Below are positions 1 through 46,634 of a stretch of DNA of 46,634 nucleotides, in pieces. The stretch is from positions 1-46,634 of IMG/VR virus record IMGVR_UViG_3300027852_000058. The stretch is one strand, 5' to 3'. Under the pieces are notes generated by a model. It searched no databases. It saw only the letters and a program-made list of their open reading frames with translations, and was not told the DNA's origin. Source of the stretch: a virus. The stretch's first letter is position 1. Every line of letters begins with the position of its first letter. The translations under genes and the position numbers were made by a program.

Positions 1-657
1 TGGGCAACAAATGTTTTAAAAGCTGGTGTTGTCGATGACTTTTATTCAATCGAAGTCGGGTATGAAGATTGGACACCGATTCAATATTTACAATTTAAGG
101 GAATGAGAATCGGTGGTTTTAATTTTAATTTTCCTTATGGCGAAAAAATAACAGGCGGTTTTCAGCTTGTTGGTTTTGAGCAACTGGACTCGACGACTTC
201 ACTTGTCGGCGCAGGCTCCACGGCTGCGGTTGGCACCACGGATATTATGAACGGAAGTTCTGATGTTAGCGGTATTAAAATTGATACTGTTGCAGCGACG
301 GATATTTTTAAATCAATTAGTTTGAATTTAAATAATACTCCGAGAGCTATTGAAGGGTTGGGAACTATCGGCGCTCGAAATCAAAAAGTTGGCCGCTCTT
401 TAATTACCGGAAGTCTCGAAACTTATTTTGACGATATTACGCTTTATAATAAGTTGCTGGCTTCAACCGCTGTTGAGTTGGAATGGACTGTAAGCGATGG
501 GACTAGCAGCTACGCGTTCTTGCTTCCTAAGATCAAATTCACTTCGGGCGCTCCAAACGCTGGCGGTGTAGACTCTGATGTGATGATGCCCTTGGATTTT
601 ACGGCTCTTTACGACACGACAGAGGCGACAAATTTAAAAATTACGAGAACTCCGTAA
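1..657 (+). CDS. Tail tube (major tail) protein, 5' truncated
   Basis: The frame is open from base 1, so the start lies outside the window and only the C-terminal 218 residues are seen. They are rich in beta-strand and Gly/Thr (EVGYEDW near the start, ITGSLETYFDD in the middle, LPKIKFTSGAP near the end), which resembles the C-terminal half of siphovirus tail tube proteins that stack as hexamer rings around the tape measure. The placement directly before a G/GT chaperone pair and a tape measure gene is the standard siphovirus order and is the main support. The first methionine in frame, at base 103, is internal. No other function fits as well. Confidence 0.75.
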   Translation, partial: WATNVLKAGVVDDFYSIEVGYEDWTPIQYLQFKGMRIGGFNFNFPYGEKITGGFQLVGFEQLDSTTSLVGAGSTAAVGTTDIMNGSSDVSGIKIDTVAATDIFKSISLNLNNTPRAIEGLGTIGARNQKVGRSLITGSLETYFDDITLYNKLLASTAVELEWTVSDGTSSYAFLLPKIKFTSGAPNAGGVDSDVMMPLDFTALYDTTEATNLKITRTP

Positions 658-725
658 TTATTAAATAAACTAAAAATAAAAATATTCTTTTAACTTTTCT
701 TTAAAAAAAACGATGGTGAAATATT

Positions 726-1127
726 ATGTCTTTAAATGTTCAAACAAAAGTTGATAAAAAAGAAGTAGAGGGCCGCTGGTTTCCTTACGGGGAAACTGGC
801 GTATCTTTTTTAATTGCTCGCGCTGGAAATTCGGCATATTTGCGCGCTTCTGATAAAGCGGAAGCGCCTTACAGAAAACAAATTGCTAGAAATAAATTGT
901 CCAGCGAAAAACAAATTGATGTTCAGTGCGTTGCTATGGCTGAAGGAATTTTAAAAGGTTGGAAGGGTGAAATCACTGCGGAAAATGGGGATGCTTTAGA
1001 GTATTCTACAGAAACCGCAACAAAATTACTTCGATTGAATCAAGAAATTCGCGAATTTGTTTTTGAAATGGCGACTGAGCAAGAATCTTGGGTTATTGAA
1101 GAAAAGAAAGAAATTTCAAAAAAGTAG
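726..1127 (+). CDS. Tail assembly chaperone, G-type product
   Basis: This 133-aa protein carries the sequence KGWKG near residue 80, typical of tail assembly chaperones, and a charged C-terminus ending ISKK. It lies between tail tube and tape measure, where lambda G sits. The last two sense codons form the slippery string A-AAA-AAG, followed at once by two stop codons (TAGTAG). Most ribosomes should stop here and make G; some should slip back one base and make the longer GT form described in the next entries. The chaperone is expected to coat the tape measure and recruit tube subunits before being lost from the finished tail (family knowledge). Confidence 0.8.
   Translation: MSLNVQTKVDKKEVEGRWFPYGETGVSFLIARAGNSAYLRASDKAEAPYRKQIARNKLSSEKQIDVQCVAMAEGILKGWKGEITAENGDALEYSTETATKLLRLNQEIREFVFEMATEQESWVIEEKKEISKK
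1118..1124 (+). promoter_or_regulatory. Programmed -1 frameshift heptamer A-AAA-AAG
   Basis: In the zero frame the codons are TCA-AAA-AAG-TAG, so the heptamer has the canonical X-XXY-YYZ phasing, the same string used by Escherichia coli dnaX. A -1 slip gives codons GTA-GTA-GAA and opens a frame that continues without a stop to base 1456. Confidence 0.85.
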
Positions 1128-1456
1128 TAGAATTTCTTTTATGGAATAAGCGTTGGGGAGAAGATGAAGAATATTTAGAAGAACGCGAAACAAAATTGGG
1201 CATTCCGCAAAAAGCATTAGAGGAAAAGCCTGATATGGATAGTGTTTCTTTTAGTTTTTTTAGTCGATTCCTAACGCTTACTAAAATGCGTCAGAGTTCT
1301 ATGGATGGAACTCTACCAATTAGTTTAAGAGAAATAGATTTATATTTAGAATATTATCCGGTTTACGATGTTTATTTTTTCATTGATGTTATTTTTGAAA
1401 TTGACGAGTTATATTTAGATGGAATCGACAGAAACAAGTCTGAAAGTCAAAATTGA
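1124..1456 (+). CDS. Tail assembly chaperone T extension (GT product by -1 frameshift)
   Basis: This frame has no ATG with a ribosome site. It is entered by the -1 slip at the A-AAA-AAG string and adds 110 residues to the 133 of G, giving a 243-aa GT protein. The extension begins VVEFLLWNKRWGEDEEYLEE and continues through a hydrophobic, tyrosine-rich segment (LYLEYYPVYDVYFF). In lambda the T domain binds the tape measure while G subunits spread along it; the same role is inferred here. The end overlaps the start of the tape measure gene by 38 bases, suggesting translational coupling. A TTG at 1196 could be called as a start but has no ribosome site and would discard the conserved junction. 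Confidence 0.8.
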   Translation, partial: VVEFLLWNKRWGEDEEYLEERETKLGIPQKALEEKPDMDSVSFSFFSRFLTLTKMRQSSMDGTLPISLREIDLYLEYYPVYDVYFFIDVIFEIDELYLDGIDRNKSESQN

Positions 1457-4400
1457 TGGTGAGAACGCTATTTCCGATGGGAAAAAGCTCGATGCCGTCC
1501 TTGATAAACTCGAAAAAACCGGAAATAAAGTATCAAAAACAATTGATAAACTTGGTCGAGAAACAAAAGAAACTGGAAAGGATTTTGACAAATTAAAAGG
1601 GAATGTCGGCTCCACCACGGCCATGATGCAAAAGCTAAAGGGTGTTTCTTTAGTTGCGATTGCCTCCCTATCTTTAAAAACTGTCATTGGTGATTATCGC
1701 AATTTTGAAACCGCTTTAATTGGTGTAGAAAAAACCACAAATTTAGCGGGAAAATCTCTGGATGCTTACGGCAAAAGAATGTCGGATTTATCTAAAAAAA
1801 TCCCAATTACCGCAACTGAATTATTAAAGCTAACCGAAACTGCCGGACAAATGGGAGTTGAAGGTTCCTATGCTTTAGAAAAATATGCAACAACTTTCGC
1901 CAAACTCGCTCGAACAACTGATTTACAAGGTGAAGGTGCTATAAAAACTTTGGCAAGAATTCAAAAAGTAACTGGGGAAAATACAAATACGATTGATATT
2001 TTAGCAAGTTCAATCGTTGCGCTTGGTAATACTTCTGCGGCGAGTGAATCAGAAATTGCCCACATGACCGGAGAAGTTGCTAGGCAAACTTCCATGTTTA
2101 AATTAAGTTCAATTCAGGCTGCGGCGCTTGCAACGTCAATGAAAGAAATGGGCGTTCGTGCTGAATCAGGCGGAACGTCTATCGGTAGAGTGTTTCGCTC
2201 AATTTCAAATGCCGTTCTTGCCTCCGATGAAGATTTTAAACAATATACAAAAACATTAAAAATAAATGGCGATGAATTAAAAAATGCATTCAATGAAGAT
2301 AAAGTCGAAGGATTTGTTTTATTTTTAGAAGCATTACAAAAGCAAGGGGATCGAGCTGCGGTATCGCTAGACGAACTTGGCTTAGGCGGAACTCGATTGA
2401 TAGGCGATATTTTACCGCTTGCGAAAAATTTAGATACCCTTCGAGATAAATTGGAACTTGTAAATAAAGAATTAAAAAATGCAACGGCTCTCGATGCGGA
2501 ATTTGAAAAAAGTTTAAAAAGTTTAGATTCACAATGGACTTTATTTTTAAATAATGTCCGTGGTGCTGGGCGAGAAGCCTTTATTCCAGTGGGTCAGGCG
2601 ATAACTTCAGTTTTAAAAACCTTAGTTGATAATTTTACAATTTTAAAAAATACTGTAATTTTAATTTCAGCCTTAATTGCTGGAAGATTTTTACAGGCTT
2701 TATATCTAAGCGCCGCAGCCTTTGTTGCGAATCAAATCCAGATTGTCAGGTACAATGCTGCACTCGCTACAATGGCTGGTGTGAGCGGTGTTGCTGCTAC
2801 ACGCACAATTGCCCTTGCTGGTGCTGGTGGCCTATTGCGAGGGGCGTTTGCGTTCCTTGGTGGCCCACTGGGAGTTATCACCCTCGCAGCAACGGCATTA
2901 TTTTTATTTTCTACCAGTTCAAGAGAAGCAAGGCGGGATGCAGAGACATTAAAAAACGAATTAAAGCAACTGGGGAATGAATTTGATACTTTGGAAAGAA
3001 AAGAGAAAGAGGCTCTTTTACAACGTAATAAAAATCTCTTAGATACTCAGAAATTAAATCGTTCAAGATTAAGAAATCAAGATTTATATTCTAACCAATC
3101 GCCAGAAGAAAGGACTTTGCTTTTAGGTGATATTGCAACTGCCAATAGGGAAATTGAGGAAACGGAAGCGACAATCCTCAGAATGCAAGGCGTACTTGAT
3201 GGAACAATAAAAACTTTCGCTAAGGCTGAAGAATCAATCACTGAAACGTCCACGGCCACAAAAGAATTAGATACCGGAATTGAAGATTTAATTAAAAATT
3301 TAAAATTTAAAGTTTCAATAATGAACGAAACTGAGCGTGAGCAGTTAATTTTAAATTCAATAAATCAAGCGGGTGCTAATATTACGAAAGAGCAAGCTCT
3401 GCAAATTAGAGCTTATACTGGCGCTTTATACGATAATGAAAAATCATTGCAGGCAAAAGAAAAAGCCGAAGCCGATGCTTTGAAAGCTATGGAAGATCAT
3501 CGAGAATCGATGCAAGATTTTTTAACTGAAGTTATCGGTTCTTTTATAGAGGGTACTGGGAAAATTGGAGATTCTTTTAAAGATTTATGGAATAGAATCA
3601 AAAGAGAATTTATAAATTCCGGTGTAGCTTCTATTTTTAATTTCAAATCGTCGAATACCCCTATTTTATCAGGCATAGCCGGTCTTTTCTCAACGGGTGC
3701 AGCCGCAAGCGGTGGGGGTGGTGGTGGCGGTGGATTTTCTTTATCTAACGGATTATCTGCGGGTAATTTTCTATCAAAAGGATTAACTAGCGCAAATTTA
3801 CAAGTCACTAGCGGAATTGATAAAGTCGCTAATTTTTTATTACAAAATGGTTTTGAAAATGCAGGCGCGTCAGTGGGTAATTTTGGATCGTCACTGGCTA
3901 ACATGCCCGGTGGCGCGATTGGTGGTGGTTTAATATCTGCTGGTGCTGGTTTTGCTGGCGGTTATGCCGGGAATAAAATTGGTGAGGGAATTTTCGGGAA
4001 ACAGGCAAATTCTAGTATTGCAACTGGAATCGGAACTGCAATAGGAACTTACATATTGCCCGGTATCGGCTCGGCTATCGGGGGTCTTGTCGGTGGAATT
4101 GTTGATGCTGCATTTGGTGGTGATGGTAAAAAACGCGTTAATTTAGGCGTATCAACAATTGTCGGAACACCTGATAGAAATGCTGGGCAAGTTTTATCAG
4201 AGTCTGGATTATTATTAACAGGGCATACGAAAAGAACAGGCGCAAAAGGCGTGGAAGCTGCTAAAACACTTGTGGCACAGTTTAATTCTATAGATGCCTC
4301 TCTTTTTTCATTGGCTAAAAATCTTGGCATTGATGTTGATTTATCAGGATCGCCGCTTGTTGGAAAATCTAGCGAAGCTGGTAAAAGCGGTGGCGCGTTT

Positions 4401-6245
4401 TTCGGTAGCGCTGCCTACAATAAAGTTGATGAAAGTCAACTTGCCGGTGCTGCTGAGGCGTTTATAAATTCGTGGGTTTCTGCGGTAAACGAAAAATATA
4501 ATTCAAATATTGATATAAAACCTGTTTTGGATTTGCAAAAAGAAAACGAAACCTTAGCCGGAACATTGCTACGGGTTGGGTTGCAGGTTGATATTATAAA
4601 CGGCTTATTTTCTCAAATGAATTTTACATTATTCGACTTATCAACAAGTGGAATAATCGCCGCAGATGCTTTGACAGAAGCGTTTGGTGGACTTGAGAAC
4701 CTAACCACGGGATTAAATACTTATTACAACTTGTTCTTTTCAGAACAGGAAAAAATTGAGAAATTAACCAGCGATGTTACGGCTGAATTTGAAAGGTTGG
4801 GCGTGGCAATGCCTAAAACAAAAGCTGGATTTAAAGATTTAATAAAAGGTTTAGATTTAACAGATGCCGCAGCGTCAAAATTATTTGCGGATTTAATAGG
4901 TTTGGCTCCGGCATTGTCAACTGTGTTGGAAAATATAGAAGCACAAACGCAAATTCAAATTGAAAATCAAATTGCTTTAAGTACGCAAATTCAGGACACG
5001 GCGAGCGATATTGCCACCAATTACAATAAAGAAAAAACAGCAATCTTAAATGTTTCAAATACTAGAATCGGAGAATTGCAGCGAGAAAAAGACGCAATCG
5101 AAAGGGTTTCTGAATCATTATTGAAAGCTGCCAGTAATTTAAAATTATCTTCCACCTCTGGTTTATCTAATAAGGAAAAATTAGATTTTGCCCAGTCGGA
5201 ATTTAATCGATTAGCGGCCTTGGCTGGTGCTGGCGATTTAGACGCGGCGGGTCAATTAGGAGGGGCCGCAAACTCTTATATACAAGAGGCATCCAACTTT
5301 TATGCAACTAGCGATCCGTTTTTAGAAATTTTCGATTCAGTAACGAAACAATTAGAAGAACTAGGCGCAGAAATATCAGGTCAAGGTTCTGGAATTGACA
5401 ACCAAATTGCAAGCATACAATCTGAGACTTTAAGTTCGATTAAGAATTTGGGATCAACTGCAAAAAGTCAATTGTCTGGAATTGTTAGCGCGACTGCCGG
5501 AATAAATAGCATAGAAATTTTATTAGCGCTTTTGCCGAAAGAAATTGCCAACTCTTTGTCGGCAATCACAGGTGTAAAAGCTGCCGATTTGAGCAATGAT
5601 CCAATTGCGAATTTATATAAAGATGTTTTGGGCCGTGATGCTGATATTAGTGGTTACGCATACTATCAAGATCAATTAGATACAGGGCAATTAAAGAGCG
5701 GCAATTTAACTGCTAATTTTGTAGGGAATGCTTTAGCAAATGGAGAGCTTTCGAGAGACACGGTAAATAGCGGTGGTGTTGCACCTGTTGAAAATTTAGA
5801 TTATATCTCTCAGCTTTATATAAAAGGATTAGGCGCTTTTGATCCAGTTGGCTATGAATATTGGAAAGGGCGTGAGGCGGAAGGTGCAACCAATGAACAA
5901 TTAAAAGCTGAGTTTATGGCCGGGGCCGCGTCACACGATCAGGAGTTTACAGAATTCAGAAAAGGTACTGCATTTGTAGCACGGGATCAGATTGCAAGTA
6001 TTCATGCCGGTGAAAAAATTATCGATCCTGACTCTAGCCGAATATTAAATAAATATGGAATTAAAGTTCAAAGTGATCCAAACGAAAAAATTATCGAAGC
6101 CTTGGAGAATTTGACCAGCTTGGTGATAGACATTCACGAAGACTTGCGAAAAAACTCAAGCGCGTCACAGCAAATAAAGGAAAAGCAAGTGTTAATAATG
6201 GAGCGCGATATTCGCCAGAAAAATAGAAAAAGAGTGAAGGTTTAA
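1419..6245 (+). CDS. Tail tape measure protein
   Basis: At 1608 residues this is the largest gene. Residues about 55-300 match the TP901-type tape measure core (LTETAGQMGVEGSYALEKYA; ALATSMKEMGVRAESGG). Two hydrophobic segments lie near residues 404-430 and 472-496, followed by long helical stretches and a glycine run near residue 766. The C-terminal part is unusual. Around residues 1390-1440 it has a DUF4214-like unit (LYKDVLGRDADISGYAYY), with a weaker second copy near 1459-1505 (LYIKGLGAFDPVGYEYW), then the common tape-measure tail pattern HAGEKIIDP. It sets tail length and is ejected with the DNA. By the usual 0.15 nm per residue the tail would be about 240 nm (inference). It starts inside the chaperone T frame. 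Confidence 0.93.
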   Translation: MESTETSLKVKIDGENAISDGKKLDAVLDKLEKTGNKVSKTIDKLGRETKETGKDFDKLKGNVGSTTAMMQKLKGVSLVAIASLSLKTVIGDYRNFETALIGVEKTTNLAGKSLDAYGKRMSDLSKKIPITATELLKLTETAGQMGVEGSYALEKYATTFAKLARTTDLQGEGAIKTLARIQKVTGENTNTIDILASSIVALGNTSAASESEIAHMTGEVARQTSMFKLSSIQAAALATSMKEMGVRAESGGTSIGRVFRSISNAVLASDEDFKQYTKTLKINGDELKNAFNEDKVEGFVLFLEALQKQGDRAAVSLDELGLGGTRLIGDILPLAKNLDTLRDKLELVNKELKNATALDAEFEKSLKSLDSQWTLFLNNVRGAGREAFIPVGQAITSVLKTLVDNFTILKNTVILISALIAGRFLQALYLSAAAFVANQIQIVRYNAALATMAGVSGVAATRTIALAGAGGLLRGAFAFLGGPLGVITLAATALFLFSTSSREARRDAETLKNELKQLGNEFDTLERKEKEALLQRNKNLLDTQKLNRSRLRNQDLYSNQSPEERTLLLGDIATANREIEETEATILRMQGVLDGTIKTFAKAEESITETSTATKELDTGIEDLIKNLKFKVSIMNETEREQLILNSINQAGANITKEQALQIRAYTGALYDNEKSLQAKEKAEADALKAMEDHRESMQDFLTEVIGSFIEGTGKIGDSFKDLWNRIKREFINSGVASIFNFKSSNTPILSGIAGLFSTGAAASGGGGGGGGFSLSNGLSAGNFLSKGLTSANLQVTSGIDKVANFLLQNGFENAGASVGNFGSSLANMPGGAIGGGLISAGAGFAGGYAGNKIGEGIFGKQANSSIATGIGTAIGTYILPGIGSAIGGLVGGIVDAAFGGDGKKRVNLGVSTIVGTPDRNAGQVLSESGLLLTGHTKRTGAKGVEAAKTLVAQFNSIDASLFSLAKNLGIDVDLSGSPLVGKSSEAGKSGGAFFGSAAYNKVDESQLAGAAEAFINSWVSAVNEKYNSNIDIKPVLDLQKENETLAGTLLRVGLQVDIINGLFSQMNFTLFDLSTSGIIAADALTEAFGGLENLTTGLNTYYNLFFSEQEKIEKLTSDVTAEFERLGVAMPKTKAGFKDLIKGLDLTDAAASKLFADLIGLAPALSTVLENIEAQTQIQIENQIALSTQIQDTASDIATNYNKEKTAILNVSNTRIGELQREKDAIERVSESLLKAASNLKLSSTSGLSNKEKLDFAQSEFNRLAALAGAGDLDAAGQLGGAANSYIQEASNFYATSDPFLEIFDSVTKQLEELGAEISGQGSGIDNQIASIQSETLSSIKNLGSTAKSQLSGIVSATAGINSIEILLALLPKEIANSLSAITGVKAADLSNDPIANLYKDVLGRDADISGYAYYQDQLDTGQLKSGNLTANFVGNALANGELSRDTVNSGGVAPVENLDYISQLYIKGLGAFDPVGYEYWKGREAEGATNEQLKAEFMAGAASHDQEFTEFRKGTAFVARDQIASIHAGEKIIDPDSSRILNKYGIKVQSDPNEKIIEALENLTSLVIDIHEDLRKNSSASQQIKEKQVLIMERDIRQKNRKRVKV

Positions 6246-6249
6246 GAAA

Positions 6250-7986
6250 ATGGCTTCTGTAATTTCCGATGCAGAATACGAAGCATGGCTTTATTCTATT
6301 GGCGAATCCCGCGTTTTGCTTTTGGAAATGGATCATTCTGATGGGACTGTTTATTTCGGAAATTTGCCGTTTATTAGCAAGCCAAGTGACTCAAAGTCTA
6401 ATATAATTTTTGACGATGTTTTAAAAGATTCTATAAATTTTGAAAGTCGAGTTGATGAATTTTTAGAAATTGGTGATTTGGAAATAATAAATGATAGCTC
6501 TTTAAACTACCTCATTGATTACAAATGGAAAGGTTTTGAAATAAGATTTTATCTAGGCGATCCATTGTGGGGGTTTGATGATTTCAGAAATATAGCGAAC
6601 GGAATTGGCGGCGGAATATCCACGATTAAAAGGGGTATTTTAATTTTTGATATTCTCGACAATACGATATTTTTTGATAAGTTTTTACAAAAAAATCTAT
6701 TGCCATCTGAATTACCAAAGCCGATTGCTTTTGGCGAGCCGTTCAACGTAAAACCCGCCCTTGTGGATAGCTCGGCAATCGAATATCAAATCAACGATGG
6801 GCCTGTCACCAGCTTCACCACACGGGATAATGGCGCAGCCCTGACACCAGACACCAGCGATCTTGATAAGGGCTTATACACGCTGTCAACAATGCCCGTG
6901 GGGGCTGTTAGCGCGGATATTATCGAGCCAAACGATACCCCAAAAGAAATAATAAATTATATTGCTGATAAATTTGGAAAAACAGCCAACCAAACTTCAC
7001 TAGACGCATTGCCAACTTATAAACTTGGCTTATTTTACGATAGTTTTGATGTTACAGGAAAAACTGTTTTAGACGATGTTGCAAAATCAATTTATGGTTT
7101 TTGGAAAATAAATTTATTGGATGAATTAACCTTCGGACTTTTAAAAGAGCCTGAAGTTGTTGCAGATTTTGAAATTACAGAAAATGATATTGCTGAAGGT
7201 GGCATAAAATCGATTGAAATCGATGACCCAGCTCAAAAGGTTATCTTAAATTACAAAAAGAATTTTAATGTTTTAGATCGAAATAGTTTGGCTGGTATTG
7301 TAGCGGCCAATCCTGATTTGGCTGAAGATTTCATTAAGGAATGGCGACAGGTTGAAAAAGAAAATTTTGAAATAAATTTGTGGGCATCTGCTCCAACTCT
7401 AGGGACTGGTTGGGCTGATAATTCAGATGACAGCTACACTTGCGACGGTACTCAAGTTGCGAATTCTGATTTAGAAATTACAGGAAAAACAACATTAAAT
7501 GAGAGTTATTATACTGCCATAGCAGTGTATAATCGTAGCGCGGGGAATGTTCGCGTTGTGGTCGGTGATGATACAGGAGCTGGTAGCTGGATAAATTCTG
7601 ACGGTATTTATTACCAAACAATTCCAGAAAACACTAGCGATGGAAGAATTCGAGTTCAGGCGGATTCTGATTTTGTTGGATCAGTTCATTTAATTAGTTT
7701 CAAGGAAGTTTCAGATTATCCAGAAAGTACTATTTTTATAGCTGATTCTTTTATTTCTAACTCAACAGACGCGCAAACTGAATGCGACAGAATCGCCCTT
7801 TTAAAAAGTGTTGTTAGAAAAACTTGGGAGGTTGAATGCTTTTTAGCCCCCGCACAAGCTGAACCGGGACAAACCGTTAAAATAAACCACCCACGTTTTG
7901 GTTTTGAAAATGGCAAAAACGCCTTAATTTTAAGCGTTAGCCGTTCCTACACAGAACAAAAAGTAATTCTGGAAGTTTGGTTATGA
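6250..7986 (+). CDS. Tail tip / hub-type protein
   Basis: This 578-aa protein follows the tape measure by four bases, the position of distal tail and hub proteins. No domain is recognised with certainty. The N-terminal 170 residues are strand-rich with several Trp/Phe. Residues about 375-490 look like an inserted beta-sandwich, perhaps a carbohydrate-binding module (repeated short strands, TGWADNSDD, FVGSVHLISF), flanked by a domain that resumes toward the C-terminus (GQTVKINHPRFG), a pattern seen in tail hub proteins. A role in forming the tail tip and contacting the cell surface is inferred mainly from order. The next gene overlaps its stop codon as ATGA. Confidence 0.55.
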   Translation: MASVISDAEYEAWLYSIGESRVLLLEMDHSDGTVYFGNLPFISKPSDSKSNIIFDDVLKDSINFESRVDEFLEIGDLEIINDSSLNYLIDYKWKGFEIRFYLGDPLWGFDDFRNIANGIGGGISTIKRGILIFDILDNTIFFDKFLQKNLLPSELPKPIAFGEPFNVKPALVDSSAIEYQINDGPVTSFTTRDNGAALTPDTSDLDKGLYTLSTMPVGAVSADIIEPNDTPKEIINYIADKFGKTANQTSLDALPTYKLGLFYDSFDVTGKTVLDDVAKSIYGFWKINLLDELTFGLLKEPEVVADFEITENDIAEGGIKSIEIDDPAQKVILNYKKNFNVLDRNSLAGIVAANPDLAEDFIKEWRQVEKENFEINLWASAPTLGTGWADNSDDSYTCDGTQVANSDLEITGKTTLNESYYTAIAVYNRSAGNVRVVVGDDTGAGSWINSDGIYYQTIPENTSDGRIRVQADSDFVGSVHLISFKEVSDYPESTIFIADSFISNSTDAQTECDRIALLKSVVRKTWEVECFLAPAQAEPGQTVKINHPRFGFENGKNALILSVSRSYTEQKVILEVWL

Positions 7987-8801
7987 ATAACATTAGATTT
8001 TTAACAAAAAATTCTCATAAACTCGCAACATTAACGGCAACTTCTGAAGCTCTCAGTGTTGAAAATACAAAGGACGCTAGACGATCTTTTGCGTGGCGAT
8101 CAGCTACGTTAGCGACACAAACAATCACGGGAACCCTTGCGACTGCGACTTCTGCGAATTGTTTTGTTTTTGCGAATCATAATTTAAGCGCTGGCTCTTC
8201 TGTTCAATTAATTTTGAAATTATCAGGGGTAACAGTTTATGATTCTGGAGAAATTGATCCGAAAAATTATATCCCGGCTGGAGTTTGGAGGGCTGGGATT
8301 GATCCTTACGGAGAAACTTTAGACAGTTTTTTACCATATCAAAATTACGATTCATGGTTCGCATCTACTGTTTTTGATTCCTACGAAATAATAATAAAAG
8401 ATTCTGGAAATTCCGATGGGTATATTCAGGCAGGCTTAATAATGTTGGGTTCTTATTTTTCGCCGAAATTAAATGTTAGTTATCGGCCTAAAATGGAATG
8501 GATAGAGGATTCTAAAACATTTAGAACAGACGGTGGAACAAGGCGTGTCGAAAGCATTGGATCAATTTATCGAAAATTTGCTTTTAAATTAGATTGGCTC
8601 GATGATGAAGATAGAATAACTGTTTTAAAAGAGTTTATGAATTCTGGAAAAAAAGAAGCAATTTATATTTCGATATATCCTGAATCCGGTGGTGGTAAGG
8701 AATTGGAGCATTCTTTCATTTCCAATCGAGAAAGTAACATAGAATTCTCTAATAATTTTTATGAAAATTGGCAAGCGCCAATGATTTTTGAGGAAATTTA
8801 A
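7983..8801 (+). CDS. Putative tail tip protein
   Basis: The start is taken at ATG 7983, which overlaps the previous stop (ATGA); an upstream TTG at 7977 is less likely. The 272-aa product has an N-terminal beta-rich half (jelly-roll-like strands, AGSSVQLILKLSG) and a C-terminal half with FAFKLDWLDDEDRITVLKEF, resembling a fold found in small distal tail proteins. It sits between the hub-like gene and the fibre genes and is translationally coupled to the former, so it is probably part of the tail tip. No enzymatic motif is visible. Confidence 0.5.
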   Translation: MNNIRFLTKNSHKLATLTATSEALSVENTKDARRSFAWRSATLATQTITGTLATATSANCFVFANHNLSAGSSVQLILKLSGVTVYDSGEIDPKNYIPAGVWRAGIDPYGETLDSFLPYQNYDSWFASTVFDSYEIIIKDSGNSDGYIQAGLIMLGSYFSPKLNVSYRPKMEWIEDSKTFRTDGGTRRVESIGSIYRKFAFKLDWLDDEDRITVLKEFMNSGKKEAIYISIYPESGGGKELEHSFISNRESNIEFSNNFYENWQAPMIFEEI

Positions 8802-8802
8802 A

Positions 8803-10584
8803 ATGGCACTCCCATCGATCACAAGTTTAGTTTGGGCTGAATATAATATTTCAGAAGGGGACACAGCGCTTTTCGTTAGCAAATTTAATGCTTATTTAAC
8901 AAGTTTAGAAACTTTAGTTTCTGAAGAAAATATTTTAGCGACTGCTTTAGAAGATTGGGCCGTTCGCGCTGAGGATAGCGCAATCCCCACGGTTTCCGGT
9001 GGTGATGCTTCAACAACTTTTTCAGCGTATCACCATGCACAAAAGGCGGCGGCTTCTGCAATATTGGCGGCTAGTTTTGCAGATTTCCCAACTCAAGCAG
9101 GAAACTCAAATAAGATTTTGCAAACAGATGGAAGCGTTATTTCATGGGAGGATAGATTCGGTGGAGCCTATTCCGCAAGCGTTTCCGTGGATACTGCGAT
9201 TAGTTTAAGCAATGGAGTTTTTCAAGATTTTACAACAACGGTTGACGATTTAATTTTTACGTTACCCACTCCCGGCGCAGGGATTGAGGGCGGGCCGCTA
9301 GTTGTTATTAAAAATAATAATTCAAGTGCAAGCTCAATTGCTATAAAACTTGGAACTAATAATTTTATTGAAATTCCAATAAACGGAATTCGTGAATTTT
9401 ATTTCGATGGAGCAAATTGGGATTATAATTTATCCGAACCGGGTCGAAACGGAATTGCAAATTTTGAAATTTCCGATTTTATAGACACTGGAATTGTTGG
9501 CGGAATCTCAATGGTCGAAATTGACGCGACCACTGTTTTCATAGCGTATTACGATGGTGCTAATACTATTAGATGCTACATAGGAACATTAACCGGCGAC
9601 TCATTAGCTTTAGGAACCTTGCACACACCAACAACGACGATGGTCGCGAATTCCCCCGTTCGCGTTGATAAATTAACTTCTACGAAATATGTAATTTCTT
9701 ATGAATCAACAACCGGGGATATTGGAACAATAATTGTAGAAAATTCCGGCGGAACTTTATCGTCTGGAACTGAAGTTGTTCAAGCGGCTAATTACGATGC
9801 TGCTTCTGGAGCTGATTTCATGTCTATTGTGGCAATGAATTCGACACAATTTATTGTAGCATTTCAACAGGGGACAACATCTTTTGATGGGGTTTGTCAT
9901 TTGTATTCGGTATCGGGAACCGGGATCACTTACGAAAATGCGGCAACATTTCACAATGGGACAAGCGGAACAACAGAACCTGACTCCATCGATATTGTCC
10001 GATTGTCAGATACCCATTTTGGGATTGTATTTGGGTTTGATTCATCTTCGACTGCTGCAAAAGTACGGGTCGGAGAGATTACAATCACCCCCACGTTATC
10101 GCTAGGTTCGGCTGTTGATATTTCAACAGAACAAATAAATAGGTTAAGCGCACATCAAATAAGCTCGACTGAGCTTGTTGTTTTTTATAATAAATATCTG
10201 TCCTATGGCCTTTATGCCGTGCGGGTTACGGTATCTGGAACAACGGCAACAGTCGAAACACCTGCTAAAATATCAAGCGACTTGCTAGCTCAAGAAAGTT
10301 TAAATGGGCCTAGAACATCTTTAAAAATAGATAATTCTAATTTTATTTTATTTTTTCAAGCTGAGTTGGCTGGCGAGGCTGTTGCAACAAACGCGAATTA
10401 TTTATTATGGGTTTCTAAATCCGGTACAACTTTCAATGCAGACTCAAAAGAAACTATCGTCAGCGATGAAGATTCTTACAGGCATCAAGTCGTGCCTTTT
10501 GATTCTAGCAATGCGGTAATGTTATATACAGACGCAAATGCGGGTAATGATTTATATTCTAAAATTATTAGATTGAGTTTTTAA
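8803..10584 (+). CDS. Tail fibre / receptor-binding protein 1, propeller-like
   Basis: ATG 8803 is preceded by TGAGGAAA and is preferred to a TTG at 8788 inside the previous gene. The 593-aa product has an N-terminal module of about 100 residues with the pattern WAVRAEDSAIP-x-x-x-GGD-x(5)FSAYHHAQKAA-AS, typical of phage fibre proteins that attach to the tail. After a short strand-rich linker the rest is built of repeats of about 45-55 residues with cores such as TQFIVAFQ, THFGIVFG and TELVVFYN, each followed by a short VSGT-type turn. This is what a beta-propeller looks like. A role in host recognition is inferred. It is a paralogue of the next gene. Confidence 0.7.
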   Translation: MALPSITSLVWAEYNISEGDTALFVSKFNAYLTSLETLVSEENILATALEDWAVRAEDSAIPTVSGGDASTTFSAYHHAQKAAASAILAASFADFPTQAGNSNKILQTDGSVISWEDRFGGAYSASVSVDTAISLSNGVFQDFTTTVDDLIFTLPTPGAGIEGGPLVVIKNNNSSASSIAIKLGTNNFIEIPINGIREFYFDGANWDYNLSEPGRNGIANFEISDFIDTGIVGGISMVEIDATTVFIAYYDGANTIRCYIGTLTGDSLALGTLHTPTTTMVANSPVRVDKLTSTKYVISYESTTGDIGTIIVENSGGTLSSGTEVVQAANYDAASGADFMSIVAMNSTQFIVAFQQGTTSFDGVCHLYSVSGTGITYENAATFHNGTSGTTEPDSIDIVRLSDTHFGIVFGFDSSSTAAKVRVGEITITPTLSLGSAVDISTEQINRLSAHQISSTELVVFYNKYLSYGLYAVRVTVSGTTATVETPAKISSDLLAQESLNGPRTSLKIDNSNFILFFQAELAGEAVATNANYLLWVSKSGTTFNADSKETIVSDEDSYRHQVVPFDSSNAVMLYTDANAGNDLYSKIIRLSF

Positions 10585-10586
10585 AA

Positions 10587-12338
10587 ATGGCTATTCAAAG
10601 AATTACAGACCAAACTATATCAAGCAACCTTTTAGAAATTGGTGATGATTTAGAATTTTTAACAAAATTTAATTCTTTTTTATCAAAATATGATTTAATT
10701 TTCCCGCAAAAAAATCAGCAAATTTTAGATTTTCCAGAGTGGGCTGAGCGTGCTGAGGATTCTTTAATTCCCACCTCAAACGGCGGTGATGAAGTTGATG
10801 ATTATTCGGCAAAGCATTTTGCTGAAAAAGCCGATGCCAGTAAAGAAACCGCTAGAACTACTGCGGGATGGCCTGTTCCCCCCACCACGAAAAAAATACT
10901 AACAACAAGCGGAACGGTAGTTTCGTGGATTGACCCTATTTATTATGGGTATTATTCTGCAACTGTTACCGTGGATGATACTCGATTTGATCCCGATAAT
11001 GGGAAATATCAGAAAATAAAAATAACGTCTAAAATAAAAATGTTATTTCCAAATGATACTGATTCAAACTGGAAAGGTGGGGCAAGCATTTTTGTTAAAG
11101 TTGATGAAACAAGCACTTTTGATTTATATCTAAAAGAAAGCGATTATAATATTCATTCATTCGCCCCCGGTGAAAAATTTAAATTATTTTTTGATGGTGC
11201 GGTTTGGCATCTTGGTCTTAGTGATCTTGAAAATAACAATGTTGGGTTTGTTTATGATGAACAAAGTTCAGGGGTTATCGAGGCTGGCGGTGTAGATTTA
11301 AAAAAATCTACAAAAAAATTAAGCTCAACAGCGTTGATTTCTCTTTACGATCTGGTGGGGGGTGGGGATATAAGCGCTGAAATAATAACCTTATCAGGTA
11401 CAACTTGGACTTTAAATAACACTGATTACGATTCGACATTTAATTCTAACACTTATGAATTTGTGGCATTGAGTTCAACATTAGCTTTAATGGTTTTTGA
11501 CAATGGGTCTAATGACGCGGTGATAGCTTGCTCAATTTCTGGAACTGTTGTCACATGGGGGACTGAGGTATCTTTAAACCGTGATAGCTTGGATCAAAAT
11601 GATTTAATTTTAATTAAAATTGATTCCACAAAATTTGTCGCTGTTCGCTCTGTTTTAAATGGTAGCGCTGTTGACGAATTGCGAGTTGTTTGCGGCACTA
11701 TTTCTGGAACCACAATCACACTTGGCACAGAAATAGTCTTGCAGACAAGTGGTTCTGGAGGAACTGATTTTACAAATGTTTCCGCAATTGCATTGTCAAC
11801 TTCAAAATTTATTGTTTCTTTTTATGATGTTAATTCCCCAAATGATTCTAAATATTATGTTTGCACAATTTCTGGAACAACGATTACGGCGGGATCGGTG
11901 GCGACAAATAGCGGAACTGAAATTAGTCAACCGTCTGCAATGATGGCTGTTAGCGCTACTGAATGCACAATTGTTTCTGTTGATGGTGTTAAACCTTATG
12001 CAATGCATATTTCTGGAATGAGTGGAACAACGCCAACTTTTAATTCTCCAGTTTATTTGGATAATAAAATTGGGGAAAATATTGAAAATATAAAACTGGC
12101 TGATATGGACGATGCCGGAAAATATATTTTAGCTTTTAAAAGCCCACTTGATAATGATGCAAGAATTTGTTTTTTGGGAAAAAATAGTTCAGATTATTTT
12201 GTAGGTTTACCCACACCCTGTGGAGTAAATAATGATTTAGATATAGATATTGAAAATTTAGGAAGTAACCGTTTTACATTAACTGGATATTTAGCCGGTG
12301 ATGATTATCGTGTTACTCTATTTGACGCTTTAAAATAA
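10587..12338 (+). CDS. Tail fibre / receptor-binding protein 2, propeller-like paralogue
   Basis: It starts two bases after the previous stop. The 583-aa product shares the domain order of its neighbour: N-terminal WAERAEDSLIP-x-x-x-GGD-x(5)YSAKHFAEKADAS, then KKILTTSGTVVSW aligned to NKILQTDGSVISW of the neighbour, then propeller-like repeats (TKFVAVRS, SKFIVSFYD, each followed by an ISGTT turn). The two genes therefore arose by tandem duplication and then diverged, above all in the repeats. Two fibre proteins could form a mixed fibre or widen host range (inference). Confidence 0.7.
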   Translation: MAIQRITDQTISSNLLEIGDDLEFLTKFNSFLSKYDLIFPQKNQQILDFPEWAERAEDSLIPTSNGGDEVDDYSAKHFAEKADASKETARTTAGWPVPPTTKKILTTSGTVVSWIDPIYYGYYSATVTVDDTRFDPDNGKYQKIKITSKIKMLFPNDTDSNWKGGASIFVKVDETSTFDLYLKESDYNIHSFAPGEKFKLFFDGAVWHLGLSDLENNNVGFVYDEQSSGVIEAGGVDLKKSTKKLSSTALISLYDLVGGGDISAEIITLSGTTWTLNNTDYDSTFNSNTYEFVALSSTLALMVFDNGSNDAVIACSISGTVVTWGTEVSLNRDSLDQNDLILIKIDSTKFVAVRSVLNGSAVDELRVVCGTISGTTITLGTEIVLQTSGSGGTDFTNVSAIALSTSKFIVSFYDVNSPNDSKYYVCTISGTTITAGSVATNSGTEISQPSAMMAVSATECTIVSVDGVKPYAMHISGMSGTTPTFNSPVYLDNKIGENIENIKLADMDDAGKYILAFKSPLDNDARICFLGKNSSDYFVGLPTPCGVNNDLDIDIENLGSNRFTLTGYLAGDDYRVTLFDALK

Positions 12339-12351
12339 GGGGTTTAAGAAA

Positions 12352-12843
12352 ATGATTGTAAGAAATTCTGATAATGTTGTTGTTTTAGGCAACAATTCTA
12401 TTTTAAATTCGGATCATGCTATTGATATGGTAAATAGAAGACGGCGAACTGATTTGAATGCAACAAACGCAACATTTTATAATGTAAATGTTCCCTATGA
12501 TTTTAAGCCGTATTTATACACTTTTGATGGAACAAACTTCGCCTACACGGAAAAGGGAATTTCTGAAAGTTTAAAAATTCGAGTTATTTCCGAAATAAAG
12601 AATGAAGGTTTGCGAAGAATTCAAGTGGAAATGCCCGCAATTTCCGATTTTGATTTCCTAGAATTCATAAAAGAGTTTTGGTTATCAATTGATGTCTCGG
12701 CAAGATCGGCAACAGTAAAATTTCAAAAAATAATAGATATTTACCAAGCTGGAAAAGATTCAATTGCTGTTATTAAAGCAGAAAGCGATCAAGCTACAAT
12801 AGCAGCGTATGACGTGAATTCCGATCCAGCTTGGCCGGTTTAA
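12352..12843 (+). CDS. Distal tail-module protein, unknown
   Basis: A 163-aa protein 13 bases after the second fibre gene, with a weak purine-rich ribosome site (TTTAAGAAA). It contains no recognised domain. The centre has YDFKPYLYTFDGTNFAYTEK, and the C-terminal half looks alpha-helical. Its place at the end of the fibre operon would suit a fibre-assembly chaperone or a small tip protein, but no sequence motif proves this. It ends only four bases from the stop of a gene on the other strand. Confidence 0.5.
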   Translation: MIVRNSDNVVVLGNNSILNSDHAIDMVNRRRRTDLNATNATFYNVNVPYDFKPYLYTFDGTNFAYTEKGISESLKIRVISEIKNEGLRRIQVEMPAISDFDFLEFIKEFWLSIDVSARSATVKFQKIIDIYQAGKDSIAVIKAESDQATIAAYDVNSDPAWPV

Positions 12844-12847
12844 TCAA

Positions 12848-13045
12848 TTACCCTTTTTCTAAAAGAGTCATCTTTTCAAACATTTGAAAATAGATGGCTT
12901 TTTTAGTTTCACCGGAAATAATTATCCAGCTATCACCAGTTGCCACCGGCTGATAATCTATCACCCCTCGTATGCTTGGCGATGTCGTAAAGTCTACGCA
13001 AACAGTATCGCCGGGAGTTATTCGAGCTAAATCTTTTTCAGTCAT
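12848..13045 (-). CDS. Small unknown protein
   Basis: A 65-aa protein starting MTEKDLARITPGDTV. ATG is preceded on its strand by AGAGGCTC, an acceptable ribosome site. The sequence looks like a small beta-barrel (ITPGDTVCVDF; DSWIIISGETKKAIY), as in SH3-like or KOW-like modules, but this is only an impression. It converges on the end of the tail operon with a four-base gap, while the terminator of that operon lies beyond it, so tail transcripts run antisense through it. Possibly real, function unknown. Confidence 0.55.
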   Translation of the reverse strand: MTEKDLARITPGDTVCVDFTTSPSIRGVIDYQPVATGDSWIIISGETKKAIYFQMFEKMTLLEKG

Positions 13046-13065
13046 TTTTAGAGCCTCTAGTTTAA

Positions 13066-13087
13066 GCCTATAAAATAGGCGGTTTTT
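13066..13087 (+). terminator. Rho-independent terminator of the tail operon
   Basis: Stem GCCTAT / ATAGGC with loop AAA, followed by GG and six T. It is oriented for rightward transcription and is the first strong terminator after the tail genes. Confidence 0.75.
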
Positions 13088-13094
13088 TGAAAAA

Positions 13095-13123
13095 TTGAAC
13101 TAATTTTAAAAGTGTGTTACAAT
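13095..13123 (+). promoter_or_regulatory. Sigma70-type promoter for the 13172 gene
   Basis: TTGAAC, 17 bases, TACAAT. The -10 region reads GTGTTACAAT, as at 18981-18990. Just downstream lies a CGTGT / ACACG dyad at 13129-13148, at or near the expected start of the transcript. Confidence 0.75.
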
Positions 13124-13171
13124 ACCCTCGTGTCAATAATGGCACACGTTCTTTTAAATTGGAGAAAATAT

Positions 13172-13486
13172 ATGAAAACCGTTTTAATTTTCGGTAATAA
13201 TCACCGCTGGGGAAAAGGCGAGTATTTCGTTGAGGCTTTTAACAACGCTTGCCAGTCGGGAGACTCACCTTCAGAAATGTCAATCTATATATTTGATTGT
13301 GAACCGGACGAAATAAAGGTTGATTCGATGGGCGGGTATAAATTTCCAGAAAATAGCAAAGTTAAAAGTTTAAAAAACATAAAAACCCCTAAAAAAATAC
13401 TCGAAATAAAAGACAAAATAGAGTCTTTGGAAGGTGATTTAGAAGAACAATTGTGGCTTTTTGAGGAAGTCATTAATTCAAAATAA
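13172..13486 (+). CDS. Small unknown protein in a single-gene unit
   Basis: ATG 13172 has GGAG eight bases upstream; a longer frame opening at a GTG at 13112 overlaps the promoter and is rejected. The 104-aa product begins MKTVLIFGNNHRWGKG, a short strand followed by a Gly/Asn/His turn, and ends in a coiled-coil-like helix (LEIKDKIESLEGDLEEQLW). It has a strong promoter in front and a strong terminator behind, and is transcribed against the polymerase gene. That layout suits an early host-directed gene or moron, but no function is recognised. Confidence 0.7.
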   Translation: MKTVLIFGNNHRWGKGEYFVEAFNNACQSGDSPSEMSIYIFDCEPDEIKVDSMGGYKFPENSKVKSLKNIKTPKKILEIKDKIESLEGDLEEQLWLFEEVINSK

Positions 13487-13493
13487 ATAATTT

Positions 13494-13520
13494 AAAACCC
13501 CGTTAATTCGGGGTTTTTTT
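13494..13520. terminator. Bidirectional terminator
   Basis: Perfect nine-base arms AAAACCCCG / CGGGGTTTT with loop TTAATT, then T-run. It separates the rightward 13172 gene from the convergent polymerase gene, whose stop codon overlaps its edge, and has A/T tracts suited to both directions. Confidence 0.85.
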
Positions 13521-16341
13521 ATCCTAAATCTTTTAAATTAAAAATACTTTCGATTTCTAAAATCCGCCAATCGTCTGACATATTACCCTTAACAATTATC
13601 CACGATTCGTCTACCTCCAAAGAGTCAAAATGCTGCTGCCCTTTCAGGCTGTCAAATTCATACCGACTAATCCTGCACTGAATCGAATCTGTATCATCCT
13701 CTATTTTCAGCTTTAAATATTTGGTGTCAGATTTTAAAACTGATCCGCCACGTTTTGCAATTTGCGCGGTATCATTCAAATTCTTCAATTCTTTTAGAAT
13801 AACTTTTCCGATAACAACATAATTACCAGCGCTCTGGACATTTGAGATATTGTCTGGAGCTTTCGTTAAGCCGTAATCTATGGGGTTTTGATAAAGATCA
13901 TGCCACAAATCCCAACACGGATATAGAGTGTCAAAGGGGGTTTTGGGGTTTAGTAATAACGCCGTAAGAGTTTTTGTGAATTTTCGCTCGCCCCTTCTGG
14001 CTTCTAAAATTATTTCTGCTTTTTTATCAGCAATCCCATCAAGGTTTTTTAATCCACCTAATAATTTACCATCTTTGATAGTCCAATCTATAACAGAGTG
14101 GTCAGGGTCTAGGGGGCAATAATCAATGCCATCATTTTCGTAAGCGTCCCGCAAAATCTTTAAAGAATTTTCGTCACTTTTAGAATAAATTAAATTAGAA
14201 ACCGTGAATTCTAAAATATGATTCGCTTTCATGTAGGCGCACCAATATGAAATTAAACCATATGCTACGGCGTGAGACTTGTTAAATCCGTAAGCCCCAA
14301 ATGTCAACATGCTTTGCCAAAGTTTATGAGCCTCAAGCTCTTTAAGCCCTGTTTTTAAAGCACCTTCGACGAAATCACTTTTATATTTATCGGTAAACTC
14401 TCGCCCTTTTGATTTACTGATTGCCTTCCGTATTTCAGAAACATTTTCCCAACTTAATTGCCCAATTTCTCGACAAATAAACATAACTTGTTCTTGATAA
14501 ACTAAAACACCTAAAGTTTCCTTTGTGATTTCTTTGTATTTTTCATTATCAACTTGATATTTAATTTCCCCGAAAGCGGAATGCCTATCTACAAAATCAA
14601 TAGCGCCACCTGATCCCAAAGGGCCGGGTCTTGCTAGTGCTGTTAAAACGCAAATATCATCGAACTCAGAAACGTGCATTTTCCCGCAAAGCATTTCCAT
14701 TGCTTCGCCCTCAAATTGAAAAATACCATTCATTTTTTTATTTGAAAAAATAGAAAATGCCTTTTCATTATCGAGTGGCAATTCGTAAAAATCTTTAAAA
14801 TCCATGCCTATCAATTTTGCACAATGTTGCAAAATCGATAAAGTTCTCAAGCCTAAAATATCGATTTTTAATAAATTCAACCTCTCAGCGCCGCGCTTAT
14901 CGAGCATGACAGTACCCTCGCGAGCGTTCATGCCTGCATAGTGGCTCAGATCATCATTGCACACGATCACACCGGCAGCATGTTTACCAGCGTGTAGCGC
15001 GTGATCCTGTAGGCCCTCAGCATAACGAATGTCGGGATATTGTTTTTCAAAAACTTTCCCGAAATCACTACTATCAAGTGTCTCTTTTATTGTTGTTTTT
15101 TGCCGTTCGTCGCCCATTGGATATTCGCACAAGTTTTCTTTTAACAATTCCATTTCAAAATGTGGATAGGACAAAGCATTTCCGACATCTGTAATAGCAG
15201 TCCTAGCGCCTGCCTTATTTATATTTGAGATATTGCAAACATTTTCTTTTCCAAATTTTTTAAATATTTTTTTAATAACTTTTGGTCGATCTTCATCTGG
15301 AAAATCAATATCAATATCGGGTAAGTCGAAGCGGTTTATGTCTATAAATCTTTCAAAAAGTAGGCCGTATTTTATGGGGTCAATTTCTGTTATCCCCATT
15401 AAATAACAAACCAGCGATCCAGCCGAACTACCACGGGATGGGCCGACAAGCATTGTCTTTTTCGCATCTTGTATTATTTCAGAAACGATTAAAAAATAAT
15501 CTGAGTAACCTTTTTGCTTTATCAAATCCAATTCGTAAAAATAGCGATCTGAATATTCACCAACTTTTAAATTTATATTTTTTATTTTTGCATTTTTTTC
15601 ACAAATTTTTTCAACAGTTTTCTTTCCGTGGTAGGCGACCATTTCGGCTCTAGGTATTTCCACGTTACAGTTTTCCGCTATTTCGTAAGTATTAGCCGCA
15701 GCTTCGGGGCAGTTCCAAATATAATTAAATTCCAATTCGCTTAAAATATATTGTGGAACTGTTCTCGTATTAAATTTATATTGATAACCGTCCCCGCGCT
15801 TATGGGAGCCTGCTAGAATTTGATAATGATTTTTATCATCGACTTCGCAATAAAAATTATCTTGAATGTAAACTTTTGGAATATCTAAATCAAAAAGCAT
15901 TTTTGATGTTGATGGCGTAAGCGCTAAATAATCAACGCGATCCATAATTTCCATATTTTCAGCGATCACATAAACGTCATCTGACAGGGTTGTAACGTCA
16001 TGGATACTCAGCATGGGCCTATAATAAAAGCGCGTCCATGCAATTTTAATTAAATTATTTATTTCAAAAAAACCTTTTTCGTTTTTTGCAATAAAGATAT
16101 AAATAGGGCCGAAGTTTCCACGAATCCTCCTTTCTGGATTTTGCAATACTTCTAAGCGAACGCCATAAATAGGCTTGATCCCTTTCTCTTTGCATTTTTC
16201 CTCTAGGATTATGTGGGAATAACTATTGTTAAAATCTGCAATTCCGATTGCGCCTTTTTGGTTTTCGTATTTTAAAATTTCGTCCATTTTTCCGAAAGTT
16301 TGACGGAATGAATATTCTGATCGTAATGCAATATTAATCAT
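13519..16341 (-). CDS. dnaE: DNA polymerase III alpha subunit (DnaE-type)
   Basis: A 940-aa C-family replicative polymerase. Residues 1-70 are a PHP-like domain, but the usual His-x-His start is replaced (IALRSEYSF), so metal binding there is probably lost. The polymerase core is intact: LVGPSRGSSAGSL at 298-310, the catalytic pair D344 and D346 in LPDIDIDFPDEDR, HALHAGKHAAGV near 448, the third aspartate D494 in LLKIDILGLRT, then ARPGPLGSGG and FGAYGFNKSHAVAYG. A helix-hairpin-helix region (GGLKNLDGIADKKAE) and a C-terminal OB-fold follow. It is shorter than the E. coli protein (1160 aa). It lies eight bases after an exonuclease gene on the same strand. It should give the phage its own replicase core. 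Confidence 0.96.
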   Translation of the reverse strand: MINIALRSEYSFRQTFGKMDEILKYENQKGAIGIADFNNSYSHIILEEKCKEKGIKPIYGVRLEVLQNPERRIRGNFGPIYIFIAKNEKGFFEINNLIKIAWTRFYYRPMLSIHDVTTLSDDVYVIAENMEIMDRVDYLALTPSTSKMLFDLDIPKVYIQDNFYCEVDDKNHYQILAGSHKRGDGYQYKFNTRTVPQYILSELEFNYIWNCPEAAANTYEIAENCNVEIPRAEMVAYHGKKTVEKICEKNAKIKNINLKVGEYSDRYFYELDLIKQKGYSDYFLIVSEIIQDAKKTMLVGPSRGSSAGSLVCYLMGITEIDPIKYGLLFERFIDINRFDLPDIDIDFPDEDRPKVIKKIFKKFGKENVCNISNINKAGARTAITDVGNALSYPHFEMELLKENLCEYPMGDERQKTTIKETLDSSDFGKVFEKQYPDIRYAEGLQDHALHAGKHAAGVIVCNDDLSHYAGMNAREGTVMLDKRGAERLNLLKIDILGLRTLSILQHCAKLIGMDFKDFYELPLDNEKAFSIFSNKKMNGIFQFEGEAMEMLCGKMHVSEFDDICVLTALARPGPLGSGGAIDFVDRHSAFGEIKYQVDNEKYKEITKETLGVLVYQEQVMFICREIGQLSWENVSEIRKAISKSKGREFTDKYKSDFVEGALKTGLKELEAHKLWQSMLTFGAYGFNKSHAVAYGLISYWCAYMKANHILEFTVSNLIYSKSDENSLKILRDAYENDGIDYCPLDPDHSVIDWTIKDGKLLGGLKNLDGIADKKAEIILEARRGERKFTKTLTALLLNPKTPFDTLYPCWDLWHDLYQNPIDYGLTKAPDNISNVQSAGNYVVIGKVILKELKNLNDTAQIAKRGGSVLKSDTKYLKLKIEDDTDSIQCRISRYEFDSLKGQQHFDSLEVDESWIIVKGNMSDDWRILEIESIFNLKDLG

Positions 16342-16349
16342 TTTTTTAT

Positions 16350-16889
16350 CTACCAGTTTTTTATAAAATCATTTTCGCCTAACCAAATTATGCACTCCAC
16401 AAGTGCGGCGGTATCAGCTTTAGCCCTATGAGCGTCGAAGGTTTTGCCAGTTGCAATAAAATATAATTGCTCTAATTTTAATCTTTTATTCTGGATAGTG
16501 TGACTCAATTCCACGGTACAATAATGATTTTTCGGCCACGGGAATTTAAATTCTTTTTCATATCGCATTAATTCATTTTTTAAAATATTAATATCAAATG
16601 AGCAATTATGTGCAAAAATATCTTTTTCACCTAGAAAAAAATCTGATAATTCGTCATAAATCTCCAAAAAATTCGGCGCATCTTTCAAATCGCTGTCAGT
16701 TATTCCGGTAATTTTTGTTATTATTTCAGGTAGTGGAATGGGTGGTTTTAAAAATGTTTCAAACTCTGAGATAATTTTTCCGCTTTTATTAAATTTACAA
16801 GCGTAAAATTCAATAATAAACGGCTGATTGAAAAGGCGGGTTCCGTCTGGGTGTAATAGTCCGGTAGTTTCGGTGTCAAATGCTATCAT
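16350..16889 (-). CDS. dnaQ: DnaQ-like DEDDh 3'-5' exonuclease
   Basis: ATG at 16889 has TTGGAGAG upstream; a TTG at 16904 lies inside that ribosome site and is rejected. The 179-aa product has all exonuclease motifs: Exo I DTETTG (D5, E7), Exo II HNCSFDINIL (D99) and Exo III HRAKADTAAL (H154, D159). It is the proofreading-type domain and is followed directly by the DnaE-type polymerase, so the pair probably forms epsilon-alpha of a phage replicase (inference). It ends within nine bases of the polymerase start, and the stop codon overlaps the polymerase ribosome region. Confidence 0.93.
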   Translation of the reverse strand: MIAFDTETTGLLHPDGTRLFNQPFIIEFYACKFNKSGKIISEFETFLKPPIPLPEIITKITGITDSDLKDAPNFLEIYDELSDFFLGEKDIFAHNCSFDINILKNELMRYEKEFKFPWPKNHYCTVELSHTIQNKRLKLEQLYFIATGKTFDAHRAKADTAALVECIIWLGENDFIKNW

Positions 16890-16892
16890 TGG

Positions 16893-16926
16893 TTGGCTCT
16901 CCAATTTGTGAGAGCCAATTATATCA
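16893..16926 (-). promoter_or_regulatory. Extended -10 promoter with overlapping perfect dyad
   Basis: On the minus strand TGATATAAT (16918-16926) is an extended -10 element. It abuts a perfect inverted repeat, TTGGCTCTC (16910-16918) and GAGAGCCAA (16893-16901), with an eight-base spacer. The second arm contains most of the exonuclease ribosome site. The dyad could be an operator over the transcription start or, for longer transcripts, a hairpin hiding the ribosome site. Confidence 0.6.
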
Positions 16927-16952
16927 AGCCCATTTTTCTATTAAAATAGAGC

Positions 16953-16985
16953 AAAAAAAAAGCCCCCTTTTGGGAGCTTTTTAAT
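16953..16985. terminator. Terminator after the ArdC gene
   Basis: Stem AGC-C-CCC / GGG-A-GCT with loop TTTT, flanked on the plus strand by nine A and five T. On the minus strand the T-run is nine bases long, so it should end leftward transcripts of the ArdC-type gene before the exonuclease promoter. Confidence 0.8.
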
Positions 16986-16994
16986 AATTTTTTT

Positions 16995-17840
16995 CTATTT
17001 ATATTCTGTAATCTCCCCCTTATTTAGAATGTACTCTGTAGAAATTCGAGCCTTGCTTGATGCTGTAAAAATAGCTTTCTTGTCATTCTTTAAAACTTTC
17101 AACCAGTTTTTGATATACGAATCGTGCTGTAAATTTTCAAGCCTAATTCCTGATTCTGCACATAAAAAAGCACTTCCCAATTCTGCGACAAGTTCTTCAA
17201 AAGCGTAGGATTCAGAGCCGAACCGATCACCAAAATTCCTATCGAGTCTCTTTTTGCTTCCTGTCCAGTGCGTGAGTTCATGCAATAGGGTTGAGCTGTA
17301 GCCGTCCTCACTATGAAACTGTCCAGCCGCAGGCATGGTGATATGGTCTTGCGTTGGGTAGTAAGCCGCCTTATTTCCACCGTGGATCACTTCAGCTCCC
17401 GCAGCTTCGGCAATTTCTAAAGTGCTTGGGATTTCGACTTCTGTAACTTCGCGGCGTTTGGGTAACACCAAATTTTCGCACTGATCAACATTGAACACGG
17501 TATATTGCCTGACCATCGCATAACTTGATTCTTCACCCGTGTCAGCGTCTTTGTTTTTTCCAAATTTCCAAAAAACTATTTTGGTGCCTTTTTCGCCTTT
17601 TCGGACGTTGCCTTTTAATTCTTTGGCCTGTTTATATGTGAGCCAACCTGTAGAGTCGAATTCTGACATCGTAAGCAAAATATAGTTGATGCCGTTATAG
17701 TTTCGCCCTGTTACCGCATTGTGTGGAATCGCAGGATTTCCACGGTTTGAATCCTTCCAAGGCTTTAGCCAAGGAATATTGCCAGCCTCTAAGGATTCTA
17801 TGATTCTGTTTGTAATTTCTGCATAAGCGTCTGTTTTCAT
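16995..17840 (-). CDS. ArdC-type ssDNA-binding / metallopeptidase antirestriction protein
   Basis: ATG at 17840 has CGGGAG upstream; a TTG at 17870 is rejected. The 281-aa protein has an N-terminal ssDNA-binding domain of the ArdC type (NIPWLKPW at 21-28, GRNYNGINYILL at 45-56, LTYKQAKELKGNVRKGEKG near 67-85). The C-terminal zinc metallopeptidase-like domain has HELTHW at 187-192, TGSKKRLDR after it and a downstream glutamate in FEELVAELGSAF. ArdC proteins protect incoming plasmid or phage DNA from restriction. It is a single-gene leftward unit with its own promoter and terminator. Confidence 0.85.
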   Translation of the reverse strand: MKTDAYAEITNRIIESLEAGNIPWLKPWKDSNRGNPAIPHNAVTGRNYNGINYILLTMSEFDSTGWLTYKQAKELKGNVRKGEKGTKIVFWKFGKNKDADTGEESSYAMVRQYTVFNVDQCENLVLPKRREVTEVEIPSTLEIAEAAGAEVIHGGNKAAYYPTQDHITMPAAGQFHSEDGYSSTLLHELTHWTGSKKRLDRNFGDRFGSESYAFEELVAELGSAFLCAESGIRLENLQHDSYIKNWLKVLKNDKKAIFTASSKARISTEYILNKGEITEYK

Positions 17841-17868
17841 TTTTGCGTTCTCCCGTTTAAGTTCGATC

Positions 17869-17897
17869 AATATAATATTATATAGATATGGTGTAAA
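17869..17897 (-). promoter_or_regulatory. Promoter for the ArdC-type gene
   Basis: On the minus strand TTTACA, 17 bases, TATATT, about 30 bases before the start codon, in a very AT-rich stretch with an overlapping TATAAT that is too close to the same -35. Confidence 0.6.
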
Positions 17898-17970
17898 GCA
17901 CTTTTTGACCTAAAAAATGAAAAAACACTAAAAAAGCTCATAAGTGCCTGTTTTTGTTAAAAAAATTTTT

Positions 17971-17997
17971 ATGACCAATTTATCTCTTTTTGGTCAT
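17971..17997. repeat. Inverted repeat between divergent genes
   Basis: ATGACCAA and TTGGTCAT, eight-base perfect arms with an 11-base spacer. It lies between the divergent promoters of the ArdC-type gene and the small 18073 gene. A related TTTTTGACC occurs nearby at 17902-17910. It is a candidate operator; it could also be a weak terminator. Confidence 0.5.
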
Positions 17998-18016
17998 TTT
18001 CAGGTGAAAAAAAAGA

Positions 18017-18046
18017 TTGCACAAGATTTTAAAAACGTGCTAAGAT
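18017..18046 (+). promoter_or_regulatory. Sigma70-type promoter for the 18073 gene
   Basis: TTGCAC, 18 bases, TAAGAT. The region before the -10 reads ACGTGC, similar to the GTGT seen before the -10 elements at 13118 and 18985. Confidence 0.65.
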
Positions 18047-18072
18047 GTAAAAACTTAAACAGGGGAAGCAAG

Positions 18073-18303
18073 ATGAAAAATATCACACGCCATACCGGAA
18101 AACTTGAAATTGTGCAAAGGTTAGAAAGTAGCCTTTATGGTAATCCTCGCTACCTAGTGAGAATAGACGGCGTTACTTGCAAAACTCAACCTAATTCAGT
18201 ATTGGGTTACGGAATCACAAACGACGAAGGCAAAACAGTAACGGCTGAAATCGGCACATATTATGGATCAGCTCACGTTGTAAATTATACGATAGTGAAA
18301 TAA
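18073..18303 (+). CDS. Small unknown protein in a single-gene unit
   Basis: ATG 18073 follows AGGGGAAG; the longer frame from 17944 would pass through promoter DNA and is rejected. The 76-aa product (MKNITRHTGKLEIVQRL...) looks like a small beta-rich domain (YLVRIDGVTC; TVTAEIGTYYGSAHVVNYTI). A promoter 27 bases upstream and a strong terminator eight bases after the stop make it an independent unit. No function is recognised; position and layout suggest an early host-directed protein. Confidence 0.7.
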   Translation: MKNITRHTGKLEIVQRLESSLYGNPRYLVRIDGVTCKTQPNSVLGYGITNDEGKTVTAEIGTYYGSAHVVNYTIVK

Positions 18304-18310
18304 ATAAAAA

Positions 18311-18334
18311 GGCGGGAATTATCCCGCCCTTTTT
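18311..18334 (+). terminator. Rho-independent terminator
   Basis: Perfect seven-base stem GGCGGGA / TCCCGCC with loop ATTA, preceded by five A and followed by CTTTTT. It closes the 18073 unit. Confidence 0.9.
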
Positions 18335-18350
18335 CAAACTGGAGAAAAAA

Positions 18351-18740
18351 ATGGAAATCGCATTATACGACATGGTTGATGGTGGTTTTAATTGGGTGGA
18401 AATTGACACCTATCTGGCTGAATTTGGCGCGGCGTGGGTTTCGTGGCGGCTGGATAACAAATGGCACTCTGATTTAAAAGACTCTCCCGGCTTTGAGTCG
18501 GATGGCCCCTGTGTATTTATTAGGCTAGATGGCGGCAAAATTGAGCGCGAAAAAATACATGCTTTACAGCTAATCGTGACGGGTGAATTTTTTAGTGAAT
18601 CAATATTGAATGACGCGCTAAGATATTCCGACTCTGTTGAGGTTTCCATTTGTTTACAATTATTGAAAAATGGAATTATTAATTTCAAAAACAGAATTAT
18701 TTTACAAGATTTCGCGTGCCGATTATCGGCAAAACTTTAA
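18351..18740 (+). CDS. Unknown small protein
   Basis: A 129-aa protein with the ribosome motif AAACTGGAGA six bases before ATG. The N-terminal part is Trp-rich (GGFNWVEIDTYLAEFGAAWVSWRL) and the C-terminal part helical. No domain is recognised. It lies 17 bases after a strong terminator without a visible promoter of its own, so it may depend on read-through or on a promoter not obvious by eye. Confidence 0.65.
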   Translation: MEIALYDMVDGGFNWVEIDTYLAEFGAAWVSWRLDNKWHSDLKDSPGFESDGPCVFIRLDGGKIEREKIHALQLIVTGEFFSESILNDALRYSDSVEVSICLQLLKNGIINFKNRIILQDFACRLSAKL

Positions 18741-18775
18741 GATATTTTTTTAACTATTGCAAACTGGGGAAATTT

Positions 18776-18979
18776 ATGGCTATAAAAAAAGACTTTCGAG
18801 CAATAAATCTTGGCGATTCTATTCGCTGGAGTTCAGAAGATAAAAACTGCGGAACTGTCGAGGCGTTCACCCGTGATGATGACGGAAAACCTGCTGTGCT
18901 GGTTCGGGAAAATTCAGAAACTGTGGAGGGTAAAATACTTTTAGTAAGTGAACAAAATTATTTATTTACAGTTGTCTAA
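18776..18979 (+). CDS. Unknown small protein
   Basis: ATG 18776 is preceded by AAACTGGGGAAA; a start at 18716 inside the previous gene lacks a ribosome site. The 67-aa product (MAIKKDFRAINLGDSI...) looks like a small beta-barrel of alternating strands (SIRWSSEDKNCGTVEAF; PAVLVRENSETVEGKILLV), reminiscent of short SH3-like phage proteins, including the 65-aa protein at 12848-13045 (INLGDSIRW compared with ITPGDTVCVDF). The similarity is by eye only. Confidence 0.65.
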   Translation: MAIKKDFRAINLGDSIRWSSEDKNCGTVEAFTRDDDGKPAVLVRENSETVEGKILLVSEQNYLFTVV

Positions 18980-18980
18980 C

Positions 18981-19016
18981 GTGTTACAATATCGCCTAGT
19001 CGGATTAACCGGCTAG
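18981..19016 (+). promoter_or_regulatory. Promoter with start-site hairpin for the 19042 gene
   Basis: GTGTTACAAT (-10 at 18985-18990) matches the sequence at the 13172 promoter; the -35 is weak. The hairpin CTAGTCGG (18996-19003), loop ATTAA, CCGGCTAG (19009-19016), with one G-T pair, would sit at the very 5' end of the mRNA, where it could protect the transcript or act as an operator. Confidence 0.6.
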
Positions 19017-19041
19017 TCAAAATTAAATTGGAGATTTAAAA

Positions 19042-19836
19042 ATGTCAAAATATCTACTGAACGGTAACGGCAAAGTCATTCGGTCAGGCAAGCTAGTTGC
19101 AGCCGATCCAGACGCAAACGAAACGGTGCTGGATACCGACAAGCCGGAATCATACACGGCAAGTTTTTTAATCGATGTGGCAAAGGAAAACCGCGTTGCA
19201 ATTCACAAAAAGGACGCAAAAAAAATACTACTCGAAAAAATCGAAGATAGTTTTGAAACCTTAAACTTACCGGAGCATAGCAAAATGACGGAAACGGAAA
19301 TTGTAACAAAAATCGTAAATGATGGCGTTGCCGCTGATAAAAGCGATGACGAAATGCTGCAAGAGATTGTAGATAGTGGCGTGTCTTTTAAAAATGCCAT
19401 GAAATTATTTAATGCTGCAATGCGTGAAGGTAATTTCAGAATTTCAACGCATGAGCGAAATAAGCTGATCTCAACGAAGTTGGAGGAACTCGAATTCGAG
19501 CCTAAAACCTACGAAGATTTGACCAACATCTGCGAATCAATTGTTGAAGATGAAGGTATACCCGACACCGATACGGCGCAAGCGTTGGCAGGTGTTAAAA
19601 AATACCTAAAAACATTCAAGCTTGACTGCCCCAAGCCTGAACGAGCGCCATCCGGCGGAATCAAAGCCCGAATCTTTGGGTGGATTTCTGAAAACTACGA
19701 AGAAGAAAAAGATAATTTCTTAAAGTTTATCGAAGAAATTTCAAAAGGCGATGAAGACAAAATCGAGCGTTATACAAAGTCTTATTTGCCTGTTTTCGAG
19801 CTGGTGCAAGGTACTCACGCTGAAGCTGAAGGCTAA
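19042..19836 (+). CDS. Unknown acidic protein, single-gene unit
   Basis: A 264-aa protein with TTGGAGAT upstream of ATG. It is very rich in Asp, Glu and Lys and looks almost wholly helical after residue 50 (DSFETLNLPEHSKMTETEIV; DDEMLQEIVDSGVSFKNAMK). The last third has PSGGIKARIFGWISENYEEE. No family is recognised. A promoter, a 5' hairpin, a good ribosome site and a perfect terminator make it an isolated and probably well expressed unit between two leftward operons. A DNA-mimic or host-takeover role would fit its charge and setting but is not shown. Confidence 0.75.
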   Translation: MSKYLLNGNGKVIRSGKLVAADPDANETVLDTDKPESYTASFLIDVAKENRVAIHKKDAKKILLEKIEDSFETLNLPEHSKMTETEIVTKIVNDGVAADKSDDEMLQEIVDSGVSFKNAMKLFNAAMREGNFRISTHERNKLISTKLEELEFEPKTYEDLTNICESIVEDEGIPDTDTAQALAGVKKYLKTFKLDCPKPERAPSGGIKARIFGWISENYEEEKDNFLKFIEEISKGDEDKIERYTKSYLPVFELVQGTHAEAEG

Positions 19837-19872
19837 GGTTAAAAACAAAAAAGTACGAAAGGCGAAAAAAAG

Positions 19873-19900
19873 AAAAGCACCTTAACAGGTGCTTTTTTTT
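19873..19900. terminator. Bidirectional terminator
   Basis: Perfect stem AAAAGCACCT / AGGTGCTTTT with loop TAAC and an eight-T run; on the minus strand the stem is followed by a T-rich stretch. It ends the 19042 unit and the converging early operon. Confidence 0.9.
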
Positions 19901-19906
19901 GCTTTG

Positions 19907-21496
19907 TCAAAATTCAAAATCTAAAATTTCATTATATTTTTTTCCAGTATCAACCATTATTTTTTTAGGTTTTGCTAATTTATCCTTAAAGGCCCATAGT
20001 TCGGTTAATGTGTCGGGCGGATCGCCGTAGATGGTGGGCCACCTATTCTTAATCCATTTCTTAGCCATAGACCGGGCAAAGTTTCGATGGTCAATTAAAA
20101 CGTACTGGTGAAACGTAAACAGAAGGCACCCATAAGTAACCTTCAAGCAGGGCGGGCTTCCTCTCTTTTCGTGAAGCGAATAGGAAATTGACAAAACAGA
20201 ATACCAATTTATTTCCTCCCTACTCTTTTTTATTATTTCCAATTCCCCAGCGACTGGTTTTATTTTTTCAATATTCACAAATTCAAAATTGCAAGACTCG
20301 CAAAATTTTAAACTTATGTGATTTTGTATTCCGCAATTGGGGCATTCTCGAACGGGGGCGTTTCCTGAACCTGAACCCTTTTTCCCCGTGGGGATTATCA
20401 CATCATTTATTGGCCCCAACCTGCCCACGTTCCCGGCAAAGTCTAACACCAAGCAGTGATCCTTATCGGGGTGAACCCTACCCCCACGGCCCAACATTTG
20501 AACGTGTAAAATAGGGCTTTTTGTAGGTCTTGCTAGAATAATCAGGTCAATATCTGGCGCATCAAAACCTTTTGTTAAAATATTTACATTAACTGCAACT
20601 TGAAATTTTCCATTTTTAAAATCATTTATTAAATCTTTTCGGTTTTCTTTCATGCCGGAATAAAGGGCTTTTGCAGTCATTCCGTTTTCTATCAACTCGG
20701 ATTCTATCGCCATTGCATGTTTAATATCAATTGCAAAAATTAACCATTTTTTATATTTATTTTTAAATTTTAAACATTCTTTTATTATTTTTTTCGTTAT
20801 ATCCGCTCTATTATTTTTTTCTGACAAATCTTTTTTACTAAAATCTCCAGCAATTGTTTTTACACCTTCAACATTTAATTTTGAGTCTGTTTTTTTGGAA
20901 TACATTTTCGATAAATAGCCTTCATCTACAAGCCTATTATAATTTTCAAAACTCGATAAGTCATACGCCAAATGATTAAATAAGGCTTTCCCGCCATTGT
21001 AAATTTTACCCTGACCAGTTCTAAACGCTGTAGCTGTCAACCCAACATAATTAGCGTCAATATGTTTTAAAAAGGTTCGGTACATTCCTTCATCTTCGAC
21101 GTTTACCATGTGGGATTCGTCAACGATGCAAACATCAAAATGCGAAAATCTTTCTGGAACACGATAAGCGCTTTGTATTCCAGCAACAGTTATTTTTCTG
21201 ATTATTTTAGAATTTAGCCCACTGCTAAATAATCCGCAATCTAATTCAAAATAATTATCGATAGCAGCTTTGTCTTGTTCTAAAATTTCCGAAGTATCAG
21301 ACAAAACCAAAACATTTGCCCTTGGATATTTTGTTAAAAATTTATTTAAAAATAAACAAATTATAAAAGTTTTACCACTACCCGTGGGGGCGATTGCGAC
21401 AGGGTGAACCTTGCTAGGATTACCGCTCTCGATACACTCGGAAACGCTTTTAAACAAGGCTTCCGAGCATTCTTCTTGATACCAGCGATAATCCAT
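19907..21496 (-). CDS. SF2 DEAD/DEAH-type helicase with zinc ribbon
   Basis: A 529-aa superfamily 2 helicase. Walker A is APTGSGKT (K42), Walker B DESH (126-129), motif III GLTATAF (near 152-158), motif V LTKGFDAPDID (near 307-317) and motif VI QMLGRGGR (333-340). A four-cysteine zinc ribbon follows at C385, C388, C399 and C402 (CPNCGIQ ... FCESC), then a C-terminal domain of unknown fold. Such helicases occur in phage replication and recombination cassettes, where they open or remodel DNA. It overlaps the stop of the Cas4-like gene by one base (TAATG), so the two are translationally coupled. It is the last gene of the early operon. Confidence 0.92.
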   Translation of the reverse strand: MDYRWYQEECSEALFKSVSECIESGNPSKVHPVAIAPTGSGKTFIICLFLNKFLTKYPRANVLVLSDTSEILEQDKAAIDNYFELDCGLFSSGLNSKIIRKITVAGIQSAYRVPERFSHFDVCIVDESHMVNVEDEGMYRTFLKHIDANYVGLTATAFRTGQGKIYNGGKALFNHLAYDLSSFENYNRLVDEGYLSKMYSKKTDSKLNVEGVKTIAGDFSKKDLSEKNNRADITKKIIKECLKFKNKYKKWLIFAIDIKHAMAIESELIENGMTAKALYSGMKENRKDLINDFKNGKFQVAVNVNILTKGFDAPDIDLIILARPTKSPILHVQMLGRGGRVHPDKDHCLVLDFAGNVGRLGPINDVIIPTGKKGSGSGNAPVRECPNCGIQNHISLKFCESCNFEFVNIEKIKPVAGELEIIKKSREEINWYSVLSISYSLHEKRGSPPCLKVTYGCLLFTFHQYVLIDHRNFARSMAKKWIKNRWPTIYGDPPDTLTELWAFKDKLAKPKKIMVDTGKKYNEILDFEF

Positions 21497-22356
21497 TAGA
21501 AGCCCCTTTTATATTGTCCACATGCTTCAAGCTGGTCTTGTTTGTCCAATTCCTTTTCGTGTTTTGTACATTTAAAAATTCCACCATTAAATAATTCAAC
21601 ATGCTCGCATGATCGGCAAGTTTTTAAAGGTGGCTCTTTATCGTGGCAGATTGGATGATTGTCGCAAAACTTACAAGAGAACCAAGTTGGTGAAAATTCT
21701 AAAGCTGGGGGTTTTTCTGAAATAATCAATTCCAACTCTATCCTTTTCAATTCTCCAGAATAAGTTTTGTCTAGTTTTACGCGCTCACTCCAGCGTTCTT
21801 CATTATCTTTATTCGTGGCAATAATCATTGCGCGATCCAGTCCAGCTTCTGGCATGTATCTTTGAACTTGTGAAAAATATTTAGGGTGCGATTTCTCGAT
21901 GCCTTTGTTTTTGAATAAATTAAAATATTTATTATTCATTGTTTTTATTTCTAACAAATGAACAGTTTTCGGAGCTTCTGGAAACCCTCTCGCCCTTCCG
22001 TCTGGATGGCCCTTGGCGTGGCCGGTTTGATCGACAAATTCCTCTTGTGGTTCGTCAAGATGTCCGAAAATTTCTATTTCATTACCTTCATCATCTACGC
22101 GAAAACAAGAAATACCCTTGTTTTTAAGGGTTTTTATAACGCGGGCTTCCTCAATATCCCCACGGTTAAAAATGCGAATTACCCTTTCTGGAAATATATT
22201 CTTTGTCGCCCATCTAAAATTTAACCAAATGTTTCGTTTGCACTGGTCGCCTATTCCAGACATTCCCAAATAATCGCGGAATGGTTCTACGCAATCGTTG
22301 CCATCCCCACCAATTAAATCGTTTGTTTTAGATTGTAATTTTGGAATTTTAGCCAT
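21496..22356 (-). CDS. Cas4/RecB-like PD-(D/E)XK exonuclease with Fe-S cysteines
   Basis: A 286-aa nuclease. The catalytic pattern is D119 in GHPDGRA, then E136-x-K138 in LLEIKTM, then Q165-x-Y167 in the helix FSQVQRY. Four cysteines, C39 at the N-terminus and C228, C231, C237 after the core, match the iron-sulphur arrangement of Cas4 and AddB-type nucleases. A further cysteine group from C247 to the C-terminus (CRSCEHVELFNGGIFKC) may bind zinc. It is most likely a DNA end-resecting exonuclease that works with the adjacent helicase, the Sak4-like ATPase and the DUF669 protein. It is not linked to any CRISPR array here. Confidence 0.85.
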   Translation of the reverse strand: MAKIPKLQSKTNDLIGGDGNDCVEPFRDYLGMSGIGDQCKRNIWLNFRWATKNIFPERVIRIFNRGDIEEARVIKTLKNKGISCFRVDDEGNEIEIFGHLDEPQEEFVDQTGHAKGHPDGRARGFPEAPKTVHLLEIKTMNNKYFNLFKNKGIEKSHPKYFSQVQRYMPEAGLDRAMIIATNKDNEERWSERVKLDKTYSGELKRIELELIISEKPPALEFSPTWFSCKFCDNHPICHDKEPPLKTCRSCEHVELFNGGIFKCTKHEKELDKQDQLEACGQYKRGF

Positions 22357-22371
22357 TTCCTAATCCTCTTT

Positions 22372-22572
22372 TTAATCAAAAGATTTTCTCAAATCATCTT
22401 CTACGAATACAGTGACAATTGCCGCAGGAGGGATGATTACACCAAAACCTTTGACAGCTTCACATTTAAAACCTGATTTAAAATCACAGTTTGCAAAGTC
22501 ATAAAGATTTATACCCCATGCCCCACAAAAAATTACTACAAAAATTATTTGAAATATTGTAATATTTTTCAT
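22372..22572 (-). CDS. Small membrane protein
   Basis: A 66-aa protein with a hydrophobic N-terminal segment (ITIFQIIFVVIFCGAWGI, residues about 4-21) and a second one (VIIPPAAIVTVFV, about 45-57). AGGTGAAAAA precedes ATG. It overlaps nothing and lies 15 bases before the nuclease gene. Function unknown; two cysteines lie between the segments (ANCDFKSGFKC). Confidence 0.6.
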   Translation of the reverse strand: MKNITIFQIIFVVIFCGAWGINLYDFANCDFKSGFKCEAVKGFGVIIPPAAIVTVFVEDDLRKSFD

Positions 22573-22580
22573 TTTTTCAC

Positions 22581-22853
22581 CTAGCCTCTAGCTTGAAAAA
22601 GAGGGATATTATCTTCAGCAATAATTTCCAGCTCCCGGTCGCAGGCTTGTTTTATTTCTTTCAAAACCTGTTCAGAATCGCCCCCCTTACTTGTCCAGCG
22701 TAGGGCTTTTTTCAAAATTTGTTCACGCGCACCACCACCAGTCTTATAAACCTTTGCGATTCGATATGGATCAAGTTTTATTTCAACAAAACCATTTTTA
22801 ATATCTTCAGCGGTTAAATTTTTTCGCAAAAAAGTATCGTAATGTTTTGGCAT
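22581..22853 (-). CDS. Unknown phage protein
   Basis: A 90-aa basic protein beginning MPKHYDTFLRKNLTAEDI, with the stretch DPYRIAKVYKTGGGAREQILKKALRW. No domain is recognised. It follows the terminator at 22871-22899, so its transcript relies on read-through or an unseen promoter. The next gene follows after eight bases. Confidence 0.65.
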   Translation of the reverse strand: MPKHYDTFLRKNLTAEDIKNGFVEIKLDPYRIAKVYKTGGGAREQILKKALRWTSKGGDSEQVLKEIKQACDRELEIIAEDNIPLFQARG

Positions 22854-22870
22854 TTTTTAAAAAACTCCGT

Positions 22871-22899
22871 AAAAAAAAGGCGGATTCTCACCGCCTTTA
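22871..22899 (-). terminator. Leftward terminator inside the early operon
   Basis: On the minus strand AAAGGCGG / CCGCCTTT with a seven-base loop, followed by T8. It lies after the DUF669 gene and should attenuate transcription into the genes to its left. Confidence 0.85.
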
Positions 22900-22924
22900 T
22901 TATTTAAAAAAAGAATAAATTAAA

Positions 22925-23533
22925 TTATTCTTCGATTTCTTCTTCACCTCCCTGTTCGGTTTCGCTTTCTTCTTCAATCGGGGTGTTACCTTCGTCATCT
23001 GCACCGACAGAACTCTCTTCGCCTATTTCGACTTTTTCTTCAGGTTCGTCATCTTCAAAAATCGGGCGCTTTAATTTGCTTTTTGGTTTTTCAGAACTTG
23101 AATCGCTGCCCGGTTTTTGGGGTTTTGCAATGCCCTTTTTCTGATAATATTTTTTAACATCATTTGAATCTGGATAATCACCACTCCCGGTTTTAATGGT
23201 CAAATCAGCTTCAAAAGGGATACCGTGAATCACAGAGCTTTCATCCGTAACCACTACCCCGCAAGCTTGAGCGATAGATGTAAGCTCTTTGTTAGCCATT
23301 TCAACGGCTGTCGCGCTGGGATTGTCGAGATTTAAATTTCTGAAAATTATTCGGCCATTATATTTACCGCCTAAAACTTTCATTTTAACTTTTAGAATAT
23401 GCCCATTTTTCTTTTTATTTTGAGCATAATCTGTTGTCTGGACTTCAAGAGTATATCGATCCCGTGGGAGTGCTTCTAAATCGTCCATACCTTTCTGTTT
23501 GCTTGAATTAAACGAACCGGGTAACTTTGCCAT
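22925..23533 (-). CDS. DUF669-family protein, probable ssDNA-binding protein
   Basis: A 202-aa protein. Residues 1-135 follow the DUF669 pattern (LPGSFNSSKQKGMDDLEALP; KVLGGKYNGRIIFRNLNLDN; ELTSIAQACG; IPFEADLTIKTGSGDYPDSN). The last 60 residues are a disordered, strongly acidic tail ending EEEIEE. DUF669 members sit next to phage recombinases, and the acidic tail resembles that of SSB proteins, where it recruits partners. It is encoded directly after a Sak4-like ATPase, which supports a role in coating single strands for annealing or replication (inference from family and context). Confidence 0.8.
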   Translation of the reverse strand: MAKLPGSFNSSKQKGMDDLEALPRDRYTLEVQTTDYAQNKKKNGHILKVKMKVLGGKYNGRIIFRNLNLDNPSATAVEMANKELTSIAQACGVVVTDESSVIHGIPFEADLTIKTGSGDYPDSNDVKKYYQKKGIAKPQKPGSDSSSEKPKSKLKRPIFEDDEPEEKVEIGEESSVGADDEGNTPIEEESETEQGGEEEIEE

Positions 23534-23569
23534 GATATTTTTTCCTATTTAATTTAATTAAAAAACAAT

Positions 23570-24271
23570 TTATTCAGCGTGAACTTTTTTGTAAATCTTC
23601 GCTAAATTTGGCTCCTCAAACATTTCGAGGGTTATTCCTTTTGGCAAACGCGCCTTCACGTCAGTATAAACGTCATCTTTTTTGGTTTGCAAAATACGGT
23701 ATTGTTCACCAGGTTCGCCGTCCTCAATATCTTCGGCGCGAATGGCAAAAACAAGATCGAATAAATACGGAATTTGTGGGCCTAGCTTGTTTCCCGGCAT
23801 ATCGATTTGATAGGTGACTAAGCCGGTTTCCTGATTTACAATTTTCAACATTTTGAAGGTTATCATTACGTTGTAATCTTGCAAATCTCTGAATCGTTTA
23901 AATTCAGAAATAACCCTTGATTGAAAGGCTGGGTATAATTTTCTAGGATCGTCGGTTTTTTCCTTTTCATCCTCAAAAATCATTTCGGCAATTTCAGAAC
24001 CGGAATCTAAAATTAACCAATCGCAAATTTTTTCCCCCTCAAAAAAATCATGCAATTCATCAAGCTGGTCTGCATTTTCCAGTTTGATACCTTTGACATT
24101 TTTAGGCGGATTTTTAATAGATAATAAACCGCCTTCCATTGATATGATAATTGTGGAGCCGCCCGTGGTGGTGGATAGCGTGGTTTTTCCTGAACCAGCC
24201 ATTCCATAAATAGCGAGTTTTAATCCAGAATCATCGATCAATTCGTTTATTTCTTGAACTTCAATTGCCAT
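23570..24271 (-). CDS. Sak4-like RecA/AAA ATPase
   Basis: ATG at 24271 has GGAG eight bases upstream and is preferred to the TTG at 24286. The 233-aa product has Walker A GMAGSGKT (23-30), a short Walker B strand DWLILDSGSE (D89) and the downstream pattern of AAA_24/Sak4 ATPases (YNVMITFKM; MPGNKLGPQIPYLFDLVFAI; RILQTKKDDVYTDVKARLP). Sak4 proteins are minimal RecA-like single-strand annealing proteins. Together with the DUF669 protein on one side and the Cas4-like nuclease further on, this forms a complete phage recombination set. Confidence 0.88.
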   Translation of the reverse strand: MAIEVQEINELIDDSGLKLAIYGMAGSGKTTLSTTTGGSTIIISMEGGLLSIKNPPKNVKGIKLENADQLDELHDFFEGEKICDWLILDSGSEIAEMIFEDEKEKTDDPRKLYPAFQSRVISEFKRFRDLQDYNVMITFKMLKIVNQETGLVTYQIDMPGNKLGPQIPYLFDLVFAIRAEDIEDGEPGEQYRILQTKKDDVYTDVKARLPKGITLEMFEEPNLAKIYKKVHAE

Positions 24272-24275
24272 TTTC

Positions 24276-24779
24276 TTAATCTCCAAAGTTTTCGTTTAGG
24301 ATTTTGCTTTCACCTTCTAAATCACGATTCAATGCTTTTTCGTTTGTGAATTTTATAGGAAATCGTTTTTTTAATTTTTTGATGTTCCCGTTTTGAATTT
24401 CCCCCTGAGTCTTGTTTAAAAGTCGATAGCCCATTGCGAGATACCATTCCAGATCACCAAACTCTTCGCATAGGTTTTTTTTGTCGTATTCTCTCCCCTC
24501 GCAAAAATTATTATTTAACTGGATAGATAACTCTAGGGATTCCGAAATAATCCCCAGTATGCAGTGCAACATTTCTGATTCAAATTTAGAAAGTTGTATT
24601 TTAGAACTTTCAAAAATTTCCTCTGAATAAATTATTTCTTTTTTTATAGAATTTATTTCTTTCTCAAGCGGGATAAGTTGCTGAATCAACCGTGCTAATG
24701 CATCATGCTCTCGTACACGGATACCCAATCCATTTGGGAACTTTTTTTCTGTTCTTTCACTTTCAATTAGATAATTCAT
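24276..24779 (-). CDS. MazG-like nucleotide pyrophosphohydrolase
   Basis: A 167-aa protein with the MazG-type metal site: E80-x-x-E83 in IISESLEL, and E105/E106 and D109 in LCEEFGDLEWYLAMGYRLL. The C-terminal pattern NIKKLKKRFPIKF...NRDLEGE is typical of phage and bacterial members. Such enzymes cleave (d)NTPs or modified nucleotides to monophosphates and pyrophosphate; in phages they are linked to nucleotide pool control and to (p)ppGpp (family knowledge). It has AGGTGAAAG before ATG and lies four bases from the Sak4-like start. Confidence 0.85.
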   Translation of the reverse strand: MNYLIESERTEKKFPNGLGIRVREHDALARLIQQLIPLEKEINSIKKEIIYSEEIFESSKIQLSKFESEMLHCILGIISESLELSIQLNNNFCEGREYDKKNLCEEFGDLEWYLAMGYRLLNKTQGEIQNGNIKKLKKRFPIKFTNEKALNRDLEGESKILNENFGD

Positions 24780-24783
24780 TCTT

Positions 24784-25062
24784 TCACCTTTGGTAAAGTT
24801 GTTGTAAGTCTTCTTCTGTTGGCCCTAGCGGGTGTGAGCTGCAAAAGATCGAGCCTCCTTCCCGGTGTGGGAAGGATAAGCCGTCACAATAGCAAGTTTT
24901 TCTTTTTTCACTTGGCCCCAGTTTTTTGCGATATTTATCAAGTTTAAATTTTCTCTTTAAGCAAGATGGACAGCGCGGCGGTATTTTATAATTTTCAGGA
25001 TGCCGCGCTAGTGTTTTTCTAGTTCGGCAATTCCCGCACCGACACGGATAATATCCAAACAT
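24784..25062 (-). CDS. Cysteine-rich zinc-binding protein, unknown
   Basis: A 92-aa protein with CRCGNC at residues 7-12 and CPSC near residue 31, which could form one zinc site, and a second Cys/His group further on (CYCDGLSFPHREGG; CSSH). It is basic, as DNA- or RNA-binding zinc proteins often are. The start overlaps the stop of the preceding gene as TGATG. No named family is recognised. Confidence 0.65.
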   Translation of the reverse strand: MFGYYPCRCGNCRTRKTLARHPENYKIPPRCPSCLKRKFKLDKYRKKLGPSEKRKTCYCDGLSFPHREGGSIFCSSHPLGPTEEDLQQLYQR

Positions 25063-25325
25063 CAGCTATCAAGTTTATCCATATTTCTAACACTGTCAAA
25101 AATATCATCAACCTTTTGATTAAATCTCTCCCTGATAATATCAAAATAGTAATCGTTTTGCATTGCCTTTTTCATAAAAAAGATATATTTGCAAATAGAA
25201 TTTGTAAGCTCTGATTCTACATCATCATATATCTTTTCAATATCGCTAACCGATTCAACAGAATCAAGTTTTTTAAAAAATTCCAATGCTTCAGAAGTAG
25301 TTTTTTCAATAATTTCTTCATACAT
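25062..25325 (-). CDS. Unknown helical protein
   Basis: ATG at 25325 is preceded by AAACTGGAGTG, the ribosome motif common in this phage; a GTG at 25334 is rejected. The 87-aa product is acidic and wholly helical by eye (EEIIEKTTSEALEFFKKLDS; DIEKIYDDVESEL). It overlaps the previous gene by eight bases. Function unknown. Confidence 0.65.
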   Translation of the reverse strand: MYEEIIEKTTSEALEFFKKLDSVESVSDIEKIYDDVESELTNSICKYIFFMKKAMQNDYYFDIIRERFNQKVDDIFDSVRNMDKLDS

Positions 25326-25599
25326 TTTCTTCACTCCAGTTTATGTATTCTGCAATTTCAATTTTATCTTTAATGGGTAGTTTCCCCCAAACAGCTTTGG
25401 CGATTTTCTTTTCTTTAGTATCTGCTTTTTCTATAAAGTCTCCTTGGCTATCTACGAAATAAAATAAATTTAATTTTCCGATTTTTAAATCGGGATTTTT
25501 TGCGGAAAACCCAAAACAATCAAGAGCTTTAAATAAATCAGATTTTAAAAGGTTTGATTCTTTTAGGTCGGCTTCCTCTAGCCCGTAGTGATCGAGCAT
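25318..25599 (-). CDS. Unknown protein
   Basis: The start is ATG 25599, overlapping the stop of the membrane-protein gene (TAATG); the longer frame from 25692 runs in another frame through that gene and is rejected. The 93-aa product begins MLDHYGLEEADLKESNLL and contains LNLFYFVDSQGDFIEKADTKEKKIAKAVW. No domain is recognised. Confidence 0.65.
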   Translation of the reverse strand: MLDHYGLEEADLKESNLLKSDLFKALDCFGFSAKNPDLKIGKLNLFYFVDSQGDFIEKADTKEKKIAKAVWGKLPIKDKIEIAEYINWSEENV

Positions 25600-25829
25600 T
25601 AAAAAAACTTCAAGCCGTGGACATATCCTTTTTCTTGAATGATAACAGAAAGGGATACTGGGCCTAGTATGGACAAGCGAAGGGAAAAGCAAATATCATC
25701 CAGATATTGATCCTTTGAAATATCTGGAAATTCTTTCTGAAAATAGGCTAATGAAAACCCATAACTAAGAATTGAACAAACAGACCAAAAAATTGAAAAG
25801 ATAATCAAAAACAAAATAAAATATTGCAT
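25599..25829 (-). CDS. Small membrane protein downstream of a structured leader
   Basis: A 76-aa protein with a strongly hydrophobic N-terminus (YFILFLIIFSIFWSVCSILSYG, residues about 3-24) and a second weaker segment (LSILGPVSLSVII). The ribosome motif AAAACTGGAGA lies seven bases before ATG. The leader from 25830 to about 25955 has its own promoter and can fold to hide or expose this motif (see leader entry). Function unknown; possible roles are lysis control or superinfection exclusion, which are guesses. Confidence 0.65.
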   Translation of the reverse strand: MQYFILFLIIFSIFWSVCSILSYGFSLAYFQKEFPDISKDQYLDDICFSLRLSILGPVSLSVIIQEKGYVHGLKFF

Positions 25830-25834
25830 TTTAT

Positions 25835-25955
25835 TTTCTCCAGTTTTGAAAAATTAAATTTTATATTCATCCAGTTTTCAAAGAATGCCGCCCTGCCTCA
25901 GCAACGAATGGCATAGGAAAACTGGAGAGAAAGCCTACGCGACAGGGCGACATAA
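25835..25955 (-). ncRNA. Candidate structured leader RNA with pseudoknot
   Basis: Read on the minus strand there are three pairings. P1 is CGCCCTG (25943-25949) with CAGGGCG (25889-25895). P2, inside P1, is CGTAGG (25934-25939) with CCTATG (25912-25917), one G-U. The P2 loop (25918-25933) contains TCTCCAGTTTT, which pairs over ten bases with 25870-25879 downstream of P1, making an H-type pseudoknot. The same loop pairs over eleven bases with 25837-25847, the ribosome motif of the following gene. The two pairings exclude each other, as in a regulatory switch. The G-U pair would be a mismatch (A-C) on the plus strand, which favours the leftward RNA. Confidence 0.6.
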
Positions 25956-25960
25956 CACAC

Positions 25961-25988
25961 ATTATAGCGGGTACTTTTTACAAAACAA
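25961..25988 (-). promoter_or_regulatory. Promoter for the structured leader
   Basis: On the minus strand TTGTTT, 16 bases, TATAAT. It ends two bases beyond the stop of the gene at 25990 and gives a transcript that starts just before the leader stem P1. Confidence 0.65.
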
Positions 25989-25989
25989 G

Positions 25990-26388
25990 CTACGAAATTT
26001 CAATTGTGCATTTGGCTGGCTTTGACGTTACATAATAATCTATTTGCCCACCTTTGCCTTTTTTCTTGTAATTCGCATTTACAGAATATCTCAAACTGAA
26101 GCATTCTTGTTCCTCAGCACTCAATTTATCAAAATCGTCTCTCAATTCTTTTTGAAATTCTGCTGTTATAGAATTCGTTATTTTTTGAGCGCAAACAACT
26201 TCATCCGAGCCAACATCTTTTTTTAATTTCAAAATACCATTTTCAAACTTAGCTTCGGGATTTTCAGATTTGAGAATTTCAAAAATATCATCCCGTAAAG
26301 ATTCTTCAAGTTTTTTATATTTCTTTGCTAAGTCTCTTATTTCTTTGTAATTTTCTAAAGCTGTTTCATCTAAAGTTTTAATTTTCAT
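25990..26388 (-). CDS. Unknown charged protein
   Basis: A 132-aa protein. Its first half is a charged helix (YKEIRDLAKKYKKLEESLRDDI) and its second half contains VVCAQKITNSITAEFQKEL and ends KPAKCTIEIS. Phages often carry such genes near recombination ATPases, but no family is recognised with certainty. It overlaps the end of the preceding gene by eleven bases. Confidence 0.65.
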   Translation of the reverse strand: MKIKTLDETALENYKEIRDLAKKYKKLEESLRDDIFEILKSENPEAKFENGILKLKKDVGSDEVVCAQKITNSITAEFQKELRDDFDKLSAEEQECFSLRYSVNANYKKKGKGGQIDYYVTSKPAKCTIEIS

Positions 26389-26665
26389 CTATTTTATACC
26401 CGTTTAATGTGTCAAATTTTTTCATTTCTTTCACTAAAACATCTGCAATTTCAGCGGCAATATATTCTGCCGCGTCCTTTCTTAGTTTTAATTTAATATC
26501 GAGATCGCTACTTCCAACCATCAGCTCACCTGTTATTGCTGACATGAAGGGGTCGTCTACGGCTACCAGTGGCTGAAAAGCAGCAGTAAAAGGCTCTGGA
26601 ACAACTTTATAAACTCCCAAATTAAAACCGGAACCTTTAGCCTGAACAGTAATTGTTAATTCCAT
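26378..26665 (-). CDS. Unknown protein
   Basis: A 95-aa protein with a beta-rich N-terminus (MELTITVQAKGSGFNLGVYK) and a C-terminal amphipathic helix (AAEYIAAEIADVLVKEMKKF). GCGAGAAATG upstream of ATG is a weak ribosome site. No known domain. Its stop lies inside the start of the next gene. Confidence 0.65.
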   Translation of the reverse strand: MELTITVQAKGSGFNLGVYKVVPEPFTAAFQPLVAVDDPFMSAITGELMVGSSDLDIKLKLRKDAAEYIAAEIADVLVKEMKKFDTLNGYKIDEN

Positions 26666-26668
26666 TTT

Positions 26669-26887
26669 TCATTTCTCGCTATGTGGTTGTGGTTTTACCC
26701 TCGGGCAATCTAACTCTTTTTCTAAATAATTATGAATAATTTTTGCACAGGCTTTTTGCATATAAATTTGGCCTTTCGTTCTTTGATCTTGATTATCCCA
26801 ATAATGTTGCAATGCTTGCGTAGAAAAAAAGATTATAAACAAAACCAAAACATAAATCCCTATCGGTATTATAAAATCTTTATACAT
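26669..26887 (-). CDS. Small single-pass membrane protein
   Basis: A 72-aa protein with one transmembrane segment at residues about 6-22 (IIPIGIYVLVLFIIFFS), followed by a polar, helical tail (QRTKGQIYMQKACAKIIHNYL). It has the exact ribosome motif AAACTGGAGA (26896-26905). Function unknown. Confidence 0.65.
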   Translation of the reverse strand: MYKDFIIPIGIYVLVLFIIFFSTQALQHYWDNQDQRTKGQIYMQKACAKIIHNYLEKELDCPRVKPQPHSEK

Positions 26888-26904
26888 TTTTTATTTCTCC
26901 AGTT

Positions 26905-27096
26905 TTAAAACAATTCAACCCCTAGCGAAACATCTGCAACAATTCTTTTTTGCTTATTTGAAATGTCCCCTATGTTATGAAAATCTAAAGCTACATAGGT
27001 AACAGATAAGCCAGTTTCTTGTTCAAAATCTTTTAAGATTTTTAGAATTTCTTGTTCGGCTAATATTCTTTTTTTAGCTATTTCTGAAATGTCCAT
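26905..27096 (-). CDS. Unknown small protein
   Basis: A 63-aa protein, helix then strands (EIAKKRILAEQEILKILKDFEQETGLSV followed by VTYVALDF), with GTAAGGA upstream. Its N-terminal helix and the ETGL turn resemble short phage proteins of unknown function. No role is recognised. Confidence 0.6.
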   Translation of the reverse strand: MDISEIAKKRILAEQEILKILKDFEQETGLSVTYVALDFHNIGDISNKQKRIVADVSLGVELF

Positions 27097-27108
27097 ATTT
27101 AATCCTTA

Positions 27109-27369
27109 CTATTCCGGTGAATAAATTAGGTTGAACATTTCTTTAATGCAAACGGTGAAACCTTGTTTTTCATCGTATAGAACAAAATCTCCCGGCTCCC
27201 CAATAACCTCTCCAGACACTGTTTTTATGCAGATTTCACCATTTCTTTCACTTGTGAAATTTTCAAGATCGAATTCATTAGCCCATTTTAAAAACTCTTC
27301 TGGTGATTCATCCTCAAATGGTAATTGGAACGCTTCTATCTGATGATTTCGATTTTTATATTTAGCCAC
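27109..27369 (-). CDS. Conserved phage protein of the PGDF type
   Basis: The likely start is GTG 27369, with GGGGGTGAAAC upstream. The 86-aa product opens MAKYKNRNHQIEAFQL and has EPGDFVLYDEKQGFTVCIKEMFNLIY near the end. Many small phage proteins share this layout (modified residue near the start, then a Pro-Gly-Asp turn, then a Cys and F..IY). Their role is unknown. Confidence 0.7.
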   Translation of the reverse strand: MAKYKNRNHQIEAFQLPFEDESPEEFLKWANEFDLENFTSERNGEICIKTVSGEVIGEPGDFVLYDEKQGFTVCIKEMFNLIYSPE

Positions 27370-27372
27370 GTT

Positions 27373-27639
27373 TCACCCCCGCCCCGGTAAATGTGGATGC
27401 GGCAAGAAATCGCCAAACCCCACCATCCTAGAATACCCGTGGGATTGCAGCCAATCACGGCTAATATAGCGATCAGCGGGGTCTAGCTCTACGCGCTCAT
27501 ACCTCAGTTTATGAAAAGAAATTTCAGCAATACTAGAATTGGGAAACATTCCCTCAGAGACATATTTTCCACAAAAATCTTCACAGCTTTTTTTAAGCCA
27601 ATTTGTTTTTTCTTCGTAATCTTTTTTAATTTCGTTCAT
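27373..27639 (-). CDS. Unknown small protein
   Basis: An 88-aa protein with two N-terminal cysteines (KKSCEDFCGKY) and a C-terminus rich in Gly, His and Pro (HGYSRMVGFGDFLPHPHLPG). The upstream ribosome site is poor. Tight packing with both neighbours (three and two bases) is the main support for it being a gene. Confidence 0.55.
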   Translation of the reverse strand: MNEIKKDYEEKTNWLKKSCEDFCGKYVSEGMFPNSSIAEISFHKLRYERVELDPADRYISRDWLQSHGYSRMVGFGDFLPHPHLPGRG

Positions 27640-27641
27640 TT

Positions 27642-27947
27642 TTAACTACTCAAAATATAAAATTTAGTTAATAACCGCAAGCCAATATCGGTATCCTTTC
27701 TATCTTCTTCGGGAAAAAGAACGCCGGGATATTCCCATTGAGCGATTGTAAATATTGTATCCTGAATATTTTTTATTTTTTCTTCGCAGTCTGAATTTTT
27801 TTTGTTAAGCTCCCCAAGTTGTTGCTTTAGGCTTCTTCTTTCACTTTTCAAATTTAGAATTTCGTTTTTTAATTCTTGATTTTCTTTTTTATAAAATTCT
27901 AATTCTTCAATCAATTGCTTTTTTGTAAATTTTTCAATTGGTTTCAT
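27642..27947 (-). CDS. Coiled-coil protein, unknown
   Basis: ATG at 27947 has GAAGGAGA upstream; a longer frame from 28007 overlaps the HNH gene and is rejected. The 101-aa product has a clear coiled coil at about residues 8-60 (LIEELEFYKKENQELKNEI; ERRSLKQQLGELNKK) and a short hydrophobic C-terminal part (IAQWEYPGVLFPEEDR). Function unknown. Confidence 0.65.
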   Translation of the reverse strand: MKPIEKFTKKQLIEELEFYKKENQELKNEILNLKSERRSLKQQLGELNKKNSDCEEKIKNIQDTIFTIAQWEYPGVLFPEEDRKDTDIGLRLLTKFYILSS

Positions 27948-27951
27948 CCTA

Positions 27952-28236
27952 CTATTCTCCTTCATATTGCCATAGGACTGCATTGCAATAGTTATGCACA
28001 GCTCCAATAGTCATCGATGTATCGTGATTGTGATGTAAATGAACTGGGTATCTAAAAAAGTTTTTTGGGAATAGACGTTTGTTGATTTTTTTACGACGAA
28101 CACTTTTTGCAGGGGGGCCATCAAGACGGCTTTTGCAATAAAAACACAGTCCGTCTTGCTGTTCTATGTATTGCTCACGCACTTTTTTTCTTTCTGAAAA
28201 ATGCAATTCATCATAATTTATAGGGAGATCGTACAT
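27952..28236 (-). CDS. HNH-type endonuclease
   Basis: ATG at 28236 follows GGGAGAAAAATAA. The 94-aa protein has C31-x-x-C34 (LCFYCKSRL), the catalytic core HLHHNHDTSMTIG (H68-H71, D72) and a final C84 in HNYCNAVLW, the layout of recombination endonuclease VII and small HNH nucleases. It may act in DNA processing or recombination, or be a free-standing homing endonuclease; its small size and operon position favour the first. The gene before it ends two bases upstream. Confidence 0.8.
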   Translation of the reverse strand: MYDLPINYDELHFSERKKVREQYIEQQDGLCFYCKSRLDGPPAKSVRRKKINKRLFPKNFFRYPVHLHHNHDTSMTIGAVHNYCNAVLWQYEGE

Positions 28237-28237
28237 T

Positions 28238-29002
28238 TTATTTTTCTCCCAAAATTTGATAAGCGGTAATGTCGTAGGCTTTGTCAAATTTCCACTGCCA
28301 ATCACACATAATCGCCCCGTCATACCATCTGCTTCTTATAAAGACTTGATGTTTTAAACCCTCTGGAACCGGACATTCACCCCCGAACCACGGGCGGATA
28401 GGGTTTTCAATTACTTTGAAATTATCAAAACTGCGGGTTTCTTTTCCTAGAAAACTATCCTTACCCCCTATGAAAAAACGGCTGCATCCATCGGAATACA
28501 CTTCTTGGCTGACAATAGGATTATCCGTGTCGCCGTTCCAAACTTCGCACAAAATATCTTTTGGTAAATTTTTCTTTTTTAGCACTAAGTCTCTATGGAA
28601 AGCTGGTCTAGTCCTCTTTGTGTGTGCGCCTTCACTCGTCCAGCTTGAAGACCTCCATTCCCCATCTATACAGAAGCTCCCGATAATAGGATATTTTCTG
28701 CTCTCAACATAGTCATAAAATCGGACTTCAAGCCCGTCCTTTGTTTTATTCTCGAACTTCTCTCGCACTTCTTCCAGTTTTTCTAATTCTTCTTCACGAT
28801 TCATTTTGTCACCACGTGCGTTTATTTTTGCAATTTGACTTTCTGCTTCCTGAAAAATAAGATGACTATATTTTTTCCGAACGGAGTCTAAAAAGTCACC
28901 ATCGTTTTCCACGATATTTCCCAACTCATAAGGGTATAGGCCAAAGAATTTTTTTAAATCATCTATGCAATCATTTACTTTATCTTGATCTTGATTACTC
29001 AT
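28238..29002 (-). CDS. Conserved phage protein, unknown
   Basis: A 254-aa protein. The N-terminal 85 residues are helical and acidic. The rest contains many Trp/Gly pairs (GLEVRFYDYVESRKYPIIGSF; EWRSSSWTSEG; DSFLGKETRSFDNF) and ends YDITAYQILGEK, a closing pattern resembling the IIAYR ends of many small phage proteins of unknown role. AGGGG lies before ATG. It may be a fusion of a helical module with one or two copies of that short domain (inference). Confidence 0.65.
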   Translation of the reverse strand: MSNQDQDKVNDCIDDLKKFFGLYPYELGNIVENDGDFLDSVRKKYSHLIFQEAESQIAKINARGDKMNREEELEKLEEVREKFENKTKDGLEVRFYDYVESRKYPIIGSFCIDGEWRSSSWTSEGAHTKRTRPAFHRDLVLKKKNLPKDILCEVWNGDTDNPIVSQEVYSDGCSRFFIGGKDSFLGKETRSFDNFKVIENPIRPWFGGECPVPEGLKHQVFIRSRWYDGAIMCDWQWKFDKAYDITAYQILGEK

Positions 29003-29003
29003 T

Positions 29004-29441
29004 TTAACCCCTAGAATATCTAATTTTTAAAAACTTAGCATTATCATCCAATGCCGAATGAATTAACCAATTTGCATCTGGTAAAATATTACACGTTGGA
29101 TTTAGCAATTCAAATATTGGAACCTTAAAAATCAGTTCGTCCCCAGTTGAACCAATTTTACTTAGGCTCCCTGAGGCTTTAAAGCAATGAACGTCAAGAC
29201 TTTCCTCTGAGATTATGCCGAAATATGACCAATCCAAAACAATCGAGCGGGCTTCCTCTTTAAACTCTCGAATCATAGCGTCACGGGGTTCCTCACCCGG
29301 CTCAATTTTTCCACCAACACCGTTTAAAAATCCACGTTGCCATTCGGGTCTATTTTTTCTTATTAAAACAACATTTTCGCGCTGTTTATCAAAATAAAAT
29401 CCTAGAACGTATTGTTCTTTTTTTAATTCCTGATTATCCAT
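29004..29441 (-). CDS. Nudix hydrolase
   Basis: A 145-aa protein with a Nudix box at residues 44-67: G44-x5-E50-x7-R58-E59-x-x-E62-E63. The usual glycine after EE-x is replaced by arginine (EEARSI), which is tolerated in some members. The fold begins with YVLGFYFDKQRENVVLIRK and NGVGGKIEPGEE. Nudix enzymes cleave nucleoside diphosphates linked to another group; here nucleotide pool sanitation or NAD(H)-like substrates are possible. The ribosome site is CTGGAGA. Confidence 0.88.
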   Translation of the reverse strand: MDNQELKKEQYVLGFYFDKQRENVVLIRKNRPEWQRGFLNGVGGKIEPGEEPRDAMIREFKEEARSIVLDWSYFGIISEESLDVHCFKASGSLSKIGSTGDELIFKVPIFELLNPTCNILPDANWLIHSALDDNAKFLKIRYSRG

Positions 29442-29682
29442 TTTCGTTCTCCAGCATACTCTCGATAAACTGCCTTAAAAACTCGTCCATATTAGCGCGA
29501 AAATATCTAACTTGATTATCGTGGTGGAAAGTAATTTGCAAAAACTTATTCCCGCCCCCCGCGCTAGAAAATAATTCGACTGAAAAATCATCTGATCCCC
29601 CACTGATCCAACCCTGTTTAAATCCACAAGAAATAGAATCTTGAATACTACATTCTTCAAGCTCTAATTTAATATCCATCAT
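29434..29682 (-). CDS. Unknown protein
   Basis: The start is taken at ATG 29682 (a second ATG follows at once), with AAACTGGAGA upstream at 29687-29696; the frame upstream to 29733 is the coding region of the 51-aa gene in another frame. The 82-aa product is MMDIKLELEECSIQDS..., with a Gly/Ser-rich middle (GWISGGSDDF) and a helical end. It overlaps the Nudix gene by eight bases. Function unknown. Confidence 0.65.
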   Translation of the reverse strand: MMDIKLELEECSIQDSISCGFKQGWISGGSDDFSVELFSSAGGGNKFLQITFHHDNQVRYFRANMDEFLRQFIESMLENENG

Positions 29683-29834
29683 TCGCTCTCCAGTTTCAAT
29701 TTTAAATTTTCGACTTTCACGCAAAAGCAGCAAGGATCGACATCGCAGGCATTGTAATCACAGCTATCTAGGTCACAATGGCTATCTGAAATCTCACTCA
29801 ATAGAGAAATAGCCTGTTCTAATAGTGTTTGCAT
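29679..29834 (-). CDS. Very short cysteine-rich acidic protein
   Basis: This 51-aa frame begins ATG at 29834 with CTGGAGAGC upstream and ends with TGA overlapping the next start (ATGATG). The product is MQTLLEQAISLLSEISDSH followed by a Cys-rich acidic stretch with seven cysteines, among them CDLDSC and CDVDPCCFC. The good ribosome site, the coupled stop and the coherent composition support it. The cysteines may bind a metal. It is the first secure gene of the leftward early operon. Confidence 0.6.
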   Translation of the reverse strand: MQTLLEQAISLLSEISDSHCDLDSCDYNACDVDPCCFCVKVENLKLKLESE

Positions 29835-29916
29835 ATCGTTTGCTCTCCAGCCGAAGGCTTACCATATCACCATTTTTTTCACGAACAACAGGCAAAAAAT
29901 TTTTTCGCTCTATCAT
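29794..29916 (-). CDS. Possible 40-aa leader peptide
   Basis: ATG at 29916 opens a 40-codon frame (MIERKNFLPVVREKNGDMV...) overlapping the first 41 bases of the 51-aa gene in another frame. No convincing ribosome site is present. It is listed because it is the only frame between the divergent starts at 29834 and 29978. Confidence 0.25.
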   Translation of the reverse strand: MIERKNFLPVVREKNGDMVSLRLESKRYANTIRTGYFSIE

Positions 29917-29977
29917 TACAAAGTCAATTCCCGCATAATGCTCAGTTCTATTGCTCGACCAAAAAACTGGAAACTGG

Positions 29978-32242
29978 ATGAAACAACAAAAACAATACTT
30001 AGAACTTTTAGCGCCAAATGACACAGAATTTTTATTTGCCTGTTTTGATTACAGAAAGCAAAAACCACCAAAAACTTTTTATGGCACCTTAGTTGATCTT
30101 TTTGACGATTTACAAAGAGCTAACGATGAAGGCTATTGCGTCTATGTAACTGTAAATAAAACAGATGGCACCTTTAACGAAAAAGGAACACCACAACGCA
30201 AAAAGAAAAACGTAACCAATTGTAGAGCTATTTGGGTAGAAGATGATTCTATAGAAATCGAACCGCGTGATGATTTCCCGATAGAGCCTTCCTTTATAGT
30301 TCGTTCATCAAAAAACAAATATCACTACTACTGGCTAACGAATACCACTGAGTTCGCACAGTGGGAAGCCGTAATGATGGGTATGGTGGCGAACTGGGGT
30401 TGTGATCCTAATGCGCGGGACATAAGCCGCGTCCTACGCCTACCGGGTTTCTTGAATAATAAAAAAGCAGTCGATCAAGATTCCGTCATTTTTATCAAAG
30501 GAACCGGCAAAACTTTTGATTGGGATGAATTACACGAAATCTATCCAGAATTGGAAAAAGAGAAAAAAGAGGAAAAATCCTCTTTAAACTCAGATTTTAA
30601 TTTGCCAGACTCAATAGAGAAAATAATAAATTCAGAAAATTATCACAACTCTCTAGCTTCAATTTCCTTATCACTGGTCAATAACAACGTCCCTCGCGAA
30701 GTCGCGCTTTTTTGCTTAAAGTCTATTATGCAAGGCGTTCCCGTGGAAAAACGCCGTGAGGAATTTGATGACCGTGCCAGCGATGAACATTTATTAGAGT
30801 GCATCGATAGCGCAATAAATAAAGTAGAGGACGAAGATACCAGCGACGACGTAGATGTGGAAAGTTTGCTCGATCCCACAGATGATGAAGTTTTTGGGAG
30901 TCGCCTAACTTTCCCTCCCGGCGACATGGGCGATCTTTGTAAAGAAATTTTAGAAATGGCACCGCATCCCAATAAGATAATTTCAATCGCTGCGGGTATT
31001 GGTTTAATCGCTGGTATAACTGGCAGAAAATTTAATGTTTCCGGTTTCGGCTTAAACCTATATATAACGATTCTCGCTGATTCTGGTATAGGTAAGGCAA
31101 ATTTAAAAGACTCGATAAATAGAGCGTTAAGAGGTGGCCCATTAAATCAAGGCGCTAACTTTGCGGGATACTCTCGATTCACGGGGCCTAAAGCAATTTT
31201 TGATATGCTACAAGATGGCATGTCTCGAATATGTATTTTAGAGGAAGCTGGGCTTTTATCAGAATCAAAAAGTGGCGACCAACAAGGTATAAGTCGTGCA
31301 ACTCTTGATTTATTCACAAGTTCAGGTTTTCAAAAATTCTCAGGAAATGAGGGCTATTCTGATAAAAATAATTCTATTCCTAATTTAGAAAGTCCAGCGC
31401 TTTCGATGGTTTCAATATCGACACCACGCAGCTATTTAAACTCGATGAAAACGAAATCCTCTGAGCTATCAGGGGAAATTGCTCGCATGTGGCTTATGCG
31501 TAGTACAGAAAATAAAAATTATTTTAATGAAAACATGCGTACCGATTTTAGAAAAGAAACCAGAAAAAAAATAAATGACTTAGTAACGCTCTGCTTAACC
31601 GCTCAAAAATCAGATGTAGATTACAAGATAATTGATGTGGGAATTCCTAAAAAGTATTACAAAGACTCTAAAAGATGGGTTGATTTAGAAAATAAATATA
31701 AAATGGAAGGCGACAATTTACGCCGAACCCTATGCTCAAGGGCGTGGGCCAAGGTTTTAAAAATGGCATCAGTAATTTCTGTTTACAACGGAAAAAGTAA
31801 AATTGGCGACGATGAATATGAATGGGCAACGATGGCCGTGGAGCAAGAATTAGAATTTATAAAATTAACCTTCACCCATGAAGGCGTTGATAATTTAGAC
31901 AATATTGCAAAATCCGCAGTTTATCGACCTATCGTTCACATGCTGCAAAATAAATACGGTGATAAAAGTAAAAAAACACCATCTTTAGATTTAAGACAAC
32001 AGGGTATTTTTACACTGGGCAATTTAAAGCAGGTAGTCAGGAATAACGCTTTGCTGACAGAGTTAGACGATGACCCTTTATCGTTTAATCCAAAAACTGG
32101 TTTGGAAAAAATACTAAATTATATGATCCGAAGTGGTCAGTTAGTCGAAATGAAAAGAGAACAATTGCATATTTTAGGCTGCAAAAGCAAGATCGGTTAC
32201 AAAATAACAAGTGATTTTAGCTTAATGAACCTTCCAGAATAA
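29978..32242 (+). CDS. Primase-helicase, DUF3987-type
   Basis: ATG 29978 (with CTGGAAACTGG upstream) is preferred to TTG 29951. The 754-aa product has an N-terminal RepB/archaeo-eukaryotic-like primase domain: RAIWVEDD (83-90), SKNKYHYYWL (111-120) and RDISRVLRLPGFLN (148-161). An acidic linker follows to about 305, then a DUF3987-type ATPase domain with ILADSGIGKANL (365-376) and a Walker B-like ILEEAGLL (420-427). The Walker A is degenerate: the Ser/Thr after Lys373 is alanine. It should prime and unwind at the phage origin, and the non-coding candidate origin follows it directly. Confidence 0.8.
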   Translation: MKQQKQYLELLAPNDTEFLFACFDYRKQKPPKTFYGTLVDLFDDLQRANDEGYCVYVTVNKTDGTFNEKGTPQRKKKNVTNCRAIWVEDDSIEIEPRDDFPIEPSFIVRSSKNKYHYYWLTNTTEFAQWEAVMMGMVANWGCDPNARDISRVLRLPGFLNNKKAVDQDSVIFIKGTGKTFDWDELHEIYPELEKEKKEEKSSLNSDFNLPDSIEKIINSENYHNSLASISLSLVNNNVPREVALFCLKSIMQGVPVEKRREEFDDRASDEHLLECIDSAINKVEDEDTSDDVDVESLLDPTDDEVFGSRLTFPPGDMGDLCKEILEMAPHPNKIISIAAGIGLIAGITGRKFNVSGFGLNLYITILADSGIGKANLKDSINRALRGGPLNQGANFAGYSRFTGPKAIFDMLQDGMSRICILEEAGLLSESKSGDQQGISRATLDLFTSSGFQKFSGNEGYSDKNNSIPNLESPALSMVSISTPRSYLNSMKTKSSELSGEIARMWLMRSTENKNYFNENMRTDFRKETRKKINDLVTLCLTAQKSDVDYKIIDVGIPKKYYKDSKRWVDLENKYKMEGDNLRRTLCSRAWAKVLKMASVISVYNGKSKIGDDEYEWATMAVEQELEFIKLTFTHEGVDNLDNIAKSAVYRPIVHMLQNKYGDKSKKTPSLDLRQQGIFTLGNLKQVVRNNALLTELDDDPLSFNPKTGLEKILNYMIRSGQLVEMKREQLHILGCKSKIGYKITSDFSLMNLPE

Positions 32243-32342
32243 AAAATCCTTTTGCGAAAAAATATTTTTTAGCGATTATTTTCCCAAACTTTTAAAATAC
32301 CCCTCCCGTTAGAATTCAATTAGCCTCTTTTTGCGAGTTTAC

Positions 32343-32362
32343 TACTGTATATACATACAGTA
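32343..32362. promoter_or_regulatory. LexA (SOS) box 1
   Basis: TACTGTATATACATACAGTA differs at one position from the E. coli LexA consensus TACTGTATATATATACAGTA. It has eight-base perfect arms around a four-base centre. Confidence 0.75.
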
Positions 32363-32601
32363 CGACCTCGCTTTTTTGTGGGGTTGCAATTTAGAAAGTG
32401 CTGTTTTGCCCTATAAATACCCTGTTTTCGGGTGTTTTTGAGAAAATATTTATTTTCGCCATTTGTTTTTTTGCTACCCTAAATTTGTTTAAATAGCCCC
32501 TTTTTTGGCAAAAAAATAAATCAGGTCGATTTTACAAAAATATCTCGGCTTTTCCCTTGACAAATAGAAAAAGGCTTTTTTTCTGTACAAAAAGTATCCA
32601 A

Positions 32602-32621
32602 AACTGTATGGATATACAGTC
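32602..32621. promoter_or_regulatory. LexA-type box 2
   Basis: CTGT-ATGGATAT-ACAG with seven-base arms ACTGTAT / ATACAGT, the same arms as box 1, 259 bases downstream. Confidence 0.65.
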
Positions 32622-32677
32622 TTTTAAAATTTGACATTTAAAAACTTGTTATTTGCCAATGGGTTGCGAGTTTTCCC

Positions 32678-32733
32678 AAGGTAGTGTTTTTTTACTACCT
32701 TCGCTACCGTTTTACTACCTTGCGTGCTACCTT
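32678..32733. repeat. Iteron cluster A (GGTAGT / ACTACC)
   Basis: One AAGGTAGT copy (32678-32685) faces inverted copies ACTACCTT at 32694-32701 and 32714-32721, a variant GCTACCGT at 32703-32710 and GCTACCTT at 32726-32733. The mixed orientation forms an extended dyad. Confidence 0.65.
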
Positions 32734-32975
32734 GGTGAAAAATTAAATCGTTGAAAAATAAGGAAAAAAAAAATAAAAGGCTGACTTGTAGCGAAATACC
32801 AAATTTTTCGAGGGCGCTAGAGGGGAGGGGCTGGAAAATGGACATATTGCGATAGAACGAATAAAAAAATAAAAACAAGCTCCGAAAGTGACACCCTTTG
32901 GAAACGGAAGGTTTTACTACTAAGGAGGGTTTTGAAAATTTATATACTTATTTATCAACAACTTAACTATCACGT

Positions 32976-33006
32976 AAGGTAGTAAAAAAGGTAGTAAAAA
33001 GGTAGT
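32976..33006 (+). repeat. Iteron cluster B (three tandem AAGGTAGT)
   Basis: AAGGTAGT at 32976-32983, 32988-32995 and 32999-33006, separated by A-tracts with a period of 11-12 bases, about one helical turn. A single further copy lies at 33215-33222. The DnaA-like box is 16 bases upstream. This is the usual look of initiator-binding iterons. Confidence 0.7.
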
Positions 33007-33232
33007 GTTTGGAACGCGCTCGAATTAAATTTTTAAAAAATAAAATATTTTATTTTCTCGCAGGCACTAATAAAAGTGGTTCACTTCACCCCCACGGAAA
33101 ATGATCGATAAGGCTTAATTTAAAGGGGGTCTAAGCGTTTTTATTAAGTACCCCAGTGCATGGGTATAGGGTGTGCTTTTTAAAGTGGCCTGAGAGGTGC
33201 GCCATTAGCTTTTTAAGGTAGTGCTAGAAAAC

Positions 33233-33252
33233 CACTGTACAGAAAAACAGTG
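33233..33252. promoter_or_regulatory. LexA-type box 3
   Basis: CTGT-ACAGAAAA-ACAG with arms CACTGT / ACAGTG. It keeps the exact CTGT-N8-ACAG spacing but has a less symmetrical centre; it lies eleven bases after an AAGGTAGT repeat. Confidence 0.5.
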
Positions 33253-33431
33253 TGTTGAGAGTGACATTTATTAAAGTTTTCTAATATCTTATAAAAATTT
33301 TTTATTTTATTACTTTTTGAAAAACAGGCTTTTTAGGCCGAAAACGTGACCAATAATTAAAATCGAGTTCTATTTATGGGCCAAATGGCAAGGGGGTCTA
33401 CTGGGGTCACTGTGTTCCAAAATGGTGCGCT

Positions 33432-33504
33432 CGCAAACCCTATAGAAATAGGGGTTTCAGGGTTCGCGGTGGTGAGTTTGTCTGTTTTGGATTCTAGCGA
33501 ACTC
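33432..33504. repeat. Nested inverted repeats upstream of the 33590 operon
   Basis: A hairpin AAACCCTAT, loop AGAA, ATAGGGGTTT (33435-33457, one bulge) is enclosed by CGCAAACCC / GGGTTCGCG (one mismatch). The second arm can instead pair with GCGAACTC at 33497-33504 over eight bases. The two foldings compete. It may be a cruciform in origin DNA or part of an RNA; no promoter for such an RNA was found. Confidence 0.5.
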
Positions 33505-33530
33505 GCGCAGCCTGTTTATTTTTTTTGGGG

Positions 33531-33558
33531 TTTAACTGAAAAATAGGGCTAGTATAAT
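33531..33558 (+). promoter_or_regulatory. Probable promoter of the rightward accessory-packaging operon
   Basis: TTTAAC, 16 bases, TATAAT, 31 bases before the ATG at 33590. The -10 is perfect and the -35 is weak. Confidence 0.55.
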
Positions 33559-33589
33559 AGTCGCTCTATAAAAACTGGGAGATTTTAAA

Positions 33590-33817
33590 ATGGGACTTAG
33601 TGAAGATTTAAAAGCAATTTTGCGTTTTGATTTCAAAAAAAAGAAAACAATTTTTAGAAAAAATGATTTACTCAACTGCCCATTTTGCGGAAGTCATAAT
33701 TTGAGGACTGATCCATCTTGGGTATATTGCTGTGAATGCCAAGGAATTGGGCCTACTGGAAAAAGTAAAGAATCGGGTAAAAAACTCTGGAATGCTAGGG
33801 CAAAATGCAAAACGTAA
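33590..33817 (+). CDS. Lar-type restriction alleviation protein
   Basis: A 75-aa protein with a zinc-ribbon pattern of the Lar family: LLNCPFCGS (C30, C33), then SWVYCCECQGIGPTGKS (C47/C48, C50), and the closing KKLWNARAK where family members have A...WN.R. Lar proteins of Rac prophage and related phages reduce type I restriction by modulating the host methylase (family knowledge). The ribosome site is CTGGGAG, directly after the operon promoter, so it should be made early. The next gene overlaps its end by 13 bases. Confidence 0.75.
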   Translation: MGLSEDLKAILRFDFKKKKTIFRKNDLLNCPFCGSHNLRTDPSWVYCCECQGIGPTGKSKESGKKLWNARAKCKT

Positions 33818-34050
33818 TTTTAGAAAAGGTTATTTGTCTTGATGGAAGAACCACGGGCAGTTTGTATTATTACGAGGGTAATTTTTATTTTCCAATAAAT
33901 ATGCATGGTGGTCAGGTTGGCCGTGTTAAAAAAGCTGCCCGTAATTTTGTAAAAGAAAACAAAGAATTGGTAAAGCGTGATAGATCAGATAAAAATTACA
34001 AAACTGTTTTAGAAATATTTGACGAATTTTACGGAGATTTAAAAAAATGA
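33805..34050 (+). CDS. Unknown small protein
   Basis: An 81-aa basic protein, strands first (VILEKVICLDGRTTGSLYYY; GNFYFPINMHGGQVGRV), then a helix rich in Lys/Arg. It overlaps both neighbours by a few bases (13 and 4). No known domain. Confidence 0.65.
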   Translation: MQNVILEKVICLDGRTTGSLYYYEGNFYFPINMHGGQVGRVKKAARNFVKENKELVKRDRSDKNYKTVLEIFDEFYGDLKK

Positions 34051-34307
34051 CAATATTTGAACAGAAGTTAAGAGAGATTATTAACGGGCATAGTCTTGAG
34101 AGTGAAAGTGATACACCGGATTTTATACTAGCTGAATATATGATAGATTGCTTAGATGCCTTTACAGATGCAACAAATAAGCGTGAAAAATGGTGCGGGC
34201 GAAAGACAGAACAGCAAGAGGCTAACGCCTTACAACCATTAGCTTTGGGGAGCGCAGCGTCCCGAAATAGAGCCTTGTTAGGCGAGGGAGGCGGGAATGC
34301 GACCTGA
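34047..34307 (+). CDS. Conserved small phage protein with unusual C-terminus
   Basis: An 86-aa protein. Residues 1-52 follow a pattern common in small phage proteins (FEQKLREIINGHSLESESDT followed by PDFILAEYM, then CLDAFTDATNKREKWCGR). The last 34 residues are unlike this: they are Ala/Leu/Gly-rich and are encoded by a GC-rich palindromic stretch (34220-34283) that does not resemble neighbouring DNA. The natural end of the gene may have been replaced by that insertion. Function unknown. Confidence 0.65.
   Translation: MTIFEQKLREIINGHSLESESDTPDFILAEYMIDCLDAFTDATNKREKWCGRKTEQQEANALQPLALGSAASRNRALLGEGGGNAT
34220..34283 (-). repeat. attC-like imperfect palindrome
   Basis: Read on the minus strand it starts GCCTAAC (fits RYYYAAC) and ends GTTAGCC (one change from GTTRRRY). 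The 64-base element is GC-rich, with a central partial stem (TTTCGGGA / TCCCCAAA, one C-C mismatch). Size, ends and fold recall an integron attC site, but no integron integrase is present. Confidence 0.4.
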
Positions 34308-34524
34308 TGAACAATGCAAAAAAGGCGGGTTAGAGGGCATTCGAGAAATGTCGAAAATAACTGGAGAAACCTTGGAAATGCTCAGAAAATGGCATGAGAA
34401 AAAACCGCGAGTTTTTCAACTTTTGTTAATTGGTGCAAGAGCTGAAAAAATAAGAATTTCATTGAGTTCTGATAAAGCCTTAACAACTGGAGATTTATAT
34501 CATGTTGATGATCGTAGATTATAA
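34297..34524 (+). CDS. Conserved small phage protein with HTH-like pattern
   Basis: A 75-aa protein with the pattern KKGGLEGIREMSKITGETLEM followed by LRKWHEKKPRVFQLLLIGA. Phage proteins of this type (KGG.....LS..TG.S..TL.NW...KP.LF) have a predicted helix-turn-helix and occur in small accessory operons. It may bind DNA, but this is inference. The ribosome site GGGAGG comes from the GC-rich palindromic region just upstream. Confidence 0.65.
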   Translation: MRPDEQCKKGGLEGIREMSKITGETLEMLRKWHEKKPRVFQLLLIGARAEKIRISLSSDKALTTGDLYHVDDRRL

Positions 34525-34762
34525 TTTAAAAGAGGAACCCGAACAGGTTTTGGATTTGCCTATTGGGTTTGAATCTTTGGGAATGTCTATGAAACAAGGG
34601 GTTTTAGTTTTCACCGCCCTTGTAGATGTCGAAGCCAATACCACTCCAGTTGAATTTTTAACTTGCCATACTGGTGATTGCATGACCGATTATCCCGGCC
34701 ATTATCTAGGCTGGTATCGAATCGACGATAGCATGTTGATAAACTATGTCTTTTATCGTTGA
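34502..34762 (+). CDS. Unknown small phage protein
   Basis: An 86-aa protein with AACTGGAGAT upstream, overlapping the previous gene by 23 bases. Its middle reads PIGFESLGMSMKQGVLVFTA, then EFLTCHTGDCM and, toward the end, YLGWYRI, a layout seen in small phage proteins with a Gly-Met-x-x-x-x-G turn (DUF7352-like by eye). Function unknown. Confidence 0.6.
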   Translation: MLMIVDYNLKEEPEQVLDLPIGFESLGMSMKQGVLVFTALVDVEANTTPVEFLTCHTGDCMTDYPGHYLGWYRIDDSMLINYVFYR

Positions 34763-34816
34763 GTTAATTATTCAAAAAGATTAAAATACGGAATACTTTT
34801 TCTGGAATAATAATTC

Positions 34817-35290
34817 ATGGCCGCATTCCCGACCGGACTACCTACGGATATTGCCAGAAGTCTTGCTATCGAGTGGGGTATTCACTGCGGGGATTGCGAA
34901 GAGTCGGATCGAATCACCATTCACGACACGGTAAAGAGTGATGACGAACTCGCCCTTTTTCAACAGATGGCTATGGTCTGCAATTTTGAAGAGAGTATTT
35001 CCGCTTTTGGTGATAGAAAATTTAAAAAGAAACAGCGAGATATTTTAAAACTAATTCACGAAAGTACAAATAATTGGATCGCTGGTCATGTCGCGGGGGT
35101 CTTGCTGGGTAGGCTTTCTGGCATTTTAACAGACTCACGCGAAGCAAACGAAATCGCAAAAACTATTTTATTATGTAGCGGCCATGTTGAATTAGATGGC
35201 AGCAAATTTGTTAAGAAAAATAAGATAAATACCGAAAGCTCTAATAAAAAAGGGCTTTTACTTCATCATAATTTTCCAAAGAGTGCTTAA
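34817..35290 (+). CDS. Unknown protein
   Basis: A 157-aa protein. The N-terminal third has CGDCEESDRITIHD, the middle is helical (KKKQRDILKLIHESTNNWIAG; HVAGVLLGRLSGILTDSREA) and the C-terminus is basic. It is not recognised. A small terminase subunit was considered because none is seen nearby, but there is no helix-turn-helix or other specific support. Confidence 0.6.
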   Translation: MAAFPTGLPTDIARSLAIEWGIHCGDCEESDRITIHDTVKSDDELALFQQMAMVCNFEESISAFGDRKFKKKQRDILKLIHESTNNWIAGHVAGVLLGRLSGILTDSREANEIAKTILLCSGHVELDGSKFVKKNKINTESSNKKGLLLHHNFPKSA

Positions 35291-35293
35291 AAA

Positions 35294-35521
35294 ATGGGTA
35301 TTTTATCCGACGTTGGCGAGGTTTACGAAAAATCAACAGGGGTTCCCGCGATAGTTAGCCACGAACCTTTTAGGGTTTCTGCTTGGACTTCTGATGCTGA
35401 AATTGATTTCAATATGGCATTGGAAGAAAAATTTAATTTGTTTATTAGCTTGATTTCTTTCGCAGAATTAAAAACATTTAATGATATAATTTCTTATTTG
35501 GCAGATCATGGCAAAAATTAA
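35294..35521 (+). CDS. Unknown protein
   Basis: A 75-aa acidic protein (MGILSDVGEVYEKSTGV...) with no known domain. It starts three bases after the previous stop and overlaps the nuclease gene by 14 bases, so it is part of the same operon. Confidence 0.6.
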   Translation: MGILSDVGEVYEKSTGVPAIVSHEPFRVSAWTSDAEIDFNMALEEKFNLFISLISFAELKTFNDIISYLADHGKN

Positions 35522-35906
35522 CAGTAGATCAAAAGGTCAACGCGGGGAACGTGAGTTCTGTGATTGGCTTTTTAAAAATTTTGACTTACCTGAAAAACCA
35601 GAAAGAAATCTTGAGCAAGTTAGATCGTCTGGTGCTGACGTTTTAGTTTTTCCTTTTGCTTATGAAATAAAAAGGGTCGAAACTTTAAATTTAAAAAACT
35701 GGTGGCTGCAAGTTCGGGCAGCGGTAAAAGATGAAAACGGTTTTTGTCATAATTATATTCCGGTGGTTTCCTTTCGAGTCAACCGATCCCGGTCATGGGA
35801 ATTTTTAATAAGTGCTGAAAATATAGGGTTAAACGCCGGTTTTATACGTTTGGATGAAGCCCGTTATATTGAATGGGCGAAGGGGGTTTTAAATGAGCGA
35901 CAATGA
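35508..35906 (+). CDS. Hjc-like Holliday-junction resolvase / PD-(D/E)XK endonuclease
   Basis: A 132-aa protein with the Hjc-type opening NSRSKGQRGEREFCDWLF (E14/E16), then VRSSGADVLVF (D44) and AYEIKRVE (E53-x-K55), the D...ExK nuclease core. The size and order of motifs match archaeal-type resolvases and phage relatives. It probably resolves branched DNA before packaging, which suits its place shortly before the large terminase. Confidence 0.8.
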   Translation: MAKINSRSKGQRGEREFCDWLFKNFDLPEKPERNLEQVRSSGADVLVFPFAYEIKRVETLNLKNWWLQVRAAVKDENGFCHNYIPVVSFRVNRSRSWEFLISAENIGLNAGFIRLDEARYIEWAKGVLNERQ

Positions 35907-36075
35907 TGACGATCATTTTCAAATATCACTTTCTTTTCAAAATGGAATTCTTGATATAAGCAGCCCCTTCCCCAGTTTGGATGAAACTGCTTTGTTTTTA
36001 GAGGTTGCGCTAATCGAAATCAGGGGAAAAATTGACAACCCACTATGTAAAATACAATCTGATTCAGTGCATTGA
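35893..36075 (+). CDS. Unknown small acidic protein
   Basis: A 60-aa protein (MSDNDDDHFQISLSFQNG...) overlapping the nuclease end by 14 bases. Its C-terminal half is predicted helical. No known family. Confidence 0.55.
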   Translation: MSDNDDDHFQISLSFQNGILDISSPFPSLDETALFLEVALIEIRGKIDNPLCKIQSDSVH

Positions 36076-36077
36076 TT

Positions 36078-36335
36078 ATGAATATTAACAACGCCTATGA
36101 TTATTCAGTTCGTGAATATTTAAATAGTTTTAAGAATATCTCAGCCAACTCTCTCGCTGAGTTTTCAAGAGATAATTTTGCAACGCCAAAAGCTCAAATA
36201 TGCTTTGTAAATAGGGTTTTCGTCAAGAAAGGCGCTACCTATCGAGAGGTTGTAAACGCTGGGAGAAAAGCTAGGCGCGTTGGCTTTACAGAATTAAAAG
36301 AATATTGCGATTTTTTATTTTCTAAATTTGAATAG
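36078..36335 (+). CDS. Unknown small protein
   Basis: The start is ATG 36078; a TTG at 36072 overlaps the previous stop. The 85-aa product has the helical stretch YSVREYLNSFKNISANSLAEF and a basic C-terminal part (VVNAGRKARRVGFTELKEYC). It could bind DNA. Its position, one gene before the terminase, makes it a weak candidate for the missing small terminase subunit, though it is short for that. Confidence 0.6.
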   Translation: MNINNAYDYSVREYLNSFKNISANSLAEFSRDNFATPKAQICFVNRVFVKKGATYREVVNAGRKARRVGFTELKEYCDFLFSKFE

Positions 36336-36344
36336 GTATTTTTC

Positions 36345-36593
36345 ATGTCCGGTTGGGTTTCTATAAAAGGTTTTCCAAATTATGAAGCAAATTCAAATGG
36401 TGATGTCCAAACACGGGAGAGGAAGGTCAATCATTTTAGATTTAACGGAAACCCAAATGTTTTTAAGCCAAAGAAATTTAAACCGAAGCCCGTAAAATAT
36501 AAAGAAAATGGAAAAATTGTTTTAAAGAATACTTGTTTTACCAAAGTTTTAACGCGGGATGAAGTTTTAAAATTGTCGCATGAAAGAGATTAG
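36345..36593 (+). CDS. NUMOD4-like protein without nuclease domain
   Basis: An 82-aa protein opening GWVSIKGFPNYEANSNGDVQ, a NUMOD4 motif, the DNA-binding module found before HNH nucleases of homing endonucleases. No HNH motif follows; the rest is Lys-rich (KPKKFKPKPVKYKENGK). Either a homing endonuclease gene decayed here, or the module was recruited alone. Its end overlaps the terminase start by 14 bases, so it is part of the packaging operon. Confidence 0.65.
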   Translation: MSGWVSIKGFPNYEANSNGDVQTRERKVNHFRFNGNPNVFKPKKFKPKPVKYKENGKIVLKNTCFTKVLTRDEVLKLSHERD

Positions 36594-37911
36594 CTTAACT
36601 GAGCCACAAGAGCTATTTTTAAATTTGGATAAAAAATATCCGCTTTTTGTTGCGGGTTTTGGCTCTGGCAAGTCAACGGCGCTTACTGTTTCTGTTTTGA
36701 TGGATTTGGAGTTTGAAGGCGTTTCTATAGGGTGTTATGCGCCTACCTATGATTTGTTAAAGCTAATTACGATTCCATATTTAGAAGATTTTTTAATGGA
36801 AATGGATGTCCCTTATAAAATAAATAAATCAGATTATATTATTGAAATCGAGGGCGGGAATAAAATCATTTTGCGCTCAATTGATAGGCCACAAAGGATC
36901 GTTGGTTATGAAGTTTTCAGAAGCCACATAGATGAAATTGATACCGTTCCACAGGCTCAGGCTACGGGCGCATGGAACAAAATCATAGCAAGAAATAGGC
37001 AAAAAGTTTTTATCTTAGATCACGCTGGCAATAAAATTCCTTTGATTGATGAAGCCGGAAATCCAATTTTAAAAAATGACAAAATTCAATTTGAAACCTT
37101 TGACAATAGGGTTTCCGCGTATACCACGCCTGAAGGTTTTAATTTTGCTTATGACCGCTGGGTAAAAAAAGGAACAGAAAGTTATGGTTTTGTAAAGGCT
37201 TCGACTTATTCAAATGAGGCGAATTTACCTGATGATTATATATCAAGCCTTTTGGAAACTTACCCGCCAGAATTAGCCGAGGCTTATTTAAATGGGGAAT
37301 TCGTAAACTTAACAAGCGGATCAGTTTACCCAAATTTTGATAGGGAATTAAACAATAGTTCTGAAACTGTAAATGGCGAAGAGCCTTTGTATATAGGCTG
37401 TGACTTCAATGTGATGTTCGGGGCATCATCTATTCACGTAATGCGCGGTGATGATTTACACGCGGTCGATGAAATATCAGAGGCGTTTGATACCGATGTT
37501 CAAATTGCAATAATTAAAGAGCGCTACCCAAATAACCCTATAAACATTTACCCAGATGCCACGGGAAAAAGGCGGGTTTCTTCAAACACTAGCGAAACGG
37601 ATTTGCAAAAACTTTACGCGGCTAAATTTTCAGTCCACGTAAATCACGCAAACCCTTTGATTAAAGATCGTGTGGCTAATGTTAATGCTAAAGTATGCAA
37701 TGGAAAATATGAAAGGCATTATTTTGTAAATGTAGAAAAATGCCCACAATTAACAAACTGTTTAGAGCAACAAGTTTACGATTCAAATGGTGTTCCTGAT
37801 AAATCAAATAATTTAGATCACCTCCCTGACGGCGTTGGTTATTTAATCACAAAAGTTTGCCCAATAGATAAGCAAGAACTTAAATCAAAAGCGGTTAGGA
37901 GAGGTTATTAA
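36580..37911 (+). CDS. terL: Terminase large subunit
   Basis: A 443-aa packaging motor. Walker A is GFGSGKS (G26-S32), the Walker B end is HIDEID (D118, E119), and the nuclease domain has IGCDFNV (D274) and IYPDATGKR (D325). Residues about 147-170 form an extra loop (AGNKIPLIDEAGNP) between the ATPase core and the coupling region. It cuts concatemers and pumps DNA into the prohead at the portal, whose gene begins at the next base after the stop. No small terminase is recognised beside it. Confidence 0.95.
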   Translation: MKEISLTEPQELFLNLDKKYPLFVAGFGSGKSTALTVSVLMDLEFEGVSIGCYAPTYDLLKLITIPYLEDFLMEMDVPYKINKSDYIIEIEGGNKIILRSIDRPQRIVGYEVFRSHIDEIDTVPQAQATGAWNKIIARNRQKVFILDHAGNKIPLIDEAGNPILKNDKIQFETFDNRVSAYTTPEGFNFAYDRWVKKGTESYGFVKASTYSNEANLPDDYISSLLETYPPELAEAYLNGEFVNLTSGSVYPNFDRELNNSSETVNGEEPLYIGCDFNVMFGASSIHVMRGDDLHAVDEISEAFDTDVQIAIIKERYPNNPINIYPDATGKRRVSSNTSETDLQKLYAAKFSVHVNHANPLIKDRVANVNAKVCNGKYERHYFVNVEKCPQLTNCLEQQVYDSNGVPDKSNNLDHLPDGVGYLITKVCPIDKQELKSKAVRRGY

Positions 37912-39303
37912 ATGTCGATTTCAAGCGTATTAAAAACTCACAAAGAATTTGATAAGCGTAAACATTCTTATAGGCAAGTCGAAGATTGCCTAGAAGGTTC
38001 GGCTCGAATTAAAAAACAAAACGAACTTTATTTACCCATGCCATCGAGCATGTTAGAAGTTGAAGTTTCTAATTCTGGATTAAATGCCGATTTTAATTTT
38101 GAGAAATCAGAAATACCGTGGTGGCATAATAACCCAGCCTACAGAGCGTATTTGATGCGAGCGAGGTTTCCAGACATAACCGCAATTGCTAAGCGTAAAA
38201 TGGTTGGAGTTTCATGCAAGAAAAAACCTGTTATTGAATTACCAAACCATTTGGAATATTTATTAGATTTATGCACAGCTGATGGTGATGATATTTTTTC
38301 CCTATACGAGCTGATTGTTGGCGAGTTAATTGCAAACGGGAAAGTTAGCCTGCTTGTCGATATAAACAAGGCGAATAATAATTGTTTTTTTACAATTTAC
38401 CCAGCCATTACAAATACGAATTGGGAAACGTCCATCGATTCGGGTGAGAGAAAGCTAACTGAATCCGTTTTTTATTTAGGCGAAAAAGATGGTGACGATG
38501 AATTTTTACATTTATTTTCAGGGGTGAATAATTCCGCATCTTGGGCTAAGTTTTCCGGTGACGATGAAAAATTAGTCGATGGCGGGGTTTATTCAAAACA
38601 AGGGTCTACATTGAGTGAAATCCCCGTTGTAAATATCGGCCTTTATGGAAACTCCCCCAAACCTTCCGAGCTTCCTTTGCTGGGTATTTCTGATATTGCA
38701 TTAACTATTTATCGAGAAAATGCAGACGCGGCAAGCTCAAGATTTCAAACGTGCAACCCTACTTTATTTATCACGGGTGAGAGTGAGGCCCCTAAATTTT
38801 TAGGGTCTAATATCGTTGTAACTTTACCAAATCCAGAGGCAAAGGCTTTTTATCCGAAAACAGATACAAGCGCGCTCGATCATATTCAAAGCACCATAAA
38901 TGATTTATTTAATGAGGCATCCCAGTACGGGTCTAGTTTTTTTGCACAACAGGGAAATCAGAAAGAATCGGGCGAGGCGATGTCGTTGCGAAAAAGTGAT
39001 GATGGCGTTTCCTTGGTTCAAATTTGTAGTCAGGCGGCTAGGGGTTTGGAGGCGGCTTTAGAAATCGCGAATAAATACCACGGGTCAAGTGATACGGGTG
39101 CTGTAGTAGTAGATGCAAATCTTGATTTCTCAGAAAAAGAATCTTCACCTCAAGATAAAACCGCGATGGCTACCTTGTGGAGTTTGAAAGGAATTCCCCA
39201 TGCTGATTTATTGTATTACTTGAGATCAGTCGGAGCGCTTCGCGCAGACCGAACGGATGAAGATATTTTAAAAGATTTGCAAAACGAAATCCCGGTTTTA
39301 TAA
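37912..39303 (+). CDS. Portal protein, DUF4055 type
   Basis: A 463-aa protein starting directly after the terminase stop. It has the DUF4055 portal pattern: LPMPSS, then NPAYRAYLMRARFPDITAIA, GELIANGKVSLLVDI, AITNTNWE, and a late SSFFAQQGNQKESGEAMSLR. The dodecameric portal is the channel for packaging and the docking site for the tail. The position between large terminase and a MuF-like gene supports this strongly. Confidence 0.9.
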   Translation: MSISSVLKTHKEFDKRKHSYRQVEDCLEGSARIKKQNELYLPMPSSMLEVEVSNSGLNADFNFEKSEIPWWHNNPAYRAYLMRARFPDITAIAKRKMVGVSCKKKPVIELPNHLEYLLDLCTADGDDIFSLYELIVGELIANGKVSLLVDINKANNNCFFTIYPAITNTNWETSIDSGERKLTESVFYLGEKDGDDEFLHLFSGVNNSASWAKFSGDDEKLVDGGVYSKQGSTLSEIPVVNIGLYGNSPKPSELPLLGISDIALTIYRENADAASSRFQTCNPTLFITGESEAPKFLGSNIVVTLPNPEAKAFYPKTDTSALDHIQSTINDLFNEASQYGSSFFAQQGNQKESGEAMSLRKSDDGVSLVQICSQAARGLEAALEIANKYHGSSDTGAVVVDANLDFSEKESSPQDKTAMATLWSLKGIPHADLLYYLRSVGALRADRTDEDILKDLQNEIPVL

Positions 39304-39304
39304 A

Positions 39305-40411
39305 ATGGAGATTTCAATAACGGATCAATATCTACAAAGGGCCGTTCAAGTTGCAAGGGTTTCCGACCGGGAAGCCCTTGTTTTAAAGACTAAGCTAAAA
39401 AAAGTTCATGCCGATTTATTGAAAGAAATATTATTTAAATATGAAAATTTAACACCTTCAAAATTTACAATTCTTTCTGTAGAGATTGCAAAAGAAATTG
39501 ATAATTTTTATGCGACGACTGCTCAGCCTGATATTAAAAAACTTGGTGAGGTTCTTTTCGATAAAGAAATATTGTGGAATGATAGGGCGCTTTCTTCAGC
39601 TTTTGGTTCCGAGGTTGTTTTGTCAAAACGGGCTAGAACGTCTGCCTCCATAGCGTCTAAGCATATTTATCAAGGTTCAACTTTCGACGAATTGTTTGCT
39701 GATTTGGGGGTTAAAAATTCTAAAAGAATAACTGACCAATTGCGTTTGGCTTGGTTGAATGGTGCTTCTCCAAAAGATGCACAGGGCTTGTTGTTTTCCA
39801 CAATGACGCATTCTGAACATAATATAACAACGCTCACGCGCTCTTATATGCAAGTGTTATCGACAACGGCTCGTGAAGATTCATTAGTCGAAAATTCAGA
39901 ATTTATTGACGGTAGAATTTGGAGTTCAATTCTGGATAATCGGACGACTCCAAACATTTGCGGGATTCGTGACCAATTAAAATACGACAACGATTATCAG
40001 CCTATCAATCACGGAATCCCGTGGGGGGCTGGGCCGGGAGCTATTCATTTTAATTGCCGCTCGTCTTCGCTTCCTTACATTCGAGGGGATAATAAAAGAT
40101 TAAAACGGACAGCCGTCGTAGCAGACGAAAATTATACATTTGGTGACAAGCACACACGCACAGGTAAAGTGCGAAAGTTTACAAAGAACAGTCGTGAAAG
40201 GGGTATTTATAAAATTGAAAATACCACGACTCAAAGTAATTACGAAAAATGGTTAAGGCGACAGCCTAAAGATTTCGTCTCAGACGCTTTAAATAGTCGG
40301 GCTAAAGCTAGTGAATTTTTAGGCGGAAAAAGATTGACTGAATTTTTACCGGATTCCGGTTTAGGTTCATTGGGTTCTGTTTCAAACATAAGTTTAGACA
40401 GCTTGTTGTAA
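39305..40411 (+). CDS. MuF-like head morphogenesis protein
   Basis: A 368-aa protein. The N-terminal half is helical. The Mu gpF-like domain lies at about residues 175-265: RSYMQVLSTTAREDSLVENS, then GRIWSSILDNRTTPNICGIRD, then the closing HFNCRSSSLPY (the family pattern W...LD.RT...C ... H.NCRS). Such proteins are minor head components needed for prohead assembly and sometimes carry injected effectors. The last 60 residues are a variable tail, with no toxin domain recognised. Confidence 0.88.
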   Translation: MEISITDQYLQRAVQVARVSDREALVLKTKLKKVHADLLKEILFKYENLTPSKFTILSVEIAKEIDNFYATTAQPDIKKLGEVLFDKEILWNDRALSSAFGSEVVLSKRARTSASIASKHIYQGSTFDELFADLGVKNSKRITDQLRLAWLNGASPKDAQGLLFSTMTHSEHNITTLTRSYMQVLSTTAREDSLVENSEFIDGRIWSSILDNRTTPNICGIRDQLKYDNDYQPINHGIPWGAGPGAIHFNCRSSSLPYIRGDNKRLKRTAVVADENYTFGDKHTRTGKVRKFTKNSRERGIYKIENTTTQSNYEKWLRRQPKDFVSDALNSRAKASEFLGGKRLTEFLPDSGLGSLGSVSNISLDSLL

Positions 40412-40417
40412 AAAGAA

Positions 40418-40437
40418 TTTTTTACATTTGTAAAAAA
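40418..40437. repeat. Perfect short palindrome
   Basis: TTTTTTACA, TT, TGTAAAAAA: nine-base perfect arms, seven bases after the MuF-like stop. It is AT-rich and has no T-run of its own; it may be an operator, an RNA-processing site or a weak terminator. Confidence 0.4.
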
Positions 40438-40463
40438 TATGGCGATCAATCGAGGGTTAAAAA

Positions 40464-41270
40464 ATGTTTATAGGCAATAAATTTTTCAAATATCGTGTTT
40501 TTTCTATGGCTGACGGTGGCGAGGGCGGCGAAGGCGGCAGCGGCGGCGGCGAGCAAACATTCACAAAAGAGCAAATGGCGGCTGAAATTGCGAGGGCTGT
40601 TGACGAACAAACCACGGGCTTAAAAACAAAAAATCAAGAAATTTTGGATAAATTAAAAACTTCTCAGGATTCCTTAAGCGCTTTTGAGGGTATTGATGCA
40701 ACAGAAATGAAAACAATGTTGAAAACTTTTTCAGATAATGAAGAGTTAAAATTGATTTCTGAAGGCAAGCATGAAGAAGTGATAAATAAACGTCTTGAAA
40801 AAGAACGCGCTGTCACAAATTCTCAAATTGAAAATTTAACAAGCGAGCGTGATACTTTGTTAAGTGGTTCAAACAAAAAAGATGATTTAATTCGCGATTT
40901 AATCATCGACACTAGCATTACAGCGGAATTTGTAAAACAAGGCGGAATTCCAGAGGCCATTGATGATGTTGTTTTGCGAGCAAAGCAGGTTTTTGTTTTA
41001 GAAGCCGACGGCGATTCTTTTAATGCGGTTCCTCGAAAAAATGGCGAAATAATTTCTGGAAAAGATGGGCAATTAACAAACGCAGAGTGGATTGAAAGTT
41101 TAAAAACTTCTGCGCCTCATTTGTTCCCGAACTCCTCCGGCTCTGGACAGCCACCCAGTGGCGGCGATAAAAACAGCATAGATTCAAAGCTGAAAGCAGC
41201 GGCGGCGGCTGGCGATCAGGCCGAGTATCGACGGCTAAAAGATTTGCAAAAAGAGCAAAAAAAGGCTTGA
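40464..41270 (+). CDS. Capsid scaffold protein
   Basis: A 268-aa protein; ATG 40464 has CGAGGG upstream, while an alternative start at 40506 (MADGGEGG) has none. After a Gly-rich segment (GGEGGSGGGEQ) there is a long charged coiled coil (LKTKNQEILDKLKTSQDSLS; RAVTNSQIENLTSERDTLL), a middle domain (LIIDTSITAEFVKQGGIPEA), and a disordered C-terminal part rich in Ser/Gly/Pro ending in a Lys-rich helix. This is the usual build of scaffold proteins upstream of the coat gene, which direct capsid assembly and then leave. Confidence 0.82.
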   Translation: MFIGNKFFKYRVFSMADGGEGGEGGSGGGEQTFTKEQMAAEIARAVDEQTTGLKTKNQEILDKLKTSQDSLSAFEGIDATEMKTMLKTFSDNEELKLISEGKHEEVINKRLEKERAVTNSQIENLTSERDTLLSGSNKKDDLIRDLIIDTSITAEFVKQGGIPEAIDDVVLRAKQVFVLEADGDSFNAVPRKNGEIISGKDGQLTNAEWIESLKTSAPHLFPNSSGSGQPPSGGDKNSIDSKLKAAAAAGDQAEYRRLKDLQKEQKKA

Positions 41271-41470
41271 TTTATAAGGCGATTATCAATATCTTCCCAG
41301 TATCCCCTACGGGTTTACCGCTTCTATTAGCAAAGGCTAGGCTGGCGCTAATAGGCTAGAAGATGTAAGCAACCATAGGGCGAGGGTCAGGCTCTCGCTT
41401 AGTTTGGTGCTTATATAGCAGTATTTCCCCATCCCACAAGGTTAGGCCAAGTGGCAGGACGCAAAAAGTT
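41271..41470 (+). ncRNA. Candidate structured RNA between scaffold and coat genes
   Basis: About 200 bases without a gene, clearly richer in GC than their surroundings. Stems on the plus strand: CTATTAGC (41324-41331) with GCTAATAG (41347-41354); AAGC-A-ACCA (41367-41375) with TGGTGCTT (41405-41412), enclosing GCGAGGG (41380-41386) with CTCTCGC (41392-41398); CCAC-aa-GG (41434-41441) with CC-aa-GTGG (41447-41454). CAGTATCCCC (41298-41307) recurs as CAGTATTTCCCC (41419-41430). No tRNA, tmRNA or known riboswitch is recognised. The rest, up to the coat start at 41571, is a T-rich spacer ending in a GGAG site. Confidence 0.55.
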
Positions 41471-41570
41471 TTTTGGTTTTTGTTCTGTTAATTGGCCTTT
41501 TTCTTTTTTCAGCAATCTCCAAAAAAATAAACTTATTTTTTTATATTTAATTTTTTTGGAGAATTAAAAA

Positions 41571-42728
41571 ATGCCAAATGCTTTTGAAGAAATGGACTCA
41601 ATCGGGTCTGAAGCTCTGGTTCATCTTGAGGATGGGCTGAATATTACGAAACTTGCCGCTAAAGATATTAGCTCTGATTTTAACAAAACCGCAGACGGTT
41701 ATGCTAAAGGCTCTACCGTTCGGATTGTTACTCGCCCCGAGTACGAAGCCAAAGAATTTTCAACTGCGATTGAGCCTCAAGAGAGTCGTGAATCAAAACG
41801 ATCACTGACTGTCGAAAAACTTTTCGATATTTCTGTAGAAATTACAGCAAAAGAAAAGGCCATGAACCTTTCCAGTCTTTCTGAGCAGGTTATTAAGCCA
41901 GCGGCTTATAAACTTGCTGAGGCTTGCGATATTTACGTTGGAAGCAAAATTGTCGAAGGTGCCGGTAATTATTATTCCAATGATATTTTTGCCAGTGCTG
42001 CGGATATGGCGCTTGCCCGTGATGCCGCAAATATTCAACAGCTAGAGTTAGATGGTCGATTCTGCCTTGTCAATACCGCTCTGGAAGCAAAATTACTGGG
42101 CCTGACTTATTTTAACACTTTCACAAATCGCGGCGAAGACGGTGCGCGTGTTTTTCGCGAGGGTAACATGGGTCGCGGTTTGGGTATGGATTTTTATTCA
42201 AGCGTTAATTTCCCTGTTGACGGTCACACTCCCGGCGATGGTTCAACCACTGTTGATAGCGGTACGCCGGTTTCTGGAATTTATCCAAACAACAAAATTG
42301 GTGATACTTCGCTAGTTGTTGATTCTACTTCTGGAACTTTTAACGCTGGTGATCGAATAAAAGTTGCTGGACTAAAACGTCCTTTGATTGTTGCTTCTCA
42401 AGTTGTCGCAACGGGAACGGCAATTCCTTTGGTCGATCCAATTACTGAAGTTATCACGGATGGCGCGGCTGTTACGGTTGTCGGTTCTGGTCTGACAGTT
42501 TCAACTTTGGACGGTGCAATTTTCGATTCCCAATCTTTGGCAATCGCAATGCCCGTTTTGGATAAACCTTCTGATAAGCCTGCCAGTGTAGTGTCTAACA
42601 ACGGTTACTCGATTCGAGTTGCGATGGGTTATGACATGAACACGAAAAAAGAAACCCTCTCACTGGATCTTTTAATCGGTGCTAAAGCATACGATCCACG
42701 GCGAATTACTCTGCTTAGAAATTACTAA
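41571..42728 (+). CDS. Major capsid protein, P22 coat-like
   Basis: A 385-aa protein with TTTTGGAGAATTA before ATG. It matches the P22 gp5-type coat family: an N-terminal arm, VRIVTRPEYEAKEF, the helix LSSLSEQVIKPAAYKLAEACD, RFCLVNTALEAKLLG, GNMGRGLGMDFYSSVNFP, then an inserted Ig-like or jelly-roll segment (GDTSLVVDSTSGTFNAGDRI), and the closing GYDMNTKKETLSLDLLIGA. It forms the HK97-fold shell. A terminator-like hairpin directly follows, so this gene could be expressed above the level of the later ones. Confidence 0.93.
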   Translation: MPNAFEEMDSIGSEALVHLEDGLNITKLAAKDISSDFNKTADGYAKGSTVRIVTRPEYEAKEFSTAIEPQESRESKRSLTVEKLFDISVEITAKEKAMNLSSLSEQVIKPAAYKLAEACDIYVGSKIVEGAGNYYSNDIFASAADMALARDAANIQQLELDGRFCLVNTALEAKLLGLTYFNTFTNRGEDGARVFREGNMGRGLGMDFYSSVNFPVDGHTPGDGSTTVDSGTPVSGIYPNNKIGDTSLVVDSTSGTFNAGDRIKVAGLKRPLIVASQVVATGTAIPLVDPITEVITDGAAVTVVGSGLTVSTLDGAIFDSQSLAIAMPVLDKPSDKPASVVSNNGYSIRVAMGYDMNTKKETLSLDLLIGAKAYDPRRITLLRNY

Positions 42729-42741
42729 GTTTCGCCATCTT

Positions 42742-42776
42742 GGGCGTTAGTTTTATTTTTGCTTTCGCCCTTTTTT
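42742..42776 (+). terminator. Terminator after the coat gene
   Basis: GGGCG (42742-42746) pairs with CGCCC (42766-42770) around a 19-base loop, followed by six T. The loop is long, so it is probably a partial terminator. Confidence 0.5.
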
Positions 42777-42802
42777 CAATCAATTAAATAGGATTTTTTA
42801 TT

Positions 42803-43069
42803 ATGAAAACTGTTTATCACAAGAAAACCGGAAAGTCTGCAACGTGCGATCCCGGTCAAGCTGAAATCTTGCTTGAAGGTGGCAATTATGTTTCTGAATT
42901 TGATGATTCAGAAGCTCAGGCCGAAGCTAAAAAGGAAGCTGACGAAAAAGCCGAGGCTTTGGAGGCTGAAGCTAAAGCCGAGCGTGACGCTATAAAAGCT
43001 GAAGTTCGTGCAGAAATTGAAGCCGAAAACAAAGGCGGTACAGGCGCTAAAAAAGCTGGCGCTAAATAA
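42803..43069 (+). CDS. Unknown charged protein after the coat gene
   Basis: An 88-aa protein. The first 35 residues form a short domain (YHKKTGKSATCDPGQAEILLEGGNY), similar to small head-associated proteins with a Gly-x-Tyr end; the rest is an alternating Glu/Lys/Ala helix (AEALEAEAKAERDAIKAEVR) and a Gly/Lys tail. A neck or decoration role is possible but is inferred only from position. Confidence 0.6.
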   Translation: MKTVYHKKTGKSATCDPGQAEILLEGGNYVSEFDDSEAQAEAKKEADEKAEALEAEAKAERDAIKAEVRAEIEAENKGGTGAKKAGAK

Positions 43070-43071
43070 AA

Positions 43072-43407
43072 ATGTCTATTCTTTTTAAAAAGAAAGAAAA
43101 TCAATATGGGTTGCGCTCAGAAATTTTGCTGGGCGCAATTTCCATCGAGCCATTTTTTGCAAAACTTGGCGTAAATCTTGTAGTAACAAGCGGCGCGGAA
43201 AGTTACAAGCATTCAGCTATTAGGTCAGCTCATTATCGTGGCGACGCTATTGACGTTCGCACCAAACACCTACCCAAAAGCGTGAACAAAAAAGAATTTG
43301 TTAAAAAAATAAAACGAAAACTTGGCAAAAATTTTGTAGTTATTTTAGAAGGCGAAGGCAAGGTGTGGGAGCATATTCACATTCATTGGTCGCCAATCTT
43401 TGAATAA
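43072..43407 (+). CDS. M15-type peptidoglycan peptidase, probable endolysin
   Basis: A 111-aa protein with the zinc peptidase pattern of the M15 family: SAIRSAHYRGDAIDVR (H54, D61) and VWEHIHIHW (E100 and H103), and the usual VTSGAES strand before. Such enzymes cut the peptide cross-links of peptidoglycan. It has no signal peptide, so it needs a holin; the next genes encode membrane proteins, which suggests a lysis cassette. It starts two bases after the previous stop. A structural role in the virion is the alternative. Confidence 0.8.
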   Translation: MSILFKKKENQYGLRSEILLGAISIEPFFAKLGVNLVVTSGAESYKHSAIRSAHYRGDAIDVRTKHLPKSVNKKEFVKKIKRKLGKNFVVILEGEGKVWEHIHIHWSPIFE

Positions 43408-43416
43408 GGGCTTTTG

Positions 43417-43836
43417 ATGTCGGACAGTTTGGAGAAATTAAGGCGTGATTTTGAGCATTTTAAAGATAAATTATTCGAGGAGCAGGCAGATATTTTGCCT
43501 CAGATAATATCTTTGGAAGCTAAAATATTCGATAAGTTGTCGACAAATGTTCGCTGGGCTTCTGGTGTTCTGGTGGTCGTTTTAATAGCTATTTTTGGCT
43601 GGGTTTCTTCAGAGAAAAAAGCAAGCAATGAAAATCATAGGCAAACTGATTTTTCAATTTATGAATTGAGGGAGCAAAACGCGATCACAGCTTTGACGGT
43701 TGATAACGCGGTAAAAACCCTAGTTCAATCGATGGACAATACAAACGAAGAAATAAAAGAATTAGCAAAAAGAACAAATGCTCAAGTTGAAAGAACTCAA
43801 GAAAATTTAATAAAACATATCGAAAAAGATGAATGA
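43417..43836 (+). CDS. Single-pass membrane protein, possible holin or spanin component
   Basis: ATG 43417 is preferred to the TTG at 43414. The 139-aa product has a cytoplasmic-type helical N-terminus (EKLRRDFEHFKDKLFEEQAD), one transmembrane segment at about residues 49-65 (GVLVVVLIAIFGWVS) and a coiled-coil tail (LAKRTNAQVERTQENLIK). XhlA-like holin-associated proteins and inner-membrane spanins can look like this. The neighbours (M15 peptidase before, lipoprotein two genes after) fit lysis. Confidence 0.65.
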   Translation: MSDSLEKLRRDFEHFKDKLFEEQADILPQIISLEAKIFDKLSTNVRWASGVLVVVLIAIFGWVSSEKKASNENHRQTDFSIYELREQNAITALTVDNAVKTLVQSMDNTNEEIKELAKRTNAQVERTQENLIKHIEKDE

Positions 43837-44344
43837 GATACTATTAAATTATGAAGAGGCCAAGCAATTGTTTGGCTCTTTTGATTATCGAAAAACCGCA
43901 ATTTTGCAGCGTGGTTTATTCGATGCTTATTCTGAAGGTTCTCAAGAGTGGATAGTTTTAAAACCCTGTTATATTTGGTCGGTCAGTATAAATCGTTGCA
44001 TTTGTATTCCAGCGGGATTCGTTACCGACTTCGCATCAATCCCACGGATTTTTAGGCCATTATTTACGGGACACGGGCGAACAAGATACCCAGCTTTAGC
44101 GCATGATATTTTATATGCCATTGCTGGCTCTGAATTATCGAGCCTTAGCCGAAAACATGCTGATTTGGTTTTAAAAGACTTGTGCGAAGTTGTTGGAATG
44201 CAAAAAAGGCGCGTTTTTGCGGTGTTTTACGCGGTCAGGCTTGGCGGTTTCATTGCTTGGAGTAAGAAAACAAAAGATTTTTCGTTTGTCACTCCAGATG
44301 TTTTTGAAAAATACCGAAATTATCACAGTGAATTATTCGCATGA
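43829..44344 (+). CDS. DUF1353 protein
   Basis: A 171-aa protein with the DUF1353 pattern IPAGFVTDFASIPRIFRPLF, then RYPALAHDILYAIAG and RRVFAVFYAVRLGGFIAW. The family is common in phages near lysis or tail genes; the function is not established, and a peptidoglycan-related role has been suggested from gene context. It overlaps the neighbours by eight and four bases. Confidence 0.85.
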   Translation: MNEILLNYEEAKQLFGSFDYRKTAILQRGLFDAYSEGSQEWIVLKPCYIWSVSINRCICIPAGFVTDFASIPRIFRPLFTGHGRTRYPALAHDILYAIAGSELSSLSRKHADLVLKDLCEVVGMQKRRVFAVFYAVRLGGFIAWSKKTKDFSFVTPDVFEKYRNYHSELFA

Positions 44345-44619
44345 AAAAAATAATAATTATTTTATTTTGTTTTTTTATTTTTGCCTGTACAGGCTATGGA
44401 AAAGCAAAATATTCCTATTCCCTTTGCGAGAATGATATTTGTACAGAAATAGTTTTGCAAAATTCAAAGAATATTGGCGAATTGACAGCGGAAGTTGAAA
44501 CAAAAAACGGAACCAAAATAAAATTGACAGAAAAAAATGTCGATTCTAGTTCACCATTGAAGCAAGCCGGTGAAATTAACGCTGGTTTAATTTCAATACT
44601 CAAAGACAAAATCCCATAA
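44341..44619 (+). CDS. Small lipoprotein, possible outer-membrane spanin
   Basis: A 92-aa protein starting in the ATGA overlap. It has a type II signal: KK, a hydrophobic stretch (IIIILFCFFIFAC) and lipobox cysteine C16, with threonine at +2, which directs lipoproteins to the outer membrane in gammaproteobacteria. The mature part has two cysteines (CENDIC), strands, and a helical end. With the preceding membrane protein it could complete the lysis group; it is not an embedded Rz1 gene as in lambda. Confidence 0.7.
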   Translation: MKKIIIILFCFFIFACTGYGKAKYSYSLCENDICTEIVLQNSKNIGELTAEVETKNGTKIKLTEKNVDSSSPLKQAGEINAGLISILKDKIP

Positions 44620-44631
44620 CGAGGTTTAGAC

Positions 44632-44874
44632 ATGAATGATTTAACGAAAGCTGTTCCAGTAGAGGCGAAAGACGTAATCATTAACGCCAGCGATTCTCAG
44701 AAAGTCGAGCGTTTTTTAGGTAGAGTCGAACGAATGACTCAAGCCCTTTCCGATGAAAAGAAAAGGAAAACACCACGGCCAGCTCGGATAAAAGAATTGA
44801 CCGAGGAAATCGAAGATATGAATTTGGAGTTGAAAGTTTTACAGCGAAAAATTCAAAAGCAACAAGCCGTTTAA
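44632..44874 (+). CDS. Unknown coiled-coil protein
   Basis: An 80-aa protein with AACGAGG before ATG. It is helical and charged (RVERMTQALSDEKKRKTPRPA; EEIEDMNLELKVLQRKIQKQ). It could be a small neck or accessory protein. No known family. Confidence 0.6.
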   Translation: MNDLTKAVPVEAKDVIINASDSQKVERFLGRVERMTQALSDEKKRKTPRPARIKELTEEIEDMNLELKVLQRKIQKQQAV

Positions 44875-44910
44875 TGTTGTTAATTTTATTTTAATTTTGA
44901 GGATTTTATA

Positions 44911-45366
44911 ATGCCCGCTGTTACTTTTAATTTATATGATAAATATCGACAAAACTCTTTTAATGGTGGGGCAATTGATATTGATGCCGCAACATTAAAA
45001 ATGGCTATCGTCACTGGCTCATACACTCTCGATCAAAATTTACATGATTTCTTTGATGATGTTGTGGCAAACGAGGTTTCTGGAAATAACTACACGGCGG
45101 GTGGAAACGCTTGTACGGCAGGCACCGTGACAATTAACGGCTCTGGTCTTGTTACCGTGGATGCTAACGATCCAGCTGTCTGGTCACAACATGCGACCGG
45201 GTTTTCAAATGGTCGCCGCGCAATTCTTTACGATTCCGGCCCCGCTTCCGATGCAACCCGGCCCTTGATCGGTTTTTCAAATGATTTTGGAGCTGATAAA
45301 GGCAATGTCGATGGTGATTTTTCAACGACATTTAGTGCGTCAGGCATCTTCACATCTGCGCGATAA
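44911..45366 (+). CDS. Phage virion-associated protein (head or decoration)
   Basis: A 151-aa protein of a type common in phage structural modules: LKMAIVTGSYTLDQNLHDFF, DDVVANEVSGNNYTAGGNAC, WSQHATGFSNGRRAILYD and FSTTFSASGIF. These proteins follow coat genes in many phages and are recovered in virions, but their exact place (decoration or neck) is not settled. AGGATTTTA upstream is a fair ribosome site. Confidence 0.7.
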   Translation: MPAVTFNLYDKYRQNSFNGGAIDIDAATLKMAIVTGSYTLDQNLHDFFDDVVANEVSGNNYTAGGNACTAGTVTINGSGLVTVDANDPAVWSQHATGFSNGRRAILYDSGPASDATRPLIGFSNDFGADKGNVDGDFSTTFSASGIFTSAR

Positions 45367-45433
45367 TTAAATCAAAATTAAATAAAAGCGGTAATATTTC
45401 TTATCGCTTTTATTTAATTATTTGAGTTTTTAA

Positions 45434-45772
45434 ATGCCTATTTCTAGCATAACGTCAACGCCTACCAGCCTCACCCTTGTGGGTGTGGGGCCGGGTGGTG
45501 TGCTGACGGTTAATTATGCGGATATTCCCGGTAATTCTTGGAATAACAATAGGCTGAATAAATTAGTCGCAAAAGTTCAAGATTTAATCGATGTTAGAAT
45601 TCCATTAGATGACCCATCCTTAATCGATGATCCAGATGCCCTGGTTGACCCCGCTCGCCCTGATTTTTTTCACGAAGGTGGAGACTTAGTTTCTCGATCT
45701 ATTATTATTTCTGATGTATCTTTTGATAATGTAAATGATATTTTAAATTTTAAATTAAGTAGGGCGGGATAA
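45434..45772 (+). CDS. Unknown structural-module protein
   Basis: A 112-aa protein, Ser/Thr-rich at the N-terminus, with NRLNKLVAKVQDLIDVRIPL and a Pro/Asp-rich middle, then VSRSIIISDVSFDNVNDILNF. It is linked to the next gene by TAATG. No known family; a neck or tail-connector role would suit the location. Confidence 0.6.
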   Translation: MPISSITSTPTSLTLVGVGPGGVLTVNYADIPGNSWNNNRLNKLVAKVQDLIDVRIPLDDPSLIDDPDALVDPARPDFFHEGGDLVSRSIIISDVSFDNVNDILNFKLSRAG

Positions 45773-46634
45773 TGGCCCTTACAATAAATAGATTTCTAGG
45801 CGCTGAAACTGGCGGGCTTGAGGAGTTAAATACTTCCTCATCTTTTATTACCGCTGAGACTTCCGCGTCGTATATGCTCGGCAACGATAGTTATTACTAT
45901 AGAATAAGTGGTGGCACTCCCACCGCTACCATATCCATAGATGGTGCTGGGGTTTCTGACGCGGGCAACGATTATGTAATAGGGTTTGATTTCGCGGTAA
46001 GTGGCCTCACAAGTACTTTTTCATTTGCTCAAGTCCAAGATACTTCTAGTGGGGTCATAGCAGAAATACGTTATAACGCAAGTAATGGTTTTGTCGAAGT
46101 ATTAGATGCTAGCGGGGTTGTGGCAATTACCGGCAGTTCGGCATTAGTGGCTGATACTAAGTATTTTATAGAATTATATTTCGAGCAAGCTGCATCAGGT
46201 GCTGCGGAGTTGTTTATAGATGGCGCTAGTGAAGGTACAGCCTCCGCAACTGATTTCACAGATGGCGCGGCGGTAGATAGCCTGTTAATACAGGCTTCAA
46301 ATGCTTCGGAAGCCACGCTATTCAACAACATTTATTTTATGTCAGGAGCCACCGCAAGCTCTGACAGATTAGGCCCAGTTGAAGTTATTGGGTATCGAAG
46401 CAGTTTGGCGAGTGCTACGCCTGACACTGGATCAGGTGTTTTAAACAATGGTAATTGGGGGGACGCGCAGGAACTGCCATTTAGTGAAACTAATGTCGCG
46501 GAATACACGACAACCGCGTCGCTTTCTGGCTTAGTTTATACCGATGATGCTGGTGGCAGCGCTGGAACAGGAGGGCCAAACACAGATGCTAATGTCGATG
46601 TTGCTGATATTGTAGCAATGAGCGGCGTTTGGAG
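45772..46634 (+). CDS. Concanavalin/LamG-like structural protein, 3' truncated
   Basis: The frame runs off the window after 287 codons. Residues about 1-200 look like a jelly-roll of the concanavalin or laminin-G type (YVIGFDFAVSGLTSTFSFAQ; GFVEVLDASG; DTKYFIELYFE, AAELFIDGASEG; NIYFMSG). After a linker there is a short segment, DANVDVADI, that recalls a calcium-binding or dockerin-like turn. Such proteins decorate heads or tails and may bind glycans. The missing end cannot be judged. Confidence 0.6.
   Translation, partial: MALTINRFLGAETGGLEELNTSSSFITAETSASYMLGNDSYYYRISGGTPTATISIDGAGVSDAGNDYVIGFDFAVSGLTSTFSFAQVQDTSSGVIAEIRYNASNGFVEVLDASGVVAITGSSALVADTKYFIELYFEQAASGAAELFIDGASEGTASATDFTDGAAVDSLLIQASNASEATLFNNIYFMSGATASSDRLGPVEVIGYRSSLASATPDTGSGVLNNGNWGDAQELPFSETNVAEYTTTASLSGLVYTDDAGGSAGTGGPNTDANVDVADIVAMSGVW

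Follow-up and report, generated by a model that had tools for sequence, protein, structure and literature searches.

In the operons of bacteria and phages, leader regions hold intrinsic (Rho-independent) terminators and attenuators. The ratio of scaffold to coat is critical for head assembly, and little is known about how it is set at the RNA level in tailed phages. Among described phage RNAs, the HK022 put RNA is a factor-independent antiterminator of about 70 nt located in early operons (PMC9378689). The window analysed here, i.e., the whole stretch of DNA under study, comprises the 46,634 bases of a virus record. Its scaffold-coat boundary offers a concrete, testable case, in which a terminator-like hairpin is combined with a masked ribosome-binding site. 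The relatives of its portal protein and the closest relatives of its polymerase III alpha subunit come mostly from phages of Proteobacteria; the host of the window phage is, judging by sequence, likely proteobacterial. The features of the locus were as follows:

40464-41270, + strand: gene for a head scaffolding protein, the upstream neighbour (phrog_206, E 3e-28, residues 28-258 of 268 covered)
41271-41570, + strand: non-coding spacer of 300 nt from scaffold to coat, defined by ORF and frame checks and by gap lengths in relatives
41289-41366, + strand: 5' domain, a stem ATATCTTC/GAAGATGT around a CCC/GGG mini-hairpin plus the CTATTAGC/GCTAATAG hairpin (41324-41354); fold dG -23, z -1.17
41365-41414, + strand: hairpin H2, AAGC-ACCA/TGGTGCTT around GCGAGGG/CTCTCGC; dG -24.3, z -5.3
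41444-41509, + strand: intrinsic-terminator-like hairpin, AGGCCAA...TTGGCCT with a T-rich tail (TTTTTCTTTTTT run); dG -22.8 to -23.9, z -4.2
41516-41562, + strand: AU-rich hairpin over the coat Shine-Dalgarno (SD) sequence, arms TCTCCAAAAAAAT/ATTTTTTTGGAGA, 94% complementary; z -4.0
41571-42728, + strand: major coat protein gene of the P22-like family (PF11651, E 1.5e-15; phrog_283, E 1.3e-43)
42742-42776, + strand: second terminator-like hairpin, 3' of the coat gene, GGGCG..CGCCC TTTTTT; fold dG -12.4 and direct sequence reading

We tentatively interpret the spacer as a cis-acting boundary, belonging to one phage lineage, that separates the scaffold gene from the coat gene and combines the scaffold 3' end, an attenuator and the coat leader. 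Downstream of the scaffold stop codon, the two stem-loop domains are followed by the terminator-like hairpin with its T tract, the SD-masking hairpin and the coat ATG. All structural elements lie in the coat-gene orientation, which was counted in favour of this interpretation. A slippery heptamer, A AAA AAG (41258-41264), is located directly before the scaffold stop codon, and a -1 shift there would add 31 residues, ending at 41359. Programmed frameshifting at this position was considered and rejected, as the 31-aa frame, while open, is unlike any family and the nearest stem lies approximately 25 nt away. The heptamer probably arose by chance in the Lys-rich scaffold tail.

The sequence-only reading had described the segment upstream of the coat gene as strongly structured. 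This description was accurate for hairpin H2 and not for the segment as a whole, which was no stabler than shuffled sequence (z about -1.5). The z-scores were -1.58 for 271 nt, -1.46 for positions 41271-41420 and about 0 for 150-nt windows over 41201-41450. That the 5' 150 nt folded no better than shuffled sequence was counted against a boundary function, and two strand contrasts were counted for it: over the same 271 nt, z was -1.58 on the + strand versus -0.05 on the - strand, and the dG of H2 was -24.3 versus about -14.7. Within the 5' domain, the proposed eight-base stem was recovered as a perfect 8-bp pairing of CTATTAGC with GCTAATAG (41324-41331/41347-41354), insignificant by itself against shuffles (z -0.23). 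The folding of this domain as a unit (z -1.17) is modest and may be of chance origin. The nested stem proposed next to it, AAGC-ACCA/TGGTGCTT enclosing GCGAGGG/CTCTCGC, was found at 41365-41414 (H2), and none of 200 shuffles folded as well. H2 is the most stable 54-nt stretch outside the annotated genes of the window; among 31,054 such windows on both strands, the only stabler site, at 45454, lies inside an ORF. None of the H2, terminator and SD hairpins was matched by any shuffle, with z-scores that are somewhat flattering, because these sub-windows were picked after inspection.

The remaining structural and compositional claims fared less well. The predicted CCAC-GG/CC-GTGG stem did not appear in the minimum-energy fold, and part of its bases pair into the hairpin at 41444-41498 instead. 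The segment had also been called GC-rich between AT-rich flanks. Its GC content of 48% indeed exceeds the mean of 37.5% and ranks among the highest 4% of 190-nt windows. The genes on either side, however, have 41% and 44% GC, and only the right flank at 41461-41570 is AT-rich (21% GC). The direct repeat CAGTAT(TT)CCCC, said to bracket the main domain, exists (41298-41307 and 41419-41430), but short repeats of such kind are expected by chance.

Two further hairpins, both absent from the sequence-only reading, lie immediately upstream of the coat gene. The first (41444-41498) has the anatomy of an intrinsic terminator, i.e., a GC-containing stem, closed by AGGCCAA/TTGGCCT, that passes directly into a T-rich tail reaching 41509. 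In a custom scan of the window, by the script's own criteria, it was the strongest intergenic terminator-like hairpin, and a simple terminator scan with a loop of at most 8 missed it because its loop is larger. A long, near-perfect AT-rich hairpin (AATTAAATAAAAGCGGTAATATTTCTTATCGCTTTTATTTAATT), also terminator-like, was observed at 45366-45434 between two late genes. The second hairpin (41516-41562) is AU-rich and masks the coat SD sequence GGAG (41558-41561). The terminator loop TTTTTTGG could kiss the anti-SD arm CCAAAAAA, a pairing expected in such A/T tracts. By folding energy, the coat start ranks 8th of 53 gene starts and is thus not exceptional here; SD masking is common at the gene starts of this AT-rich phage, which was counted against a dedicated control function. 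The most stably folding start region of the 53 (dG -23) belongs to a small gene at 34297-34524.

These data bear on the possibility that the spacer is ordinary intergenic DNA, with a terminator and chance hairpins in a GC-richer patch. We regard this as improbable. The z-scores near 0 for 150-nt windows over 41201-41450 and the similar hairpins at many gene starts of the window speak for it, but H2 is exceptional within the window, and the H2, terminator and SD hairpins went unmatched by shuffles, even though the sub-windows were picked after looking.

The terminator-like hairpin following the coat gene was likewise counted in favour of a control boundary, and with it the coat gene appears to form a discrete transcription unit. 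The gene is bracketed by terminator-like hairpins (41444-41509 and 42742-42776), yet it has no preceding consensus promoter: no consensus sigma-70 promoter was found on the + strand between the terminator and the coat gene. Full termination would therefore silence the coat gene, and the boundary reading has to suppose read-through, antitermination or a promoter of unusual type, which was counted against it. Phages may use promoter types other than sigma-70.

The spacer had been called gene-free, and its frames of 27-54 aa were indeed unlike any Pfam, NCBIfam or PHROGs family, which was counted in favour of a non-coding boundary. A search for a decayed protein gene with six-frame pieces of the spacer against the same three collections gave best E-values of 0.13 and 0.027, which are meaningless. 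The assertion that no known tRNA or tmRNA is present was borne out by the ARAGORN model, which returned zero genes in the spacer. The suggested comparison with Rfam was run as well; no family of Rfam 15 reached its gathering threshold, and a cut-off relaxed to E 5 brought up only two matches, both at chance level. Another gene-free stretch of the window, 1.3 kb long (32243-33589), adjoins the RepB-type primase gene (29951-32242) and is repeat-rich, with a 67-nt inverted repeat (32704-32770/32939-33005) and many GGTAGT/ACTACC repeats; it is possibly a replication origin.

The length of the spacer was compared among coat relatives from IMG/VR (approximately 22-30% identity, 80 kept) and 31 from bacterial (GTDB) genomes. 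The gap was measured wherever an upstream ORF and a full-length coat match were present, giving approximately 100 loci; a few others lacked an upstream ORF that could be measured, and two larger values (L157, L163) were set aside as partial C-terminal matches. The scaffold-coat gap did not exceed 99 nt in the IMG/VR loci or 108 nt in the genomes, compared to 300 nt here. With no gap above 108 nt in approximately 100 measurable relatives, all of which lack the segment, the 300-nt spacer is lineage-specific. This specificity looks insert-like, which would suit a remnant of an inserted element or a decayed small gene, now functionless, whose stems are leftovers or chance. The whole-segment folding, within the shuffle range, would agree with such an origin. 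However, no spacer frame resembles a protein family, the H2 and terminator hairpins are intact, and a transposon remnant was discarded, as the spacer lacks terminal repeats and shows neither the flanking repeats nor the inverted ends that transposons typically have; we consider the remnant explanation distinctly unlikely.

Relatives of the segment itself were sought at several levels. When the element was compared by DNA BLAST with phages, plasmids and E. coli genomes, nothing beyond a 29-nt chance match was returned. The IMG/VR scan with a 21-mer of H2 gave no match, and scans with two other words gave nine loci, alike only around the word itself. A single-sequence covariance model, an insensitive tool, was run on 67 sources and on 18 related records in their entirety and had no match; records very close to the window may be left out of these collections. 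The terminase search gave no relative, and the polymerase relatives carry neither the window's coat nor the element. The failure to find a relative of the segment at any search level was counted against a boundary function. It also bears on the main rival explanation, that of an independent small RNA gene ("RNA moron") of approximately 200-240 nt, inserted between scaffold and coat, ending at its own 3' terminator (41444-41509) and acting in trans on the host or the phage. A lineage-specific insert of GC-richer DNA, the stable H2 hairpin and a terminator-like hairpin at the 3' end would all fit such a gene. Nevertheless, the + strand near 41271 has no sigma-70-type promoter match, and no homologue was found in phages, plasmids, E. 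coli genomes, the IMG/VR pattern scans or Rfam, or by the single-sequence covariance model; we consider a separate RNA gene rather unlikely.

The sequence-only reading had proposed a coat-gene leader, an assembly or packaging RNA or an independent non-coding RNA. Of these, a leader or control region of the coat gene agrees best with the anatomy, as the terminator-like and SD-masking hairpins lie right before the coat gene, and a packaging or assembly RNA was unsupported. We consider local control of coat-gene expression the most likely role of the segment, in preference to its being a recognisable new family of RNA. Although real, the element is of an ordinary kind, namely a control spacer that is lineage-specific and contains a strong hairpin and a signal resembling a terminator. 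From this arrangement we infer transcription of the spacer, termination and read-through, a role for H2 and any effect on the coat level. Transcription from the scaffold gene would run into an untranslated structured RNA (the 5' domain and H2) and then into the terminator-like hairpin, where a fraction of the transcripts would end, yielding scaffold mRNAs with a structured 3' end. The remaining transcripts would read through, or new ones would start, into the coat gene, whose ribosome-binding site would be held in the further AU-rich hairpin. The spacer may in this way set coat output relative to scaffold, with coat translation uncoupled from scaffold translation. A more elaborate scheme, in which the 5' domain and H2 form an undescribed phage structured RNA, either acting on RNA polymerase during elongation or sensing a ligand, that controls read-through of the terminator and so switches major-coat synthesis, appears very unlikely.

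Many coat relatives with gaps of 55-99 nt carry a small hairpin motif of a different kind. Its outer stem leads through a UAA/CC internal loop to an inner stem of 4 bp, with near-invariant first two pairs, and to a GNRA-type loop (core CTAACGYYGWGARRCGCCG); the SD sequence is located in or beside the 3' arm. A covariance model, R1, found the motif in the scaffold-coat gap of approximately ten coat relatives, often twice, and its matches were restricted to this gap in the larger records searched whole. Scanning IMG/VR with the core sequence yielded 69 stretches; approximately 60 of 64 distinct occurrences were intergenic, and for most of these a start codon lay no more than about 15 nt away. 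Examples on viral contigs, outside the window, are L023:3927-3993, L030:3933-3994, L026:3835-3891 and L233:5089-5117. Besides P22-like coats, the motif precedes genes that we take, from our own reading of the sequences, to encode a second coat-like family (MTAPTNTFLTT...), portal-like, terminase-like and other proteins. The coat gene of one carrier resembles that of Rhodoferax phage P26218. In 119 aligned matches, with the alignment fitted to the structure, 149 cells changed on both sides compared to 48.8 in shuffles. As an independent check, 60 distinct core hits were picked without reference to the outer stem, its innermost C-G pair excepted. The next outer pair was formed in 58 of them, compared to a shuffle maximum of 48, and the two variable pairs of the inner stem each changed together in 59. 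The motif had no match in Rfam 15, and its core sequence letters were not found in the literature searched, in which a "Burkholderiales-1" candidate without an Rfam number is listed (Weinberg et al. 2010, PMC2864571). We infer that the motif probably serves head genes as a translational operator or enhancer. This widespread covarying ribosome-binding-site hairpin of other phages' head operons is perhaps of more general value than the window element.

The motif is absent from the window, where the best R1 match (E 1.8, - strand) is at chance level. Compared to intrinsic terminators and attenuators, the locus is similar in that a stable hairpin with a T-rich tract behind it (41444-41509) lies upstream of a gene that is possibly attenuated. 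It differs in that the stem is long and imperfect and the loop is large, and we recognised neither an antiterminator pairing nor a leader peptide or ligand domain. With the HK022 put RNA (PMC9378689) it shares two adjacent stem-loop domains in the nascent RNA of a phage, upstream of a terminator, a general resemblance that serves as a lead only, whereas the domains described here span about 125 nt and lie in a late head operon. The SD-overlapping head-gene hairpin of other phages is comparable in that structured RNA occupies the scaffold-coat gap and hides or abuts the coat SD sequence. It was also counted in favour of the boundary reading that, in other phages with P22-like coats, a covarying hairpin within this gap overlaps or adjoins the coat SD sequence, so that RNA-level control at this site has parallels, albeit with a different hairpin.
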